Shown in pieces: positions 1 to 64,000 of a stretch of DNA of 64,000 nucleotides (its first letter is position 1; each line of letters starts with the position of its first letter). The position numbers and the translations under genes are program-made. The stretch lies in contig JAMPHY010000001.1 of NCBI GenBank assembly GCA_023663185.1, forward strand, positions 314,994-378,993, in the 5' to 3' direction. Below the pieces are notes generated by a model. It was not told where the DNA came from. It did no database searches and saw nothing but the letters and a program-made list of their open reading frames with translations. Source of the stretch: Clostridiales bacterium (GTDB lineage: Bacteria; Bacillota; Clostridia; Lachnospirales; Lachnospiraceae).

Positions 1-159
1 GAACCAACCGTTTCAGCGATTGTAAAAACAGTTTCTATCGGAGCTTTGTGTGCCATGCTTTTAATCTTGTTTGTTCTGCCCGGTGTATTGGCGGTATGTG
101 ATCGGCTTATCATTAGAAAAAAGCAGAGCATGGTGGAGAATCAGCGTAACGAAATTTAG
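1..159 (+). CDS. C-terminal end of an RND/MMPL-type membrane exporter (partial)
   Basis: The reading frame is open from the first base and stops at TAG 157-159, giving 52 residues. They form one hydrophobic helix (about residues 12-32, with FVLPGVLAVCDRL) followed by a basic, hydrophilic tail. A last transmembrane helix running into a VLPxxLxxxDRLI-type end is typical of MMPL/HAE3 RND exporters of Firmicutes, but only the tail is visible, so the family call rests on that short stretch. Curiously, the same frame stays open for about 50 more codons after the TAG, which may be a read-over remnant of a longer tail or chance. Confidence 0.5.
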   Translation, partial: EPTVSAIVKTVSIGALCAMLLILFVLPGVLAVCDRLIIRKKQSMVENQRNEI

Positions 160-381
160 CTTGCAGAGGCGAAGGCGTATCATGACCTTGCATTTGCGGA
201 AGTGATAAGTTACAATAGAGCCAACAGCAGGATAAGCAACGAAGCAGGACTAAGCGGATGGAGGAAGAAATTTAATGTGAATTTTATTGTAAACACGAAC
301 ATTTTTCTGTATAATTAGGGTGTGATAGGGAGTAATCTATACTATCTTCTATCACAGATTTTAAGAAACCGAGGTGATAAG

Positions 382-1242
382 GTGCAGGACGATACAAAGC
401 AAACACAGAAGGTTATAGCAAAGCGTACAGCAAAAAACAGCGTATTCCTTGACCTTTTTCAAAATAAGAGTTACCTTTTAGAACTGTATAAAACGCTCCA
501 CCCAGAGGACACCACAGCGACAGAGGACTCATTGACTGATGTAACGATAGAAAATGTGTTGACCGACAATCTGTATAATGACTTAGGCTTTATTGCCAAT
601 AATAAGCTGATGATCCTCATAGAAGCACAGTCTACATGGACAATGAATATTTTAGTAAGGGTTTTGCTCTATTTGGCGCAAAGCTATCACGAATATTTTC
701 AGAGAACCAGCCAAAACTATTACAAAAGCAGGAAAGTGAAAATGCCAAAGCCCGAACTTTATGTGATTTTTACGGGAAACAAGGGGCGAAAACCCGATAA
801 AATATCTTTGTCAAAAGAATTTTTTGAGAATGCGGATATTGACATTGAAGTAAAAGCGAAGGTTATCTATGAAAGCGATACAGATGATATTATCAATCAG
901 TACATTATTTTTTGTAAAGTTTTTAACGAGCAGACAAAACAGTATGGTATGACACAAAAAGCGGTTACAGAAACTATTCGCATATGCAAGGACAGGAATG
1001 TTTTAAGGGAATACTTGCTTGAAAGAGAAAAGGAGGTTGTGACAATTATGATGAGTTTATTTGACGAAGAACAGATAATGAAATCATTTATCAGAAGTGA
1101 AAGGCATGACGCAGACAGGGAAACAGCTGAAAGAATGATAAAAAAAGGCAGACTGCCACTTGAAGAAATTGCGGATTATGTTCCGTCATTGTCATTTGAT
1201 GAATTAAAGGAAATTGAAGCCGAGGTCATGCAGTTAGCATAA
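382..1242 (+). CDS. Rpn-family PD-(D/E)XK nuclease / transposase-like protein
   Basis: About 286 residues. It resembles the Rpn (recombination-promoting nuclease, YhgA-like transposase) superfamily. The nuclease core is visible as YNDLGF followed by MILIEAQS, matching the D...ExQ form of the PD-(D/E)XK site. It is followed by a long helical region and a C-terminal tail ending near EIADYVPSLSFDELKEIEAEV. I chose the GTG at 382 because GAGGTGAT lies directly upstream; an in-frame GTG at 322 has no good ribosome binding site. The gene stands alone between the exporter fragment and the MATE operon. A decayed relative lies at 47410-48131. Known Rpn proteins are DNA endonucleases that promote RecA-independent recombination; the activity here is inferred. 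Confidence 0.75.
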   Translation: MQDDTKQTQKVIAKRTAKNSVFLDLFQNKSYLLELYKTLHPEDTTATEDSLTDVTIENVLTDNLYNDLGFIANNKLMILIEAQSTWTMNILVRVLLYLAQSYHEYFQRTSQNYYKSRKVKMPKPELYVIFTGNKGRKPDKISLSKEFFENADIDIEVKAKVIYESDTDDIINQYIIFCKVFNEQTKQYGMTQKAVTETIRICKDRNVLREYLLEREKEVVTIMMSLFDEEQIMKSFIRSERHDADRETAERMIKKGRLPLEEIADYVPSLSFDELKEIEAEVMQLA

Positions 1243-1307
1243 CCAACCATTCTTGACAATCGAACTACTAATATTTGATTGTATAATATCAAAATAACAG
1301 CGTTAGT

Positions 1308-1341
1308 GCGCAGGAAAATAAAAAGTCTATGCGCCTTTTTG
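1308..1341 (+). terminator. possible terminator after the Rpn gene
   Basis: GCGCA at 1308-1312 pairs with TGCGC at 1330-1334 and is followed by CTTTTT. The stem is only 5 bp. The same TATGCGCCTTTTT block occurs just after the stop of the dead Rpn copy at 47.4 kb, so it may be conserved 3' flank of this family rather than a strong terminator. Confidence 0.35.
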
Positions 1342-1436
1342 GTATGTAAAGGAGCAGCGAATTAAGAAAGCAGACACTATCAAGAGGGTGCAGGAAAAGA
1401 ACTAAATATGTGTATTGTGGGAGTGCTTGAAAATTC

Positions 1437-2837
1437 TTATGTGTGTGAATTTTCCATTTTCATCTTATTATTGCGAACCGTCAAAATCACCGCCGCCAAT
1501 ACAAACGACAGAATATCCGCAGCCGGCTGGACGATATACAAGCCAAAATCCTTAAGCGCCGCCCCTAATGCAAACAGCAAGGGAATATAGAAAAATCCTT
1601 GTCTTGCTACTGAAATAACTAACGCCGTCATATATTTGCCGCAGTTTTGCATATACATGCTCGATACCGCATAAAACGCAAGAAATGGAAAAGAGATACA
1701 CTGATATCTCAAAATGACAGCCCCTATCCGTATGACCTCATCATCAGTGGAAAAAATCCCCACAAGCTGCTTAGCAGATACGGCGCAGACCGCAGCGGCA
1801 ATTATCATAAGCCCGGTTCCTATGCCGACTGTAAGGCGGAACGCACGACTTACGCGGTCATACTTCTTCGCGCCGTAATTCATGGCGCATATTGGCTGGA
1901 ATCCCTGCCCGAAGCCTATCATCACCATATACCCCAATGCCGCCACCCTTGATGAAACGGTGAACGCCGCAATAGTAGCTTCTCCGAAATTAGCAGCCGC
2001 CGTGTTCAGCAGGACGGAAGCGATACTGGTTATGCCCTGACGGGAAAAATTCGGTGCTCCGCCTGCAAGGATATGATATAATCTGCCATTACCCAAATTA
2101 CATTTGCCAAACTTTACCGGGATATTTCCATGCCTGTATGAAAGAAACGTCAGTACTGCCGCGCCAAGCGCCTGTCCAATCAAAGTGGCAAGCCCCGCGC
2201 CGAGCATTTCCATATGCAGCCAAATGATTAACACCGGATCAAGAATAATATTGGTAAGAATCCCCACAAGCAGTCCGAGCATTCCGTCCTTTACATTGCC
2301 GCACAACCTAAGCTGGTTATATACCGTCGTTGCAAACAACGAGAACGGAACGGCAGCAAGCATTACCCTAAGATACTGCACGGTATACTTCATAAGGCTC
2401 TCCGATGCGTTTCCGCCCAGAAATGCGGCAAGCGGCTCTATAAATATCAACATCGGTATCATCAATGCTATTCCCGTAACAAGAGCCATGACTATACCGT
2501 TGGAAGAAACAATTTCCGCTTCCTTCGTATCGCCTTCACCGATTTTTCTGGACATAACATTACCGCTGCCGTAACCAAACCAAAAGCCTAACGCCTGAAC
2601 AAAGGAAACAAACGCAAACACAATGCCGACGGCGGCTGTCATGCTCTTGTTGTTCATTTTTCCTATCCAGAATGTATCGGTAAGGTTATATATTGTTGTA
2701 ATCAGCATTCCTATGATTGTAGGAATTGCAGTTTTTATTAACAGCGGCAAAAGCGGCGCAGTAATAATCCGCTCGCGTCGCTGCTCGCTCGTCTCCTTAG
2801 CCAACTTTCTCCACCTCTCCTTTGGAACCGTTGACAC
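1437..2837 (-). CDS. MATE-family multidrug efflux transporter
   Basis: 466 residues with about twelve hydrophobic segments and the two-fold MATE pattern: an N-terminal PLLPLLIKTAIPTIIGMLITTIYNL-type helix 1, the segment TDTFWIG after it, and FGQGFQPICAMNYGA in the second half. MATE proteins export cationic or amphipathic compounds using Na+ or H+ gradients. The longest frame starts at GTG 2837 and overlaps the upstream PEP-synthase-like gene by 41 bp. A TTG near 2802 sits behind GGAGAGGTGG and could be the real start. The overlap shows cotranscription with the upstream enzyme and TetR, suggesting a drug or metabolite detoxification unit. The substrate is unknown. Confidence 0.9.
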   Translation of the reverse strand: MSTVPKERWRKLAKETSEQRRERIITAPLLPLLIKTAIPTIIGMLITTIYNLTDTFWIGKMNNKSMTAAVGIVFAFVSFVQALGFWFGYGSGNVMSRKIGEGDTKEAEIVSSNGIVMALVTGIALMIPMLIFIEPLAAFLGGNASESLMKYTVQYLRVMLAAVPFSLFATTVYNQLRLCGNVKDGMLGLLVGILTNIILDPVLIIWLHMEMLGAGLATLIGQALGAAVLTFLSYRHGNIPVKFGKCNLGNGRLYHILAGGAPNFSRQGITSIASVLLNTAAANFGEATIAAFTVSSRVAALGYMVMIGFGQGFQPICAMNYGAKKYDRVSRAFRLTVGIGTGLMIIAAAVCAVSAKQLVGIFSTDDEVIRIGAVILRYQCISFPFLAFYAVSSMYMQNCGKYMTALVISVARQGFFYIPLLFALGAALKDFGLYIVQPAADILSFVLAAVILTVRNNKMKMENSHT

Positions 2838-5367
2838 GTATCATCTCACCGTCTTTAAAACGTGTCGTCGCAAGACCTACGCCCAGCACGGCGGGTATGC
2901 CATACTCGCGCGCCACGATAGCCGCATGGGATAACGCAGCTCCCGTATCGGCAACTACCGCCGAAGCCACCTTGAAAAGCGGCGTCCACTCCGGATCAGT
3001 ATAAGGACAGACAAGAATATCACCTTTTTCAAGCTTACCAAACTCTTCAGGACCGCGAACGATACACACCTTACCTACCGCTTCGCCGCTGCTGCCGGCT
3101 ACTCCCGTCAGCACGTCGCCCATGCCCCCGGACTCAAATACAAAGAGTTTGCTGCGCTCCCAGACCTTTTCCGCAAGTGCGCGTTTTGATTTACGACGGG
3201 CAATGATTTCCTTATATTTATCTGAAAAGCCCTCTTTACACATCGCAGTAAACTCATCAAGAAACAGATATGCTACGCTATCCGCAATCTCCTTATTTCC
3301 CGTACACAGAAACGCCGCGCGCTCAAGTATTCTTTTGGAATAGTAGAAAACCGTCTCCCACTGATACTGGCTTTCCTCCCGCGCCACATGGAAGGCACGG
3401 ATACAATCTATCCGCTGTTTCATGTCGGGGATTTTTTTCTCCCCGCACACATTGCGCACCTGCGCCATCAACGGTGCGAATTTCTCTTCATCAGGCGCGG
3501 CGGGACTATTTATCAGCGGCTTAATGATATTTAAAAGCCGGTCGGGATTTTCAATAAATGACTTGGCAAAAATACAGTAGCAGTTATAGTCGGACTTCAT
3601 TCCATGCTTAGACATAAATGCCTCAAACTCTGCGGCAATCTCAGGAAAAACGTCGCAAATGTGCTCATAACTATCGCCGTGCAGCACCGCAGCTGCAAGC
3701 GGTTTATTGGCGCGGATTTTATCTGCAATCGAAGCAAGGTCGCGGCTCACAACTGCGGTTTTGTAATCAAGATTACAGTAAAGGTCATATGCCGTAAGGT
3801 CGGGAGAAATCTTCTTTAACATCTTCTCAATACCCATGTTAGCAAGGACTCCGGGGAAAAGCGCATATTTAAAACGTGCATAAGCTATATGCTGAACGAG
3901 CCTGTACGCCTTGCCTATGTATTCGCCACATTGCTGCAGCGAAAGTTTTTCAAATGGAATCTTCGCCAGCTTATCTACGCTTTTCTGGTACTCCTTAAGA
4001 TAATGTTCGCACTTTCTACGGCACTCTGGCAGATTTCTAATCTCCTTAAGCAGACCAAATATCTTAAATATTTTGCCGTTTATTTTCTTATAATTGGGCG
4101 GCAGAATCATAATTCCATCATCATCAATCTGCGGTTCCATGGAAATAATCAGACCAACCTCCGAAAAAATCTGCGCTTTCTGATTGTTCACCGAACCGCA
4201 GAAACTATGGTCGAGCGGAAGCTGCGCAACAGGCATTTTTTCAAGAAGAAAGGCAAAATTCTCCCGCAGGGCGCCGGTTATCTTGTTTTTACTGATATAT
4301 TTTTCTATTTCAGCTTCATCAATATCATCATTAAGCGTGGTGATTGCTCTTGCCTGTAAAATATAAGCGTTTCCGCCGCGTATCGCCCATTCGATATCCA
4401 TCGGGCAGCCGTAATAATTCTCTACATCAACTGCCGCCTTACAGAGTGCCTTGACTTCTTCTTCCGACAGACACAGCACGTTTCTTTTTTCAGGGGCAAC
4501 AGGCACTTCCTTTGTGCCGCTCTGGAGAACAGTAGATGTTTCATTTGCGACGTTTTCTGACACGATAGTTTCTTCCTTTGCGTCATTTTGGGCGTAAATG
4601 ATTTCTATTTCTTTACTTCCGACAACGCTTGACTTTATACTGCCGTCTTTACCGCAAATAAACGTGTCCGCCGTCACCTTGCCCGAAACCACAGCCTCGC
4701 CGAGTCCATATGAGGCGTTAAGCTGCATTTCATCATGGTTATTATTTACAGGGTTTACCGTAAAAAGCACGCCCGCCTTTTCACTCTCCACCATTTCCTG
4801 CACTACAACGGCAAGTGCGACGCTTTTCTGGTCGTACCCTTGCGTCTGCCTGTAACTTACCGCACGGTTTCCCCAAAGCGAAGCATAGCAGCGGATTATG
4901 TTTTCACAAAGCGCATCAATTCCGACAACATTAAGATACGTTTCCTGCTGCCCCGCAAAACTCGCGTCAGGCAAATCCTCCGCAGTTGCGGAAGAACGCA
5001 CGGCAACACGCTTGGGCTTGCTTAGGGAAGTTTCGCTTAAAGATTTCCCTGAGTCTTCAATAAGGCTAAGGTAGTTTTGACTAACCGCCTCCCGCAAAGA
5101 AACAGGCATACTCCCCGCCGTGATAAGCGAACGAATCTTTTCAGCCGCAGAGAAAAGTTTCTGCTCGTCCCTGCCCGCAGCATCAAGTAATGCGTCTATT
5201 TCTTCATCAATATGATTTTCCTTAAGGAAACTGCGGTATGCGTCCGCCGTCACCACGAATCCTGCCGGAACAGGCAGCCCCGCCCGCGTCATTTCGCCGA
5301 GATTAGCGCCTTTACCGCCTGCAGTCATTACATCATCTTTGCCAATTTCATTAAATCTGCGAATCAT
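2797..5367 (-). CDS. PEP-synthase-like / rifampicin-phosphotransferase-like enzyme
   Basis: 856 residues. The N-terminal ATP-grasp half carries GGKGANLGEM (about residues 17-26), VRSSATAEDL and FAGQQETYLNV, all typical of PEP synthase/PPDK ATP-binding domains. The C-terminus carries the swivelling phosphohistidine domain with ALSHAAIVAREYGIPAVLG, whose His is the phosphocarrier. There is no C-terminal PEP/pyruvate-binding barrel, so the architecture is that of rifampicin phosphotransferase-type enzymes, not of true PpsA. Such enzymes transfer a phosphate from ATP to a small molecule. The middle third (residues about 350-750) is poorly conserved and should hold the substrate site. ATG 5367 follows GGAGG at good spacing. 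It lies 37 nt after tetR and overlaps the MATE gene, so drug modification plus efflux is plausible but unproven. Confidence 0.8.
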   Translation of the reverse strand: MIRRFNEIGKDDVMTAGGKGANLGEMTRAGLPVPAGFVVTADAYRSFLKENHIDEEIDALLDAAGRDEQKLFSAAEKIRSLITAGSMPVSLREAVSQNYLSLIEDSGKSLSETSLSKPKRVAVRSSATAEDLPDASFAGQQETYLNVVGIDALCENIIRCYASLWGNRAVSYRQTQGYDQKSVALAVVVQEMVESEKAGVLFTVNPVNNNHDEMQLNASYGLGEAVVSGKVTADTFICGKDGSIKSSVVGSKEIEIIYAQNDAKEETIVSENVANETSTVLQSGTKEVPVAPEKRNVLCLSEEEVKALCKAAVDVENYYGCPMDIEWAIRGGNAYILQARAITTLNDDIDEAEIEKYISKNKITGALRENFAFLLEKMPVAQLPLDHSFCGSVNNQKAQIFSEVGLIISMEPQIDDDGIMILPPNYKKINGKIFKIFGLLKEIRNLPECRRKCEHYLKEYQKSVDKLAKIPFEKLSLQQCGEYIGKAYRLVQHIAYARFKYALFPGVLANMGIEKMLKKISPDLTAYDLYCNLDYKTAVVSRDLASIADKIRANKPLAAAVLHGDSYEHICDVFPEIAAEFEAFMSKHGMKSDYNCYCIFAKSFIENPDRLLNIIKPLINSPAAPDEEKFAPLMAQVRNVCGEKKIPDMKQRIDCIRAFHVAREESQYQWETVFYYSKRILERAAFLCTGNKEIADSVAYLFLDEFTAMCKEGFSDKYKEIIARRKSKRALAEKVWERSKLFVFESGGMGDVLTGVAGSSGEAVGKVCIVRGPEEFGKLEKGDILVCPYTDPEWTPLFKVASAVVADTGAALSHAAIVAREYGIPAVLGVGLATTRFKDGEMIRVNGSKGEVEKVG

Positions 5368-5404
5368 TGTTTTACCTCCATATTTCCAGAAAATATTGAT
5401 TTAA

Positions 5405-6004
5405 TCAGAGTTTCTTTATGTATTTCTTCGCGCCGGCGTCTAGATACGCTCTAAATATTTCATCAAAGTAAGCCCCATCTATCATGCCGCTATGGAAAAA
5501 CAGTATAAATGCCCCCGCCATAACGCCGCACATGCCCTCAATATCGACTTCGACAGGAACGTTTTGTTTTCTCCAATAAGCAGCTATCCTTTCCATAAAC
5601 CCGCGAAACAAGGTTATCCCCCGCGCTCCGAGTTTCTCCTGCTGCTTCACTAGCATTTTGAACACCTCGGAGTAAGTCTCGCGAGTGTCGGTCTTATGTT
5701 TCATATCAATCAGGTAATCAAACAAAACTTTACCCATAAAGCCTGCGGGATCGTCCGTCGGCTGCAAAAACAAGCTCTCTGCATCTGCTATTTTCTGCTC
5801 CGCACGGTATCTCATTACGTCCAGCACGAACTCATCTTTATCCTTGTAAAAAGTATAAAATCCGCCCTGTGAGATGCCGGCTCTTGCGGTAAGGTCTCTT
5901 ATGTTTATCGCTTTTACCGAATTGTCGTGAAACATTTCCGTGCCTGTTTCCAGCAGCTTTTCGCGTATCGCCTGTTTTTCTTCGTCCGAAAATGCTTTTC
6001 CCAT
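5405..6004 (-). CDS. TetR-family transcriptional repressor
   Basis: 199 residues. The N-terminal helix-turn-helix is clear (INIRDLTARAGISQGGFYTFYKDKDE region, about residues 34-60), and the all-helical C-terminal ligand domain fits the family in length. The ATG at 6004 was preferred to one at 6025 because AGGAGA lies 6 nt upstream. It is the first gene of a unit with the PEP-synthase-like enzyme and the MATE exporter. A perfect palindrome lies in its own promoter and two variants lie near 9.4 kb, so it probably represses itself, the exporter unit and the methyltransferase unit. The ligand is unknown. Confidence 0.9.
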   Translation of the reverse strand: MGKAFSDEEKQAIREKLLETGTEMFHDNSVKAINIRDLTARAGISQGGFYTFYKDKDEFVLDVMRYRAEQKIADAESLFLQPTDDPAGFMGKVLFDYLIDMKHKTDTRETYSEVFKMLVKQQEKLGARGITLFRGFMERIAAYWRKQNVPVEVDIEGMCGVMAGAFILFFHSGMIDGAYFDEIFRAYLDAGAKKYIKKL

Positions 6005-6047
6005 TACGCCTTCTCCTGTGAACATTTTATGATTTGTTCATAGATAT

Positions 6048-6076
6048 ATGTTAGTATATACTAACTTGTTTGTCAA
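6048..6076 (-). promoter_or_regulatory. tetR promoter with overlapping palindromic operator
   Basis: On the minus strand TTGACA (6071-6076) and TAACAT (6048-6053) are separated by 17 nt. The perfect 16-bp palindrome GTTAGTATATACTAAC (6050-6065) fills the spacer and overlaps the -10. This is the usual position for TetR autorepression. Confidence 0.8.
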
Positions 6077-6101
6077 GTGGGTTGTTGAAATTTCCTATAT
6101 A

Positions 6102-6127
6102 ATAAAAAAGCCGGATTTCTCCGACTT
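6102..6127 (-). terminator. rho-independent terminator of the small 6.2 kb gene
   Basis: Read on the minus strand, AAGTCGGA-GAAA-TCCGGCTT forms an 8-bp stem (one G-U pair) with a GAAA tetraloop, followed by TTTTATT. It lies 28 nt after the stop of the 6155 gene. Confidence 0.8.
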
Positions 6128-6154
6128 TCTTAAAGTATGTGTCTACAAACACGT

Positions 6155-6340
6155 TTACGCCCTTAATCTGTTTCTGGTTTTTGCCGCCAGCCTGAACGCT
6201 TTTTCCATTTCAGGAGTCAATTCCGGCGAGTCTTCGTCGTAAACAATCGGGTGTTTTCTTGCCTCTTCAAGCATCTTTTTATCTTCTTCTGTTAGCTTTA
6301 TTTCTTTTTCTTCGTCCCATTCAAACTCCGTATTTATCAC
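6155..6340 (-). CDS. small acidic protein, antitoxin-like
   Basis: About 61 residues, highly charged: an acidic N-half with a DEEKEIKLTEEDKKMLEEARK helix-like stretch and a basic end AAKTRNRLRA. The composition resembles small antitoxins of type II systems, but I see no adjacent toxin and do not assign a family. An upstream ATG at 6370 lies between the -35 and -10 of a very good promoter, so it cannot be the start. I use the in-frame GTG at 6340, although it overlaps the GAGGTGAT that would serve as ribosome binding site. The gene has its own promoter and terminator, so it is a monocistronic unit. Confidence 0.6.
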   Translation of the reverse strand: MINTEFEWDEEKEIKLTEEDKKMLEEARKHPIVYDEDSPELTPEMEKAFRLAAKTRNRLRA

Positions 6341-6351
6341 CTCGCAATTTA

Positions 6352-6380
6352 ATTTTAATAGTATGTGCATAAGTTGTCAA
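6352..6380 (-). promoter_or_regulatory. sigma-A promoter of the small acidic protein gene
   Basis: On the minus strand TTGACA (6375-6380), a 17-nt spacer, then TAAAAT (6352-6357). It decides the gene start, because the first in-frame ATG lies inside the spacer. Confidence 0.75.
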
Positions 6381-6416
6381 TAAACTTATAATTCCCTATT
6401 CGAGATATGTATAATA

Positions 6417-7130
6417 TTAATCGTTATACCAATACCCCTTTTCATCAATTTTGCGCGGGTGTTCCTTCGCTATGTCGCTCTGGTCGCCCACAATCCAATA
6501 ATCGCATATATCGCTGTTGGCACAGGTGTGCCTGCGAATCAATGCGCCGTTTATCATATCCATCGCCGGATAATCGCTGTTGCAGAATGCAGGCATAATA
6601 TCCAGATAACCATGTTCTTTTGCAAATTCTGCAATCGGACAGCGGTGAAATTGGTATCTCACGCCTTCTGTCTTACTGTATGGCTCTACATTCATGATGT
6701 AGCCTGTCGGCTGCTTGGGAGATTTCTTATCCTTTTTTGCTATTATCACAAAAGCCAGATGCAGAAGTCTTAAAAGCAACGGCTTGTTTGGATTGACTAC
6801 TCCGGCTAATTTCTGAAAAGCCGGAAGAAACACAGCTACATTCATCTCATAAAGTTCATCAATAGACGGCTTTGGATTAAGGACTTCATAATATGCGAAA
6901 ATCATAATGCAGTCATATGTTCCGCCCACGCCGTTGTGCGTGTTCTTCTTCCCCCCAAGATACGAAAGCTCCTTAAGGAAAGCTGCATATTGCAGTTGAA
7001 TCTTGTTCCAGACTTTATTTACACCGTCTGAATCGTATCTTTCGGATAACTTTTCCCGAATGACCTTCTCTATTTCAGGCGAATATAAAATATGTTTGTT
7101 CAGGTCGATATCCAATTCAGATGCCCTCAT
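6417..7130 (-). CDS. ATC hydrolase-like protein (L-2-amino-thiazoline-4-carboxylate hydrolase family)
   Basis: 237 residues. The C-terminal motif block FCNSDYPAMDMIN...RRHTCAN...CDYWIVG (residues about 185-220) is the hallmark of the ATC_hydrolase family. The family is named for an enzyme opening the thiazoline ring in cysteine production, but most clostridial members are uncharacterised and conserved Cys/Asp residues are the main evidence of activity. The start at ATG 7130 is set by GGAG 9 nt upstream; an in-frame TTG at 7151 lies before it. It is a single gene between the small acidic protein and a membrane protein operon. The natural substrate is unknown. Confidence 0.75.
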   Translation of the reverse strand: MRASELDIDLNKHILYSPEIEKVIREKLSERYDSDGVNKVWNKIQLQYAAFLKELSYLGGKKNTHNGVGGTYDCIMIFAYYEVLNPKPSIDELYEMNVAVFLPAFQKLAGVVNPNKPLLLRLLHLAFVIIAKKDKKSPKQPTGYIMNVEPYSKTEGVRYQFHRCPIAEFAKEHGYLDIMPAFCNSDYPAMDMINGALIRRHTCANSDICDYWIVGDQSDIAKEHPRKIDEKGYWYND

Positions 7131-7231
7131 TAAATTCTTCTCCTTTATCAAGTCGATTTGTCTTTCCTACGATTGATTTTACCGTAATTTTCTCTATATT
7201 CGCACTTTTTTACAACCAAGAGCAGATATGT

Positions 7232-7723
7232 CTACCATACCAGCGTACATATCCACGCAATAAATGCGCAAACAAACGGATAAACGATAATACGGATTAT
7301 CTGGCTTTTTAAGTTAAAGCCGTATTTATGAAAGCTCTCGCATACATCTACTTCTGGATAATAATGCTGAAAGAACTGTGTACGAGTCACCAGTAAAAAG
7401 TCAAAGCAAATCATATCATACGCCTTATAAGCATAAAGTATGGTCAGGAATCTTGCAAAAAACTGCCGAAAACCAAAATTGCTCTGCACACCGTCCCATA
7501 CAGCGAAAACCGCAGCCCCTATAAGCATCAGCAGACTTATGATTAAAAGCGCCCAGCCAAGCAAATGTTGTCCTTTGAACCGTTCCGGTTTGAGCTGTAT
7601 CAGCTCTTGAGCGTCTTTGGGCGCAGAGCCGAAAAACCGCTTATCCTGCACCAGCGCGACCGCCGAATACAGCATAAGGGTAATCGCGCCTATTACAAGT
7701 AATGAAAGTAAAATTGTCACCAT
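7232..7723 (-). CDS. small integral membrane protein, unknown family
   Basis: 163 residues with about four hydrophobic segments: residues 1-25 (starting MVTILLSLLVIGAI), about 57-80, about 90-110 and a C-terminal one ending AFIAWICTLVW. I do not recognise the family. ATG 7723 follows AAGGAGG at 6 nt; an upstream in-frame GTG at 7741 lies before that site. It is the last gene of the unit starting at 9318, about 70 nt after the methyltransferase, and is likely controlled with it by the TetR operators near 9.4 kb. Confidence 0.65.
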   Translation of the reverse strand: MVTILLSLLVIGAITLMLYSAVALVQDKRFFGSAPKDAQELIQLKPERFKGQHLLGWALLIISLLMLIGAAVFAVWDGVQSNFGFRQFFARFLTILYAYKAYDMICFDFLLVTRTQFFQHYYPEVDVCESFHKYGFNLKSQIIRIIVYPFVCAFIAWICTLVW

Positions 7724-7792
7724 ACATATCCTCCTTTCCACATTTCAGTTCATAACTTTTCAATAAATATGCAGACCTACTGAATAATTATT

Positions 7793-8590
7793 TCAGTTCT
7801 TTTTCAGTACAACCAGTTTATTAGAAATATTTTTAACCATCGGTATCCAGCCGACCAGACGGTATATGGGCATAATGATTTTCATGCCCTCTGCAAGACT
7901 GACGTCGCGAACCCATCTATATGACGGCGCAATACCGACAAGCTCCCTGCCTGATTTAACTCCCCATGTAAATTTTGCCTTTGTTTTCTCAATGGACTTT
8001 TCTTTGACATTTCTTACAACCCACGGACTCATGACTTCCATGATAACCTCTGCCGAATTAAACCGTCCGCTGATAATCGAAAAGATTTTTTTCACATCTT
8101 GTTCTGACAAATACATAGACAGTCCTTCTATGACAACCAGCGTCTTGCCGCCCGTTTCTTCTATCTCTTCCGCCCAGCCCTCGTCCATTGCTGATTTTGC
8201 AATCATGGAAATATGCCCGTCTTCCTGCAGAAAAAGCCGACGGACTTCTATCGTCTCCGGAAGGTCCAGATTATACCAGCGAACAGACTCGCTTATGTTC
8301 AGACGGTATGCCCTTGTATCCAGCCCGCAGGCGATATTAACTACCGTTCCCCGTGGGTTTTCCTTAAGAAAATCTCCTACCATGCCATCAAGCAGTATTG
8401 TTCTGGCAATCACGCCTTTTGACATCATGGTGTCCTTTCCTGCCGAAGAAAAATCATAATCCATGCGGGATACAATCTCTATCGCTTTATCATCGTGAAA
8501 TTTTGCATTTTTTCCTCCTGAATATGCCGCACGAGCATATAATGTCTGTAGCATGGTTTCCGGTACACCCTGCATTTGTATTTTTTTCAT
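7793..8590 (-). CDS. class I SAM-dependent O-methyltransferase, leucine carboxyl methyltransferase (LCM/TcmP) type
   Basis: 265 residues. The SAM-binding motif VVNIACGLDTRAYRL (about residues 85-99) and the downstream WYNLDLPETIEVRR and VVIEGLSMYL are the standard motifs I-III of the LCM/PPM1/TcmP family, which methylate carboxyl or hydroxyl groups of small molecules. ATG 8590 starts a few bases after the upstream gene's stop, with GGAGG 10 nt before it, so translation is coupled to the membrane protein gene. In a TetR-controlled unit next to an exporter system, methylation of a toxic compound is a reasonable but unproven role. Confidence 0.85.
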   Translation of the reverse strand: MKKIQMQGVPETMLQTLYARAAYSGGKNAKFHDDKAIEIVSRMDYDFSSAGKDTMMSKGVIARTILLDGMVGDFLKENPRGTVVNIACGLDTRAYRLNISESVRWYNLDLPETIEVRRLFLQEDGHISMIAKSAMDEGWAEEIEETGGKTLVVIEGLSMYLSEQDVKKIFSIISGRFNSAEVIMEVMSPWVVRNVKEKSIEKTKAKFTWGVKSGRELVGIAPSYRWVRDVSLAEGMKIIMPIYRLVGWIPMVKNISNKLVVLKKN

Positions 8591-8592
8591 TT

Positions 8593-9318
8593 TCAAGCTT
8601 CCTCCATTCCTTTTTTCGTTACAAGAAGCAGCCCGCCGAACATCCAGAGATTTCCGAGGCTAATCCACCCCGTCGCAAACGCATTTGTCAAAGGCAGGTT
8701 CGGAATCTTTAATACTACCGCTGCCAATATGCCGAATAAAACCGAAAATATCCACGTCCATTTCGGAAGCGGCGTAAGTCCCTTTGCAAAAGCCATTATC
8801 TGCGTCACGAATAATATGAAAAAGAAAATCAGAAACACAAGCGTCGCAGGAGCAAGGAAATAAGTTAAAAATTTTACAGTCATTTCATATGCTGTATCCG
8901 GACTGAGTGAAACCATTTTCTTCATAAAATAAACCATCGTGCAGCAAGGCACATGAACCCCGCAGCCGCCAAAAATCAGGCAGCCAAATATCCCCGCACG
9001 GTATGTATGCGCATATTTTTCGCTTTTACTGGCTATCAGCCGATAAATCCCAAAATAACACAGACATTCCAGCGGAATCCCTATCATGCCTAAAAGCGCC
9101 GACCAGAATATCCTTATATCCGATACGTCCAGATATCTTGCAAAAGTCACAGGGATACCGTAAACTTCCGTCTTAGCCGCCCCATAGCCCAGCAGCATAT
9201 CACCGACAAGAACCATGAACGCCGCTACAAGCCCGATTTTCATAAGATGCCGTATCCTCGGCATATCCAGCTCGCTGCTGATGCCGATATTGTTAAAATG
9301 ATTTTCTCTCGTTTTCAT
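8593..9318 (-). CDS. polytopic membrane protein, unknown function
   Basis: 241 residues with six to seven hydrophobic helices from about residue 28 to the end (TFARYLD segment after helix 1; GCGVHVPCCTMVYF between helices 3 and 4; a GNLWMFGGLLLV end). The CxxxxxxCC patch inside the membrane region is notable. It resembles an uncharacterised clostridial family (possibly DUF6796), which I cannot confirm. AGGAGG precedes ATG 9318. First gene of the unit with the methyltransferase and the 7.2 kb membrane protein; two TetR-type operators and a strong promoter lie upstream. Confidence 0.7.
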   Translation of the reverse strand: MKTRENHFNNIGISSELDMPRIRHLMKIGLVAAFMVLVGDMLLGYGAAKTEVYGIPVTFARYLDVSDIRIFWSALLGMIGIPLECLCYFGIYRLIASKSEKYAHTYRAGIFGCLIFGGCGVHVPCCTMVYFMKKMVSLSPDTAYEMTVKFLTYFLAPATLVFLIFFFILFVTQIMAFAKGLTPLPKWTWIFSVLFGILAAVVLKIPNLPLTNAFATGWISLGNLWMFGGLLLVTKKGMEEA

Positions 9319-9384
9319 TGCTTTCCTCCTAATTCATCAACAATGTCATAACTGCCGAAATTAGCATCGGCTTTTCATAACAAA

Positions 9385-9400
9385 GTTAGTATAAGCTAAC
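9385..9400. promoter_or_regulatory. TetR-type operator, copy 2
   Basis: GTTAGTATAAGCTAAC has the same GTTAG-N6-CTAAC arms as the palindrome in the tetR promoter. It lies about 70 bp upstream of the 9318 gene, downstream of the promoter at 9453-9481. Confidence 0.7.
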
Positions 9401-9429
9401 CATCCATCAAATAAAAAGCGGCTCTATTT

Positions 9430-9445
9430 GTTAGTAGCCGCTAAC
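9430..9445. promoter_or_regulatory. TetR-type operator, copy 3
   Basis: GTTAGTAGCCGCTAAC again has GTTAG and CTAAC arms with six central bases. It starts 8 nt downstream of the -10 of the promoter at 9453-9481, at the expected transcription start. Confidence 0.7.
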
Positions 9446-9452
9446 TGTTATT

Positions 9453-9481
9453 AGTATACTCCATCTTCTTTACTATGTCAA
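9453..9481 (-). promoter_or_regulatory. sigma-A promoter of the membrane protein/methyltransferase unit
   Basis: On the minus strand TTGACA (9476-9481), 17 nt, TATACT (9453-9458). This near-consensus promoter is followed at once by two operator copies. Confidence 0.8.
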
Positions 9482-9501
9482 TTAATGATTCATACATAGT
9501 T

Positions 9502-9529
9502 AAAAATCCCCAGATAAAACATCTGGGGA
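9502..9529 (-). terminator. rho-independent terminator of the 9.5 kb nuclease-like gene
   Basis: On the minus strand TCCCCAGAT-GTTTT-ATCTGGGGA is a perfect 9-bp stem followed by TTTTTA. It starts 7 nt after the stop codon of the gene at 9536. Confidence 0.9.
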
Positions 9530-9535
9530 ACAATT

Positions 9536-10465
9536 TCAATTCGTTCCTGCCAATCGAAGCTGCTCTTGCAAACGCCGGAGCTCCGCTGTCAGCATGGCGT
9601 TTTCTTCCTTTTGCTTGGCAAGCTCTATTTCGTACTTTTCTTTCATTTCCCTGTATTCATCACTAGGTAGTCTAATCAACCGTTCTGTCATATCATCGAC
9701 CTCCCTTCGCAGTTCACCGTGCTCTGCAAATATCCTCTTCACCGCATGTCTAAGCAATCTTATATAATCACGACACTGTAGCTGTGTAAGATTGCCTGCT
9801 GATACTTCTTCCTCTAAAATTAATATAACCTCCTCCAAATGCTCTGTCAATTCTTTTTTGGTGAATTTCTTGCGGTTTTTTTGTATACGGAAACGAAGTA
9901 TTGTGTAAGGCAGGAACAAAGTCAAATGCTTATCCCTGATTTCTTCCAAAGAATAACTCTGGATTTTGACAGTCGGAATCTGATAGATATGCTCGCTGTT
10001 ATCCTGAAACAATATGCGGCACCTAAGCTGGTCGGGAATCTTGCTGTTCTTGGCGGGATAAATCACCACAGAATGCGGAAACTTAAGCGTAATCTCTCCG
10101 GTATCACCATCTATGTTTTTCGCATGGGTGATTGCAAAATGCACGTCATAGGCAAACATGCGGATTACCATTTCGTGTTCGTTCTCCATCTGGCATTCCA
10201 GATGATAATAATCTGTACCGCCTACCAGAAGCGCAATATCCATAAAGGTAGAACCGGGCGGCTCTTCTGAATTTTCCCAAAGAGTAGAAGTCTCTGTCTT
10301 TAACAGCACAATGGAAGTTCCCTTCGGGTACTCTTTGCCGTAAACCTCTTTAAATAGCGGAAATAACTGCTCTGGCATAGTATCAACAATGGCCTTTAAA
10401 ATCTCATCCCACAGTTTACGACCATCATAAGCTGTGTTCTCTTTCTTAGGTGTTTTTTCTGACAT
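9536..10465 (-). CDS. Rpn/PD-(D/E)XK nuclease-family protein with C-terminal coiled coil
   Basis: 309 residues. The nuclease-like core shows STFMDIALLVGGTDYYHLECQMEN, a D...ExQ signature at about residues 75-97, followed by a MVIRMFAYDVHFA helix. The last 70 residues (from DDMTERLIRL on) are charged and heptad-like, ending LRRLQEQLRL, a coiled coil that may mediate oligomers. Proteins with this layout are annotated as PD-(D/E)XK transposase or Rpn-like, and it is distant from the Rpn gene at 382. AAAGGA precedes ATG 10465; an in-frame ATG at 10510 lacks a site. It is monocistronic with its own terminator. Confidence 0.7.
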   Translation of the reverse strand: MSEKTPKKENTAYDGRKLWDEILKAIVDTMPEQLFPLFKEVYGKEYPKGTSIVLLKTETSTLWENSEEPPGSTFMDIALLVGGTDYYHLECQMENEHEMVIRMFAYDVHFAITHAKNIDGDTGEITLKFPHSVVIYPAKNSKIPDQLRCRILFQDNSEHIYQIPTVKIQSYSLEEIRDKHLTLFLPYTILRFRIQKNRKKFTKKELTEHLEEVILILEEEVSAGNLTQLQCRDYIRLLRHAVKRIFAEHGELRREVDDMTERLIRLPSDEYREMKEKYEIELAKQKEENAMLTAELRRLQEQLRLAGTN

Positions 10466-10824
10466 AAAATATCCTTTCCTTTTTCTGCTGCAATAATTAA
10501 AACATCGCAAATACTAACAAGTTACTTTAAGTTACCTTAAAACTGTGAAATGTGGCGAAACGCCGGAAAGTTATGGCTGCCATGAAAGCAGCCACAAATG
10601 TTTTTCACTTGATATTAATATATCAGTTATAAGAGACTTTGTAAATAGATTTTTTATTTTCTTAAATTACTATAAAATTTCCATTTCTATAATCCGCCTC
10701 TATAAAGTTTCTGTCTTTGATACAATTTGATTATGTACCAAACCTTTTGATTTTGCCCCTTGGGGAGGGTTCAAATCAGAAAAACGAAATCCTACGGCCA
10801 GTGCGAATGTCCAGCCGCAGGATT
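10466..10824. other. intergenic region with hairpins, no gene seen
   Basis: About 360 AT-rich bases. A 7-bp hairpin TGGCTGC/GCAGCCA lies at 10574-10594, followed by TTTTT on the plus strand, though no plus-strand gene ends there. The right end holds the terminator of the recombinase remnant. No open frame here has a ribosome binding site or recognisable product. Confidence 0.6.
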
Positions 10825-10825
10825 T
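10787..10825 (-). terminator. terminator of the serine recombinase remnant
   Basis: On the minus strand AAATCCTGCGGC pairs with GCCGTAGGATTT (one mismatch) around a 15-nt loop, then CGTTTTTC. The hairpin begins at the stop codon of the recombinase frame. Confidence 0.65.
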
Positions 10826-11817
10826 TATACCTCAATCTCCGTCCCGTCTTTAAATGTAAAAACAACCTTTTCCTTGCTGTGGACCGTCACGAACTCGACC
10901 AAGCTGAACCAGAGTTTTTCCTTAAACTCCGTGACCATGCCGTCCATCCGTTCCAGCTCGCCAAGGAACATCTCAATTTTCTCCCGATGTGCCTGCTTCT
11001 CCATAATGACGCTGCTGACTTCTCCCAGCCGTTCCTTCGCCCTGTCAAACCGTGCCGCCAGTCCGTCATATTTTTTCTGGTACTCTTCCTGGTCAATGGC
11101 AACACAGGCATTTTCCTTGATGCATTGCTGTATCAGTTCCGCCACCACGTTCATCTCTTCCTTGAGCTGCACCTTCTCTTCCTCCAACGCCTCCGTACTG
11201 AAAACCCGCTCATTTATGGCATTGAAGTTGGCGATGATCTCTTCCTTCTCCGTGTAGAGGATGTTGGCCGCCTTTACAAACAATTCTTTGATGGCATCCT
11301 CGTCCAGATGCGGCGTGATGCATTTCTCCCCTCCGTCAAATTTATGGTTGCACTGCCAGACCACGCTGCGGTACTTGTCGTTGGAATGCCAGACCTTGGA
11401 GCCGTACCAGCCCCCGCAGCATCCACATTTTATCATGCTGGAGAAAATGCCTGCGCTGCTCTGCCGGTTTTTCCCCGGATGCCGGACTGCCATCTGCCTC
11501 TGAACCATATCAAAGATGCCTGGCTCTATGATGGCTTCGTGGTTGTTTTCCACATAATACTGCGGGATTTCGCCCTCATTGACTTTTTTCTTTTTTGTCA
11601 GGAAGTCCACCGTGTATGTTTTCTGCAGTTTTGCGATTGCGTAAGGCGAGCGCCCCTGCAGGAACAGGGCGTAAATCCTGCGGACAATAGCCGCCTGTCC
11701 TTCATTCAGCACAAGGTTCCCGTCTTCTCCCCGGTCATAGCCGAGGAACCTTTTAAACTGGACCATCACCTCGACCTCCGACACCGCTCCATCTGCAAAC
11801 TCATATTTAATTTTCAA
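10825..11817 (-). pseudogene. truncated large serine recombinase fused to a sigma-factor-like N-terminal tag
   Basis: 330 codons. From about residue 25 on it matches the middle and end of large serine recombinases: the Recombinase domain (GYDRGEDGNLV...YALFLQGRSPYAIA), a zinc ribbon (CGCCGGWYGS then CNHKFDGGEKC), and a long coiled coil ending FTFKDGTEIEV. The whole N-terminal resolvase domain with the catalytic serine is missing. In its place are about 22 residues starting KIKYEFADGAVSEVEV, which resemble the start of small sigma-like proteins of clostridial conjugative elements. A good GGAGG precedes a TTG at 11817. I read this as a deletion scar that joined two genes of a lost integrative element, probably inactive. 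A longer frame to 11955 runs through a terminator hairpin and is not real. Confidence 0.75.
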
Positions 11818-11916
11818 TCTTCCACCTCCGATTTGGGATTTTTTGAAATAAAATTCAAAATCAGAGGTGGCGCACGAATACGATAAACTGCCAGAAACAG
11901 ACTTTTCTCGACAACC

Positions 11917-11952
11917 AAAAAACGCATCCACCATAAGGCAGATGCGTTTTTT
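11917..11952. terminator. bidirectional terminator hairpin
   Basis: AAAAAACGCATC (11917-11928) pairs with GATGCGTTTTTT (11941-11952), with further GCC/GGT pairing inside. T-runs on both strands make it work in both directions. It isolates the recombinase remnant. The 295 bases between it and the gene at 12248 hold no supported gene; a 26-codon plus-strand frame at 12001 was seen and not called. Confidence 0.85.
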
Positions 11953-12247
11953 CAAAATAGAAGTAATATAATGGGGGATTTATGAACTTCGGTAAGAAAT
12001 ATGCCAAACAAAAAAAGACCGAAGTCCTCTTATAAAGGATTGTACTATGTACTGAAAGAATATATAAAGATTCCGTAGAAATGCAGTAGCATATCGCAAG
12101 TTACGACACAAAAGATCAAAAAACTCGAATCAACTTCTGTATGGCTGTTCGAAAAAATGGCAATAAACGATTCCTCAGTAAACCACGGAGATTTTACCCT
12201 GAGATAGAAAAAAGCAGCAACTTCATTTTCCAAGCTGCCGCTAAATA

Positions 12248-12577
12248 TTATTTTTCTGTTTTTATCTCAAAGCAGTAACCAATCTCTCGAACACAACGTA
12301 TATTGAAAGGGGCATCCGGCGACTCCGCATACAACTTTTCCCGAAGGTTACGAACATGGCAACTGATTGCATTACTCTCGTTTCCAAGACTAGCTTCGCC
12401 CCATACCTTCTCATATATCTGGTCATATGTAAGGACGCATCCCTTATTTGCCACAAGCAAACAGAGGATATCATATTCCTTTGCCGTCAGATTGATTTCT
12501 CTGCGGCCACAGTATATTTTATGTCGGTCAAGATAAATTTCCAATCCCGGAAGCGACACTATTGGCTCATCCTTCAT
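12248..12577 (-). CDS. stand-alone OmpR/PhoB-type winged-helix DNA-binding protein
   Basis: 109 residues consisting only of the C-terminal effector domain of OmpR-type response regulators: a four-strand start (GLEIYLDRHKIYCG), the LTAKEYDILCLLVANKG helix, DQIYEKVWG, the recognition helix ISCHVRNLREKL and the wing ending IRCVREIGYCFEI. No receiver domain is present and upstream sequence gives no room for one. ATG 12577 was preferred; a TTG at 12610 extends it by 11 residues. It is the last gene of the stress island in transcription order, so it may be an unphosphorylated local regulator. Confidence 0.75.
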   Translation of the reverse strand: MKDEPIVSLPGLEIYLDRHKIYCGRREINLTAKEYDILCLLVANKGCVLTYDQIYEKVWGEASLGNESNAISCHVRNLREKLYAESPDAPFNIRCVREIGYCFEIKTEK

Positions 12578-12710
12578 CTTTAAACATCCGAAATCGGGAT
12601 ACCGCTTCAAGTTTTCTTTTTATCTGTGTTCAATACTCCTTCAACCGGCACATAATTGGATACATGATTGCTTCATATCGCATGGTCTTATCCCCCAAAT
12701 CATCTTTACA

Positions 12711-13229
12711 TCACCAGATGGGAATCCTATGGTCTTCAATGGATTGTATTTTTTTCACAAATCGTTCTGCCGATTCCAAATCTTTTTCATCCGGATGATT
12801 ATTTCCATAATAAAACATTTCCCTTAATGTTTCCTCCTCCTCTGACATTTGTCTGTACATGATATCCCGTTGTTCCCATTCTACTTTTCCCTGACACACC
12901 AGCATATCCAAAATTGTCCCTGTTTCTGGCAGCCAAACATCCAAATGCTTTCTTAAGGCTTCTTTATATTGTTCGGTCGGCATATAGCCACAGGTTAAAA
13001 ACAAAGCATATCTTGCATTTTCCAGCTTTTCTAATAAATTTATAACCTCTATACTACAGGAATTATTACGGACTCCAAAACCGATAAAATACACATCCGC
13101 CTGTGGGATTTCCGATAACTGTTCCAAATCACTGATCACTTTATTCTGGCTTTTTATTGTCTGATATATTTTTTCAGCTAAAAGTCTTGTATTCCCACTT
13201 TTGGACTGGTAAATCACTGCATACCTCAT
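12711..13229 (-). CDS. flavodoxin-family protein
   Basis: 172 residues. The N-terminus MRYAVIYQSKSGNTRLLAEKI is the FMN phosphate-binding loop of flavodoxins (T/SxxGNT), followed by VYFIGFGVRNN and LFLTCGYMPTEQY, which fit the 50s and 90s FMN loops. It is closest to Flavodoxin_3-type proteins. It would carry electrons as a one- or two-electron FMN carrier in the cytoplasm. AGGAGAGG precedes ATG 13229. It follows DUF1269 in the stress island with a 190-bp gap that holds no other supported gene. The redox partner is unknown; the giant activase and radical enzymes nearby are candidates. Confidence 0.85.
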   Translation of the reverse strand: MRYAVIYQSKSGNTRLLAEKIYQTIKSQNKVISDLEQLSEIPQADVYFIGFGVRNNSCSIEVINLLEKLENARYALFLTCGYMPTEQYKEALRKHLDVWLPETGTILDMLVCQGKVEWEQRDIMYRQMSEEEETLREMFYYGNNHPDEKDLESAERFVKKIQSIEDHRIPIW

Positions 13230-13421
13230 AATGTTCCTCTCCTTTTTACATATATCTCAGCCTCATATGCATGTATTGTCTCCCTTAAACCCAATTCAAC
13301 TGCTTTTGCCGGGTGAAGTCTTGATCGTCGAAACCCCTGCCGGGATCGGACAAGACATCTGTCAGATCCCTCTTGGAATCTCCTTAAAAAATATGGTCAT
13401 ACCTGCTTTTATTTATGGCAT

Positions 13422-14030
13422 TTATTTTTTCTTCAGCCTCTCAAAATCTGCACGTATTTTTGCCCGTTTTTCCTCAATCTCACTTTTCTTTTCCTCTTTT
13501 TTTGCCCTGCGGAATTTTTCTTTTGCCTCTTTTTCCATCTCCTTCTGCAGCTTTTGCGCATCCTCCACTTCCAACGCCACAACAGCCGCGTCATGCCGGA
13601 TAATTGTTACATCATATGGCTTCAAGCGTGTCTCCAGAAAAGTCTCATCCATCTCCATGGCTAATGCAACAATTGCCCTATCGCCTTCCCCAAGCATAGA
13701 ACTTACTTTTTCCAAAAGTGAGACATTCTTTTGTGCGTCATTTGCATCTACCACGCCGCCAATCATCATGCCAATGCTTCCGCCAAGCAGCACACCCAGG
13801 GGGCCACAAAGGATTCCAACCAAGCTGCCAATCAGACCTCCTTTTTGCGTATCATCTGTCGTATCTATGCCGGTATCATACCCTTCACATAGCTGAATCT
13901 GTCCATTCTGCTTTTTCACGATTCCCATCTGGGTGATAGTACAGGATTCACTAATCAGATGCTTCAAATCCGAAAACGCCTGATACGCCTCGCTTTCTAC
14001 GTTAAATATTACTGTAACTACATTTTCCAT
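13422..14030 (-). CDS. DUF1269-family glycine-zipper protein
   Basis: 202 residues: a ferredoxin-like N-terminal half (VVTVIFNVESEAYQAFSDLK), a Gly-rich hydrophobic block at about residues 84-115 (GGLIGSLVGIL... GGSIGMMIGG) of the kind that inserts in membranes, a second alpha/beta half, and a strongly charged C-terminal helix (KEKFRRAKKEEKK) of about 45 residues. DUF1269 proteins often sit in stress loci and may associate with the membrane; the biochemical role is unknown. AGGAGG precedes the ATG and a TTGGTA-N18-TATAAT promoter lies 30 bp upstream, so it can be expressed apart from hdeD/ftsH. Confidence 0.75.
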   Translation of the reverse strand: MENVVTVIFNVESEAYQAFSDLKHLISESCTITQMGIVKKQNGQIQLCEGYDTGIDTTDDTQKGGLIGSLVGILCGPLGVLLGGSIGMMIGGVVDANDAQKNVSLLEKVSSMLGEGDRAIVALAMEMDETFLETRLKPYDVTIIRHDAAVVALEVEDAQKLQKEMEKEAKEKFRRAKKEEKKSEIEEKRAKIRADFERLKKK

Positions 14031-14060
14031 TGTACATTTCCTCCTTTTTTGGAATTATTT

Positions 14061-14090
14061 ATTATACTCATCAACGGTATGATTTACCAA
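14061..14090 (-). promoter_or_regulatory. sigma-A promoter of the DUF1269 gene
   Basis: On the minus strand TTGGTA (14085-14090), 18 nt, TATAAT (14061-14066). It has no copy of the island's 17-bp box. Confidence 0.6.
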
Positions 14091-14213
14091 TCTATCAAAC
14101 TATGCACCCCTCAGCATAGCAATGTCCTGGCAAAGTCCAATGCCCGTGAATATACAATAGCATCGAAAACCTGGATTGCCTTCTGCTTTCAGGGTATAAA
14201 TATCTGATACCGG

Positions 14214-14756
14214 CTACCGGCCTCCCATCTTACTGAATGCCATTATAATACTGTCGATTCCCAGCAGAATCAGATAAATGCTGATTATCATACCTGCCGA
14301 TAAAATCGATATCCAGGGAAGTAAAATCATAAAGAAACCGAGCAGGATTCCCAGGATATTTACGGTCAGGGTAAAATAGTAATAAAAATTTCCTGCCACT
14401 ACACGAATGGTATTCAGACGGGACAGCCTGGAAATGCAGTGGGCAATAAACCAGATGGGAAACAACAGGGAAAAGATCCATTTGCCTGCTCCTGGATAGA
14501 CAAACAACATTACCCCTGACATCACGCTCAGTATCCCTGAAACCAAAGAAACAACAGGTCCAAAGCCTGTATATTTTTCCATCCGCACATAAAGGATGAT
14601 ATCCGCAATACCTGTGACTACTGCAAGAACCCCATAGAGCATCATGGCTCCTGTCAGTGCGGCGCCGGGACGCATAAAAGTAAAAACACCCAATGCAACG
14701 AGTAATATCCCTACCGCCAGTTCCATCCACCCAAAATTAGAATATCGTTTCCTCAT
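14214..14756 (-). CDS. HdeD/DUF308-family membrane protein
   Basis: 180 residues with six hydrophobic helices in three hairpins, the DUF308 repeat pattern (GWMELAVGILLVALGVFTF... GPVVSLVSGILSVMSGVMLF... ISIYLILLGIDSI). HdeD of enterobacteria is an acid-stress membrane protein, and HdeD genes are also part of the transmissible heat- and stress-tolerance loci. Its start codon overlaps the ftsH stop (TAATG), so the two are translationally coupled. The coupling to a second FtsH suggests a shared membrane-quality-control role, which is an inference. Confidence 0.8.
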   Translation of the reverse strand: MRKRYSNFGWMELAVGILLVALGVFTFMRPGAALTGAMMLYGVLAVVTGIADIILYVRMEKYTGFGPVVSLVSGILSVMSGVMLFVYPGAGKWIFSLLFPIWFIAHCISRLSRLNTIRVVAGNFYYYFTLTVNILGILLGFFMILLPWISILSAGMIISIYLILLGIDSIIMAFSKMGGR

Positions 14757-16582
14757 TACTGCAGGCCCCCTTCCTGTGTCAGAATGGCCATGAATTCATC
14801 CCCTGTGATCGTCTCCTTTTCATACAGGATATCCGCCAAGGCATTCAGCCCCTTACGGTTCTTTAAAAGTATCTGCTTTGCTCTTTCGTGCTGCGCCTTT
14901 ACCACCTCCACAACCTTTTTGTCGATTTCTTTCTGCATGTCAGGGGAACATGTAAGAGAAGTATCACCGCCCAGATACTGATTATTTACAGTCTCCATCG
15001 CCACCATGTCAAACTCTTCACTCATGCCATAGCGGGTGATCATTGCCCGTGCCAGTTTTGTTGCCTGCTCAATATCATTGGATGCCCCCGTTGTAATTTC
15101 CCCAAATACAATCTCTTCAGCAGCACGCCCTCCGGTATATGTTGCAATTTTATTCTCAATCTCCTGCTTTGTCATCAACACCTTATCCTGCTGCTCTACC
15201 TGCATGGTATAACCCAGCGCACCGGAAGTACGGGGAATTATGGTAATCTTCTGCACAGGGGCAGAATGGCTTTGAAGGGCGGCTACCAAGGCATGGCCAA
15301 TCTCATGATAAGCCACTACCTTTTTCTCTTTGTCTGAAAGGACTGCATTCTTCTTCTGATACCCCGCAATGACCACCTCAATGCTCTCTTCCAAATCTGC
15401 CTGCCCTACCACAGAACGGTTGTCCCTTACAGCCCGCAAAGCCGCTTCATTGACAATGTTGGCAAGCTCAGCTCCGGAAGTGCCTGCGGCCATGCGGGCA
15501 ATGGTATGCAGATCCACAGTATCTTCCAACTTGATCTTCTTTGCATGAACTTTCAAGATTTCCTCCCGCCCAACAAGATCCGGAAGCTCCACCGGGACAC
15601 GGCGGTCAAACCGGCCCGGTCTTGTCAATGCAGGATCCAAAGATTCCGGTCGGTTCGTCGCTGCCAAAATAATGACACCGTTATTTCCTTCAAACCCATC
15701 CATCTCCGTAAGGAGCTGATTCAATGTCTGCTCCCTCTCATCATTTCCACCATACTGTCCATCCCTTTTTTTGCCGATTGCATCAATCTCATCAATAAAC
15801 ACGATACAGGGCGCTTTCTCTTTCGCCTGCCGAAACAGATCCCTTACTTTGGACGCCCCCATGCCGACAAACATCTCCACAAATTCGGAGCCGGATATCG
15901 AGAAAAATGGCACCCCAGCCTCTCCGGCCACTGCTTTTGCCAGCATCGTCTTGCCGGTTCCGGGAGGACCGACCAGCAGGAGTCCTTTGGGCATGGAAGC
16001 ACCTATTTCGGAATATTTCTTCGGATTGTGCAGATAATCCACGATTTCGGCAAGGCTCTCTTTTGCCTCATCCTCACCGGCCACATCATCAAAATGGATG
16101 CCATCCGTAGACTGGACATAGACCTTTGCATTGCTCTTTCCCATGCCAAAAGCCATCGCATTCGGGCCTCCGGCATGATCCATCAGTTTTTTGCTCATAT
16201 ATTGCCCGATCCCGATAAAGATCAACATCGGCAGTATCACAGTCAGAAAGATGCTGAGAAGCGGTGACATCGTTTTCTCAATATCCTTTGCAAATATAGC
16301 GCCGGACTCATAAAGCCTCTCTGTCAAAGTCGGATCGTTCATTGCTCCGGTCTTATAGATCTCCGAATACTCTTTGTCCGTAAAAACAATCTGGGAATTC
16401 TGTACTTCGACACTTCCAATATTCTTATCTTCGATCATTCCCATAAATGTTCCGTAATCCACCTCTTTAACCTGGCCCTGCATGAGCAGCGGCGTAACGA
16501 CCATGTTGAACAAAAAAATAACCAGCAGTACAATCCCATAGTAATAAAGCAATGGCCTTTTGGGTGATTTTACTTCCTTCAT
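14756..16582 (-). CDS. ftsH: FtsH-family ATP-dependent zinc metalloprotease
   Basis: 608 residues: two membrane helices (about residues 11-30 and 105-125) around a short extracytoplasmic domain, then the AAA+ module with Walker A GPPGTGKT, Walker [13 protein letters not shown] and an SRH of the FtsH type, and the peptidase domain with the zinc site HEIGH at roughly residue 425. It degrades membrane and damaged proteins. ATG 16582 follows AAAGGAGG. The C-terminus is shorter than in housekeeping FtsH and lacks a long acidic tail. It lies in an accessory island between a small gene and hdeD, so I expect it to be an extra copy; the housekeeping gene should lie elsewhere. Confidence 0.95.
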
Positions 16583-16583
16583 A

Positions 16584-16772
16584 TCAGATCCTCCTTTTTC
16601 TCGAAAATCTTGCCTCTTCCCGTTCCCGTTTCTCATTTAAATACTTTTCATATTCGTCGTAGATCGAGTTTTTCATTTCTTCAGATAATCCAACAGCATA
16701 ATTTCCGTAAGAAAAGCCTTCTTTTTTGGCTCTCCACGCAATCGCATTTATCTTTTCAGAATTATTAAGCAT
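16584..16772 (-). CDS. small charged protein translated with FtsH
   Basis: 62 residues, hydrophilic. The first half (NNSEKINAIAWRAKKEGFSYG) is mixed and the second half is a charged helix (DEYEKYLNEKREREEARFSRKRRI). I do not recognise the family. ATG 16772 has AGGAG 6 nt upstream; an ATG at 16778 is too close to that site. The stop is one base before the ftsH start, so they are coupled. A copy of the island's activator box and a TATAGT -10 lie just upstream, so this is the first gene of the ftsH-hdeD transcript. Confidence 0.65.
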   Translation of the reverse strand: MLNNSEKINAIAWRAKKEGFSYGNYAVGLSEEMKNSIYDEYEKYLNEKREREEARFSRKRRI

Positions 16773-16799
16773 AACCATCTCCTATGTAACTGCGAGTAT

Positions 16800-16832
16800 A
16801 CTATAGCATTGCAATCTAAACCGAAACGAAAC
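16800..16832 (-). promoter_or_regulatory. stress-island box, copy 1, with -10 (ftsH unit)
   Basis: On the minus strand GTTTCGTTTCGGTTTAG (16816-16832), 10 nt, then TATAGT (16800-16805). The box overlaps the last codons of the activase gene, and its TAG is that gene's stop. Confidence 0.7.
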
Positions 16833-19800
16833 TCCCCATAAAAATATCTTCCGTTTTCCGTGTAACAGTTTTATTCTGCTGTGCAACAGAAAGCATTAGT
16901 TTTATGCGGTTAAGCTGATTGACCTCGCTGGCTCCCGGATCATAATCAATCGCCGCTATATTTGCATTTGGATATGCTTTCCGCAATGCCTTGATGACAC
17001 CCTTGCCAACCACATGATTTGGAAGGCAGGCAAAAGGCTGGATACAGACGATATTTGTTATACCGGAATCCAGCAGTTCCGCCATCTCGCCTGTAAGGAA
17101 CCATCCTTCTCCATATTGATTTCCAAGAGATAAAAAAGGCTTTGTCCGCTCAGCAATTTTCTCAATCCTTACAGGATGTTCGAAACGGACGCTGTTTTTC
17201 AGGGCATCTACCGCAGGCTTGCGAAGCTGCTCAATCATTTCTATTGCAGCTTTGGAAACAAAGGCGGCAGTTTTCTTTTTTCCGAGATATTTTGCTTTAT
17301 ACTGTGAGTTGAAAGCACTATAATTGATAAAGTCCAGAAGATCAGGCACCACAGCCTCAGCCCCCTCTTTTTCAAGCAGCTCTACCAGCCGGTTATTCGC
17401 TAAAGGCATATACTTGACAAGTATCTCTCCCACAATACCAACACGTGGCTTATATAAATCCTCATTGATTGGAAAGCTGTCAAACGCCTCCACAATGCCC
17501 CTGCAGACTTCTTTATACCGATGTTTACTTTGACCGCCGGTCAGGGATTCAATGCAGATATCCTGCCACTTTTTATGCAGTGCATTAGCAGAACCCTGTA
17601 CCTTCTCATAAGGGCGGACGCGGTACAAGCAGCGCATAAGCAAATCACCATAAACGACTGCGTATCCGGCCTGTAAAATAAGGCCGGGAGACAATCGGAA
17701 GCCTTCATTCTTCTCCATCCCATTGGCATTCAGAGAGATGACAGGGATATGGGAGAACCCCGACTTATCCAGCGCCCGGCGGATAAAACTCACATAATTA
17801 CTTGCCCGGCAGCAGCCACCGGTCTGTGTCATGATAACGGCAACCTTATCTGTATCGTACTTTCCGGACAGGATTGCTTCCATAATCTGGCCCACTACAA
17901 TGATAGAAGGGTAACAGGCATCATTATTGACAAATTTCAGCCCCATATCAATAGCTGCACGGTTATCATTGTCTAAAACCACCATATTGTAACCATGCTT
18001 ACGGACGACCGGCTCAAGGATATCAAAATGAATGGGACTCATTTGTGGCACCAGAATCGTATAGCCGTCTTTGCGCATCTGCTTTGTAAACTCTGACCGT
18101 ATATATCTTACAGGCGCCGGCTGGGCCTTAATCTGTCTCTCCTGTCGTAGTTTCATAGCGGCGAGAAGACTGCGGATGCGGATGCGTACAGCTCCAAGAT
18201 TGCTAATCTCGTCTATTTTCAACAGCGTATATAATTTGTTGCTGCCTTCCAATATCTCGCTGACCTGATCGGTGGTCACGGCATCCAGGCCGCACCCAAA
18301 GGAATTGAACTGTATCAGCTCCAGATCATCGCATTTCCGCACAAATTCCGCCGCGGCATACAGACGGGAATGGTAGACCCACTGATCCACCACCCGCAGG
18401 GAACGCTGTAGTGAAAAATCAACCGGCAGGCTGTCCTCTGTAAAGACTGACAGCCCATAAGATGCAATAAGTTCCGGAATCCCATGATTGATTTCAGGAT
18501 CTATATGATATGGCCTGCCTGCAAGTACGATACCCTGCTTGCCGTTTTGCCGCATCCATGTAAGCGTTCTTTTCCCTTCAGCACGGATATCACTCTTCAC
18601 CTTAAGCTGCTCCGCCCAGGCAATGTGTACAGCATTGTATACCTCCTTTTCCGAAATATCCCATTCCGTTTTACACACACTCACAAGTCGTTCAGCAAGC
18701 GTTTTTTCATTCGTAAATGCAATAAACGGACGGATATAACGGATGCTGTTCTCTTCCAGTGCCTCCACATTATTTTTAAGGTTTTCAGGATAAGAAACCA
18801 CGATTGGACAGTTAAAATGGTTCTGTGCATTCGGCGTTTCCTGCCGCTCATAAAATACACAGGGATGGAAAATCGTCCTGATCCCATGATCAACCAACCA
18901 CTGTATATGGCCGTGTGCCAGCTTAGCGGGGTAACATTCAGACTCCGAGGGAATTGTTTCCATGCCCGACTCATAAATTTTCCGGTCAGAAAACGGAGAT
19001 AGTACCACACGGAAATGCAGCTGTTTGAAAAAAGTTGCCCAGAAAGGATAATTTTCATACAGATTCAACACACGCGGGATACCAATCTCGCCTCTGTGGG
19101 CATCAGCTTCTGAAAGAGGGGGATAAGCAAAAATGCGCTGTCGCTTGAAATCCACAAGGTTAACACCCTTTTCCGTGTTTTCGGAAGTTCCTGCCCCTTT
19201 TTCGCATCGGTTGCCTGTAATGCATCGCCGGCCGCCTGGAAAACAGTTGACTGTAAGCATACAGTTATTTGGGCAGCGCCCGCACCGCACACAGGAAGAT
19301 GCATAAGCAAGGTTCTCAATCTCATCTAAAGATATCATAGAAGTGTGCTGTCCATGATAATGCTCCTTCGCAACCAAAGCTGCCCCGAAAGCTCCCATCA
19401 GTCCTGGAATATCCGGACATGTAACTTCTATACCCGCAATCTTTTCAAATGCCCGTAAAACGGCATGGTTATAAAAGGTTCCTCCCTGCACAACAATATG
19501 GCTGCCAAGCTCCCCGGCACTTGTCAGCTTGATGACCTTATAAAGCGCATTTTTTATTACAGAATAGGCAAGGCCGGCAGAAATATCCGACACCCCTGCC
19601 CCCTCCTTCTGCGCCTGCTTCACATTGGAATTCATAAATACAGTACAGCGCGTCCCTAAATCTACCGGGCTTTTCGCAAACAGCGCTTCATTCGCAAAAC
19701 TTTCTACTGTGTATCCAAGTGAATTGGCAAAGTTCTCTATAAAAGAGCCACAGCCGGAAGAACAGGCTTCATTCAGCATAATCGTATCCACTGCACCTTT

Positions 19801-21090
19801 TTTCAATTTGATGCACTTCATGTCCTGACCGCCGATATCCAAGACACAATCCACTTTCTTGTCAAAAAAAGATGCAGCGGTACAATGAGCAATGGTCTCG
19901 ACTTCCCCTTCGTCCAGTGCAAAAGCTGCTTTTAAGAGTGATTCCCCATAGCCTGTAGAACAAGACCTGACAATTTTCGCAGTTGAGGGTAAAATTTTTT
20001 TCAGTTCCTTTATCGCTGTAATTGCCGTTTGAATAGGATCCCCCTGATTGTTTGCATAATAAGAATACAGCAGCTCACCCTTGTCGGAAATCAGGGCAAG
20101 TTTGGTCGTTGTCGATCCAGCATCAATTCCCAAAAAACAGTCTCCAGAATAAAAATCCGGATCTGTTTTCTGAACAATTGTTCTGCTATGGCGTTTTTTA
20201 AACTGCTCGTATTCTGTTTGATTATCAAAAAGTGAAGGCAGGCGGGACATCTCAAATGTCATGGCTACGCCTTTCTCCAATTTGCCAAGCAGATCATCCA
20301 TTAAGATTATATTTTGCCTGCTGCTTTCCAATGCGGCTCCCATAGCGGCAAACAAATGGGAATCCTCCGGATCAACTATTTCCTCCTGCGCAAGATGGAG
20401 GGTACGTATGAATGCTTTTTTGAGTTCCGGCAGAAAATGTAGCGGTCCTCCTAAAAAAGCTACGCACCCCCGGATAGGCTTGCCGCAGGCCAGACCAGAA
20501 ATCGTCTGATTAACAACAGCTTGGAAAATAGAGGCGGCAAGGTCAGCCTTGGAAACGCCTTCGTTGATCAATGGCTGGATATCCGTTTTGGCAAATACAC
20601 CGCAGCGGGCAGCAATGGGATAAATCTGCCGGTAACTGCCAGCCACACTATTTAATCCTTCCGCATCCGTCTGAAGAAGGGCTGCCATCTGATCGATAAA
20701 TGACCCTGTTCCTCCGGCGCAGACCCCATTCATGCGCTCCTCCACACCGTTTGAAAAATACAGGATTTTTGCATCTTCTCCGCCAAGCTCAATTGCTACA
20801 TCCGTCTGCGGAGCCGTATGCTTTAAAGCCGTGGCCACTGCCACAACTTCCTGTATAAATTCAATTTCCAAAGATTGGCCAAGGTTAATGGAACCTGAAC
20901 CGGTAATTTTTATCTGCAGGCCACAGTTTCCAACTATCTCCTTTGCCTGCCTCAAGAGCCTTGCAAGCGCATCTTGAATATGGGCATTATGACGCTCATA
21001 TCCGCCAAATATCAAAGTATTGCTTTCGTCCAGCAAAACCAGCTTGACTGTTGTGGAGCCGATGTCGATCCCGGCACGATATGTATTCAT
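16816..21090 (-). CDS. giant CoA-dehydratase activase-type ATPase (two BcrAD/BadFG domains plus DUF2229 and HgdB-like part)
   Basis: About 1424 residues. Two successive ASKHA ATPase domains of the 2-hydroxyacyl-CoA dehydratase activator family are visible: AGIDIGSTTVKLVLL at the N-terminus with AGGTGSFIDQM, and FLGIDAGSTTTKLALI at about residue 320 with ACSSGCGSFIENFA. Then come a Cys-rich patch (CVRCGRCPNNC, about 615) of the kind that binds an Fe-S cluster, and a long C-terminal part with ESECYPAKLAHGH. Such fused proteins pair ATP hydrolysis with low-potential electron transfer to a double-cubane or dehydratase partner. The partner reaction here is unknown. AGGAGG sets the ATG at 21090. 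Its place among chaperones is unusual. Confidence 0.85.
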   Translation of the reverse strand: MNTYRAGIDIGSTTVKLVLLDESNTLIFGGYERHNAHIQDALARLLRQAKEIVGNCGLQIKITGSGSINLGQSLEIEFIQEVVAVATALKHTAPQTDVAIELGGEDAKILYFSNGVEERMNGVCAGGTGSFIDQMAALLQTDAEGLNSVAGSYRQIYPIAARCGVFAKTDIQPLINEGVSKADLAASIFQAVVNQTISGLACGKPIRGCVAFLGGPLHFLPELKKAFIRTLHLAQEEIVDPEDSHLFAAMGAALESSRQNIILMDDLLGKLEKGVAMTFEMSRLPSLFDNQTEYEQFKKRHSRTIVQKTDPDFYSGDCFLGIDAGSTTTKLALISDKGELLYSYYANNQGDPIQTAITAIKELKKILPSTAKIVRSCSTGYGESLLKAAFALDEGEVETIAHCTAASFFDKKVDCVLDIGGQDMKCIKLKKGAVDTIMLNEACSSGCGSFIENFANSLGYTVESFANEALFAKSPVDLGTRCTVFMNSNVKQAQKEGAGVSDISAGLAYSVIKNALYKVIKLTSAGELGSHIVVQGGTFYNHAVLRAFEKIAGIEVTCPDIPGLMGAFGAALVAKEHYHGQHTSMISLDEIENLAYASSCVRCGRCPNNCMLTVNCFPGGRRCITGNRCEKGAGTSENTEKGVNLVDFKRQRIFAYPPLSEADAHRGEIGIPRVLNLYENYPFWATFFKQLHFRVVLSPFSDRKIYESGMETIPSESECYPAKLAHGHIQWLVDHGIRTIFHPCVFYERQETPNAQNHFNCPIVVSYPENLKNNVEALEENSIRYIRPFIAFTNEKTLAERLVSVCKTEWDISEKEVYNAVHIAWAEQLKVKSDIRAEGKRTLTWMRQNGKQGIVLAGRPYHIDPEINHGIPELIASYGLSVFTEDSLPVDFSLQRSLRVVDQWVYHSRLYAAAEFVRKCDDLELIQFNSFGCGLDAVTTDQVSEILEGSNKLYTLLKIDEISNLGAVRIRIRSLLAAMKLRQERQIKAQPAPVRYIRSEFTKQMRKDGYTILVPQMSPIHFDILEPVVRKHGYNMVVLDNDNRAAIDMGLKFVNNDACYPSIIVVGQIMEAILSGKYDTDKVAVIMTQTGGCCRASNYVSFIRRALDKSGFSHIPVISLNANGMEKNEGFRLSPGLILQAGYAVVYGDLLMRCLYRVRPYEKVQGSANALHKKWQDICIESLTGGQSKHRYKEVCRGIVEAFDSFPINEDLYKPRVGIVGEILVKYMPLANNRLVELLEKEGAEAVVPDLLDFINYSAFNSQYKAKYLGKKKTAAFVSKAAIEMIEQLRKPAVDALKNSVRFEHPVRIEKIAERTKPFLSLGNQYGEGWFLTGEMAELLDSGITNIVCIQPFACLPNHVVGKGVIKALRKAYPNANIAAIDYDPGASEVNQLNRIKLMLSVAQQNKTVTRKTEDIFMGSFVSV

Positions 21091-21186
21091 GTGCAAACCT
21101 CCTAAGCAATATATAGCAACATACTTATGACAAATAACCTCCTGTTAAAGTCACAAAAAGCAATGTAAAAGAAATATAAAGTTTGG

Positions 21187-21789
21187 TCATTCACTGACCT
21201 GATCCATTTCTTTCACCGAAGGATGGATTGCCTTTTCAATAATTCCAAAACCAAGCGGATACGGACCTGTGTGTACTCCTATGGTCGCACCGATCTGATA
21301 AACCGGCAGCTCGTCTATCTCATACCCTTTGTTTTCTGAAGATGATCCAATAAAAGATTTAAAACCTTCCTCTCACTGCGTTTTCTTCCCCTGTCTATAC
21401 CAGAAGGGAAAATCTCGCCCTGCTTTAATGTAATAATAGGGCGAATATCAAGAACATCTCCCTGTACTCTTGATTTCCTCCAGCCGCTGCACCGAATTTT
21501 GATAGCTGACTCCATGATCCCGCAATTGTGCCGCTTCCAGCACATACTGTCCCTGCAGAACCGTAGTGACAGTTGCATCAGTTGCATCAATTACAGTAAT
21601 CTCAGCATTCGGATACTCTTCCCGTATCATTGCCCGTGCATTAAGCGCCGACTGGATAGAGCCGCTGAATTTTGTAGTAATGCAAATGATTCTTTCATTA
21701 TCAAAACCTTCTTTACACAATATAATCAGGATAGAAATTTTATTTTCTATCGCTTCCTTATTGTCCTTCATCTGCCCATTCAATAGCAA
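21187..21789 (-). pseudogene. decayed DegV-family fatty-acid-binding protein
   Basis: Three frames together give the C-terminal two thirds of a DegV protein: IICITTKFSGSIQSALNARAM... VLQGQYVLEAAQ in the first, GDVLDIRPIITLKQGEI in the second, and IGATIGVHTGPYPLGFGII in the third, ending at TGA 21187. At least two frameshifts separate them, and the N-terminal third, including the first part of the fatty-acid pocket, is missing. It overlaps the end of the intact degV gene, so it is probably the dead half of a tandem duplication. Confidence 0.8.
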
Positions 21790-22588
21790 TGCCCGTAGTG
21801 TTGGGACCGACGTGAGAGGAAACGATCAGGTTCAATGTGGCTTCGTAATCGCTGCCAACCAGGGAACGGCATTTTTCAAACAGTTCCTTGTTGCCCACAT
21901 AGATGGCACCGAGCCGAGTAGTTTTTCCGGATTCTGCGATTTGCCGGAGGTTTCGGAGAGCGGCATTAATTCCACGATTTTTCCTGTAAGGAACTATACA
22001 GCCATCTTTCATGGTGAGGATGACCTTGATATCCAGAATATCTCCAATCCTGCCCACGCTGGGAGAAACACGTCCTCCCTGAACCAGATATTTGAAGTCG
22101 TCTACTACGAAATATAAGTCGATCAGCCTTATCCGTTTCCTAATTTCTTCGGCTGTCTCCTGCAGCGGCTTCCCGGCCTCTTTCATCTCCAGGGCATCAA
22201 CACATAAGAAGCCGCTTCCCAGAGTAGCGCTCAAGGAATCAATCACCTCAATCTCACATGAGGGATACAATTCTTTCATTTCATTGGCTACCATGCAGAT
22301 TGTGTTATAGGAGCCGCTTAAGCCAGAGGAAACAGCGATGCACAAAATACCCTTTCCTTCCTGTATGGCAGCTTCAAATTTTTTGCGGACAAAATCGGGA
22401 TTGACGCCGGCAGTGTAAGCTCTTCGAAGGCTCAACTGTTCAAAAAAATCTTCGCGGGTCAGAACCTGTTCCTCTCCGTAAATCCTGCTTTCTTCAAAAT
22501 AGTAATACTGGGGCAACAGAGATACCTCTCTGTCATAAGGGATGGGCAGATCTACATCCCCATCAGTAAAAATGATGTAATCGTTCAT
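21758..22588 (-). CDS. DegV-family fatty-acid-binding protein
   Basis: 276 residues, the normal length. Family marks are IIFTDGDVDLP at the start, ILCIAVSSGLSGSYNTI (the SSxLSGTYN fatty-acid carboxylate loop), IDSLSATLGSG, FVVDDFKYLVQGGRVS, and a C-terminal SSHVGPNTTGIAI. DegV/FakB proteins bind fatty acids and, with FakA, supply acyl-phosphate for lipid synthesis. There is no FakA gene here. AAAAGGA lies 9 nt before ATG 22588. It is 126 nt after dnaK; the stretch between them holds no supported gene. Confidence 0.85.
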   Translation of the reverse strand: MNDYIIFTDGDVDLPIPYDREVSLLPQYYYFEESRIYGEEQVLTREDFFEQLSLRRAYTAGVNPDFVRKKFEAAIQEGKGILCIAVSSGLSGSYNTICMVANEMKELYPSCEIEVIDSLSATLGSGFLCVDALEMKEAGKPLQETAEEIRKRIRLIDLYFVVDDFKYLVQGGRVSPSVGRIGDILDIKVILTMKDGCIVPYRKNRGINAALRNLRQIAESGKTTRLGAIYVGNKELFEKCRSLVGSDYEATLNLIVSSHVGPNTTGIAIEWADEGQ

Positions 22589-22714
22589 TTTGTCATCCTT
22601 TTCTCTTTTATTTTTGTGTCAGTTTTCTCAATTCATCCATTCTTTTATCCAATTCAGCACTCACCTTTCCATAGCGAATATCTGTTCCTGACCATGTGCA
22701 GTTCAGCAATCCGC

Positions 22715-24490
22715 TTACACTTCCCCAGCCAGATTACAGGCATTCGCACTGGATAATTCCAGCCTGTCGGCCGCTTCACTAATTTCTGCGATCTCTTTCT
22801 CGTCCATTCTTTCAGGCTTATTTTGGGCGAGCAGCTTGCGCAGCGTGGCACAATCTCCCTTTACCTGCTTTTTTTCTTCTTTGGATAGTTGCTTTCCTAC
22901 TTTGTTTAACGCCTGTTCTGCTTTTACCAGGGTACGGCTGGCGTTATTCGTGATTTCAAGTGCCTTACGCCGGGTCTGATCCTGTGACGCATACTGTTCA
23001 GCATCACGGATGGCTGCTTCAATCTCTGCATCCGACATCTTCTCATTATTAGAAATAGTAATGGACTGCTCTTTCCCCGTATCAAGATCCTTAGCTGAAA
23101 CTTTTAAAATGCCGTTTGCATCAATATCAAACGTAACCTCAATCTGCGGGACTCCCGCCGGTGCCTTCTTGATTCCGGTCAGCTTAAATTTTCCGATGGT
23201 CTTGTTGTCTTTTGCCATTGGACGCTCACCCTGCAGCACATGAATTTCTACGCTGCGCTGAAAAGGGGCTGCTGTCGAGAAAACCTGTGAATAATGGATC
23301 GGCAGGGTGGAATTGCGCTCAACAAGGCGGGTTGCAACACCTCCTACCGTTTCAATCGACAAACTCAAAGGGGTGACATCCAAAAGGAGGATGCCGCTGC
23401 TTGAACCTGCGAGCTGCAGCTCCCCGCCGGAAAGTGTGTCGCCCTGTATGGCGGCGCCCTGTGCCACACATTCATCTGGATTGATGTTTTTTGACGGTAT
23501 GATCCCTGTCATTTGACGTACCTTTTCCTGGACTGCGGGAATGCGGGTAGAACCGCCAACCAATATCACCCTGCCAAGTTCAGTAGGCGCAATCCCCGCG
23601 TCATTTAACGCATTTTGTACCGGGACGGCTGTTCGTTCCACCAGACTGTGGGTAAGCCCATTAAACACATTCCTCGTCATCTCATATTCAAAATGTACCG
23701 CAGTTTCTCCTGACTGAATAAGATATGGCAGCGTAATTGTTGTCCTTTCGGATGATGACAGCTCCTTTTTCGCTTGTTCCGCAGCTTCGCGCACACGCTG
23801 CAATGCTGTCAGGTCGCCTTTGATATTCACATGATGCCGCTTTTGTATTTCAGAGATCAGATGTTCTGTAATACATTCATCAAAATCATCTCCGCCAAGG
23901 TGGTTATCACCGTTCGTGGAAAGAACCTCTATCACGCCCTCTCCAATCTCAATAATAGAGACATCAAATGTGCCTCCGCCCAGGTCGTACACCATGACCT
24001 TCTGCGGCATCCCATTGTCCAGCCCATAAGCAAGAGCCGCACTTGTAGGCTCATTAATGATCCGCTTTACATTCAGTCCCGCAATCCTCCCGGCATCTTT
24101 TGTGGCCTGTCTTTGTATATCATTGAAATATGCAGGGACAGTGATCACGGCGTCTGTTACCGGTTCGCCCAGATAACTTTCCGCATCCTGTTTCATCTTC
24201 CGAAGGATCATCGCACTGATCTCCTGCGGGGTGAAATCCTTGCCATCAATATTGATATGCCAGTCTGTCCCCATGTGGCGTTTGACAGAGGCAACCGTTC
24301 TTTTTGCATTCGTTATGGTCTGGCGTCTCGCCACGTCCCCCACCAGGCGTTCGCCGGACGCAGTAAACGCTACAACACTTGGTGTTGTCCTTCCACCCTG
24401 TTCATTGGGGATAATAACCGGCCTGCCCCCTTCAATGACAGATACGCAGCTATTTGTTGTACCCAGATCAATACCGATTGTTTTGCCCAT
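22715..24490 (-). CDS. dnaK: DnaK-type Hsp70 chaperone, accessory copy
   Basis: 591 residues. N-terminal ATPase domain with [27 protein letters not shown] and [13 protein letters not shown], a substrate-binding domain with [13 protein letters not shown] and [10 protein letters not shown], and a helical lid. The C-terminus stops at NLAGEV without the acidic EEVD-like or long Gly-rich tail of housekeeping DnaK. No GrpE gene and no CIRCE element (TTAGCACTC-N9-GAGTGCTAA) are near. It is followed upstream by a J-domain gene at 18 nt, so the pair probably works together. Likely a second, stress-island Hsp70. Confidence 0.95.
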
Positions 24491-24508
24491 AGTCTTCCTT
24501 CCTTTCTG

Positions 24509-25273
24509 TTACATACATCTTAAACACCCAAAAGGCCCGCAAAGAAATTGCACGGTGAAACAGCCGAAGCACAGTTTCTGCATATTGAGAACCTCCATAT
24601 TAAACCCCTGCGCATTTCTCTCATAGGCCTGTTCGGCGTGCCTGAACCGCTGCAAAAGCTGATGATAGGTCTGATTGTTCGGCTCCATCTGCACGGCTCT
24701 CTGCATATGGTCAATCGACTGGACCGTATTGCCAAGACCACGGTTGGCAAGAGAGCTTAAGTAATACCACCTTGCATTCCTGCCGGCGCTCGGTATGTAA
24801 GTCAGGATCCTGACAGCCTCCTGATACCTTTTTCTGTTGATCTCATTGACAGCCTGCCTGAATTCATCACTGTCGCCGTGTTCTGGCTGTGGATCTACAG
24901 ATACATTATCATCCTGTCTTTCATAACCGGGGCCAAATATATCCCAAAAATCGAAATCCCAGAAATCACTTGACCATCCGCCAGGGCCGCTGTAACTGCC
25001 GGAAGAATTCTGCCGGTTACCGGAATATCCGCCATATTGGTTCCCCTGCCCATAGGACTGTCTCTGTTGATGCGCCCGCTTTGCTTCATATTTCTCCGGA
25101 TTCATCAACATGTCATAAGCTTCGTTGATCTCATTCATTTTTCGGCTTGCATCAGGATCGTCCGGGTGAAGATCCGGATGATATTCCTTCGCCTTGCGCC
25201 GATATGCTTTTTTTATTTCTTCTTTCGTCGCACTTCGCGGAACGCCAAGAATCTGATATGGATCATTCACCAT
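24509..25273 (-). CDS. J-domain co-chaperone with TPR-like C-terminus
   Basis: 254 residues. Residues 1-60 are a J domain with the HPD tripeptide in [10 protein letters not shown] (about 33-35). Then come a Gly/Ser/Gln-rich linker and a helical domain ([14 protein letters not shown]...[15 protein letters not shown]) that reads like TPR repeats. The end is Cys-rich ([20 protein letters not shown], four Cys pairs), possibly a metal site or membrane-touching tail. It lacks the DnaJ zinc-finger and client domains, so it is a class C J-protein for the adjacent DnaK. It overlaps the DUF5685 gene by 11 nt. Confidence 0.9.
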
Positions 25274-26093
25274 TTCTTATTTTCCTTTCTTCTTCCATAC
25301 CCTGGTTATATTTAATCCAGATTCCCGAATACAAGATATTTCGGAGTATATGCACATCCTGGACCAAAGGAAGAGACTCAAATGCTTCTGATGCGCTGCC
25401 CAGCACAGATTTCAACATCGGCCGCATATCTTCCGGGCTGACAGAAAGCGCTAAAAGAGGATTATAGCTGCCTGATTTTTGATCCTGCCTGAAATCAACA
25501 CAGGCATCAGCAAGATAGACATATCTGCCAAGAGAATATCCGAACTGCCATAAATAGGATCCCCAATAATCATATTCCGGGATAAATACCCCGGCCATCA
25601 GCCGCCCAAAGCTGTTTGCAGCGCTATCAGGCGGTTCTGTCCTGTTTTTTTCAATCTCTGACAATACACTTATTTCTGTTTCAATGACAGCACATTGTTC
25701 CGGTCTTGCCGCCTTAACCCTCTGATACGCTTTAGACAACAGGGAAGCATAGCACTTCTGCGGTATCTGATGCTCATCCGTCCAATCATCCAGGCACTTA
25801 AAATACATAAGCGCAACTGTCATGTCGGCCGCAAAATCCGTATAGGAACTCATAACATAGCAATGTTTTTTGCATGGATGAACGATACATCGTGTCAGCC
25901 CGCTTTTTTCCCCCGGCTCATACAGTGAAGATAAAAGCAGGATGAGAAATGTCAAATCATAAGTCAGCCCCAGCCTGGCGTGGAATCCGTACCGTCTGCC
26001 AAGCGTATGGCACAATCCGCAATAGACCGACCGGTATCTCTCTTTTTCCTCCTGTGACAGATCAGATAAATTTGCCTGAATATAACCAAACAT
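25263..26093 (-). CDS. DUF5685-family protein
   Basis: 276 residues. It starts [12 protein letters not shown] and has [17 protein letters not shown] at about residues 24-40, the conserved Cys motif of DUF5685, followed by [12 protein letters not shown]. It is otherwise helical and soluble. The two Cys clusters could bind a metal or Fe-S cluster. These proteins are often encoded beside a J-protein and Hsp70 in Lachnospiraceae, as here. The function is unknown. It overlaps the J-protein gene and lies 9 nt after the zinc-ribbon gene, so all are one transcript. Confidence 0.75.
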
Positions 26094-26102
26094 AACTTCT
26101 CC

Positions 26103-26519
26103 TTAAGTAGTACGAACAATTTTATTTTGGCATTTCGGGCAGGATATTTCAATCTTACCTCTGCCTTTCGGGACACGCAGATATACCCTGCAATTTGGAC
26201 ACTTATAATATCTGTGTGTCTTTCTTTCCCTCCACATATCCTTCCTGCGTTTCCATCCCTGCCTGGTCTTTCCAACAAAGCCCAGATAGGCGTTTCGTTC
26301 ATTTCTCCGTTTTTCTATATTTCTGGAATAGGTGCGAAATATTGTCCATATAAGCAAAACAAGCGCTATCGAACTAAAAGGCGGGAATAGGAAAGACAGG
26401 AACATAAGCACGAATGCCACAATAAAGAGGGTCTTTGACAGTTCATCATACCCATATCTTCCATACATCCATATCTGCATTTTCTCACCCAGATTTTGTA
26501 ACCATCTTTTCATTGACAT
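26103..26519 (-). CDS. membrane-anchored zinc-ribbon protein
   Basis: 138 residues: a basic amphipathic start (MSMKRWLQNLGEKMQIWMYGRYGYDEL), two hydrophobic helices at about residues 31-47 and 49-62 linked by PPF, a very basic middle (RRNERNAYLGFVGKTRQGWKRRKDMWRERK), and a C-terminal ribbon with YKCPNC and SCPKC, a CxxC-CxxC zinc site. It is the first gene of the DUF5685-J-dnaK transcript. A frameshifted remnant of its first codons lies at 27866-27934, upstream of the AI-2E permease. The function is unknown. Confidence 0.7.
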   Translation of the reverse strand: MSMKRWLQNLGEKMQIWMYGRYGYDELSKTLFIVAFVLMFLSFLFPPFSSIALVLLIWTIFRTYSRNIEKRRNERNAYLGFVGKTRQGWKRRKDMWRERKTHRYYKCPNCRVYLRVPKGRGKIEISCPKCQNKIVRTT

Positions 26520-26627
26520 TACACTCCTTTATTCATGGATTCTATCCTTTCCAGCAAGACCTCTTCATTATCTTCAATGATATATGCCCGGCCACAGAAA
26601 ATTGTATCAGCATGGCATCTCTTCTGA

Positions 26628-27809
26628 TTATGACCGTTCTTCCTGTTCTCTATCTTGTAATACAGACATTTTTGCCTTCAATGCATTTCTTCTGTTCACA
26701 CTTTCCCTAAGAAGTGCATAGCATGTTGACATTAACGGAATGAACAACAATATTCCAATAACACCAAACAGACTGCTTCCTATACTGACAGCCATCAAAA
26801 CCCAGATGGAAGGAAGTCCGACTGAGTTTCCTACTACCCTTGGGTAAATCAGGTTTCCCTCTATCTGTTGCAGCACTAAAAACAGAATTACAAACCACAA
26901 TGCCTGCAAAGGATTATTGATCAGAATCAGAAATGCACCCACCGCACATCCAATAAAAGCCCCTACAATAGGAATTAACGCTGTAACCGTAATTAACACC
27001 CCTACTACAATCGCATATGGCATACGGAAGATACTCATGGAAACAACAAACATGGTACCCAGGATCACAGCCTCAAGGCATTGCCCTGTAATAAAGCTGC
27101 TAAAATTTCTGTATAAAAGACTGCAAATCTCCAATACCTTTTCCCCAATATGCACCGGCAGATAGGCAGCTATGATTTTCTGCACCTGACCAGACAGCCA
27201 TTCCTTCTGTGACAGAATATACAGAGCAAAAACAAAAGCAATAATCATGTTCACTGCACCAGATATAATACTGCCTGCCATATTAAATGTAGTATTCAGC
27301 ATATTTCCAGCGCCGTTTTTCAAGAAATATAATATATTTTCCAGCAACTCATCCCATTTCACTTCTATTGATTCCAGACTGCCTGCCCAATCCGCTAATA
27401 AGGGCTTACCCTCTGTCAACTGTTCAAGTTCTAATGTCAGATTCTCCATAAAGCAGGGAATTTTTCTTCCAATTTCCGCAATGGCCATTCCTATCTGCGG
27501 AATCACCATTCCGACAGCCACAGAAATGATCAACGCGATCAGCACAATAGAAAACACCATACTTATAGGACGTTTCAGCTTTTTCGCCATCTTCCCCTTC
27601 CAACGTCTCAAAAGTTTCTCCTCGATTAATTTCATCGGGATGTTCAAAACAAAAGCAATAGCTCCGCCATAGATAAACGGCTTTAAAATATCTACAAAAA
27701 ACCCTGCTGCCAAAAATATCTCTTCACTATAAATAATTACCAAAATCAAAAATGCTGCCAGCACCATTAAATTTCTAATTTGTTTTATTTTTTCTTTACT
27801 AAATCCCAT
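26628..27809 (-). CDS. AI-2E-family (TqsA/YdiK-like) membrane permease
   Basis: 393 residues with about eight hydrophobic helices and the PF01594 pattern: helices 1-3 at the N-terminus, a long amphipathic middle (residues about 130-190), and the C-terminal block ALIPIVGAFIGCAVGAFLILIN ... QQIEGNLIYPRVVGNSVGLPSIWVL, which is diagnostic. Members export small molecules or act as Na+/H+ antiporters; the substrate cannot be read from sequence. It seems to be inserted between a promoter-bearing remnant and the intact zinc-ribbon gene. Confidence 0.85.
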   Translation of the reverse strand: MGFSKEKIKQIRNLMVLAAFLILVIIYSEEIFLAAGFFVDILKPFIYGGAIAFVLNIPMKLIEEKLLRRWKGKMAKKLKRPISMVFSIVLIALIISVAVGMVIPQIGMAIAEIGRKIPCFMENLTLELEQLTEGKPLLADWAGSLESIEVKWDELLENILYFLKNGAGNMLNTTFNMAGSIISGAVNMIIAFVFALYILSQKEWLSGQVQKIIAAYLPVHIGEKVLEICSLLYRNFSSFITGQCLEAVILGTMFVVSMSIFRMPYAIVVGVLITVTALIPIVGAFIGCAVGAFLILINNPLQALWFVILFLVLQQIEGNLIYPRVVGNSVGLPSIWVLMAVSIGSSLFGVIGILLFIPLMSTCYALLRESVNRRNALKAKMSVLQDREQEERS

Positions 27810-27865
27810 GCCCTATGCTCCTGAACTTATTTTTTGATTATTCTGTCATCCAAAAAGATATCTGC

Positions 27866-27934
27866 GCGTATCCATGTCTGCATTTTATCGCCAAATTCTG
27901 TAGCCATCTTTTCATTGGCAGTACACTCTTTTTG
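27866..27934 (-). pseudogene. remnant of the 5' end of a zinc-ribbon membrane protein gene
   Basis: On the minus strand AATGAAAAGATGGCTACAGAA and the following bases closely match the start of the gene at 26519 (MKRWLQNLG...). A base loss after the LQN codons breaks the frame. It lies just downstream of box copy 2, so the promoter that once drove this gene copy now faces the AI-2E gene. Confidence 0.6.
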
Positions 27935-27962
27935 CGTTTATTTTGCACCTTGATTTATTTAT

Positions 27963-27995
27963 ATCATACTGCCGAAATCTAACCTGAAACAAAAC
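27963..27995 (-). promoter_or_regulatory. stress-island box, copy 2, with -10 (AI-2E/chaperone unit)
   Basis: On the minus strand GTTTTGTTTCAGGTTAG (27979-27995), 10 nt, then TATGAT (27963-27968). Confidence 0.7.
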
Positions 27996-28045
27996 AAACC
28001 GGATTTTTCAACCCGAACTGCTTAACCCATTTTTACAACCTTATC

Positions 28046-29074
28046 CTAATTAAATCCGAATATCTTTTGACAGATTCTATAACCTTCCACGGAAATCCTG
28101 CGGCCCCCTCTTCCCGGTAAATTCATCGTTCCTCCCATAATTCCTCCCCGCATCCAATAATACAAATCTTTATCCTTACTCTTCAAATATTCCCACAATT
28201 CCTTTTTCTTTTCCAAACTCTCTTTTGTTCCGGAGCGAATCAGCATCACTGAAGATACCGTCATGATTATTTCTAAATAATTGCGCATATACTGATACAA
28301 ACGCTTATTCCCCTTAACAAGGGATTTCTTATCCACAATATAATCTATCATACGCTTATTGACCTTCAACTGCTGATCAATATGTGAAATCATCACCGAC
28401 TCGTTTACCGACTGATCTGATCTGCCTATATAATAGCGATAGAAATTTGTATCCAGGTAATATATATTTTTCACATAAGGCAGTGGTTCAAATACATAGA
28501 GGTTATCAACATAAAATGTGTTTTCCGGGAGTTTTAAACCACACTCTTTCAACAGCATTGTCCTGAAAATTACTGAATGCATCAGTATGTAATGTCCCTT
28601 TATAAAATGGCGGCAATCTGACCATGTGAAAATATCATCCTGCGGAAGAATATGCCGTTGGTGCATAATCTTTTTGTTCCTCTGTCCTTCCTTCTCATAA
28701 ACATAATTGCTAATCAACATATCCAGAACTTTACCGCTTTCCGAAAATTCCCGTAATGTCTCAAGGACTCTTTGATATGCAATTTGTTTAACCCAATCAT
28801 CACTGTCAATCACCTTAAAATATAAACCGGCAGCATTTTCTATTCCCACGTTTATTGCCGATCCGTGACCTCCGTTTTCTTTATGGATAACTTTTACAAT
28901 GGTCGGATATTCTGCTTCATACTCATCTGCAATTTCTCCAGTTCTATCCTTTGTGGAGCCATCATCCACTATTATAATTTCCACGTCCTCTCCGCCCACT
29001 AAGAGAGAATCAATACATTTTTTCATATAATTCTCTGAATTATAACAGGGTACTACTATTGACAATAATTTCAT
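28046..29074 (-). CDS. family 2 glycosyltransferase
   Basis: 342 residues. A GT-A fold N-terminus: LLSIVVPCYNSENYMKKCIDSLL, IIIVDDGSTKDRTGEI, HKENGGHGSAINVGI and the metal-binding DSDDW. The C-terminal 150 residues are helical and basic, without transmembrane segments. It should transfer a sugar from a nucleotide-sugar donor, probably to a surface glycan or teichoic-acid-like polymer. ATG 29074 follows GGAG at 5 nt. It has its own copy of the island box upstream, so surface modification seems to be part of the same stress response. Confidence 0.85.
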   Translation of the reverse strand: MKLLSIVVPCYNSENYMKKCIDSLLVGGEDVEIIIVDDGSTKDRTGEIADEYEAEYPTIVKVIHKENGGHGSAINVGIENAAGLYFKVIDSDDWVKQIAYQRVLETLREFSESGKVLDMLISNYVYEKEGQRNKKIMHQRHILPQDDIFTWSDCRHFIKGHYILMHSVIFRTMLLKECGLKLPENTFYVDNLYVFEPLPYVKNIYYLDTNFYRYYIGRSDQSVNESVMISHIDQQLKVNKRMIDYIVDKKSLVKGNKRLYQYMRNYLEIIMTVSSVMLIRSGTKESLEKKKELWEYLKSKDKDLYYWMRGGIMGGTMNLPGRGGRRISVEGYRICQKIFGFN

Positions 29075-29118
29075 AACTCTCCAATCCAAGCTGTTTTTGG
29101 CATCTCCATAATGTATGA

Positions 29119-29151
29119 ATCATGCAAAAGGTTTCCAGGCTGAAACGAATC
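29119..29151 (-). promoter_or_regulatory. stress-island box, copy 3 (weak), with -10 (glycosyltransferase)
   Basis: On the minus strand GATTCGTTTCAGCCTGG (29135-29151) matches the other boxes at 13 of 17 positions. It is followed after 10 nt by CATGAT (29119-29124). Confidence 0.5.
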
Positions 29152-29190
29152 AAACATCTTAACCAAATATGTCTGGTTCGTGTTACATGA

Positions 29191-29964
29191 TCAAAATACA
29201 TTAACAGCTAATATAATAATTCCTAATACTAACAAAATAGCTCCTGTTATCTGATTTAATAATTTTGAATCTACACGATTTGCAATCCTGGCAGCAATCC
29301 GAGCCCACAACAAAGTAAACAGCACACACAGAACCAAAACCAACAGATCAGGCATACCATCAATGACAAAATGGGAAACAGCTCCTGTCAACGCAGTGAA
29401 CATCATAATAAACACACTTGTTCCAACCGCTGTTTTCAGTTCATATCCCAATACAGATGTTAATACCAGCAGCATCATGATGCCGCCGCCTGCACCGACA
29501 AAACCACAGATAAAGCCTACCATGGCTCCAAAAATAATTGATTGTACAGCACGTTTTGACGGAGATGTCTCCGACATGGTTTCTTTGGTTGTCATAACAG
29601 GCTTTACAATAAATTTAATGCCCATCAACAATGTCATAACCGTTGAGAAACTGCCCATGGTATTGTTAGGTACCAAACTGGATACATAACTGCCTGCCAG
29701 TGTGAAAAGCAGGACACTCACCATCATAATCACACCATTCCGGATATCCAGGTTGCCATTTTTCTTGTATGTATAAGCTGAAACTGCACTGGCAAGCACA
29801 TCCGAAGCCAGGGCAATGCCAACCGCCTGATAAGCAGGTATTTTCAAAAAAGTAATCAGCATCGGAGAAATTACTGCTGCTGCGCTCATTCCTGCAAAAC
29901 CGGTACCAAGACCGGCTCCCATACCTGCAACAAAACAAACCAATATTGTAACAAACACTTCCAT
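29191..29964 (-). CDS. TauE/SafE-family sulfite/organosulfur exporter-like permease
   Basis: 257 residues with eight hydrophobic helices. The N-terminal GAGLGTGFAGMSAAAVISP and the internal repeat GFICGFVGAGGGIMMLLVL are the duplicated Gly-rich motifs of TauE/SafE (DUF81) permeases. The family moves sulfite, sulfonates or similar anions; the real substrate is unknown. The gene follows the histidine kinase by 111 nt and carries box copy 4 in that gap. Confidence 0.85.
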   Translation of the reverse strand: MEVFVTILVCFVAGMGAGLGTGFAGMSAAAVISPMLITFLKIPAYQAVGIALASDVLASAVSAYTYKKNGNLDIRNGVIMMVSVLLFTLAGSYVSSLVPNNTMGSFSTVMTLLMGIKFIVKPVMTTKETMSETSPSKRAVQSIIFGAMVGFICGFVGAGGGIMMLLVLTSVLGYELKTAVGTSVFIMMFTALTGAVSHFVIDGMPDLLVLVLCVLFTLLWARIAARIANRVDSKLLNQITGAILLVLGIIILAVNVF

Positions 29965-30030
29965 ATCCCTACATTCTCCTTTCGCAGATGGTAAATATGC
30001 TGCGGTTTTTCTTTCTTCTTGAATGCTATG

Positions 30031-30063
30031 ATTATTACATAGAAAACTAAACTGAAACGAAAC
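30031..30063 (-). promoter_or_regulatory. stress-island box, copy 4, with -10 (TauE permease)
   Basis: On the minus strand GTTTCGTTTCAGTTTAG (30047-30063), 10 nt, then AATAAT (30031-30036). It is identical to the box in front of the response regulator. Confidence 0.75.
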
Positions 30064-30075
30064 AAACCGGACATT

Positions 30076-31137
30076 TTATTTCTTAGGAAGCGATACCGTA
30101 AAAGTTGTTTTATCATCTGCGCTCTCTACAGATACCTTTCCCCCATGAAGATCTGCCACCTGTTTTACAATGGCAAGTCCGATACCATTACCGGCGGACG
30201 CATGGGATTCATCTGCCTGATAAAACTTATGAAAGATTTTGTCTTGTTTTTCAGCAGGAATTTCACTTCCAAAATTCGTAACAGAGACACAAATATTATC
30301 ATGGCCATCTTCAATTCTTACCACAAGCTCCCCTGTAGGCGGTGAGAATTTTATGGCATTATCAAGCAGGTTCGTCCATACATGCTTTAACAGTTCTTCG
30401 CTGCCCCTGATTTTATATTCATCAAACTGCAAATCCAAGGATAAATTTTTCCTGCTCCATTTATTTTCCAGCATAAGCACACACGATCTGATCTGTTCCG
30501 ACAGATTATATTCAGAGACATCTGATAAGATTGTCTGATTTTCTATCTTAGTCAAATTCAGCACATTTGTAGCCATATCCGCTAAATGTACAGCTTCTTC
30601 CTCTATAATAGCCAGATACTCCTGTGCCTGCTCCTCCGAAAGATTTCCTCTCCTCAGCAGTTTTGCAAAACCTGCTACAGAAACAATCGGCGTCTTAAAC
30701 TCATGGGAAAAATTATTGATAAAATCGCTGCGAAGCACTTCTGTATTTTCCAGTTCCTGTGCCAAAGTATTAAAACTATTGGTCAATTCCACGAATGTCG
30801 GGTGATTTCCGATAGGCTTACCAAATTCCAGACGTGTCTTATAATTACCAGAGGCTAAAGTATTTAACTGGTTAATGATCCGGTTGATAGGTCTTAATGG
30901 AATCTTACTGGTAAACGCCGCAACCGTGGCGCCAACAACGGTATTCGTCGCTATCATAAACATCAGCCATCGAATAACGCCTTCTTCTGGTATCCCTATC
31001 TCTGTAAGAATGCCAAGACGCATAAAAATATATATAACTATACTCGCAATCAATAATGCAGCTAATTGAACGCAGATAATGACGCCTGAATATAAAATTG
31101 TCAGTGCGAAACGATGCTTTTGTTCCTTTTTTCTCAT
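30076..31137 (-). CDS. membrane sensor histidine kinase
   Basis: 353 residues: two membrane helices (about residues 13-38 and 56-78) with only a short loop between them, a HAMP-like linker (LRPINRIINQLNTLASGNY), HisKA with the phospho-acceptor in INNFSHEFKTPI (about 145), and a HATPase domain with N-box WTNLLDNAIKFS and G-box GNGIGLAIVKQVADLHGG. The short extracytoplasmic loop suggests it senses the membrane itself. It overlaps the response regulator gene by 4 nt, so the two are a cognate pair. Confidence 0.92.
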   Translation of the reverse strand: MRKKEQKHRFALTILYSGVIICVQLAALLIASIVIYIFMRLGILTEIGIPEEGVIRWLMFMIATNTVVGATVAAFTSKIPLRPINRIINQLNTLASGNYKTRLEFGKPIGNHPTFVELTNSFNTLAQELENTEVLRSDFINNFSHEFKTPIVSVAGFAKLLRRGNLSEEQAQEYLAIIEEEAVHLADMATNVLNLTKIENQTILSDVSEYNLSEQIRSCVLMLENKWSRKNLSLDLQFDEYKIRGSEELLKHVWTNLLDNAIKFSPPTGELVVRIEDGHDNICVSVTNFGSEIPAEKQDKIFHKFYQADESHASAGNGIGLAIVKQVADLHGGKVSVESADDKTTFTVSLPKK

Positions 31138-31808
31138 TCCTTTTTTACCGCCTTATATCCCAGCCCGCGGACTGATTCTATTTCAAATTCCGGCCAATCC
31201 TGAAAACGCTTACGGAGTCTTCCTATGTGAACGGTCACTGTTTCCCAGCCTGTGTCGCTGTCTGCTCCCCATATCTCATCCATAAGCTGGATTCTGGTAA
31301 ATATTTTTCCCGGATAGGATAATAATTTATATAATAGCATAAATTCTTTTTGCGGAAGCTCCTGGGCTTCTCCCTCACGGCTTACCGTCAATGCATCATA
31401 ATCCAACACTACATCGCCAACTGTAATTTTTCGTTCACTCACAATTCGTGCCCTGCGCAGAAGCGCTTTGATCCTGAGCAGCATTTCTTCCTCATCGACA
31501 GGCTTCGTCATATAGTCGTCCGTACCCACAAGAAATCCTTTCTTTTTATCTGCAGACAGCTGCTTTGCGGATACCATCAAAATCGGTAAATTATTATTTG
31601 TTTCCCGTAATGTTTTTGTAAATTCATAGCCATCCATTTTGGGCATCATGATATCCAGTACCACAAGGTCAATATATTCCCGTTCCATGGCCGCCAAGGC
31701 ATCCTCTCCATTCTCCGCTGTGAATACCTGATATCCTTCGCTTTCCAAAACTGCCTGCATTAAACGCCGGGTATTTTTATCGTCATCTACAACTAAAATC
31801 CGAAACAT
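31134..31808 (-). CDS. OmpR/PhoB-family response regulator
   Basis: 224 residues. Receiver domain with acidic pocket DDD (8-10), phospho-acceptor Asp in VVLDIMMPKMDGYEF (about 53) and the Lys in MTKPVDEEEM; then a winged helix with LPQKEFMLLYKLLSYPGK, WETVTVHIGRLRKRF and IESVRGLGYKAV. Its own promoter carries a copy of the 17-bp box, which recurs at four more promoters downstream, so this protein is the best candidate for the box-binding activator and for positive autoregulation. Confidence 0.93.
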   Translation of the reverse strand: MFRILVVDDDKNTRRLMQAVLESEGYQVFTAENGEDALAAMEREYIDLVVLDIMMPKMDGYEFTKTLRETNNNLPILMVSAKQLSADKKKGFLVGTDDYMTKPVDEEEMLLRIKALLRRARIVSERKITVGDVVLDYDALTVSREGEAQELPQKEFMLLYKLLSYPGKIFTRIQLMDEIWGADSDTGWETVTVHIGRLRKRFQDWPEFEIESVRGLGYKAVKKE

Positions 31809-31827
31809 GAGCTATCACCTCAACAAA

Positions 31828-31860
31828 AGCATACACCATAATTCTAAACTGAAACGAAAC
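31828..31860 (-). promoter_or_regulatory. stress-island box, copy 5, with -10 (response regulator)
   Basis: On the minus strand GTTTCGTTTCAGTTTAG (31844-31860), 10 nt, then TATGCT (31828-31833). The GTTT elements at box positions 1 and 12 give an 11-bp direct-repeat spacing, as in PhoB boxes. Confidence 0.75.
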
Positions 31861-31896
31861 TGATCTTAAATTTTTCATAGATTGGACGAAACAAGG

Positions 31897-31940
31897 ACAG
31901 GCTTCCCATACCCACACTTTAAATGAGTGCAGAAGCCTGT
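31897..31940 (-). terminator. hairpin ending the ABC exporter operon
   Basis: ACAGGCTTC (31897-31905) pairs with GAAGCCTGT (31932-31940), with a smaller inner stem. It begins about 25 nt after the last stop of the ABC operon. The T-run on the minus strand is poor (CTTGTTT), so termination strength is uncertain. Confidence 0.55.
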
Positions 31941-31965
31941 CTCCTTAAAATTTATCCCGCCACAA

Positions 31966-33789
31966 TCAGCCAGCAGTTTCAAACTGTGCATTATAAAGGT
32001 CTGCATAAAATCCGTTTTGCTTTAACAGTTCCTGATGACTGCCCTGTTCCACGATATCGCCGTCCTTCATGACAAGGATCAGATCCGCATTCCGGATTGT
32101 TGAGAGCCGGTGCGCAATCACAAAAGATGTGCGCCCTTTCAGCAGGTTGTCCATTGCCGCCTGGATCAGATGCTCTGTCCGGGTATCCACGGAAGATGTG
32201 GCTTCATCCAGGATCATGATCGGATTGTCAGCAAGGATTGCACGGGCGATGGTCAGAAGCTGCTTCTGCCCCTGGGAAATGTTGGAGGCTTCCTCGTTGA
32301 TTTCCATCTGATACCCGCCCGGCAGCGAACGGATAAATTGATCGGCACGGGCATGCTTTGCGGCACGGACCACTTCTTCATCGGTTGCATCAAGGCGTCC
32401 ATAACGGATGTTCTCCATAATTGTCCCCTTGAACAGCCATGTATCCTGCAGCACCATGCCGAACCCATTGCGGAGGGCGTTACGGTCAAAATCACCCACC
32501 GGATGGCCATTCAGGCGTATACAGCCGGAATTGACATCATAGAACCGCATCAGCAGCTTGACCATCGTCGTCTTGCCTGCACCGGTCGGGCCCACAATCG
32601 CCACCATCTGTCCGGGCTTAATCTCGCTGCTGAAATCATGGATGACCGTCTTATCCGGCGTATAACCAAACCGGACATGGTCAAAGGAAACCTCACCGTT
32701 GATGATTGACGGGCTAACGGGATTTTCCACGGCCTGCACCTCTTCTTCCTCACCTAAAAATACAAAGATGCGCTCCGCCGCAGCCGCCATGGACTGGAGC
32801 ATATTGGAAACCTGCGCAATCTGCGTGATCGGCTGCGTGAACTGCTTGACATACTGGACGAATGCCACAATATCACCGATTGCAATCGTCCCTGCCGCCG
32901 CTAACATGGCGCCGGAAACAGCGACTGCAACATATCCGAGGTTGCTGACAAAATTCATCACCGGCTGCATCAGTCCGGACAAGAACTGGCTCTTCCATGC
33001 AGATTCGTAAAGAATACCGTTTGTCTTCCTGAATTCTTGCAATTCCGCACTTTCTCGGTTAAATGCCTTTACGATATTGTGGCCGGAGAATGTTTCCTCA
33101 ATCTGTCCGTTGATCTTCCCCAGATAATTCTGCTGCGCCACAAAATATTTCTGGGATTTTTTCACGATCCCCACTACCAGCGCCATCGACAAAGGAAGAA
33201 TCAGCACGGTGATCAGCGTCATCAGCGGGGAAATCGTAAGCATCATAACAATAACCCCCACCAGGGTACACACGGAAGTGATCAACTGCGTGATAGACTG
33301 GTTAAATGCCTGCCCCAGTGTGTCCACGTCATTTGTAATGCGGGAAAGGACATCCCCCACGGCATTCCGTTCAAAATAGGAAAGGGGCATCCGGTTGATC
33401 TTTTCACTGATATCCCTGCGCATCCGGAAACACATTTTCTGGGACATTTCTGTCATCAGAAGCCCCTGCACAAAAGAAAACACCGCACTCAGCACATAAA
33501 TCCCCATAAGCCCCAACAGGATGGAGCCGATCTTTCCAAAATCAATGCTTCCGGTGCCCGACAGCTTGGCAATCAGCCCGTTAAACAGCTCCGTCGTCGC
33601 ATTTCCCAGTATCTTCGGCCCGACCACATTAAAAATCGTGGAAGCAACCGCAAAAACCGCAACCACAGCCAATGCAATCTTATAAGCGCCCATATAATGC
33701 AGAAGATTCCTGATTGTCCCTTTGAAATCTTTTGCCTTTTCGCCCGCCATAGGCCCGCGGCCTCCCATCGGTCCTCTATTCTCTGCCAT
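31966..33789 (-). CDS. ABC exporter subunit, canonical ATP site half
   Basis: 607 residues: six membrane helices (about 35-330) and a nucleotide-binding domain with Walker A VGPTGAGKTTMVKLL, signature NISQGQKQLLTIARA and Walker B MILDEATSSVD with a catalytic Glu. The signature reads SQGQ rather than SGGQ. The partner gene at 33791 has a normal SGGQ signature but an Asp in place of the Glu, the complementary pattern of heterodimeric exporters (BmrCD/TM287-288 type). The N-terminus is Gly/Arg-rich. Substrates are likely drugs or peptides. It starts one base after the partner gene. Confidence 0.92.
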   Translation of the reverse strand: MAENRGPMGGRGPMAGEKAKDFKGTIRNLLHYMGAYKIALAVVAVFAVASTIFNVVGPKILGNATTELFNGLIAKLSGTGSIDFGKIGSILLGLMGIYVLSAVFSFVQGLLMTEMSQKMCFRMRRDISEKINRMPLSYFERNAVGDVLSRITNDVDTLGQAFNQSITQLITSVCTLVGVIVMMLTISPLMTLITVLILPLSMALVVGIVKKSQKYFVAQQNYLGKINGQIEETFSGHNIVKAFNRESAELQEFRKTNGILYESAWKSQFLSGLMQPVMNFVSNLGYVAVAVSGAMLAAAGTIAIGDIVAFVQYVKQFTQPITQIAQVSNMLQSMAAAAERIFVFLGEEEEVQAVENPVSPSIINGEVSFDHVRFGYTPDKTVIHDFSSEIKPGQMVAIVGPTGAGKTTMVKLLMRFYDVNSGCIRLNGHPVGDFDRNALRNGFGMVLQDTWLFKGTIMENIRYGRLDATDEEVVRAAKHARADQFIRSLPGGYQMEINEEASNISQGQKQLLTIARAILADNPIMILDEATSSVDTRTEHLIQAAMDNLLKGRTSFVIAHRLSTIRNADLILVMKDGDIVEQGSHQELLKQNGFYADLYNAQFETAG

Positions 33790-33790
33790 A

Positions 33791-35959
33791 TCAATCCTCT
33801 CCTTTCAGTGCGCTCTGGATCTCTTCCTCTGAAAGCTGCCCTCTGGCAATTTCCATGTAGGTTTCGCAATTCTCCAATAATTCCCTGTGCGTTCCCATCC
33901 CTACGATACAGCCGTCCTCCATGACAAGGATTTGGTCGGCATGCATAATGGTCGATATTCTCTGTGCAACGATAATTACCGTGGCACTCCCCGTCTGTTT
34001 TGCCAGTGCGCTGCGGAGTGCGGCATCCGTCTTATAATCCAACGCTGAAAAAGAATCATCAAAGAGATAAATCTGCGGATGTTTCGCAACCGCTCTGGCG
34101 ATGGAAAGCCTCTGCCGCTGACCGCCGGATACATTGGAACCATTCTGGGCAATCGGCGCCTGGTATCCCGCTTCTTTCGCCTCAATAAACTCCACGGCCT
34201 GTGAGATTGCCGCAGCAGACTCCATATCTTCATCCGTTATCTGCTCCCCGCCATATTTTAAGTTGCTCTCCACCGTTCCTGAAAACAAAACACCTTTCTG
34301 CGGCACATAGCCAATGCTGTCCCTGAGTTTCTTTTGGCTGAGCTTGCGGATATCCACCCCGTCAAGGGTAATGCTCCCCTCTGAGACATCATAAAACCGT
34401 GGTATAAGATGCACCAGTGTAGACTTGCCGCATCCAGTGGAACCTATGATTGCCGTAGTTTTTCCCGGCTCTGCCGTAAAAGAAATATGCTTAAGCACAG
34501 GCGCTTCGGCTCCCGGATAGGCAAAGGAAACATCCGAGAAAGCAAGGACCCCTTTCATATGCTCCAATTCCTTGTCCTTTGTGTCAGGGGCATCAACCAA
34601 AGAAACCTCCGTTTCCAAAACTTCCACAATACGGTCAGCGGCAACCCCCGCACGGGGCAGCATAATGGAAATCATGGAAAGCATCAAAAATGACATGATG
34701 ATGACCATCGAATAGGTAATAAATGCCGTAAGGTTGCCGATCTGCACGGTACCTGCATCCACGCCCTGTCCTCCAACCCAGACGATCAGGACCGAAACGC
34801 CATTCATGATAAGCGTCATGACCGGCATCATAAAGGTCATGGTGCGGTTGGTAAAGAGCTGTGTCTTAAAAAGATCCGTATTTGCCTTCGCAAACCGCTC
34901 CTCCTCATATTTCTGCCGCCCAAATGCCCGGATCGGCATAACGCCGGTCAGAAGCTCCCTGGATACAAGGTTCAGCCTGTCAACCAGTTTCTGCATCACC
35001 TTGAATTTTGGATAAGCTATGGCAAATAAGACAGAAATACATACGGCAAGCGCAATGACTGCTGCCACAATGATCCAGCTCATCTGTGAACCCGTCTGGA
35101 TCACCTTAATGATGCCTGCGATTGCAAGGATTGGCGCATAGGTTACCATCCTAAGGAGCATGACCACCAGCATCTGCACCTGCTGGATATCATTGGTACA
35201 CCTTGTAATGAGTGATGCCGTGGAAAACTTCTCAATCTCTGCACTGGTAAAGCCCATCACCTTGGAATAAAGTTGCTCACGTAAGTCACGCCCGATGCCC
35301 GCCGATACGACTGATGCGATATAGCCGGTCAGAATGGCAATCACCGCCATCACCAGCGCCATCGCCAGCATCTTCATGCCGACTTTCCAAAGGTATGCGT
35401 TCCGTATTTCATTCAGGTCAACATTCTGGGCTTCATATTCTGCCGCAACATAACTGACCGCAACCTGGTCAATGAAGGTATCCGTCATCCCCTCCATTTG
35501 TGCAAGCGCATCCTGCATCTGCTGCCGGAAATCCTCTTTTGTCATCATGCCGGAAGCAATCGCAGCCTTTATCTGCTGGGGCCCTGCTGCCCCCTCTTCG
35601 CTGCCTGCCATCTGGAAAACCACGCTTTCAGGAAGCGAAAGAATACTATGGAGTTTTTCCCTGTCAGCATCTTCCGTATCTTTCAGCTTGCACACTCCAT
35701 TGTCATCCGGAGACGAATAAGATGCTTCAAGAGTTTCCGTTTCCGCATCTGTAAGAAAAAGCTCCAGTGTATCCAGACTTTCCCTGCGTATCGTTTCAGG
35801 CACGGCATCCTCAATACCATTCTGCTGGAGGCCTACGTTGAGCAGGTCACTGGTGTATGTCGGCAGGGCAAGGTCACAATATGCCTGTACGATCAACAAT
35901 ATTATAATAACCGCAACCGCAGACTTAGCTTTCGATAAAAAACGAAAAATATTCTTCAT
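33791..35959 (-). CDS. ABC exporter subunit, degenerate ATP site half, with extracellular insert
   Basis: 722 residues. The first helix (about 11-30) is followed by a 150-residue insert rich in Asp, Glu and Gln before the other five helices, longer than in most exporters of this type; a large extracellular domain between helices 1 and 2 is known for BmrC-like subunits. The ATPase has Walker A IGSTGCGKSTLVHLI, signature VSGGQRQRLSIARA and Walker B YLFDDSFSALD, where Asp replaces the catalytic Glu. It overlaps the kinase-like gene by 4 nt and forms a heterodimer with the next product. Confidence 0.92.
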   Translation of the reverse strand: MKNIFRFLSKAKSAVAVIIILLIVQAYCDLALPTYTSDLLNVGLQQNGIEDAVPETIRRESLDTLELFLTDAETETLEASYSSPDDNGVCKLKDTEDADREKLHSILSLPESVVFQMAGSEEGAAGPQQIKAAIASGMMTKEDFRQQMQDALAQMEGMTDTFIDQVAVSYVAAEYEAQNVDLNEIRNAYLWKVGMKMLAMALVMAVIAILTGYIASVVSAGIGRDLREQLYSKVMGFTSAEIEKFSTASLITRCTNDIQQVQMLVVMLLRMVTYAPILAIAGIIKVIQTGSQMSWIIVAAVIALAVCISVLFAIAYPKFKVMQKLVDRLNLVSRELLTGVMPIRAFGRQKYEEERFAKANTDLFKTQLFTNRTMTFMMPVMTLIMNGVSVLIVWVGGQGVDAGTVQIGNLTAFITYSMVIIMSFLMLSMISIMLPRAGVAADRIVEVLETEVSLVDAPDTKDKELEHMKGVLAFSDVSFAYPGAEAPVLKHISFTAEPGKTTAIIGSTGCGKSTLVHLIPRFYDVSEGSITLDGVDIRKLSQKKLRDSIGYVPQKGVLFSGTVESNLKYGGEQITDEDMESAAAISQAVEFIEAKEAGYQAPIAQNGSNVSGGQRQRLSIARAVAKHPQIYLFDDSFSALDYKTDAALRSALAKQTGSATVIIVAQRISTIMHADQILVMEDGCIVGMGTHRELLENCETYMEIARGQLSEEEIQSALKGED

Positions 35960-36603
35960 GATGCCCCTCCCTGCTCTTTAGCCATTGCATTCCAAAGGAT
36001 AGCTGCACAACTTCCGATTCCAAGCTTGCCGCTGTCCAGAACAAGATGATAATTCGACAGGTCACGCCAATCCTTTCCCGTGTTTGCCGAAAAGTAACTG
36101 CTGCGCTTACGGTCAAACTTCTGTATGACGGCATCCGCCCTGTTTTGGCTGATTTTATACTCCTCCACTGCCCTCTTTTTCCGCAGGTTTTTATCTGCAT
36201 GGATGAATACCCGCAGCACATCATTCCTGTCTTCTAAGGCATTTGCGGCGCATCTCCCGACAAAAACAGCCGGACCTTCCTCTGCCAGGCCTCTGATGAC
36301 ATTCTGCTCTTCCAGATAGATCAGCCCCTCCTTAGAAAGATTCCCATCCGTTCCTTCATTCACCTTGCCCATAAGATAAATGGAATACAGAAAACTGTTT
36401 GTTGTCTTTTCTTCATACTGCTCTATCTGGTCAATTCCAATATTCAGCTTTGTAGACACCTGTTCCAGGATCTCGGCCCCATAACAGGGGATCCCGCTGA
36501 TTTCTGACAGCTTTTTTCCAATCTCAGTTCCTGCGCTCCCATATTCGCGTTCAATCACAACATAATGGTATTTCATGATAGTGACCACTCCTTTCTTTTT
36601 CAT
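35956..36603 (-). CDS. cytidylate-kinase-like protein
   Basis: 215 residues. N-terminus VVIEREYGSAGTEIGKKLSE is the P-loop form of the cytidylate-kinase-like family (GSxGxxIG), with FVGRCAANALEDR and FIHADKNLRKKRA after it, and a lid-like Arg/Lys region. These proteins are common in Clostridia and rarely characterised; the nucleotide specificity is not known. The ATG at 36603 overlaps the marR stop as ATGA; a second ATG at 36576 has AAAGGAG in front and may be the true start. Its place between MarR and an ABC exporter suggests a signalling or priming role. Confidence 0.8.
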   Translation of the reverse strand: MKKKGVVTIMKYHYVVIEREYGSAGTEIGKKLSEISGIPCYGAEILEQVSTKLNIGIDQIEQYEEKTTNSFLYSIYLMGKVNEGTDGNLSKEGLIYLEEQNVIRGLAEEGPAVFVGRCAANALEDRNDVLRVFIHADKNLRKKRAVEEYKISQNRADAVIQKFDRKRSSYFSANTGKDWRDLSNYHLVLDSGKLGIGSCAAILWNAMAKEQGGAS

Positions 36604-37049
36604 ATTTCCGCCGGATCCATCCTCTTGATCCTTTCTGCATTTTTGCCTACGACCACAAGGCTGTGCTGGCAGGCTTCTATATCTGTCTCTGTCAGTCCCT
36701 CTGAAATCAGCATGTGAAATGACTCATGCGCTTTCTGGATACGGGCAATAACGGGCCCCGCCTTTTCTGTACAAACAAGACGCACCTTCCGTCTATCACC
36801 CTCCACAGACTGCCGTTCCAGAAATCCCTTGTTTACCAGCTTATTGACATTTACCGACAGGATATTCTCTTTGAATCCCCGGCATCTGCTGATATCCTTT
36901 GCGGTACAGGACTCAGGATGGTCTGCTAAAAACAGCAGGATATCAATCGCCATCTGCGGCACTCCCAGTTCGTTGCAAAAGGGTTTGCAGTAATGTTCAT
37001 ATGCCTCAAGACAGCTATGAAATATTGCAATGCTATTTTTTCTGTCCAC
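36600..37049 (-). CDS. MarR-family transcriptional regulator
   Basis: 149 residues with the MarR winged helix: CTAKDISRCRGFKENILSVNVNKLVNKGFLERQSVEGDRRKVRLV, where the wing carries the conserved DxRxxxL-type motif. Dimerisation helices flank it. It leads the kinase-like/ABC exporter operon, and a perfect 16-bp palindrome lies between its promoter and its start, so it most likely represses the operon and is released by an exporter substrate. Confidence 0.9.
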   Translation of the reverse strand: MDRKNSIAIFHSCLEAYEHYCKPFCNELGVPQMAIDILLFLADHPESCTAKDISRCRGFKENILSVNVNKLVNKGFLERQSVEGDRRKVRLVCTEKAGPVIARIQKAHESFHMLISEGLTETDIEACQHSLVVVGKNAERIKRMDPAEI

Positions 37050-37079
37050 CTCTTACCTCCATTTCGTGCAAATTTATAA

Positions 37080-37131
37080 ACTTCAAATTTGAAGTAATCA
37101 TCATTGTACTATTTTTTAGTTTGTTTGTCAA
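37080..37131 (-). promoter_or_regulatory. promoter and palindromic operator of the marR-ABC operon
   Basis: On the minus strand TTGACA (37126-37131), 17 nt, TACAAT (37103-37108), then the perfect palindrome ACTTCAAATTTGAAGT (37080-37095) at the start of the transcript. A repressor bound there would block initiation or clearance. Confidence 0.8.
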
Positions 37132-37289
37132 TAGGGAAAATTATATACAGCTAAGGGGGTGTACCAAAGCATCCACACATATTTTGCCATACTTTTTGAT
37201 TTTGCTATTTCAGAAGGGTTCAGATTGAAATAAGGATGGTTCAAATATTCTTTGCCAGAGTTTAACGGCTCTGTCTTGACTGGAAATAG

Positions 37290-37330
37290 ATAAAGGCTTT
37301 CGTACACTTGACTGTGCCGAAAGCCTTTAT
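37290..37330 (-). terminator. strong hairpin downstream of csm6
   Basis: ATAAAGGCTTTCG (37290-37302) pairs perfectly with CGAAAGCCTTTAT (37318-37330) around 15 nt. It lies 70 nt after the csm6 stop and is likely the end of the CRISPR transcript. The rest of 37132-37400 holds no supported gene. Confidence 0.7.
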
Positions 37331-37400
37331 TTCTGCCCTTTTTCCGTTTTTCTGTGCAGAGCGTTTGTATCAAATAACGAATTTTTATATCTATATTCCT

Positions 37401-38738
37401 CTACTGTAGTTCCTGCACAATTCTTTGATTAACTTTATCATAAGATTGCCAGTCTTCTTTTTTAGCAATGATTCCAGCTTCTCTCATTATATATTTTAAA
37501 ATTTCAAAGATTTCCCTCGCCGTCTTTCCCGCCTTACTCTCTGATTTGGTTCTATCCCGAAGCCATTCGTCCGTAACAGACACTATTTCATGTGCGGCGA
37601 CATTCCGCACCACTCCTTCTATATAAACCATCTCGTTTATTTGTTGTATCAATCTGACATCTGAACATTTCTGTTCTATTATTTTGGCAATATGAGTCGA
37701 ATACACCGGACCATATTTAAACCCTCCCGGATATGCCCTCTCCAGCAGCACCGCCAGTCCTGCAGCTTCTAATTTTTTCTGATCCCATTTCCTCATATTA
37801 TCTTTTTCCTGTACACAGCAGTCGTCCAGTTTGATCCCACACTTCTTTCGCAGGATATCTTCCAGCAAATCCACTGTCAAAGGAGTGATACCTCGAATGA
37901 AATCCACATACTCCTGTTTTTTGAGTTTCATCTGCAAAACCAACGCATACTCAAACACCTTCTGCTTATTGCTTTCACTGACTGGATAAATATCGTATTT
38001 CTTATTAGCCAAAAACCTGCTGATTGTCTTATGGTCTAATTTTACCCTTGCATCCATAATCTTAAGCAAATCGTACGCGTTTTCTGAAAGATCATCTTTC
38101 ATCTCAGAAGCAACTGTCAGAGCTGCCACATAATCATATGCCATCACATGTTTTTTGATAATCTCCATCTTAATCATTTTCATAAGATTTAAGCTTTTCA
38201 CTTCCGTACATCGATTTTCAGCACTTTCTTGATTATCTTCATTTAATTCCCAGTACAGTTCAGGTTCATATTCCTTCCTGTCGTCGGGCTTATCGTTCAT
38301 AGATTTTATAGGCGTTGACACTTGAATCGGTTTAAAACGATATTCCGCAAATGTCGCCATAACCAGTAACGCACTTTTCATTGCCGGAGTTCCAGACGCC
38401 ATATTTAACAGCAGTTCGTCTCCCTCTTCCATATCTTTCTCAATCCGAATAATCTCCTCTCTGAAATCATGGTAGAACACGTCGTACTGCTGCACATTAA
38501 TCAACTCATCTCTCTCTATCAGACGCACATCAAATACATGGTCCAAATGAGCGCCTAATCTCTTGATTGCATCCACATAACGATTATCTTTCATGTGGTA
38601 CTCCATCATTTCATGCGATAAATACAGATATACAATATCCGGCTTGTAATGTCTGCATATATGAAGCATGGAACCGTCCCGCATATATTTGATAGGGTCC
38701 GTTCCCCCTATTGGACTAAATAAAATCTTTCTGCTCAT
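37401..38738 (-). CDS. csm6: Csm6: CARF-HEPN cyclic-oligoadenylate-activated ribonuclease
   Basis: 445 residues. The N-terminal CARF domain opens ILFSPIGGTDPIKYMRDGSMLHI and has the ligand motif LLLNMASGTPAMKSALL (about residues 110-126). The C-terminal HEPN domain has the RNase motif R-x4-H in GVVRNVAAHEI. Csm6 degrades RNA when Cas10 makes cyclic oligoadenylates on target binding. It is the last gene of the locus, 10 nt after cas2, an unusual place, since csm6 normally follows csm5. Confidence 0.92.
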   Translation of the reverse strand: MSRKILFSPIGGTDPIKYMRDGSMLHICRHYKPDIVYLYLSHEMMEYHMKDNRYVDAIKRLGAHLDHVFDVRLIERDELINVQQYDVFYHDFREEIIRIEKDMEEGDELLLNMASGTPAMKSALLVMATFAEYRFKPIQVSTPIKSMNDKPDDRKEYEPELYWELNEDNQESAENRCTEVKSLNLMKMIKMEIIKKHVMAYDYVAALTVASEMKDDLSENAYDLLKIMDARVKLDHKTISRFLANKKYDIYPVSESNKQKVFEYALVLQMKLKKQEYVDFIRGITPLTVDLLEDILRKKCGIKLDDCCVQEKDNMRKWDQKKLEAAGLAVLLERAYPGGFKYGPVYSTHIAKIIEQKCSDVRLIQQINEMVYIEGVVRNVAAHEIVSVTDEWLRDRTKSESKAGKTAREIFEILKYIMREAGIIAKKEDWQSYDKVNQRIVQELQ

Positions 38739-38748
38739 TTCACTCCTC

Positions 38749-39069
38749 CTAAATCACAATAACATCTTCTGTCTCATTTTCCGTGGTCTTTCCAAAAGAT
38801 ACCACCTGCCCTTTTCCAATAATCTTGTACACACGTATACTGTCTTCTGATGAAGTATAAGACGGCAAGCGCTCCAAAAGCTCCTTATACTTTTTCTTCG
38901 TAATCACCGCTTCAAAAGCTGACTTCTGTATTCTGAACCCATAACCCAATAAAAGCTTTGACAATTTCAGCCGCTTTTTATTATCAATAATATCATAGAT
39001 AATCAAAACAAACACTTTATCGCTTTCTACATATTCATTTATCTCAAAAAAGTAATTCTCCTCTTCCAT
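38749..39069 (-). CDS. cas2: Cas2 spacer-acquisition protein
   Basis: 106 residues. The ferredoxin-like Cas2 start FVLIIYDIIDNKKRLKLSKLL with the conserved Asp after YD, and GYGFRIQKSAFEAVI, are standard. There is a 17-residue acidic extension before it (MEEENYFFEINEYVESD). It works with Cas1 to integrate spacers. 7 nt after cas1. Confidence 0.93.
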   Translation of the reverse strand: MEEENYFFEINEYVESDKVFVLIIYDIIDNKKRLKLSKLLLGYGFRIQKSAFEAVITKKKYKELLERLPSYTSSEDSIRVYKIIGKGQVVSFGKTTENETEDVIVI

Positions 39070-39076
39070 AAGTTAA

Positions 39077-40078
39077 TCACCTGATTTCTATAGGCTTATA
39101 TACCGATGCATCCCCTGTTTCGATAGCCTTTACCAGCAAATCCATCTGTAATGCAATTCCCCGTCGGAAACTCACCGCGTAATCAACATAGGATAAATAT
39201 CTTATTTCTGTCTGCAGTTTTCTTTCCAGTTTGGATAAATATATCTTTAAACCATTTCTGGTCAGAAAACAACCCGGCTCATCCACATCGATTATGAAGT
39301 CTTCCTTATGTATCTCATGACCATTAATCATACTCATAACTGTGGAATCTACAATAACAGCCCGCCATTCCTCCATCATATCGCTTGCAAGCGTAGGGTG
39401 CCTTTCCTTGTCCCTGTGCATAAATCCAAAATAAGGGTGGAGTCCTTTTGATTCAATCTTACTGTAAAGTTCATTCATCAGAATGGAATACCCAAGACTG
39501 AGCATAGAATTAAACTCGTCCCTAGGCGGACGCCTATTTCTCCCATGAAACCGAAAATCTGAATCGATAAGTTCCGCCAACCCATCAAAATATGCCTTTG
39601 CGCCCTGCCCTTCGTACCCTATGATTTCCGGAATGGTTTTACATTGTGCAATTTTTTCCCTGCAGATATGCATCATTTTCAAAGCTTCTTTTACAGATGC
39701 GTTCTCGCTTTTTTCATATCGCTTCAATACGACTGTCTGATTCCTTAATTTAGCCCTGACAATATTTCTGGCAAGCTCTACGGCAAATTCTGTCTCATAT
39801 AGAAAGCATTGTTTTCTCTGTCTTTCAGGGTTGCTATGCCCCGTTGACTGCAGCCTTCCAAAATAAGTTCCGCCTTTTGAAAAGTAAGAAACCTGAATCC
39901 CTCGTTTTAGACATTCTTGTACGCATTGGGTTGTCATCTGCGCGTGTCCCATTATTGTAATGCTCTCAAGCGTTTCAATAGGAACTATTTTCTTCAGTCC
40001 ATCCGCATATTGAACATAACATCTGCTCTCTTCAACTCCAATAAACGCATTGTTTTCATTGACAAACAACAAACTCAT
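39077..40078 (-). CDS. cas1: Cas1 CRISPR integrase
   Basis: 333 residues. The metal-binding catalytic residues are visible: Glu in IGYEGQGAKAYFDGL (about 155), His in LHPYFGFMHRDKERHP (about 222), and the following Asp/Glu in ASDMMEEWRAVIVD. It integrates new spacers at the leader end of the array. The gene starts 20 nt from the leader-distal, degenerate end of the array. No reverse transcriptase fusion is seen. Confidence 0.95.
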   Translation of the reverse strand: MSLLFVNENNAFIGVEESRCYVQYADGLKKIVPIETLESITIMGHAQMTTQCVQECLKRGIQVSYFSKGGTYFGRLQSTGHSNPERQRKQCFLYETEFAVELARNIVRAKLRNQTVVLKRYEKSENASVKEALKMMHICREKIAQCKTIPEIIGYEGQGAKAYFDGLAELIDSDFRFHGRNRRPPRDEFNSMLSLGYSILMNELYSKIESKGLHPYFGFMHRDKERHPTLASDMMEEWRAVIVDSTVMSMINGHEIHKEDFIIDVDEPGCFLTRNGLKIYLSKLERKLQTEIRYLSYVDYAVSFRRGIALQMDLLVKAIETGDASVYKPIEIR

Positions 40079-40099
40079 TTTATCCCTACCTATCTTTTT

Positions 40100-40898
40100 T
40101 TGTTCGTCCCCTATCGGGGTATCTATTATCTAATCGCAGCAAAGTCAGCGCACAATATGATGTCATTCAGTTTCCGTCCCCTACCGGGGTATCTATCATC
40201 AATAAATATGAAGAAAAATGATGCGCTGACGTTGGTGTTTCCGTCCCCTATCGGGGTATCTATTATCTAATCAATTTGAGCGGCAAGCAGGGCAGATATG
40301 CTAAAGAGTTTCCGTCCCCTACCGGGGTATCTATTATCTAATATGAAGAGTGCGGCATTACGAAAGACACACCAGGTTTCCGTCCCCTACCGGGGTATCT
40401 ATTATCTAATGATTAAAAAGGGGGTAACAGCGTAATGGAGAGGGGTTTCCGTCCCCTACCGGGGTATCTATTATCTAATGTTATTATCAACAATCAAACC
40501 GAGTCCGCCAGTCTCCGTTTCCGTCCCCTACCGGGGTATCTATTATCTAATCGACGGTGCGGAACTGTTAGAGAGCGGCAGTGTAAGGTTTCCGTCCCCT
40601 ACCGGGGTATCTATTATCTAATCGGGGATCCATTTAGTAAAGAAGGCTGTTTTAGTTTCCGTCCCCTACCGGGGTATCTATTATCTAATAGGCGAAGTAA
40701 TTCCGATGCTCTTACGGCTGTACTGTTTCCGTCCCCTACCGGGGTATCTATTATCTAATTACACGCGGGGCAAGTAGTCAACTACTTAAAATCGTTTCCG
40801 TCCCCTACCGGGGTATCTATTATCTAATCCCTGAAATTGCCGCTGAAGGTGGCTCAATTAAGCGTTTCCGTCCCCTACCGGGGTATCTATTATCTAAT
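40100..40898 (-). CRISPR. type III-A CRISPR array: 12 repeats of 35 nt, 11 spacers
   Basis: Repeats start at 40100, 40170, 40237, 40308, 40376, 40445, 40517, 40588, 40655, 40725, 40794 and 40864. On the plus strand each begins GTTTCCGTCCCCTACCGGGG and ends TATCTATTATCTAAT. Spacers are 32-37 nt and all differ. The copies at 40100 and 40170 are degenerate (TTGTTCG start; ATCATCAAT end), so 40100 is the old end and the leader lies beyond 40898. The crRNA strand is therefore minus, like the cas genes. There the repeat has a CCCC-GGTA-GGGG hairpin followed by ACGGAAAC, the expected 8-nt 5' handle after Cas6 cutting. Confidence 0.97.
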
Positions 40899-41034
40899 CC
40901 TCTCCCACACACTCCCCTAATCATGCGTCTCCTCAACATCATTTGCGGGGGAAAGAAGTTTTTCTCTGGAGCATTCCGTCTTTTACATGAGAAAATCTCC
41001 TCAACGCCTTGTTCTCCGCGGTGCGTGGCAAAAC
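40899..41034 (-). promoter_or_regulatory. CRISPR leader region
   Basis: 136 bases between the csm5 stop and the first (youngest) repeat. Array polarity places the leader here. It is short and less AT-rich than many leaders, and I see no clear promoter. The array could be read through from csm5. Confidence 0.6.
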
Positions 41035-42162
41035 TCATACCGCTTCTATCTTGTCAATGCTGCACATTCCCATCTGCAACAGTTTTCCTTTATACTTTGT
41101 ACACTTGATAATATGCGGCGACGCTCCATATCGTCGGTCCTTATCATGTCCATGCTCTCTAGGAACTCTCGTCTTTTCAAACACGCGCCTTGTAAGTTCT
41201 ATACCCTCCTGTTTTCCATACATCGGATATACCATTGTCTTGGAGACAAATCCGCACCCGCCGCCACAGAATACATAATTTTCTCCCGGCATGTCCATGC
41301 CACGAAAAGCGGATACGAAATTTTCATAGTAGGCGTTTATAAAAAGCTTTATCGCCGCTTTCAACTGGGCTGCAGACAATTTACAGATGTCTGTGTCCAC
41401 CGTCATTGTAAAGCAAATCTCGGTGTCAGGCTTAATACATTCCCGCAAAATAGGAAGCGCCTTTGCCTCCCCGTCAGGACGTCGGTCAATCTTCTGGCAT
41501 AAGACAAGAGCTTCCCTAGAAAGCGGCTCGCTGTCGCTGACCATCAATCCCTGCAAAACATCGTTTATCGCATCCTGCGGTCTACTTTCCGGTCTATTCA
41601 ATGTCCTGAAAGCAACCGCTTCTATCTCTGTTATATCCTTTTTCAAATAACTCTTCCTGCTGGCGTTACCATTTGCATTCTGCCGCATTCTGCTGTTTTG
41701 TCCCCGATATTTTCCCGGATTCTTTATAACGTCCGCCCCAAGCAATATAGTCCTGAGCATTCCCTTTAAGGAGCTTCCGGGAATATAAGGCAGTCCATAG
41801 GCGTCCTTCATACATTCAAGAATCTGCAGTCTGTTAGCGCCTTTGTCCGCGCTTTTATCCAGAATGGCGTCCCCGCAGTCCAGCCTATACTTGATCAGCC
41901 CTTCCATATCAGCTATATCAATATGCTGTTTTTCCAGCCATTGCGTCAAACTAATATTCCCTTTTCCAAGCAAATATTCTTCAAAGGCTTCCGCTTTATT
42001 CCGCTGCTTTAATGCAGCATAAAGTAACTGCATATCAGGAATACCCGCCTGCTTATTATTTAAAATGAAATATTCCTTTTTTCCGATTTCTTTTCCACTC
42101 CCGATAAACACGGGTCCTATTGTATTCATGACTACTCGATAGCTTTTCAAATATTGGTTCAT
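41035..42162 (-). CDS. csm5: Csm5, RAMP subunit of the Csm effector
   Basis: 375 residues. RAMP protein with the N-terminal TIGPVFIGSGKEIGKKEYF and the Gly-rich loop YIPGSSLKGMLRTILL, typical of Csm5. It caps the crRNA 3' end in the complex and recruits maturation nucleases. The C-terminal half has a charged linker and KTRVPREHGHDKDRRYG. Last csm gene before the array; the start codon is 3 nt after the csm4 stop. Confidence 0.93.
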   Translation of the reverse strand: MNQYLKSYRVVMNTIGPVFIGSGKEIGKKEYFILNNKQAGIPDMQLLYAALKQRNKAEAFEEYLLGKGNISLTQWLEKQHIDIADMEGLIKYRLDCGDAILDKSADKGANRLQILECMKDAYGLPYIPGSSLKGMLRTILLGADVIKNPGKYRGQNSRMRQNANGNASRKSYLKKDITEIEAVAFRTLNRPESRPQDAINDVLQGLMVSDSEPLSREALVLCQKIDRRPDGEAKALPILRECIKPDTEICFTMTVDTDICKLSAAQLKAAIKLFINAYYENFVSAFRGMDMPGENYVFCGGGCGFVSKTMVYPMYGKQEGIELTRRVFEKTRVPREHGHDKDRRYGASPHIIKCTKYKGKLLQMGMCSIDKIEAV

Positions 42163-42165
42163 ATG

Positions 42166-43089
42166 CTACACCTCCACCAACATGGGCTTTGCATAACGAT
42201 ATACCGGATGAGCGCCCCTTTTATCCGATACATCATAGATATCGCCACTGAATCGTTCTGTGAAGCAGGAGCCTGCCTGAAAAACATACAGGTCTTTTTT
42301 CCGCATTTGTTCCGGTCCATAATGCTCTGACGCCACAAACCCACTTCTCTTGCAGAGCAGATATTCCGCTCCCTGCATCATGGTTTCCAGCTCTTCATCT
42401 GTCGGCAGCGAAACAGACAATGACATATATCTTTCGCCTTTCTTTTTCAGTTTTTCACAGAAATTCTCCGGCACTTCACCTTGAAATAAGGTAAACCTGC
42501 CAAGCCCTGACGCCCTTTTGCCGCCGATACCGCTTAACGAGAGATTTTCAAGCAGGTACTCCATCAATTCTAGTTCTTTGTCCGTCTCATATCCAACAAT
42601 AAAATATAGACCGTTTCCGTGCATAAAATAATAGGTGCCAATACGATATGGAGTCGATTCCAATTCTCCCCGTACTGCCGCTGTATTTTTCATTTCAAAA
42701 CGTCCCAGCCCTTCCAGATTCGGAGCATTCATCACATCATACTCACCCTGCAGGTAGACGTCCAGCATATCCATAGGAATATATTTTAATTTCTTATACG
42801 CTTTCTTAATAACGGAATCTCCTCCGTTGTCTGCCGGCTCAATATGTTTCATTGGCTTTGGTATATAATAAGTTCTGTCCATATACGGAAACATATCAGA
42901 GAATGACAGAATCCCGGCACGCGCAGAATGATAAAACTCCTGAAGCGTATTATCGCCGATTTTCAGAGCTTCCTGACACAAAGCGGAAAATAGAGTGTCC
43001 GCACAACAGGTATATTCTCCATCATCGAGATTGCGCTTTCCAAAGTGGACGGCGCTTTGAAATGTAAGTCTGTATAACTTATATTTCAT
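42166..43089 (-). CDS. csm4: Csm4, RAMP subunit binding the crRNA 5' handle
   Basis: 307 residues. LYRLTFQSAVHFGKRNLDDGEYTCCADTLFSALC is the Csm4 N-terminus, and GIGGKRASGLGRF is the C-terminal glycine-rich RAMP loop. Csm4 contacts Cas10 and the 8-nt handle. 2 nt after csm3. Confidence 0.93.
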   Translation of the reverse strand: MKYKLYRLTFQSAVHFGKRNLDDGEYTCCADTLFSALCQEALKIGDNTLQEFYHSARAGILSFSDMFPYMDRTYYIPKPMKHIEPADNGGDSVIKKAYKKLKYIPMDMLDVYLQGEYDVMNAPNLEGLGRFEMKNTAAVRGELESTPYRIGTYYFMHGNGLYFIVGYETDKELELMEYLLENLSLSGIGGKRASGLGRFTLFQGEVPENFCEKLKKKGERYMSLSVSLPTDEELETMMQGAEYLLCKRSGFVASEHYGPEQMRKKDLYVFQAGSCFTERFSGDIYDVSDKRGAHPVYRYAKPMLVEV

Positions 43090-43091
43090 CT

Positions 43092-43763
43092 TTATACCTC
43101 CGCTTCCATTGCCTTTTGCAATACCTCATTGCATTGCGCCAAGAGTTCTTCCGGCACTTCTCCGATTACTGTTTCCGCGTACAAATCATGAAATACCACT
43201 TTTCCATACCCTCTGGAACCGTTTCCGCCCAAGTAGTCGTACTTAAGAAGCCTCAGTCCTTCTGCCAGAATAGAGATATCCTCCACTACCTGACTCTCAT
43301 CCTCCATTTCATAAATCATATCGAGTCCAAACTCAGAACCTCTGACGATTCTCTCAATTTGTCGCGGATTCGCCACTGCCGTCGCCCTATTAATTGTATT
43401 TTCAAATTTGACTTCCGTCATGCTCTGCAGTCCATGTTTCCGCAATTCTTCCTCATTTGTCAGGAACATGTCTGATATCAAAATGCGACTTTGTCTGACA
43501 TGATCCTTTTTCGCGCTGCCAAACAGTCTGGTAAGGCATTCCGCGTCATCATCCGGTTTCCCGACCTTCGTGTTATATTCTTTTGCGAGCAAGGTGCGCA
43601 CTTTCCCTTTTAAAGAGCTTCCCGGTATCATCGGCATACGGGTGCGGGTATCCTTTATTACCGGAGAATCCACCGCTCCTATTGCTGCAAACGCGGCAGA
43701 ACCGCCGATATGCATACCTGTCTTTACTTCTATGATTCCTGTTATCTGTATTTTGGCGTACAT
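43092..43763 (-). CDS. csm3: Csm3, backbone RAMP and target-RNA endonuclease
   Basis: 223 residues. IEVKTGMHIGGSAAFAAIGAVDSPVIKD contains the catalytic Asp (the D of AVDSP, about residue 32) that cuts target RNA every 6 nt. The Gly-rich loop MIPGSSLKGKVRTLLA and GGNGSRGYGKV complete the family marks. Confidence 0.95.
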   Translation of the reverse strand: MYAKIQITGIIEVKTGMHIGGSAAFAAIGAVDSPVIKDTRTRMPMIPGSSLKGKVRTLLAKEYNTKVGKPDDDAECLTRLFGSAKKDHVRQSRILISDMFLTNEEELRKHGLQSMTEVKFENTINRATAVANPRQIERIVRGSEFGLDMIYEMEDESQVVEDISILAEGLRLLKYDYLGGNGSRGYGKVVFHDLYAETVIGEVPEELLAQCNEVLQKAMEAEV

Positions 43764-43775
43764 AAGCTTCCTCCT

Positions 43776-44165
43776 CTAGTCATCTCTTTCCACATGATAT
43801 TTACGAAATGCCACTAATGCTTCCATATATCTGTTAAAAAGGATATAATTCTTTTTACTTGCGTTTATCCTCTTTAACAGGTCAATGATACCTGCCTCAT
43901 TTATCAAAGCTTTCACAGAAGGTTCCCTGCCTGCTTCATATAAGCACCTGACTCTCAAATACTCTATTCTCGCACATATCTCTTCGTTCAGCCCATCTCC
44001 CTGCTGGTTCAGCACTTCATTGTAAATATCCGCGCTCATCGCCAGAAGATTTCGCAGCTTGGACGTTGTTACGATAGGAATATTTCTTCCGCGCTGGTCC
44101 TTTCTGTCCTTCAGCGACAGAATTACCTTCTCCGCCTCATCCACATAATTCTGTTCATTCACCAT
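43776..44165 (-). CDS. csm2: Csm2, small helical subunit
   Basis: 129 residues, all helical and charged. Position between cas10 and csm3 and the conserved TTSKLRNLLAMSADIYNEV fit Csm2, the stacked small subunit lining the target RNA. It overlaps cas10 by 11 nt. Confidence 0.9.
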   Translation of the reverse strand: MVNEQNYVDEAEKVILSLKDRKDQRGRNIPIVTTSKLRNLLAMSADIYNEVLNQQGDGLNEEICARIEYLRVRCLYEAGREPSVKALINEAGIIDLLKRINASKKNYILFNRYMEALVAFRKYHVERDD

Positions 44166-46569
44166 CTTCCGTTTCCTCCTTCTCCCTTGTCAGATATACA
44201 TACAAATTCATTGCCGTCTTTAAATGCCTGCAGTCTGCCTCCGCATTTTCACCCTGATACCATTGGTACATTCTGGTAGAAAATTTCCGATAAGCGTCCT
44301 TTTGCTCCGGTGTGGCGTCCTTATCCGGCTCCAGCCTTGACAGAAGATACACATATCTGGCAAAATTAATCTTATCGCCCCGATTGCGAATCAGTTCCAG
44401 AAGGTTATACATGAAATTCTTCCCTCTTTCGTCTGATGTCTCGAAAAATTCAGAAATATGTCTGTATTTCTCATTCAAAACCTTCTGCTCAAACTCCTGC
44501 CAACTGTATGTACCATCGCTTACGATAATTTTCTTTCCTGCCCCGCCCAAGACCTCATGACTGCTTCCGTCCGGAAACAGTGTAACCGCATTTTTCTCCG
44601 GTAGTGCTTTGGAGCCTTCCTCCATGCCCGCGACTTCGCTGGCTATAGCGCTTATGGGATATCCCGGTGCATAAACGCCGATTCCTGCTGACAATGTAAG
44701 GGTTCCCTGAGTATATTTCTGAAAACTTTCCCGCAGATCCATAGCTATTTCTATAATTTCATTCCATGCCCCCACGATAAACAGGTCATCTCCGCCGGAG
44801 TAGCATATGACCGCATTCCGCTTAGAATGCGTATATTTACCAATCCTATAACAGCCCTCTGACAATATCTTATTTATATGACATTTAAAAAACAGGGATA
44901 ACTGCCTTGACAAAGTCGCTGTTCTGGATAATGTTACATATCTGTTCTGATTTTCGGGATTGGCAAATCCCGACACGAAAGCCTGTCCCAGATTGTCTAC
45001 ATCTGCACGCATGACGCCAATGCGCCGGATTCCCTCGGAAGCGCCAGCATATTCCTCGAAAGTTCCCAACGCGCCATCTACGCCCCTTGCCGCATAATCG
45101 CCAACCCATAGTTTAGCTGCTACGTGTTTTCCCGTGTACATTTCATTTTTACCGTATGCCCGCACAAAGCAGTCATCTCGTTCCATCTTTGACCGAAGCG
45201 ACTCTTTATTGTCGGACGTAAGATAATAGCCTCCCGGCAACGGTAAGGCGTTCTCACTCTCCTGCAAGGTAACGGTAAAAAAACTATCGTTCAAAATATT
45301 TCTTGAAAATCCTTCTATCGCGCTGCATATAGGGCATAAACCGTTCTCGTTTACCTTTGCGATTCTTTTACATACCACGCACTCTCTCGTATAATCTCCC
45401 TGTGTGCCTGCATTCAGCATTTTAATATCCTTTGCGGAATATCTGTGACTCTTTTGCCCGGAGAGCTTTTCACCCAATGTTTTAAAAATCTGTTCATAAC
45501 TGCCCTGGGGATTATTTTTAAGCATATTAGCGCTGCATGCAGCATATCCCCATGCTACATACAAGGATATATAAAATGTATCCAACAACCATTGATTGAG
45601 CTCCTTCATATACTGCTCCACAATCAATATAGTCTTTTCCGTATTTGCAAGCAAAAGATAACAATGCCCGCCGCCGGAATAAATAAGATTAGCGCGCGAT
45701 AAATGTAGCTTCTGCAGCAGACAGTCAATAATATGTTCCATCATGACTTCCAGATAGAAAGAACGTACCCGCAGAGTCCGCAGAGCGTTCTTGCTTGTGA
45801 TAGTATAGATAAAATCCTGTATGCCCGATATATCCATGGAATACAACAGAAACGCCTTTTCTTCATAGAATGCTTTTCCATTTACATAAAGACGCTCTCT
45901 GAAATCTGTCTCTCCCTGCACATCTAGATATTCCATGATACAGCTTGCCACTGCCGCCGTCAGCTTCAAATGGTCATAAAGCGAAATATCCGCCATCTCA
46001 TTTCTAGCTGTTGAGGAAGGTACATAAGAAAGATTTGCTTCCAGCACTTCCAGTAGTGAATCCACATACTCCCGGCTCCATTCCAGCCCGCGAAGATTGT
46101 CTGTCAATCTAACCTTTATCTGTGTATAAAAGGCTTCATCAAAAGCTCTTTTTTCAGATGTGGGATAATTGATACCATCTTTGGGATCCAGAGTCTTCGG
46201 TTCATAATATTTTTCTTCCGTATTCTTATTTAAAATATTAAACACACTCTGCAAAGGCATAGCCTTCTCAAAGCCCGCGTCTTCCGAATCCTTCTGCCTT
46301 CGGTCTGCCGCAGACGCGATATTATCCGCAAGATATACGATATATGCCAAAGCATTATCCTCTATATCGGCCCCTTTCAATGCTTCCGCATGGTGATAGC
46401 GCACACAATTCAGGATATCTGCATCCCATTCGCCTGACTGCACCTCATCCTTTAAATAGTCGTACCCGCTCTGGCTGTGTTTCCGTCCGTCATCTCCCTG
46501 CCTGTATATTACCTTTCCAATATCATGCAGCAATCCACCCAATACCAGTTTTACTTCTCTGTCAGTCAT
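44155..46569 (-). CDS. cas10: Cas10/Csm1, HD nuclease and cyclic-oligoadenylate synthetase
   Basis: 804 residues. N-terminal HD domain GGLLHDIGKVIYRQG...HSQSGYDYL for ssDNA cleavage, a zinc-binding CVVC...CPIC in the middle, and the second Palm domain with CYSGGDDLFIVGAW, the GGDD motif of the cyclase. Both active sites look intact, so the locus should cut DNA and signal to Csm6. ATG 46569 follows GGAGGCGGAG; a GTG at 46581 lies upstream. Confidence 0.95.
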   Translation of the reverse strand: MTDREVKLVLGGLLHDIGKVIYRQGDDGRKHSQSGYDYLKDEVQSGEWDADILNCVRYHHAEALKGADIEDNALAYIVYLADNIASAADRRQKDSEDAGFEKAMPLQSVFNILNKNTEEKYYEPKTLDPKDGINYPTSEKRAFDEAFYTQIKVRLTDNLRGLEWSREYVDSLLEVLEANLSYVPSSTARNEMADISLYDHLKLTAAVASCIMEYLDVQGETDFRERLYVNGKAFYEEKAFLLYSMDISGIQDFIYTITSKNALRTLRVRSFYLEVMMEHIIDCLLQKLHLSRANLIYSGGGHCYLLLANTEKTILIVEQYMKELNQWLLDTFYISLYVAWGYAACSANMLKNNPQGSYEQIFKTLGEKLSGQKSHRYSAKDIKMLNAGTQGDYTRECVVCKRIAKVNENGLCPICSAIEGFSRNILNDSFFTVTLQESENALPLPGGYYLTSDNKESLRSKMERDDCFVRAYGKNEMYTGKHVAAKLWVGDYAARGVDGALGTFEEYAGASEGIRRIGVMRADVDNLGQAFVSGFANPENQNRYVTLSRTATLSRQLSLFFKCHINKILSEGCYRIGKYTHSKRNAVICYSGGDDLFIVGAWNEIIEIAMDLRESFQKYTQGTLTLSAGIGVYAPGYPISAIASEVAGMEEGSKALPEKNAVTLFPDGSSHEVLGGAGKKIIVSDGTYSWQEFEQKVLNEKYRHISEFFETSDERGKNFMYNLLELIRNRGDKINFARYVYLLSRLEPDKDATPEQKDAYRKFSTRMYQWYQGENAEADCRHLKTAMNLYVYLTREKEETEDGE

Positions 46570-47308
46570 CTCCGCCTCCACTCATTTGCAATCCGCCCAT
46601 CCCTATTGCTGTCTTAATCCCCACGCCTGAGTATTCCCCAAATCCAATTAACAATCTGGCATACTTCGCCATGGTAGATGAGCCCGTTACCTTGATACTC
46701 ATCTCTCCTACAAAAGAAGGAATCTTAACGCTCTCCAACGGAAACAAAGCGCTCCTGAGTTTATATCTGATAATTCTGCTATTGTTTACAAGCTGTTCAA
46801 GAGTCTCCTCATCGTACATATCCATGTCCTCTGACGCTGCACTGTATTTATTCATCAAGCTCTGATAAATAAACCTAAGCTCCGGCATATTTATATATGT
46901 TCCGCCGCTCTTAAAGGACGTCGGCGTGAGGAACTTCACATTTATATATCTGTCATAGGTATCAGAATAAAATTCCTCCAAAAGTTTCTTTTGGGGGACT
47001 GTTTTCAGCTCTTTTGCACAGATTTTTACATGTAAATCCTTTTTCTCAATGTAAAAATCCTTAAATGTTTCATTCAAAAAGGGAGTGATAATCTTCTCAT
47101 GTGCTTCTCTTGTCAGAGTATTAATTACCCATACCTTTTCCTTTCCACTTGTAAGATATTGACTATAAGGCTTTAGACCGGAAACATGCAGTTGTTCCGC
47201 GTGATCTCTCTCTAGTCTTTCCATTAGAACGCCTTGCAGATTTGAGGATTGATAGTATCCAAAATCATCTCCATCGGCTTCCAGTTTCATCCTCAGTTGC
47301 GCCAGCAT
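46562..47308 (-). CDS. cas6: Cas6 pre-crRNA endonuclease
   Basis: 248 residues. Two ferredoxin-like domains; the C-terminal Gly-rich loop GFGEYSGVGIKTAIGMGGLQ is diagnostic. It cuts the repeat below the CCCC/GGGG stem. Catalytic residues of Cas6 vary and I cannot assign them. First gene of the operon; AAAAAGGAG precedes ATG 47308 and a TACAAT-like -10 lies about 25 nt further upstream. Confidence 0.92.
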   Translation of the reverse strand: MLAQLRMKLEADGDDFGYYQSSNLQGVLMERLERDHAEQLHVSGLKPYSQYLTSGKEKVWVINTLTREAHEKIITPFLNETFKDFYIEKKDLHVKICAKELKTVPQKKLLEEFYSDTYDRYINVKFLTPTSFKSGGTYINMPELRFIYQSLMNKYSAASEDMDMYDEETLEQLVNNSRIIRYKLRSALFPLESVKIPSFVGEMSIKVTGSSTMAKYARLLIGFGEYSGVGIKTAIGMGGLQMSGGGDD

Positions 47309-47409
47309 TACAAAACTCCTTTTTATTGTCTAGTTTTGTATCATTGTATCATACATTGGGCATTTATACAACCTACTTTTAGTTGCAAAAAAGGCGCATA
47401 GTTTACATT

Positions 47410-48131
47410 TTACTGTTTCCCTGCACCTTTACGCTGTAAATCCTTAACTAAATTAAGAGATAATTCTGTGTAATCTGCTATATCCTCCAATGACATTTTA
47501 CCTGCCTTAATCATACGAATAGCTGTCTTTTTTGCTTTATCTTGCTCGGCTTCATAACGCTCACTTTTGATATAAGATCTTATAACTTCTTCCTCGTCAA
47601 ATAAACTCATCATGATTGACACAACCTCCTTCTCCCTATCAAGCAGATATTCCCTTAACACATTTCTATCTTTACAGATACGAATTGTTTCCGTAACCGT
47701 TTTTCTTGTCCTGCCGTATCGCTCTCACAAATAACCTTAACCTTTACATCAATAGCAGTATCAACTCCGTCAAAAAAATCTTTTGATAAGGATATTGTAT
47801 CAGGAATATTTTTTCGGTCGCCTGTATATATCACATACAGTTCAGGTGTTGGCATTTTTACTTTCTTACTCTTGTATAGGTTTTGATTGGTACGTTCAAA
47901 ATAATCATGGTATGTCTGTGCAAGATACAGTAACGCTCTAATAATAATATTCAATGTCCATAGTGACTGCGCTTCTAACAGAATCATGAATTTTTCTCCT
48001 AAAAGGAATCCTAAATCATTATAAATTCCGTCAGTGAGAACATTCTTAATCGTAATGTCTGTCAATTCGTCCTATGTGGCTGTTTTATCCTCTTGGTGAA
48101 GTGCCTTGTATAATTGCAATAAAATTCGCAT
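47410..48131 (-). pseudogene. decayed Rpn-family nuclease gene
   Basis: Closely related to the intact gene at 382-1242. From the 5' side: a short ATG-led piece LLQLYKALHQEDKTAT, then an in-frame TAG, then LTDITIKNVLTDGIYNDLG... with the ExQ site LLEAQS, then a loss of about 20 codons after CESDT with a frameshift, then NVLREYLLDREKEVV to the stop. The N-terminal 40 residues are gone. Its 3' flank shares the TATGCGCCTTTTT block with the intact copy. Confidence 0.85.
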
Positions 48132-48156
48132 TTATATTACTTAAATCACTATAAAC

Positions 48157-50358
48157 CTAATACTCCCTATTAAGTTTATTATCAATAAGCCACTTAATAT
48201 CGTCTTCATATATGGTTTGATATTTTAATGAAAACTCCATGTCCGAGGTATCGACTCCATTAGTGGTATATGCAAAAGAAATCCTATACCGCCATTGCCC
48301 CGGATATACATCTAATGTTGTATTTATGTCAACCGCATTTTCTATGTCTTTTCCTTCTTTATAGAAAGAATAGGCGACGTCACCTGATGGGTTGAATACT
48401 TCAAAGCTTATAAAGGATACGTCGGTAATAGGCCGCCAGAAATAGCGTCCCGAACCATCTATCAGATTTTCCAAAGTAATTGAAATATCTATGCTGTTAT
48501 CATGGTTTACATAAAATCCGGTTCCGCCTCCGGCTGTTACAATAGGCATCATTCGTTCCGAAAAAGAAACGCCGGTATTAACGATATAACCATTTTGAAT
48601 ATCATTCTTAGTTTGCTCATAGGTTCTGTAATAATCATATATACGAGCGGACAACTGCTCATCAACAATCGAGCTATCTTCGATATTTGAAGTGTCCTCG
48701 CTATCTGTGACATCTTCATCATTGGGGATATCCTCGATATTAGCCGCATCTTCATTTTCACTATCAAATATATCATCAGACGCAAATCCCCATACGAATA
48801 AATCAACCAGCTTTGCGCTTACAACTGTTTTTTCAGCCGGCGTTTGATTTGTATTTAACCGCACATACCAAGTGCCGGGGTACACGGCGTCTGTCACCAT
48901 AATCATATCACTTGCAATGAGATACTCTTGACTGCCCGATATAAACCCATTTTGATTAAAGGTATATGTCCGTACCACTTCGCCTTTGGGATTAATTACT
49001 TCCAGTGTCCTATGGCTGTTCCCATCGGCAACCGCATTTAGTTGGATTTTCGTATTATGCTCCGTAATATTAATTGCTATCTCTTTGCTTGTCGTCTCTT
49101 CACCGTCTTTAAATCCGATGATTTCAACAGAATTGGTATATAATGAAACAGCGTCAGTCCCAGCAGATGAATTTGCCTGATTATGCGCATTAGCCGCATA
49201 CGCTCCTAAATAGCTAAATCCACAGACAAATATAACCGTAAACAGCAAAGCCGTACAAATCCCCCATTTAGACATTTTCTTAAAATTCATAATCGCATCC
49301 AACCTTTCTTTCAATAATTCCTTGCTTTCATTCAACGTGAGAGAAACAAAAGCGTCCTTGTAATTTCCACTGAGCCCGATTGCATTTATCAAGGTATCTC
49401 CATAGGCACGCCGCTCCTGTATATCAAGTCCCCGTATAACAGCTTCATCGCAGGAGAGTTCACAAACTCTGCTTATTTCACGGCTCATCAGGTAAACAAA
49501 CGGATTAAACCAATGTACGCAGACGCTAAACTGTACCAGCCATTTATAAAACATATCCCGCCGTTTGAAATGCGTCAGTTCGTGCATTATTGTATAGTCA
49601 AAATCCACAAGCGGCAGTTCGGCAGTAGGAAGTATAATACAAGGTTTGAAAAAGCCAATCAGCAGCGGCGATGAAATCAACTTATTTGTGTATAGCTCCA
49701 CATTGGTTTTTATCCCGTTTCGCTCCACCAATCTTCCAAATCGTTCTAATAAGTCAATATCCGCCACTTCCGCGCAGCCTGCTCTAATATATTTAACAAA
49801 GTCTTGATAAACCGTGATTTTCCGAATAAACAGAATAAGCACTGTCACAAGCCAAACTAACCAGAGATTGTTCCATACTACTGTTGCCGTATTTCTTACG
49901 AAATTATTGACTGTTCCTGCTGTTGCCACATTTTCCGCAAGGCTATTAATTGTCTCCGCTGTTTCTGCATTTTCCGCAGGGCTATTAATTGTCTCCGCTG
50001 CTGCCGCATTTTCCGCGGAATTGCCAACTGTTTCCATTGGCTCATCATGCAAATTATTTTCTCCCGCATTATTCTTTTCGGATATATCAGCGATATCCGT
50101 TGCACCGTCTTGCTGCATATAAGCGAAACCTATCCTACTTTGCTCCACTGCCCTGTCAAACCCTTGAAAAATCATGTTCATCAAATTTGTTTCCGCTGCA
50201 AACGGAAGCAACAGACGTGCAACCACCACAAGCCAAATATAATATTGCCATCGTTTACTAAGCCGCTCTTTGAACAAAGACCGAAGCAGCAAAAGCAGCA
50301 TAATCAGCAGAGTGCCGGAGACAGAAAGCGACAAAACAACTTTCAGCATTTCATTCAT
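48157..50358 (-). CDS. BlaR1/MecR1-like M56 sensor metalloprotease with large extracellular domain
   Basis: 733 residues. Membrane helices lie at about 8-25, 35-55, 160-180 and 375-395. The zinc site is MHELTHFKRRD (HExxH, about 265), with the third ligand in CELSCDEAVIRG. The outside domain (about 400-733) is not a beta-lactam-binding domain: I see no SxxK-SDN-KTG set. It holds two related beta-rich modules, each ending with a YPGxWxxR motif (YPGTWYVR, YPGQWRYR), joined by an Asp/Glu-rich linker. The ligand is therefore unknown. A loop near residue 113-150 has a 13-residue imperfect repeat (NSxAENxxxAETI). It overlaps blaI by 4 nt. Confidence 0.85.
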   Translation of the reverse strand: MNEMLKVVLSLSVSGTLLIMLLLLLRSLFKERLSKRWQYYIWLVVVARLLLPFAAETNLMNMIFQGFDRAVEQSRIGFAYMQQDGATDIADISEKNNAGENNLHDEPMETVGNSAENAAAAETINSPAENAETAETINSLAENVATAGTVNNFVRNTATVVWNNLWLVWLVTVLILFIRKITVYQDFVKYIRAGCAEVADIDLLERFGRLVERNGIKTNVELYTNKLISSPLLIGFFKPCIILPTAELPLVDFDYTIMHELTHFKRRDMFYKWLVQFSVCVHWFNPFVYLMSREISRVCELSCDEAVIRGLDIQERRAYGDTLINAIGLSGNYKDAFVSLTLNESKELLKERLDAIMNFKKMSKWGICTALLFTVIFVCGFSYLGAYAANAHNQANSSAGTDAVSLYTNSVEIIGFKDGEETTSKEIAINITEHNTKIQLNAVADGNSHRTLEVINPKGEVVRTYTFNQNGFISGSQEYLIASDMIMVTDAVYPGTWYVRLNTNQTPAEKTVVSAKLVDLFVWGFASDDIFDSENEDAANIEDIPNDEDVTDSEDTSNIEDSSIVDEQLSARIYDYYRTYEQTKNDIQNGYIVNTGVSFSERMMPIVTAGGGTGFYVNHDNSIDISITLENLIDGSGRYFWRPITDVSFISFEVFNPSGDVAYSFYKEGKDIENAVDINTTLDVYPGQWRYRISFAYTTNGVDTSDMEFSLKYQTIYEDDIKWLIDNKLNREY

Positions 50359-50732
50359 TTATTGCCTTCACCGCCCTTCCAATACTTTCTTAAATCTTCG
50401 TAATCATCAGGCGAAAGCAAATCCTTTTGAATAAGCGTGGAAACAAGCCCTTTTGCGCTGCCCTCATAGAGTTTATCAAGCAGGGTTTTGGTCTGCGCCT
50501 CTTGATAGTCCACTTCTAAAACAGTCGCCGTATATTGATTACGGAAACCTGTTTTACTTGCTTTTAAAAAACCTTTGTTAGTCAGGCGCGAAAGCAAAGT
50601 TATAATCGTGTTTTTGGTCCACGGAGTCCCTTTATCTTCTAATGCCTTGACAATTTCCGCATATAAAGCCATGCCTCCGTTAGCCCATATAATTTTCATA
50701 AGCTCTAATTCATAGTCCGATATTTGCTGCAT
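50355..50732 (-). CDS. BlaI/MecI/CopY-family repressor
   Basis: 125 residues. Winged helix ISDYELELMKIIWANGGMALYAEIVKALED...WTKNTIITLLSRLTNKGFLKASKTG, then a C-terminal dimerisation domain. In this family the paired M56 protease triggers cleavage of the repressor. No beta-lactamase or PBP gene is in the operon, so it probably controls itself and the sensor, and targets elsewhere. Confidence 0.92.
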   Translation of the reverse strand: MQQISDYELELMKIIWANGGMALYAEIVKALEDKGTPWTKNTIITLLSRLTNKGFLKASKTGFRNQYTATVLEVDYQEAQTKTLLDKLYEGSAKGLVSTLIQKDLLSPDDYEDLRKYWKGGEGNK

Positions 50733-50753
50733 TGTTATCCTCCTTATGTGGAT

Positions 50754-50790
50754 TACATTTTGTACTCCACTTACAAGATAACATTCTGTA
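50754..50790. promoter_or_regulatory. two BlaI-type operator half-palindromes
   Basis: TACATTTTGTA (50754-50764) and AACATTCTGTA (50780-50790) fit the TACA-N3-TGTA pattern of BlaI/MecI operators. They lie just upstream of the repressor gene, 16 bp apart. Confidence 0.6.
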
Positions 50791-50827
50791 CGCCAGATGT
50801 CAAGCCTTATATTTATAGTATCAATTT

Positions 50828-51160
50828 TTAGAGCTTGTCCGGTCTCTGAAGCCAGCCTTCCAGCAAATCTTCTTCTGCATATATTTCTTTGCTCTCATCA
50901 TCTATATCTAAATATTTCCAAGTTTTAACATAATAACCAAACCATCTCTCTTCCCTAAGAGCATCATTATTCATCCATAGATATTCAAAGTCGTGACGGT
51001 CAATATTTCTTGTATAAAATCTCACATTATCTTTTTTATGATGTAAAATTATATCATCCTGTAAAAAAGTATTGTCTATAGTTCTATAGGCGGCGTCTAA
51101 ATTAATAATGCCGTCTTTTTTAATTCTTTCTTCATCAAGTTCAATAGCGAAAAACAACAT
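50828..51160 (-). CDS. paralogue 8 of the small acidic protein array (long form)
   Basis: 110 residues, unknown family. Core marks shared by all eight copies: MLFFAIELDEERI start, YTRNIDRHDFEYLWM in the middle, a W-F-x-Y-Y-V-K-x-W segment and an acidic end with EEDLLEGW. Long forms end in RPDKP; this one ends RPDKL. Here WMNNDALREERWFGYY replaces the usual VNLAF. I chose ATG 51160 by alignment with the others; a GTG at 51172 lies upstream. Last gene of the array, 28 nt (16 nt from the GTG) after copy 7. The function is unknown; an immunity role is a guess. Confidence 0.65.
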   Translation of the reverse strand: MLFFAIELDEERIKKDGIINLDAAYRTIDNTFLQDDIILHHKKDNVRFYTRNIDRHDFEYLWMNNDALREERWFGYYVKTWKYLDIDDESKEIYAEEDLLEGWLQRPDKL

Positions 51161-51188
51161 AATAAATCTCACCCCGTCAATTTATAAT

Positions 51189-51512
51189 CTAAAAATCTTT
51201 ACCACGTTCATCATCTTCCAGCAAATCTTCCTCGTCAATAATGACGCCATCTTCAATATTGATAAATCTCCAGACCTTAATATATTTCTTAAACCAATCA
51301 CAATCGTCAAATGCTAAATTTACCATCCAGAGATATTCAAAATCATGCTTATCAATATTCCTTGTGTAATAATGAACTCCATCTTTAATTTTATATAAAG
51401 TAACATCTTTTTGCGCAAAAGTCATATCCAAACTTTCATAAGCTGCTTGTAGATTAATCTTATTGTCTCTTAAGACTCTTTTTTCGTCAAATTGAATTGC
51501 AAAAAACAACAT
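51189..51512 (-). CDS. paralogue 7 of the array (short form)
   Basis: 107 residues. Start MLFFAIQFDEKRVL; middle YYTRNIDKHDFEYLWMVNLAFDDCDWFKKYIKVWRF; short-form end INIEDGVIIDEEDLLEDDER instead of the RPDKP tail. It is nearly the same as copy 5 (51902) in the first 60 residues. No signal peptide or membrane helix; predicted cytoplasmic and strongly acidic. Confidence 0.65.
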   Translation of the reverse strand: MLFFAIQFDEKRVLRDNKINLQAAYESLDMTFAQKDVTLYKIKDGVHYYTRNIDKHDFEYLWMVNLAFDDCDWFKKYIKVWRFINIEDGVIIDEEDLLEDDERGKDF

Positions 51513-51547
51513 ATAAATTACTCCTCTTTTCTAGTCTAATTCAAAAT

Positions 51548-51886
51548 TTAGGGCTTGTCCGGCCGTTCTGGTATCCATTGGGAAATTATATCCTCCTGAT
51601 ACGTTATTTTTTTAGTATAATCGTTCACGATAATGAGCTTCCATACCTTAACATAATACCTGAACCAAGCTTCTTTTTTAAAAGCGGATTGAACTAACCA
51701 TAATGCTTCTAAATCTCTATCATCATCTGCATTTCTTGTCCAAAATTTCATATTTCCCATTTGCTTATATATAAAACAATTCTCTTCTTTAAAAGCATTC
51801 TCTATTATTTTGTTGGCAATATCCAATCTCACAAGATTTTCTTTTTTAATTCTTTCTTCATCAAGTTCAATTGCCAAAAGCAGCAT
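51548..51886 (-). CDS. paralogue 6 of the array (divergent long form)
   Basis: 112 residues, the most divergent copy: MLLLAIELDEERI start, FWTRNADDDRDLEALWLV in place of YYTRNIDKHDFEYLWMV, a basic VKVWKLIIVNDYTKK stretch, and an ERPDKP end. It has two extra residues in the TRNADDD loop. The changes at otherwise fixed positions suggest a different binding specificity from its neighbours. Confidence 0.65.
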   Translation of the reverse strand: MLLLAIELDEERIKKENLVRLDIANKIIENAFKEENCFIYKQMGNMKFWTRNADDDRDLEALWLVQSAFKKEAWFRYYVKVWKLIIVNDYTKKITYQEDIISQWIPERPDKP

Positions 51887-51901
51887 AATAAAACCCCCTA
51901 A

Positions 51902-52213
51902 TTACCGTTTCTCATCTTCCAGTAAATCTTCCTCTTCCAGAATGACGCCATCTTCAATATTGATAAATCTCCAGACCTTAATATATTCCTTAAACCAATC
52001 ACAATCGTCAAATAATAAATTTACCATCCAGAGATATTCATAATCATGATCATCTATATCCCTAGTGTAATAATGAATCCCATTCTCAATTTTATGTAAT
52101 TTAACATCTTTTTGAGCAAAAGTCATATCCACGCTATTATAAGCTGCTTTCAAATTAATTTTATCGTCTCTTAAGACTCTCTCTTCGTCAAATTGAATTG
52201 CAAAAAACAACAT
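51902..52213 (-). CDS. paralogue 5 of the array (short form)
   Basis: 103 residues. MLFFAIQFDEERVL start, IHYYTRDIDDHDYEYLWMV middle and the end INIEDGVILEEEDLLEDE. A longer frame to 52246 exists, but homology and a GAGGAG site place the start at ATG 52213. Pairs closely with copy 7. Confidence 0.65.
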   Translation of the reverse strand: MLFFAIQFDEERVLRDDKINLKAAYNSVDMTFAQKDVKLHKIENGIHYYTRDIDDHDYEYLWMVNLLFDDCDWFKEYIKVWRFINIEDGVILEEEDLLEDEKR

Positions 52214-52249
52214 ATAAATTACTCCTCTCTGCCAGTGCCAATTCAAAAT

Positions 52250-52582
52250 TTATGGCTTGTCCGGTCTTTTTGTCCATTCTTTCAGTAAGTCCTCTTCATA
52301 TCTGATTTTATTTGTCTTATTAGATACATCCAGAAATTTCCATTGCTTAATATAATAACCAAACCATGGTTCTTTCTTAAACAGCAAATTTACCATCCAG
52401 AGATATTCAAAATCGTGCTTATCTATATCCCTTGTATAATATCTGACTGTTCCTTCCCTATGATATAAAGTAACGTCCTTTTGTGCAAAAGTTGCTTCAA
52501 TACATTCATTAATAGAGTCCAAATCAACAATATCATCTTTAAGTATTTTTTCTTCGTCTAATTCCATTATAAAAAATAACAT
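52250..52582 (-). CDS. paralogue 4 of the array (long form)
   Basis: 110 residues. MLFFIMELDEEKIL start. The first 80 residues match copy 2 (52949) at almost every position, up to WMVNLLFKKE, so the two come from a very recent duplication or gene conversion. They then diverge (FLDVSNKTNKIRYEEDLLKEW against FVDIDDDTNEIEYEEDLLEEW). Ends RPDKP. Confidence 0.65.
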   Translation of the reverse strand: MLFFIMELDEEKILKDDIVDLDSINECIEATFAQKDVTLYHREGTVRYYTRDIDKHDFEYLWMVNLLFKKEPWFGYYIKQWKFLDVSNKTNKIRYEEDLLKEWTKRPDKP

Positions 52583-52621
52583 AATCAAACCTCATTTCAC
52601 TAATTTATAATCTAAAATTTA

Positions 52622-52933
52622 TTACTCTTCTTCGTCTTCTAATAAATCCTCCTCTTCAAGAATGACGCCATCTTCAATATCGATAAATCTCCACGTTGTT
52701 ACATATTTTTTAAACCAGTCACACTTATCAAAAGCCATATTTACCATCCATAATTCTACAAAGTCATGTTTGTCTATATTTCTTGTATAGTAGCGGATAC
52801 CATCTTTAATTTCATATAAATAAACATCTCCCTGTGCAAAAGTATTTTCTATGGTTCTATAAGCTGCCGCTAAATTAATAACATTATCTTTAAGTATTCG
52901 TTCTTCATCAAGTTCAATCGCAAAAAATAACAT
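52622..52933 (-). CDS. paralogue 3 of the array (short form)
   Basis: 103 residues. Start MLFFAIELDEERIL as in long forms, but the short-form end RFIDIEDGVILEEEDLLED. Carries KHDFVELWMVNMAFDKCDWFKKY. It may be a recombinant of a long-form start and a short-form end, which fits unequal crossing over in the array. Confidence 0.65.
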   Translation of the reverse strand: MLFFAIELDEERILKDNVINLAAAYRTIENTFAQGDVYLYEIKDGIRYYTRNIDKHDFVELWMVNMAFDKCDWFKKYVTTWRFIDIEDGVILEEEDLLEDEEE

Positions 52934-52948
52934 ATTAAAGACCTCCCA

Positions 52949-53281
52949 TTATGGTTTGTCCGGCCTTTGCGTCCATTCTTCCAGCAAATCCTCTTCGTAT
53001 TCAATTTCATTGGTATCATCATCAATATCTACGAATTTCCATTGCTTAATGTAATATCCAAACCAGGTTTCTTTCTTAAACAATAAATTTACCATCCAGA
53101 GATATTCAAAATCGTGTTTATCTATATCCCTCGTATAATATCTGACCGTTCCTTCCCTATGATATAAAGTCACGTCCTTTTGTGCAAAAGTTGCTTCAAT
53201 ACACTCATTAATAGAGTCCAAATCAACAATATCATCTTTAAGTATTTTTTCTTCGTCAAGTTCCATAATAAAAAACAGCAT
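52949..53281 (-). CDS. paralogue 2 of the array (long form)
   Basis: 110 residues, near twin of copy 4 over the first 80 residues. Ends EEDLLEEWTQRPDKP. 39 nt after copy 1. Ribosome binding sites of the array are weak to moderate GGAG types placed in the short gaps. Confidence 0.65.
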   Translation of the reverse strand: MLFFIMELDEEKILKDDIVDLDSINECIEATFAQKDVTLYHREGTVRYYTRDIDKHDFEYLWMVNLLFKKETWFGYYIKQWKFVDIDDDTNEIEYEEDLLEEWTQRPDKP

Positions 53282-53320
53282 ATCCTAAGTCTCCTTTATT
53301 TTTATTTGCAAGTTTTAAAT

Positions 53321-53653
53321 TCAGGGCTTCTCCGGTCTTATAACCCAACCGTCCATTAAATCTTCTTCTTCATAAATTTCATTGGTATCATCATCAATGT
53401 CTATATACCTCCACTGTTTTACATAATATTGAAACCATGACTCATACCTGAACGGAGCATTTACCATCCAAAGAAATTCAAAATCGTGATCATCTATATT
53501 CCTTGTATAATACCTGACCGTTCCTTCCTTATGATATAAAGTCACATTTCTTTGTGCAAAAGTATTTTCTATTGTTTTATGCGCTGCCGCTAAATTAATA
53601 ATACCATCTTTAAGTATTCGTTCTTCATCAAGTTCAATCGCAAAAAATAACAT
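53321..53653 (-). CDS. paralogue 1 of the array (long form)
   Basis: 110 residues and first in transcription order. MLFFAIELDEERIL start, VRYYTRNIDDHDFEFLWMVNAPFRYESWFQYYVKQW middle, EEEDLMDGWVIRPEKP end. Upstream, 53654-53804 holds a GC-rich stretch with the palindrome CGGAGCTCCG (53763-53772) and no gene. That stretch may end the Sel1 gene's transcript or carry the array promoter. Confidence 0.65.
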   Translation of the reverse strand: MLFFAIELDEERILKDGIINLAAAHKTIENTFAQRNVTLYHKEGTVRYYTRNIDDHDFEFLWMVNAPFRYESWFQYYVKQWRYIDIDDDTNEIYEEEDLMDGWVIRPEKP

Positions 53654-53804
53654 AACTCAAATCTCCTTTATTAATTAAAGTTTAGTTCTAAAAACAGAAA
53701 ATTTACTTAGTAAATTATCTGGAACAAAATAAGGAGCGACTTTAGCTCTGCTCTGCAGGCGCGGAGCTCCGTTTTTGTTCATTTTGACTAAACTTGTATA
53801 TTCA

Positions 53805-54461
53805 TTAATCCTTATCTCCCCCTGTAATACCATGGTTATATTTCGGATTAGCATCAACCACTTTAATATCCGCATACGTCACACGTACCTGCGGAGCTTT
53901 TCGGGATTCCTCTTCACCGCCATTACGATACAGCTCCTGCAGTTTGTATTGTGCACTCACAACTCCCCGCTCCGCCGCTTTGCGAATCAACTCTTCCGCT
54001 TTGGCTTTATCCTTTTCCACGCCTTTCCCTCTCAGATACATAATTCCCAGCATATATTGGGATTTCGCATGTCCCTGCTCGACTGCCTTCCTAAACCACT
54101 CTGCCGCTTTGACATAATCCCGTTCTATTCCGCTCGGCCAATAGTCCCCCCAATAATACATATATCCCATATCGTACTGTGCATTTGCCTCTCCCTGCTT
54201 AGCCGCATTCATACTTTGCTCTAGTATCTCTTTATGACGCACCTCCACCCTTTCGCACCACTCATCTGCCTTTTGCTCATTCTGCTCTACATACTCGCCG
54301 CAGCGATACATCGCTCCTATCTTAATCATCGCCCGCTCGTATCCGTTTTCGGCAAGATTTTGTATCATTTCCACGCCCTTCGCATAATCAGGCGTTTCAA
54401 GCAAGGCTCTCGCCTCGTCAAATAATTCCAATTCCGTTTTTCTTGCTTTTCTTTCCTCCAT
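53805..54461 (-). CDS. Sel1-like repeat protein
   Basis: 218 residues. Three to four Sel1/TPR-like repeats are readable: ANAQYDMGYMYYWGD, KAAEWFRKAVEQGHAKSQYMLGIMYLRGKGVEKDKAKAEEL and AAERGVVSAQYKLQELY. The N-terminus (LFDEARALLETPDYAKGVEMIQNLAENGYERAMIKIG) matches that of the second Sel1 protein at 58858, so they are paralogues on either side of the STAND gene. The last 35 residues are not repeat-like (VRVTYADIKVVDANPKYNHG). Probably a protein-protein adaptor. Confidence 0.8.
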   Translation of the reverse strand: MEERKARKTELELFDEARALLETPDYAKGVEMIQNLAENGYERAMIKIGAMYRCGEYVEQNEQKADEWCERVEVRHKEILEQSMNAAKQGEANAQYDMGYMYYWGDYWPSGIERDYVKAAEWFRKAVEQGHAKSQYMLGIMYLRGKGVEKDKAKAEELIRKAAERGVVSAQYKLQELYRNGGEEESRKAPQVRVTYADIKVVDANPKYNHGITGGDKD

Positions 54462-54797
54462 AAAAAATTCCCCGCTTTCTTAGCTATAATTTTTATACTT
54501 CAACCATCTATTTCTTCGTATTTTAATTATTAATCGCTCTACTACAAGTAAACCCTCACGTGTAATTGTGAAACTATGGTTACTATTCACAACATTCGGC
54601 GGCATGAATTCATATATTTCCATGAGTGGTCCTTGTAAAACGCCGGTACTTAGCGAGGTTTTTTCGAGCTTAGTACCGCTGCGATTTTACACGGAGCGAG
54701 AGCGTGCCACTCATGGAAATATATGAATTCATGCCGCCTCCAACAACTGTGAACAGCAGCAAACCGTTACATAAAAACACAGAAATCCAACAATAAC
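54462..54797. repeat. large hairpin element (32-bp perfect arms, MITE-like)
   Basis: Perfect inverted repeat: 54598-54629 (begins GGCGGCATGAATTCATATAT) and 54707-54738 (ends ATGAATTCATGCCGCC), with a 77-nt centre. The centre folds again: GTAAAA...CGGTACTTAGC pairs with GCTTAGTACCG...TTTTAC. Weak TTCACA/TGTGAA pairing extends it outside. The arms are themselves partly palindromic around ATGAATTCAT. It lies between two divergent genes and holds no open frame. It may be a non-autonomous transposon, a repeated extragenic palindrome or a structured RNA. Confidence 0.75.
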
Positions 54798-54896
54798 TTG
54801 AACCCCGTCGTCACATATATTATAATACAAATACAAATAAAAATATAAATACAAATGTAAATACAAAACCAAGTCAATCAAAAAGGAGACCTATAA
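54798..54896 (+). promoter_or_regulatory. promoter and AT-rich leader of the STAND gene
   Basis: TTGAAC (54798-54803), 17 nt, TATAAT (54821-54826). The leader that follows is a run of degenerate 6-bp units (AATACA, AATATA, AATGTA) to about 54868, then AAAAAGGAGA before ATG 54897. The repeat could change in length and alter expression. Confidence 0.65.
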
Positions 54897-57800
54897 ATGA
54901 AAACAATCTTTGTGTCAAGTACTTTTACGGATATACAATATGAACGTAACGCCATAAGGGATATTACCGCGCCCCTTCTTAATAAAGAAGCGAAAAAATA
55001 CGGCGAAACGACAGACTTCTGCGAATTGTACCGCGAAATCAGAGAAATCAGCGCAGAGGTCATTGGCGCAGGTGACATTAGCGCAGAGGAAAACCCCATA
55101 AAAGAGTCCGTAGTTTATCCCGATGAAATAGACCGCAGCGAGCCTCTTATGGTGGTGCTCTTAGGTTTCAGCTACTGTCAGATACCTGATTCCGAATCCA
55201 TTAAAACAGTCGCAGACCAAAAGCAGCTTGCACTGGAAGAACTGGAAAGAAGCGTGACCGCACTGGAAATCGAGTACGGTGCTTTTTGTGGCAAGGAAAA
55301 GTTTAATAATACGCTCTTCTATTTTCGAGAGATAGAAGGAACCGCCCTTTCCGATTACATTTCAGAAGACAAAGAGGTTGCCGGCGACAGAGAGTATGAA
55401 GAAAAGCTCCTAACGCTCAAAGACAGGATAAAAAGCATTACTGCGGGAAAAGTAAGGGAGTATACTCTTACATGGAACGGCAGCGGCTTTGACGGCGTTG
55501 ACGCTTTCGCCCTGACGCTTGCGGAGGACATTATAGCTATGCTTATGCCTGAATGGGTAGAAAAGGAGAAACTCACCAGTTTCCAGTGCGAACGAAGAGC
55601 CCACGCTGCATTTATCCGAGAAAAGAACGCTATGTTCAGGGCGAGACAGTCAGAAGCCGAAAAGCTGATAAAAGACGCCCTATCACAGCCCGTTACAATA
55701 ATCAGAGGCATAGCAGGCAGCGGCAAAAGCACGCTCTTTTCATATATGGCGACAGAACTTAAAAATTCCGGCTGGACTATTCTCCCCTTTATTTCAGGGC
55801 TTACTGCAAAAAGCAGTTCCGAAATGGATATCATTGAGAATATTGTTTATTTTATAGAAGAAAAACTGCACCTTGACCATTACATAGACGAAACGGACGC
55901 TAAGACAGGCGAAAGGCAGATACATATTCCTGACGAGTGGGGTGAAAAACTTACCGAGCTGTGTCTTGCATACACAAAAACGGGGGCAAAGCTGCTCATT
56001 ATGATAGATGCCGCAGATAAACTCAGCGGGGAATGGGGAATGCTACGTTTTATACCCACATCTGAATCAGAAGGTATCCATCTTGTAATAACCCGCACAG
56101 CGAATCCCGCTATTCCAGCACGTGAAGGGTGCTATACGCTTATGCAGCTTGACAACGAGGGTAAACAGGTGGTTCTTGGCGGTATTCTTGCAAGGAGCGG
56201 CGGAGAAATCCCTGAATCTATTATAAATGCGATGTTTAAGCCGGAAGTTTCTAACAACCCGCTTTATCTGTCGCTGCTAGTTCAGAGGCTTCTCATGATA
56301 AGCAGGGAAGATTTTGAGGATATCAGAAGCATGGAAGATTCTGAGGATATCAGAAATAGAGGCGGCAATGCGGCGACAATAGAACAATACCAAACTAAGC
56401 TTATTAAAAACCAATGTCCTGACGACATTGACGAAATGAGCGCCGCCCTTTTAAACGAGGCAGGAAAGCAAATTAATGAGAAACTCGTGTCCAAAGTTCT
56501 GCAATACCTTGCCGTATCAAGAAATGGTCTGCGTAGAAAGGATTTTGCCGTATTACTTGAGCGCGAATGGTCGGAAGGCGACTTTTATCATTTTGTAAAC
56601 TATATGCACGACTGTTTCCTATTAAGAAAGGACGGTCGCTATGATTTCACGCACGATGGCGTCAGAACGTGCCTGCGCAGTCAGTGTAAGGATTTAGAGG
56701 GGGTAAACAGAGAGATTCTTGAGTACCTTAAATCCCTGAAGGCAAAGGACTCTGTCAGAATGAAAGAACTCGCATGGCATGCCATCGCGCTTGATGATAA
56801 GGAAGCCTTTATCGAGCATATTATCAAGTATTCCTACTACTCTTATGAACTAAGCAATACGGTCAATGATGTATATGCTCAGTGCCTTGCCGATAAGGGC
56901 GAGTGGATTATTGATGTTCTGAAGGAAACGAAAAAATATGACGCGGGCGAAGAACTATGTCGATTGGCTGATTTCTGTAATGATAAACTGAAAGACGCCT
57001 TCTGGACTTTAGAGGATACAAAGAAGCTGGAAATTAAGCTGCGTATTCTTACCGCCAATATTGATTTTGCGGAACATCTGTATCATAAATTTAAATCCTA
57101 TAGAAGCAGAAGGACTCTTTCTAACAGTTATGAAAACGTTGCCGAAATCTATGAGGGGCTTGACGGTATCGACAACCAGCGACATGTGCTGGAGCTATAT
57201 GCTAAAAGTCTGCCGATTATGGAAGAAATTGTGGAAGAACCAAAAGAACCGAATACCTACGAAAGCAGAATGAGCGGCTTGGATAGACTGCACCTTTTAG
57301 AAAGATATCGTAAGACGGCACAAATGTATGAAGCGCTTGGCGGCGAAGACAATTTAAAACAGGCATTAATACTACATGAAAAGTATCTGAAAATCAGGGA
57401 GCAGCAGGCGCAGGAAAAGAATGAAACTGCCAACAGCTTTCTTTCGATGAGTTATGCTAAGGTTGCCGATATGTATGTGAAGCTTGACGGCGAAGACAAT
57501 CTGCAATGCGCGCTTAAGTTCTACGGCAAGGCTCTATCTATTGATGAACAACTGGCGAAAGAACGGGACTTTACCCAAAAAAACTGGGAGTTTTTCCGCA
57601 ATTATGATAAGATTTTTGATGTCTTTAATAAACTTGGCGGCAAGGATAACCCGCAAAAAACGCTGACTCTGTATGAAAATGAGCTGCAAAACAGGGAAAA
57701 GCAGGCAAAAGAACGCGGTACAATAGTAAGCAAATGGATGCTTTCCCACAGTTATAATGAAGCGGCGCAAAGATATATGAAGCTTGGCGGCAGCGATAAC

Positions 57801-58844
57801 ATACAGCGCGCGCTTGAGTTGTATAATAAGGATTTGGTAATCTATGAACTATTGGCGCAGGAGTTTGGCACCGCGGAAAGCCAAAAAGAGCTTGCCGGCA
57901 GTTATAACCGCGTTGCCGAAATGTATGTGAAGCTTGGCGGCAGCGATAACATACAGCGCGCACTTGAGCTGTATAATAAGGATTTGGCAATCTATGAACA
58001 ACTGGCTAAGGAACTGGATACTATAAAAAGCCAAAAAGAGCTTGCCGACCGTTATTATTGGGTAGCCAAAGACTATGCGAAGCTTGACGGCAGCGACACT
58101 ATGCGGCATGGGCTGGAACTGTATAGTAAAGCTTTTGCTATATATGACGAGTTGGAGAAAGAACTAAGCAGCTCTGATAAAAATGAACTTTCCTTCAATT
58201 ATGATGAGGTTGCCGGAATTTATGAAAAGCTTGGCGGCGAAGACAGCCTGCTGTGCGCGCTTAAACTGTATGAAAAGGCTATATCAATAAGGGAACAACT
58301 TGCAGAGGACATACTCTCCTCTACTAAACGAAAAATGGAGCTTATCCCCGATTATTATAAGGCGGCAAGAATTTATGCGATACTTGGTGGAAACGACAGT
58401 CTGTTACACACGCTTGAATTGTATGAAAAAGCTATGATACTTAGAGAACAACTGGCGAAAGAACTGGATACTGCCAAAAGCAAAGGTGAGCTCTCAGAAA
58501 GCTATCGTAAAGTTGCCGGAATTTATGAGGTGCTTGACAGCGAAGACAATCTGCAACACGCGCTTAAGTTATATGAGAAAGACATTGCGGTCAGAGAAGT
58601 GCTAGTAAAAGAATTCGATACCGCCCAAAACAAGAGGGAGCTTTCCCTTAGTTATCACAGGTCTGCCCGAATTTATGAAAAGCTTGGCGGCAGCGACAAT
58701 CTGCAACTGGCTCTGTCACTGTATGAAAAAAGCCTGCCAATTCAAGAACAACTAGCGAAAGAACCGGGCAGCGCCCAAAATAAAAAGGATCTTTCCATCA
58801 GTTATCTTAAGATTGACAGACTTCGCGCATTACAATCAGTATAA
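54897..58844 (+). CDS. DUF4062 - STAND/NACHT-type NTPase - TPR protein
   Basis: 1315 residues. The start IFVSSTFTDIQYERNAIRD is the DUF4062 domain (about 1-115), known from eukaryotic NWD1-like and bacterial signalling STAND proteins. The NTPase follows: Walker A IIRGIAGSGKSTLFSYM (about 270), Walker B AKLLIMIDAADKL (about 363) and a winged-helix region. From about residue 720 to the end run roughly ten TPR-like units of 55-60 residues with the core YxKLGGxDNLQxALxLYxKxLxIxEQLAKE. STAND proteins with such sensor repeats act as switches, several in phage defence. There is no obvious nuclease effector, so it may act through a partner such as the CHAT protease. Confidence 0.88.
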   Translation: MKTIFVSSTFTDIQYERNAIRDITAPLLNKEAKKYGETTDFCELYREIREISAEVIGAGDISAEENPIKESVVYPDEIDRSEPLMVVLLGFSYCQIPDSESIKTVADQKQLALEELERSVTALEIEYGAFCGKEKFNNTLFYFREIEGTALSDYISEDKEVAGDREYEEKLLTLKDRIKSITAGKVREYTLTWNGSGFDGVDAFALTLAEDIIAMLMPEWVEKEKLTSFQCERRAHAAFIREKNAMFRARQSEAEKLIKDALSQPVTIIRGIAGSGKSTLFSYMATELKNSGWTILPFISGLTAKSSSEMDIIENIVYFIEEKLHLDHYIDETDAKTGERQIHIPDEWGEKLTELCLAYTKTGAKLLIMIDAADKLSGEWGMLRFIPTSESEGIHLVITRTANPAIPAREGCYTLMQLDNEGKQVVLGGILARSGGEIPESIINAMFKPEVSNNPLYLSLLVQRLLMISREDFEDIRSMEDSEDIRNRGGNAATIEQYQTKLIKNQCPDDIDEMSAALLNEAGKQINEKLVSKVLQYLAVSRNGLRRKDFAVLLEREWSEGDFYHFVNYMHDCFLLRKDGRYDFTHDGVRTCLRSQCKDLEGVNREILEYLKSLKAKDSVRMKELAWHAIALDDKEAFIEHIIKYSYYSYELSNTVNDVYAQCLADKGEWIIDVLKETKKYDAGEELCRLADFCNDKLKDAFWTLEDTKKLEIKLRILTANIDFAEHLYHKFKSYRSRRTLSNSYENVAEIYEGLDGIDNQRHVLELYAKSLPIMEEIVEEPKEPNTYESRMSGLDRLHLLERYRKTAQMYEALGGEDNLKQALILHEKYLKIREQQAQEKNETANSFLSMSYAKVADMYVKLDGEDNLQCALKFYGKALSIDEQLAKERDFTQKNWEFFRNYDKIFDVFNKLGGKDNPQKTLTLYENELQNREKQAKERGTIVSKWMLSHSYNEAAQRYMKLGGSDNIQRALELYNKDLVIYELLAQEFGTAESQKELAGSYNRVAEMYVKLGGSDNIQRALELYNKDLAIYEQLAKELDTIKSQKELADRYYWVAKDYAKLDGSDTMRHGLELYSKAFAIYDELEKELSSSDKNELSFNYDEVAGIYEKLGGEDSLLCALKLYEKAISIREQLAEDILSSTKRKMELIPDYYKAARIYAILGGNDSLLHTLELYEKAMILREQLAKELDTAKSKGELSESYRKVAGIYEVLDSEDNLQHALKLYEKDIAVREVLVKEFDTAQNKRELSLSYHRSARIYEKLGGSDNLQLALSLYEKSLPIQEQLAKEPGSAQNKKDLSISYLKIDRLRALQSV

Positions 58845-58857
58845 GAGACTTCGTGCA

Positions 58858-59421
58858 TTACAACCAGTGTAATGAATAAATGGAATTGGGTTTATGCTTG
58901 CGTGACTTTTGCTCCCACTCTTCCGCCTTGCTACGATCCTTAGCTACTCCGTCACCAAATTTATACATATACGCCAGAGCAGACTCCGCATTCCCATGCC
59001 CCTGCTCTGCGGCTTTTAAATACCACTCTACCGCCTTTGTATCATCTGAGTCTGTTCCATAGCCCATTTGATAGCAAACGCCGAGTCTGAATTGCGCGTC
59101 TGAATGTCCCTGCTCCGCGGCATTTCTATACCACTCAACCGCCTCTTTAGCTACTCCTTCTTTACCTTCATACATCTCTCCTAAACGGTTCTGCGCATCC
59201 GCATTGCCCTGCTTAGCCGCTTTCCTATACCACTCTTCTGCTTTAGGCGCATTTTTTTCTACGCGGTTGCCTTCTTCGTACATCTTTCCTAATTGGAACA
59301 TTGCCGGAGCATACTCTCCTTCGGCAAGGCTTTGCATAGTTTCAACGCCTTTTTCATAATAGGGCGTTTCTATCATGGCAAACGCTTCATCATATAATTC
59401 CTCTTCGGTTTTCTCTTTCAT
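58858..59421 (-). CDS. Sel1-like repeat protein, second copy
   Basis: 187 residues. Four clear Sel1 repeats: APAMFQLGKMYEEGNRVEKNAPKAEEWYRKAAKQGN, ADAQNRLGEMYEGKEG, SDAQFRLGVCYQMGYG and GNAESALAYMYKFGDG. The start LYDEAFAMIETPYYEKGVETMQSLAEG aligns with the Sel1 protein at 53805. ATG 59421 follows GGAGG; an ATG at 59436 lies before it. It is convergent with the STAND gene, whose stop is 13 nt away, so the two ends share a possible terminator zone. Confidence 0.82.
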   Translation of the reverse strand: MKEKTEEELYDEAFAMIETPYYEKGVETMQSLAEGEYAPAMFQLGKMYEEGNRVEKNAPKAEEWYRKAAKQGNADAQNRLGEMYEGKEGVAKEAVEWYRNAAEQGHSDAQFRLGVCYQMGYGTDSDDTKAVEWYLKAAEQGHGNAESALAYMYKFGDGVAKDRSKAEEWEQKSRKHKPNSIYSLHWL

Positions 59422-59504
59422 CAACAGACCTCCCATATCCGTTTTCCTTTTTTATTTATTCATACGTCAATATATTTTGTCCAACTAAGGAATTGTCCTT
59501 TAGA

Positions 59505-59690
59505 TTAATCATAAATAGTATTTGGATCTGTTTCAGCCGGACTTTCCCAGTAGTAGCCTCTCTCACGTAAAAGCTCTTTCTTTCTGGCCCAGTATCTGTG
59601 ACAATACCCCATACCTTTCACGACATTTTCATGTTCTTTTTCAATTATCGTTTCTACCTCTAACATTATTTTCTCCGGAATTTCACACAT
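59505..59690 (-). CDS. small protein of unknown function
   Basis: 61 residues, charged, with an aromatic middle: VKGMGYCHRYWARKKELLRERGYYWESPAETDPNTIYD. Although short, it has a strong GGAGGG site 9 nt before ATG 59690, and the sequence looks like that of small conserved clostridial proteins found near DNA-related genes. I do not name a family. It lies upstream of the second Sel1 gene on the same strand, about 85 nt away, and may be cotranscribed. Confidence 0.6.
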   Translation of the reverse strand: MCEIPEKIMLEVETIIEKEHENVVKGMGYCHRYWARKKELLRERGYYWESPAETDPNTIYD

Positions 59691-60060
59691 TTTCAGTCCC
59701 TCCTCCGTTTTTTATTTCATCCGCAAATCTTCCGTAATTAATTTTTCAAAATAGCAAGTGGAGCGGGTAATCTTATATAGATTAATTTACCATAAACAGT
59801 ACGGTAATTCAACAATAACTTACCGCCACATTATTGTAATTAATGATTAGTCTTTTTAATATAAATAAACCCTCAAAATTTAATTCAAAGAAAAAAAATA
59901 TGGTATAATAAGCTCAGCCTCAGCAGGCTGAGCTCTAAGAATTACTTCGTAATTCTTATTGGAATGATTTACTTTAATTGCTTCTGCGGATATAGTATAA
60001 TGGATGTAATAATGAATTTATATCTTATCATTACCAACGATTTCGCGAAGGAGAACTCTT
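59691..60060 (+). promoter_or_regulatory. leader of the CHAT gene with two hairpins and two -10 elements
   Basis: TATAAT at 59904-59909 is followed at once by a perfect hairpin AGCTCAGCCT-CAGC-AGGCTGAGCT (59911-59934) and a second, AAGAATTAC-TTC-GTAATTCTT (59937-59957). A second TATAAT lies at 59996-60001 with a poor -35 (TTTAAT). The first hairpin covers the expected transcription start and could be an operator. There is no T-run, so attenuation is less likely. The AT-rich part 59738-59900 shows nothing else. AAGGAGA precedes ATG 60061. Confidence 0.55.
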
Positions 60061-62766
60061 ATGGATAACCGGATTTCATCTCTTATTAACGCTGCTTCGC
60101 TTTCCTACGCCGCAGGTCATCTGGAACAAGCCAGACAGCAGGCGTCGGAAGCGCTTGTGCTGCTGACACTTAAATATCCTTCCTACAATGTTTCCGATAA
60201 TGTTTCTGATAATGTTTCTGATAATATTTCCGGTAATATTTCTGATAGTATTTCTGAGTCAGCAGATTATTCTCTGCGCATGGCTTATCTTAATATAATG
60301 ACGTTGCTGCAATCCATTGCTGCCAGAACGCATGACCTAGACTCCTATGAAAAATATGAAGCCACCGTCAAAGAACTTACACTCCATATGTTCGGTGCGG
60401 ATTCCCTCTCCTATTACGCCGTACATCTGCTAGACGCCTGTGAATGCTATCTGAGTGCGGGAAATATCGTTATAGCGCAGTATTTTCTGGAAGACGCTAT
60501 ACGGATTCTGGAAGAAGAAAACGGAGCCTGTGCATTGACCGCCTTCCTTCACGCTCTTCATCTTGCTAAACTGCATTTCCATATGGAGCAGTATTATGAA
60601 TGTATAAACGAAGGTCTGCGCGCCAATTCATTATGCCTTGCCGAGCCGTTTATTCCGCCTGATGCTTCTGACTTTCTTAAGAACTACGCGGCAGATACCG
60701 TACTGCTCGACGAACTAATCTACTCTAACCTGACGCTGATTGCCTGCGCTTACGGCAAAATCAATAACAGCAAAGAAGGCATTGCGATTTTAGCAGTACT
60801 GCAAGAAAACCCGCCCGAAGACTACTATCTGTGCGCATCTATGGATTTGATTCTGGCGGAGCTCTATACCAGAGAGGGAAAATACGATGAGGCTCGCTCT
60901 CTTTGCAAAAAATATCTTACGCAGGATTTAAAGGACTCTCCTGATATGCTCACCGCCCTAGCGTCGCTTTCCTATACGCTTTCACCTTCTTTTGACTTGC
61001 TTAGTCAATCTCTTTTTACCGCCGAAAATGACGGGGAGCTTCCGGCGTCCCTCTGTTACAGCAGAGACGCGCTGCAAATTTTATTATATAATCATGGTCT
61101 TACTTTAATCGAAAAGGAGCAATTCGATGAAGCGCTGGAACTATATGATAAGCTGGGCGAGAAGGGTATTTCTCTAAGACTGCTGCTTTTGGCTAAAACT
61201 GGCAATTATAAAGCCATATCCGAATATAAGAAAACTGCCGATAATTACTATTACAGACAGATAGACATGCTTTTTCTCTATTACAATGAAAAATATGTAT
61301 ACAATCATCTTTCTATGCTCGAATACCATTTTTCATTCTGTATGGACGCTTATCTGTCATGCTACGAAACGCTTGGCAGTGAAGCAATGACGCCGAAAAG
61401 CATATATGATTTTATGCTGAACACCAAATATATCTCGCTGGAAGCCTCTTACTTAAGCAGGCATTTCATAACTCTGGACGAGCTTAAAAATCGCAAGAGC
61501 GCCGACGCAAAAGACGTCATGCAGCTCATTCCCCATGATACCGCGTTGCTGGAATTTGGCGTTGTCAGAACTTTTTCCACGCAGGACTACTGCGCCTTTA
61601 TGGTAACAGGCAGGGAGATTTCCTGCGTCCGTATTGCAGATTATCTCTCATTAAATGGATTGATTGATGAATGGCACAAGCTTCTTACTGCTTTCGTTCA
61701 TGCCATAAACGCCGATATAGAGCAAATAGTGGAGACAGAAAAAAGGCAGCGCGCACTGGATACGAAACTGCGCCGGATACTCAGCCGCCCTATTAAAGAA
61801 CTACTCTCCGCCCTGCCGGAAGAAATGCAGATTAAGCGTCTTATCATTGCCCCTGCCGGAGCTTTGATACAGTTCCCGTTCAGCAGACTGTCCGTATCCG
61901 CCAGTGGTTATCTGGGAGATGATTATGAAATCACCTATATCAATACGGGCAAAGAACTTCTACTGCAGTCCGATGAAGCATTAATCCTGTCTCCTGACAA
62001 CTTATCATGTGTACCTTCCGAAAAATCATTAAGTGCGCCTTACGGCAAATCATTAAGTGAGCTTTCTGCTGGAGAGTTCCATGAAGATACTATTTTTAGT
62101 AACCCACTAATTATAGGGAATCCTTCCACGACTGCTTTCCCGCCTCTGCCCTATGCCGAGAAAGAAGCTAATATGGTTGCCGAATGCCTTAACACAGTAT
62201 GTTATACCAAAGAAAATGCCGACATTTCCCTGTTTGACTTCCAGACTCATCAATCGCCTTCACTTCTCCATATCGCAGTACATGGCGTCTTTTATCAGGA
62301 AGAAAATAGCGCCTTAAAGGGAGTCGGTCTGCATATGCTCTCTGATATTCCTGACTGGAACAACGCTTTCTTGGTAATGGAAAAAAGCGGTCTGGTTCTT
62401 GCCAATGACACACTGCTCTCCTGCAATCAAATATCCACTATGGAGCTTACTTCCGTCAGGCTCTCCGTTCTTTCCGCCTGTCAGAGCGGGCAGGGACGCT
62501 TCCATGCCTCAGAAGGAATTTACGGCTTAAGACGTGCGCTGAAACTGGCGGGTTGTAAGTCCATCATCGCTTCCCTCTGGCAGATTGATGACCGCTCCGG
62601 ATATTACTTTATGCGGTTTTTATATGAAAATCTGGTGAAGACGCCGGGAAACCCAAGACTTGCTTTTTCTCTTGCTGTAGAATCGCTGCGCAGTTATGAA
62701 GAAAATAATACCCGCCCGTTTGCAGAGCCATATTATTGGGCGGGGTATATTTTTATACAAGAATAG
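60061..62766 (+). CDS. TPR-CHAT caspase-like protease
   Basis: 901 residues. The first 500 are helical TPR-like repeats (HLEQARQQASEALVLL, EGKYDEARSLCKKYL, KEQFDEALELYDKL). The C-terminal CHAT domain has the catalytic His in LLHIAVHGVF (about residue 739) and Cys in VLSACQSGQG (about 807), followed by EGIYGLRRALKLAGCKSIIASLWQIDD, all standard. CHAT proteases act as effectors, for example cutting gasdermins or working with Csm/Cas7-11. No gasdermin is seen here. Residues about 42-65 are a 4-residue tandem repeat (NVSD/NISG) coded by 12-bp units, a likely variable linker. Confidence 0.9.
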   Translation: MDNRISSLINAASLSYAAGHLEQARQQASEALVLLTLKYPSYNVSDNVSDNVSDNISGNISDSISESADYSLRMAYLNIMTLLQSIAARTHDLDSYEKYEATVKELTLHMFGADSLSYYAVHLLDACECYLSAGNIVIAQYFLEDAIRILEEENGACALTAFLHALHLAKLHFHMEQYYECINEGLRANSLCLAEPFIPPDASDFLKNYAADTVLLDELIYSNLTLIACAYGKINNSKEGIAILAVLQENPPEDYYLCASMDLILAELYTREGKYDEARSLCKKYLTQDLKDSPDMLTALASLSYTLSPSFDLLSQSLFTAENDGELPASLCYSRDALQILLYNHGLTLIEKEQFDEALELYDKLGEKGISLRLLLLAKTGNYKAISEYKKTADNYYYRQIDMLFLYYNEKYVYNHLSMLEYHFSFCMDAYLSCYETLGSEAMTPKSIYDFMLNTKYISLEASYLSRHFITLDELKNRKSADAKDVMQLIPHDTALLEFGVVRTFSTQDYCAFMVTGREISCVRIADYLSLNGLIDEWHKLLTAFVHAINADIEQIVETEKRQRALDTKLRRILSRPIKELLSALPEEMQIKRLIIAPAGALIQFPFSRLSVSASGYLGDDYEITYINTGKELLLQSDEALILSPDNLSCVPSEKSLSAPYGKSLSELSAGEFHEDTIFSNPLIIGNPSTTAFPPLPYAEKEANMVAECLNTVCYTKENADISLFDFQTHQSPSLLHIAVHGVFYQEENSALKGVGLHMLSDIPDWNNAFLVMEKSGLVLANDTLLSCNQISTMELTSVRLSVLSACQSGQGRFHASEGIYGLRRALKLAGCKSIIASLWQIDDRSGYYFMRFLYENLVKTPGNPRLAFSLAVESLRSYEENNTRPFAEPYYWAGYIFIQE

Positions 62767-62772
62767 TTTGCT

Positions 62773-63066
62773 CTATAATATCTTCCAGAGTCCCGTTTTA
62801 TTTGCTCCAATTCTATCGATAAAACCATTTTTCTTTAAATAAGAAATATTCTTCTGAATCGTCGTTTTCCCTACACCTAATTTTTCTGCCAACTGCGGCT
62901 GCGTTATACCAGGATTATAATGTATTTCTTCCATAATGCGAATACTTACTTCACTCAATCCTCCTCTTGATTTATCTATCACTTTATCTACCACTTTATC
63001 TATCGCTTTATCTGTCACCTCACTATCAATCTTGTTATATTTCTTAAAAAATCCAAAAAAATACAC
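62773..63066 (-). CDS. winged-helix protein, maybe the tail of an AlbA_2/ATP-binding regulator
   Basis: 97 residues. The C-terminal 60 are a winged helix (IRIMEEIHYNPGITQPQLAEKLGVGKTTIQKNISYLKKNGFIDRIG...GLWKIL). The N-terminal part is a repeat, DKAIDKVVDKVIDK, coded by 12-bp units. This end is typical of AlbA_2-type transcriptional regulators, whose ATP-binding N-terminus is missing. The GTG start has no good ribosome binding site, so it may be a remnant. It is divergent from the peptide gene at 63193. Confidence 0.55.
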   Translation of the reverse strand: MYFFGFFKKYNKIDSEVTDKAIDKVVDKVIDKSRGGLSEVSIRIMEEIHYNPGITQPQLAEKLGVGKTTIQKNISYLKKNGFIDRIGANKTGLWKIL

Positions 63067-63133
63067 TGTCCAGCAAAATTTCGATTTTCATTTAATTCAA
63101 TTTTTAATCTTAATTTTAAATATGAAAAAGATA

Positions 63134-63162
63134 TTGTAATTATATTCATATATTGATATAAT
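63134..63162 (+). promoter_or_regulatory. sigma-A promoter of the peptide/radical SAM unit
   Basis: TTGTAA (63134-63139), 17 nt, TATAAT (63157-63162). It is 30 nt before the peptide start codon and the only good promoter in the gap. Confidence 0.75.
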
Positions 63163-63192
63163 AATATAACACCAAAAAAGGAGGCACAAATT

Positions 63193-63345
63193 ATGGCTAA
63201 CACACAAGAGTTCAACAACGGTATAGACTTTATTCAAAGTCTGCAAAATTCTCAGGATTATGGTAATGAAAACGCTTGGGAAGTTGATTCATGGCCCAAT
63301 TATGAAGAATGGCACGATTACTGGAATGATTACAGTGGCGCATAA
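63193..63345 (+). CDS. putative RiPP precursor peptide, aromatic-rich (triceptide-like)
   Basis: 50 residues, very good AAAGGAGG site. The N-half is a leader-like acidic/amide region (MANTQEFNNGIDFIQSLQNS), and the C-half is packed with aromatics: W29, W34, Y37, W40, Y43, W44, Y47. Three tripeptides fit the aromatic-X-Asn/Asp pattern used by three-residue cyclophane-forming radical SAM enzymes: W34-P-N36, W40-H-D42 and W44-N-D46. There is no Cys, so it is not a thioether peptide. The last 20 nt overlap the radical SAM gene. This is an inference from layout and composition. Confidence 0.75.
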   Translation: MANTQEFNNGIDFIQSLQNSQDYGNENAWEVDSWPNYEEWHDYWNDYSGA

Positions 63346-64000
63346 TCCCAACTTCATAACCCCAATCATCAAAATAGTCGAGAATTGCAATTTTACCTGC
63401 GAATATTGCAGATATGCAAATCATCCGCCTAAAGACAGCTCTATCATGTCGGTAGAATTGTGCAAAAAAATCATTAGGGAAGTATGTACATACAATCTCT
63501 CTAAAGGGATAAGCATTACTTCCCTTATTTTTCATGGCGGAGAACCGCTCCTTTGGGGCAGGGACAGATTTAACGAAATATTGTTGTATGAACATGAATT
63601 GAAAAAGGAATTTCCCCATCTGGAAATCAAAAACGGAATGCAGACTAACGCTTTTCTGATTAATGATGATTGGATTGAGTTATTTCACAAATTCAAGATG
63701 AGCGTCGGGGTAAGCATTGACGGCTTTGCCGATATCAACTCCCATTTTGGTAAAGCCGGCAAAGAAACTTCAACGCAGACTGTTTTGGATAACATTCATC
63801 TTTTGCAAAAGCATAACATTAAGTGCGGAATCTTAAGTGTGATTACGGAAAAGCATTTCCCATACGCAAAAGAATATTTTGATTTTTTACAGAAAGAAAG
63901 AATAGACAACGCAGGCTTCTGCTACTGCTACAATCCTTTAGACGACTATTCATTAAATACGGAAGCGCTTGGACTATTTATGTGCGAATGCTTTGATATA
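63326..64000 (+). CDS. radical SAM peptide maturase (partial, runs off the window)
   Basis: 225 codons are present, open to the window end. The Fe-S motif Cx3Cx2C is in IVENCNFTCEYCRYAN (about residues 18-24), the GGEP-type SAM motif in LIFHGGEPLLWG (about 66), and VGVSIDGFADINSHFG follows, as in SPASM-family maturases. The expected C-terminal SPASM clusters are outside the window. ATG 63326 overlaps the peptide gene by 20 nt, so translation is coupled; a GTG at 63335 is possible. The enzyme should crosslink the peptide upstream, probably by forming aromatic-to-beta-carbon bonds. Confidence 0.85.
   Translation, partial: MITVAHNPNFITPIIKIVENCNFTCEYCRYANHPPKDSSIMSVELCKKIIREVCTYNLSKGISITSLIFHGGEPLLWGRDRFNEILLYEHELKKEFPHLEIKNGMQTNAFLINDDWIELFHKFKMSVGVSIDGFADINSHFGKAGKETSTQTVLDNIHLLQKHNIKCGILSVITEKHFPYAKEYFDFLQKERIDNAGFCYCYNPLDDYSLNTEALGLFMCECFDI

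Follow-up and report, generated by a model that had tools for sequence, protein, structure and literature searches.

A 50-residue Trp/Tyr-rich peptide and its adjoining radical SAM/SPASM enzyme as a candidate triceptide-like RiPP pair with a counterpart in Butyrivibrio

At the far end of the window, by which we mean the whole 64,000-nucleotide stretch of DNA analysed here (G000:C11:314994-378993, from a genome of 3.83 Mb in 54 contigs), a short open reading frame adjoins a radical SAM gene, which raises the question of whether the two encode the precursor and the maturase of a RiPP and, if so, which modification the enzyme would install. A sequence-only reading of this DNA had described a 50-residue, Trp/Tyr-rich peptide with W-P-N, W-H-D, and W-N-D in its C-terminal half beside the radical SAM gene, and the coordinates and letters bear this out: the ORF at 63193-63345 (+) translates to MANTQEFNNGIDFIQSLQNSQDYGNENAWEVDSWPNYEEWHDYWNDYSGA (50 aa), with the three tripeptides at W34, W40, and W44. 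The features of the locus are given below, where L002 denotes the contig locus around the pair and "Butyrivibrio" refers to the homologous pair at locus L003 of a Butyrivibrio MAG.

62773 to 63066, minus strand: divergent winged-helix protein of 97 aa with a GTG start (domain scan)
63134 to 63162, plus strand: promoter-like TTGTAA-17-TATAAT (L002:628-656; sequence match)
63179 to 63184, plus strand: AGGAGG, ribosome-binding site of the peptide gene (read from the sequence)
63193 to 63345, plus strand: precursor-like peptide gene of 50 codons (ORF translation)
Within 63193 to 63345, plus strand: putative leader, residues 1 to ~28, in which the pattern NGxDFIxSLQNSxDYxNxNA is kept
Within 63193 to 63345, plus strand: putative C-terminal core, Trp/Tyr-rich, WEVDSWPNYEEWHDYWNDYSGA
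63259 to 63267, plus strand: Y23-G24-N25, aromatic-X-Asn; Y-D-N in Butyrivibrio (alignment)
63292 to 63300, plus strand: W34-P35-N36, aromatic-X-Asn; invariant (alignment)
63301 to 63309, plus strand: Y37-E38-E39, invariant triad sharing the register of W34 and W40 (alignment)
63310 to 63318, plus strand: W40-H41-D42, aromatic-X-Asp; Y-H-D in Butyrivibrio (alignment)
63322 to 63330, plus strand: W44-N45-D46, aromatic-X-Asp; W-Y-N in Butyrivibrio (alignment)
63326 to 64000, plus strand, running 480 nt beyond the window: radical SAM/SPASM maturase gene (L002:820-1974; ORF, contig)

The enzyme gene ends at window-equivalent position 64480 and encodes 384 aa from its likeliest start. We place that start at the ATG at 63326, 20 nt ahead of the 3′ end of the peptide gene (63345), because the likeness to the Butyrivibrio enzyme sets in near there; the open frame extends upstream of it and contains ATGs from 63260 on. 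The 20-nt overlap claimed earlier holds at this start, and because the frame is open upstream with other ATGs, its exact extent is an estimate. The AGGAGG element is spaced 8 nt from the peptide ATG. A single promoter for both genes had likewise been proposed; the TTGTAA-17-TATAAT match is present, but such matches are no commoner in the stretch that contains it than in shuffles (7 seen vs. a shuffle mean of 7.8), so a shared promoter is plausible only. No terminator-like sites were found 3′ of the enzyme gene, and an Rfam search of the L002 and L003 loci returned nothing. The divergent winged-helix protein is a possible regulator or remnant; none like it was seen directly beside the Butyrivibrio pair in ORF lists inspected by eye.

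The evidence that the small ORF is a gene, and that it belongs with the enzyme, comes mainly from a second genome. A scan of genome contigs with the enzyme matched seven stretches by pattern, one of which was a relative, in the Butyrivibrio MAG, 72% identical to the window enzyme. Directly upstream of it is a peptide ORF of 48 codons (L003:5856-6002), MTYANENVNGVDFILSLQNSNDYDNTNAWEVDSWPNYEEYHDSWYNAY, which is 67% identical to the window peptide and is the one homologue with conserved aromatic-X-N/D sites that was found when such peptides were sought. Gene order is alike in both members, with peptide and enzyme genes overlapping by 20 nt in the window and 11 nt in Butyrivibrio at the likeliest enzyme starts. 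Among the 44 aligned peptide codons, 12 are identical, 19 differ synonymously, and 13 differ nonsynonymously, and the 48 nucleotide differences fall 10/8/30 on codon positions 1/2/3 (dN 0.24; dS not estimable), a pattern like that of the enzyme gene (79/46/188 over 379 codons). Residues 9-42 are identical at 28 of 34 positions, and NAWEVDSWPNYEE is invariant in both peptides despite synonymous codon change. Since the differences are concentrated at third codon positions, translation of the small ORF and selection on its protein are very probable.

From this we infer that the peptide and enzyme form a precursor/maturase pair, as had been suggested: the two are conserved together, the peptide evolves under constraint on its amino acid sequence, its sites survive substitution, the enzyme carries a SPASM domain, and in Butyrivibrio both lie within one islet. 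Homologues of the enzyme standing beside a different, unconserved peptide had been named as evidence against the pairing; the single close homologue stands beside a conserved one. The pair has a lower G+C content than its surroundings in both genomes, 0.373 vs. 0.429 for the whole window and 0.341 vs. 0.422 for the 19-kb stretch around the Butyrivibrio pair. The window peptide matched no model in Pfam, NCBIfam, or PHROG, the Butyrivibrio peptide none in NCBIfam or PHROGs.

The aromatic-X-Asn/Asp sites of the peptide were set against chance expectation. The window peptide has five [WY]-x-[ND] motifs, among them a further aromatic-X-Asn match at Y43-W-N45, compared with a mean of 2.0 in letter shuffles (P = 0.02), and it is the only one of 496 window ORFs of 30-80 codons with at least four. 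The Butyrivibrio peptide also has five, compared with a shuffle mean of 2.6 (P = 0.06), and two when only Trp is counted (P = 0.19, letter shuffles). The motif count is thus modest evidence, for which composition accounts in part; as shuffled letters alone give some matches, the case rests on conservation rather than on the count. Conservation in Butyrivibrio does raise these sites above chance, judging from the alignment: W-P-N is unchanged, the Y23 triad changes its middle residue and W40 becomes Tyr, each keeping its N/D, and the aromatic residue with N/D two places on is kept at W44 (W-N-D vs. W-Y-N) despite a two-residue length change that the aligner placed there. W34, Y37, and W40 follow one another at a spacing of three residues, in register.

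The neighbourhood of the Butyrivibrio pair could be delimited by comparison with three of the 79 genomes of its genus that were searched (G430, G472, and G426). The islet, L003:5736-7288 (1,553 bp, measured on G472), holds the peptide gene, the enzyme gene, and ~0.1 kb of a repeat common in these genomes. In the close relatives G430 and G472, the flanks are joined directly without the pair at 89-92% identity, and in the more distant G426 (74-78%) they are separated by ~2.2 kb that includes a repeat copy; no enzyme match was found in the G426 genome. TGATAA occurs at both islet ends, and G472, unlike G430, retains a stretch that continues the right end with one base different, which together fit loss of the pair in the relatives by recombination between two short repeats. 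Many Butyrivibrio genomes carry, at 82-92% identity, a segment of ~0.15 kb that spans the right end of the islet (L003:7205-7358) and by its translation resembles the 3′ part of a dehydrogenase gene. A 275-aa ORF 3′ of the pair, membrane-protein-like by eye, is outside the islet, in the flank common to the relatives.

Extending the sequence past 64000, where a SPASM domain and a transporter or protease had been looked for, yielded the SPASM domain; inspection of the ORF lists by eye showed no transporter, protease, or further tailoring gene beside the pair. By the same means, a sulfatase gene was noticed neither in L002 (19.9 kb) nor in L038 (19.0 kb). On the opposite strand 3′ of the window pair are a DUF3800 gene and then large unrelated ORFs. 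The DUF3800 gene (L002:2278-3010, minus strand) is split over two frames and corresponds to one open frame of 243 aa in congener G806 (L031). Between it and the enzyme gene, the intergenic stretch L002:2048-2217 has four copies, in two pairs, of a 16-17-nt sequence containing GGTTACACC. Further along, L002:6316-9006 (minus strand) encodes an 896-aa protein of many near-identical repeats of ~36 residues, presumably Sel1-like. Upstream in the window are type III CRISPR-Cas genes (39077-47308, minus strand), with Cas1, two RAMP proteins among those scanned, Cas6, and a Cas10 with an HD domain and Csm1 domain B, followed by a DUF4062/STAND-NTPase-like protein of 1315 aa (54897-58844, plus strand) and a TPR-CHAT protein of 901 aa (60061-62766, plus strand). 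Measured from the Cas6 side of the CRISPR-Cas genes, the last two genes start at distances of ~7.6 and ~12.8 kb, and no PADLOC model matched either protein at E 0.001.

Further members were sought in overlapping samples of whole genomes, most searches scoring only 4 to 8 candidates per genome. The 397 genomes of the family (E 1e-40) gave eight matches, the enzyme itself and seven at 28-33% identity; the 392 genomes of the order and 240 of the class (both E 1e-48) gave the enzyme itself only, and the 398 of the phylum (E 1e-45) added one SPASM protein (L036), upstream of which no such peptide was noticed. One match each was returned by the 79 genomes of the Butyrivibrio genus (E 1e-60) and by 329 genomes of Butyrivibrio's family (E 1e-48). 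A DNA search with L002:1-3100, which might miss a copy as diverged as that of Butyrivibrio, gave matches in 4 of 77 genomes of the window's genus; over the peptide and enzyme genes only the source genome matched, apart from matches of 29-45 bases, and two other congeners matched the DUF3800 or CHAT parts. Plasmid and phage records held no enzyme match of at least 60% identity, plasmids no match to the peptide at E up to 1, and viral contigs neither a relative of the enzyme nor the exact core DNA pattern. A wider profile drew 80 diverged radical SAM loci from viral contigs, used as alignment material only.

Viral contigs gave two matches to the peptide: that in locus L016, FAWEVDSWPN inside a 374-aa ORF that looks like a phage structural gene, was set aside as chance, and L017 has the same match. 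Weak second matches in the source and Butyrivibrio genomes (E 0.14 and 0.21), which lie within long frames, were also set aside as chance. The pair therefore looks rare, with one other genome among those searched; as scans with exact short patterns reach close relatives only, the family may be larger than these two members. The titles and abstract openings listed in the literature searches do not describe the peptide family, and this type of modified peptide looks rare and as yet undescribed.

The enzyme was then placed among radical SAM proteins. It scores above the gathering thresholds of the Pfam models Radical_SAM (57.0 bits) and SPASM (35.0 bits) and has a CxxxCxxC motif (Cys 21, 25, and 28), the sequence FHGGEPLLWG, and, in the SPASM region, eight Cys. 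None of the NCBIfam matches listed (25 of 41) reaches its cut-off, and the same is true of the Butyrivibrio enzyme. The top profile among these is the anaerobic sulfatase maturase TIGR03942 (192.9 bits for the window enzyme and 203.1 for that of Butyrivibrio vs. a cut-off of 349.45), with a second sulfatase-maturase model at 128.5 vs. 441. Profiles of cyclophane-forming enzymes score 131 vs. 310 (GrrM/OscB), 123 vs. 445 (YhhB), 110 vs. 425 (AmcB), 104 vs. 450 (XyeB), and 99 vs. 370 bits (FxsB); such sub-cut-off scores bar membership in the named GrrM, XyeB, YhhB, FxsB, and AmcB families and do not bar their chemistry. The best solved relatives are the sulfatase maturases 4k36/4k37 (E 1e-32), and next the radical SAM domain of ChlB (9gm3, E 3e-22). 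PADLOC gave weak viperin matches only, and a structure model built from two sequences had a mean pLDDT of 44.6, with the SPASM part unusable.

A tree of 20 rows gives the two members a clade to themselves with a long stem. It lies outside XyeB, YhhB, and HaaB and also outside a 13-row clade made up of three annotated sulfatase maturases and the ten further rows grouping with these. In a 17-row tree that left out GrrM, G361, and the E. faecium row, the pair, again outside the sulfatase-maturase clade, stands beside the XyeB/YhhB/HaaB rows with weak support (70/46; long branches); placing it among the sulfatase-maturase-like rows is not rejected (p-AU 0.385). The cysteines set the two members apart, with 23 in the window enzyme and 24 in that of Butyrivibrio vs. 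8 to 18 in the 18 other rows. Cys 255, 261, 276, 318, 321, 327, 331, and 348 are common to both members and the three annotated sulfatase maturases; we take these eight columns to be auxiliary-cluster ligands. The XyeB, YhhB, HaaB, and GrrM rows do not have Cys at 255, 261, 276, and 331. Both members also have ten extra Cys (46, 54, 199, 220, 222, 253, 274, 325, 329, and 355), at positions where no more than 2 of the 18 other rows have Cys; four of the ten precede one of the eight by two residues (253/255, 274/276, 325/327, and 329/331). That the extra Cys might hold an additional iron-sulfur cluster is a guess.

Taken together, we think it reasonably likely that this is a minimal two-gene, triceptide-like RiPP unit whose maturase makes several three-residue cyclophanes; the bond type, the cross-link sites, and the processing described here are those we infer for it. 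The first gene would yield the 50-residue precursor, and the overlap would probably couple translation of the peptide and enzyme genes. The radical SAM/SPASM enzyme would bind the conserved N-terminal part, NGxDFIxSLQNS, and cross-link the C-terminal core, the border between the two lying putatively at about residue 28. Most likely, the enzyme would take the C-beta hydrogen from the Asn or Asp in third position and bond that carbon to the aromatic ring two residues earlier, forming cyclophanes on Y23-x-N25, W34-P-N36, [W/Y]40-H-D42, and W44-x-[D/N]46 with a loss of 2 Da each; Y37-E-E39 is a possible further site. The leader would then be removed and the product exported by enzymes encoded elsewhere, or the product would stay in the cell. 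Weighing against this reading, Pro-centred triads such as W-P-N are not known from characterised examples; Glu-ended triads likewise have no known precedent. Also against it are the share of the motif count that composition explains, the small number of known members (two), the enzyme scores far below the family cut-offs, the weakly supported tree position, and the neighbourhood, in which no transporter, protease, or further tailoring gene was seen. It is rather unlikely, in our estimate, that the pair represents a new RiPP family in the stronger sense of a lineage of its own, standing between the sulfatase maturases and the enzymes that form three-residue cyclophanes, with an extra iron-sulfur centre from some of the ten Cys and a series of four to five cyclophanes on one short peptide (Y-x-N, W-P-N, Y-E-E, W/Y-H-D, and W-x-N/D).

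Several other products were considered and rejected from the peptides themselves. Cys, Lys, and Arg are absent from both, so thioether products, which need Cys, and Lys-Trp products, which need Lys, do not fit. Tyr-Gly is the motif of spliceases, and Y-G is present in the window peptide and not conserved in Butyrivibrio.

A genuine RiPP pair with a different radical SAM modification is possible, if on balance unlikely: larger Aro-X-X-Asn rings, aromatic ether or C-N bonds of the darobactin/dynobactin type, or oxidation of backbone or side chains. The DynA profile (NF041298) is second among the NCBIfam matches listed (148.1 vs. 450 bits), the enzyme forms a deep lineage of its own with ten extra Cys, and Aro-X-X-Asn rings were proposed for another lone-peptide family (PMC9062424). 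The peptides speak for the shorter ring: Asn is absent three places after the conserved aromatic residues, and the positions kept under substitution are the Asn/Asp two places on. A conserved Asp three places after W29 leaves room for one larger ring.

Very improbable is a peptide-derived redox cofactor of PQQ or mycofactocin type, in which the cross-link would be an intermediate and no peptide would be secreted. It could explain why no transporter is seen next to the pair, the window peptide has an E-xxx-Y pattern from E39 to Y43, and ORFs that by eye resemble a glycerol kinase and FAD-dependent oxidoreductases begin ~3 to 5 kb downstream of the Butyrivibrio pair. However, residue 43 is Ser in Butyrivibrio and the pattern is not conserved, the NCBIfam matches listed (25 of 41) include no profile named for PqqE or MftC, and the glycerol-type genes are outside the islet that carries the pair.

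That the enzyme is an anaerobic sulfatase maturase or acts on another protein, the small ORF being a translated leader or upstream ORF, is scarcely credible, for although its top profile is TIGR03942, all eight sulfatase-maturase Cys columns are present, and the tree leaves that clade unrejected, the profile score is far below cut-off (193 vs. 349), FHGGEPL stands where most such rows have QGGEPTL (a Bacteroides sulfatase maturase has WHGGETL), the peptide keeps its amino acids while its codons change synonymously, and the ORFs between the islet borders in Butyrivibrio include no sulfatase gene.

The triceptide-like reading, in which the enzyme makes three-residue cyclophanes, would describe a compact and readily testable system of two genes, a Cys-free peptide, and dense candidate sites, and a RiPP unit gained or lost as little beyond one peptide and one enzyme. 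Peptides cross-linked by radical SAM enzymes include the antibiotics darobactin and dynobactin. An enzyme with the full Cys set of the sulfatase maturases may also help to show how these and cyclophane-forming enzymes are related.

Among known systems, the pair resembles the triceptides (XncB/XyeB, OscB/GrrM, YhhB, HaaB/FxsB, and YxdB) in two ways: a short precursor is encoded immediately ahead of a radical SAM/SPASM enzyme, and aromatic-X-X3 triads stand near the C-terminus. Of four loci compared whose maturase carries a cyclophane-forming annotation, three (xye, haa, and yhh) have an annotated cyclophane precursor immediately ahead of it; in grrM, the remaining one, this place is taken by a protein without a name that contains W-x-N repeats. 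The three-residue spacing of W34, Y37, and W40 recurs in YhhA (HNR-HNR) and the grrM neighbour (WSN-WNN-WSN); it does not hold throughout XyeA and is not found in HaaA. HGGEPL of the window enzyme is as in the XyeB, YhhB, and HaaB rows. In a review (PMC11002830), the three-residue cross-links reported are Trp-Asn and Trp-Asp (OscB), Trp-Asn (XncB), Tyr-Asp (YxdB), and also Phe-Asn, so the Trp-Asn, Trp-Asp, and Tyr-Asp pairs of the present peptides have triceptide precedents. Unlike XyeB, YhhB, HaaB, and GrrM, the enzyme has the full eight SPASM-region Cys and the ten extra, and unlike triceptide loci, the window pair was not seen to have a transporter, oxygenase, or other tailoring gene as a neighbour. 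The enzyme is like the sulfatase-maturating enzymes (TIGR03942; PDB 4k36-4k39) in its top profile among those listed, its best solved relative, and the eight Cys, and differs from them in its sub-cut-off score, a neighbourhood in which a conserved small peptide and, by eye, no sulfatase gene was seen, HGGEPL, and the further Cys. The precursors of dynobactin and darobactin contain Trp. The likeness to their maturases DynA and DarE lies in the enzyme profile, with DynA second among the matches listed, and the scores set the enzyme apart from both (148 of 450 and 100 of 650 bits). The peptide is also like clusters 19, 27, and 63 of the IPR023867 survey, which, according to PMC9062424, join a radical SAM enzyme to precursors with Aro-Asn, Aro-X-Asn, or Aro-X-X-Asn motifs; the likeness, an Aro-X-Asn-type precursor, is by description, and identity with one of these clusters is possible. 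According to the same paper, SPASM RiPP clusters of two or three genes are common. Against this background, there is a fair probability that the pair works like a triceptide system while standing outside every named maturase family by the cut-offs tested.
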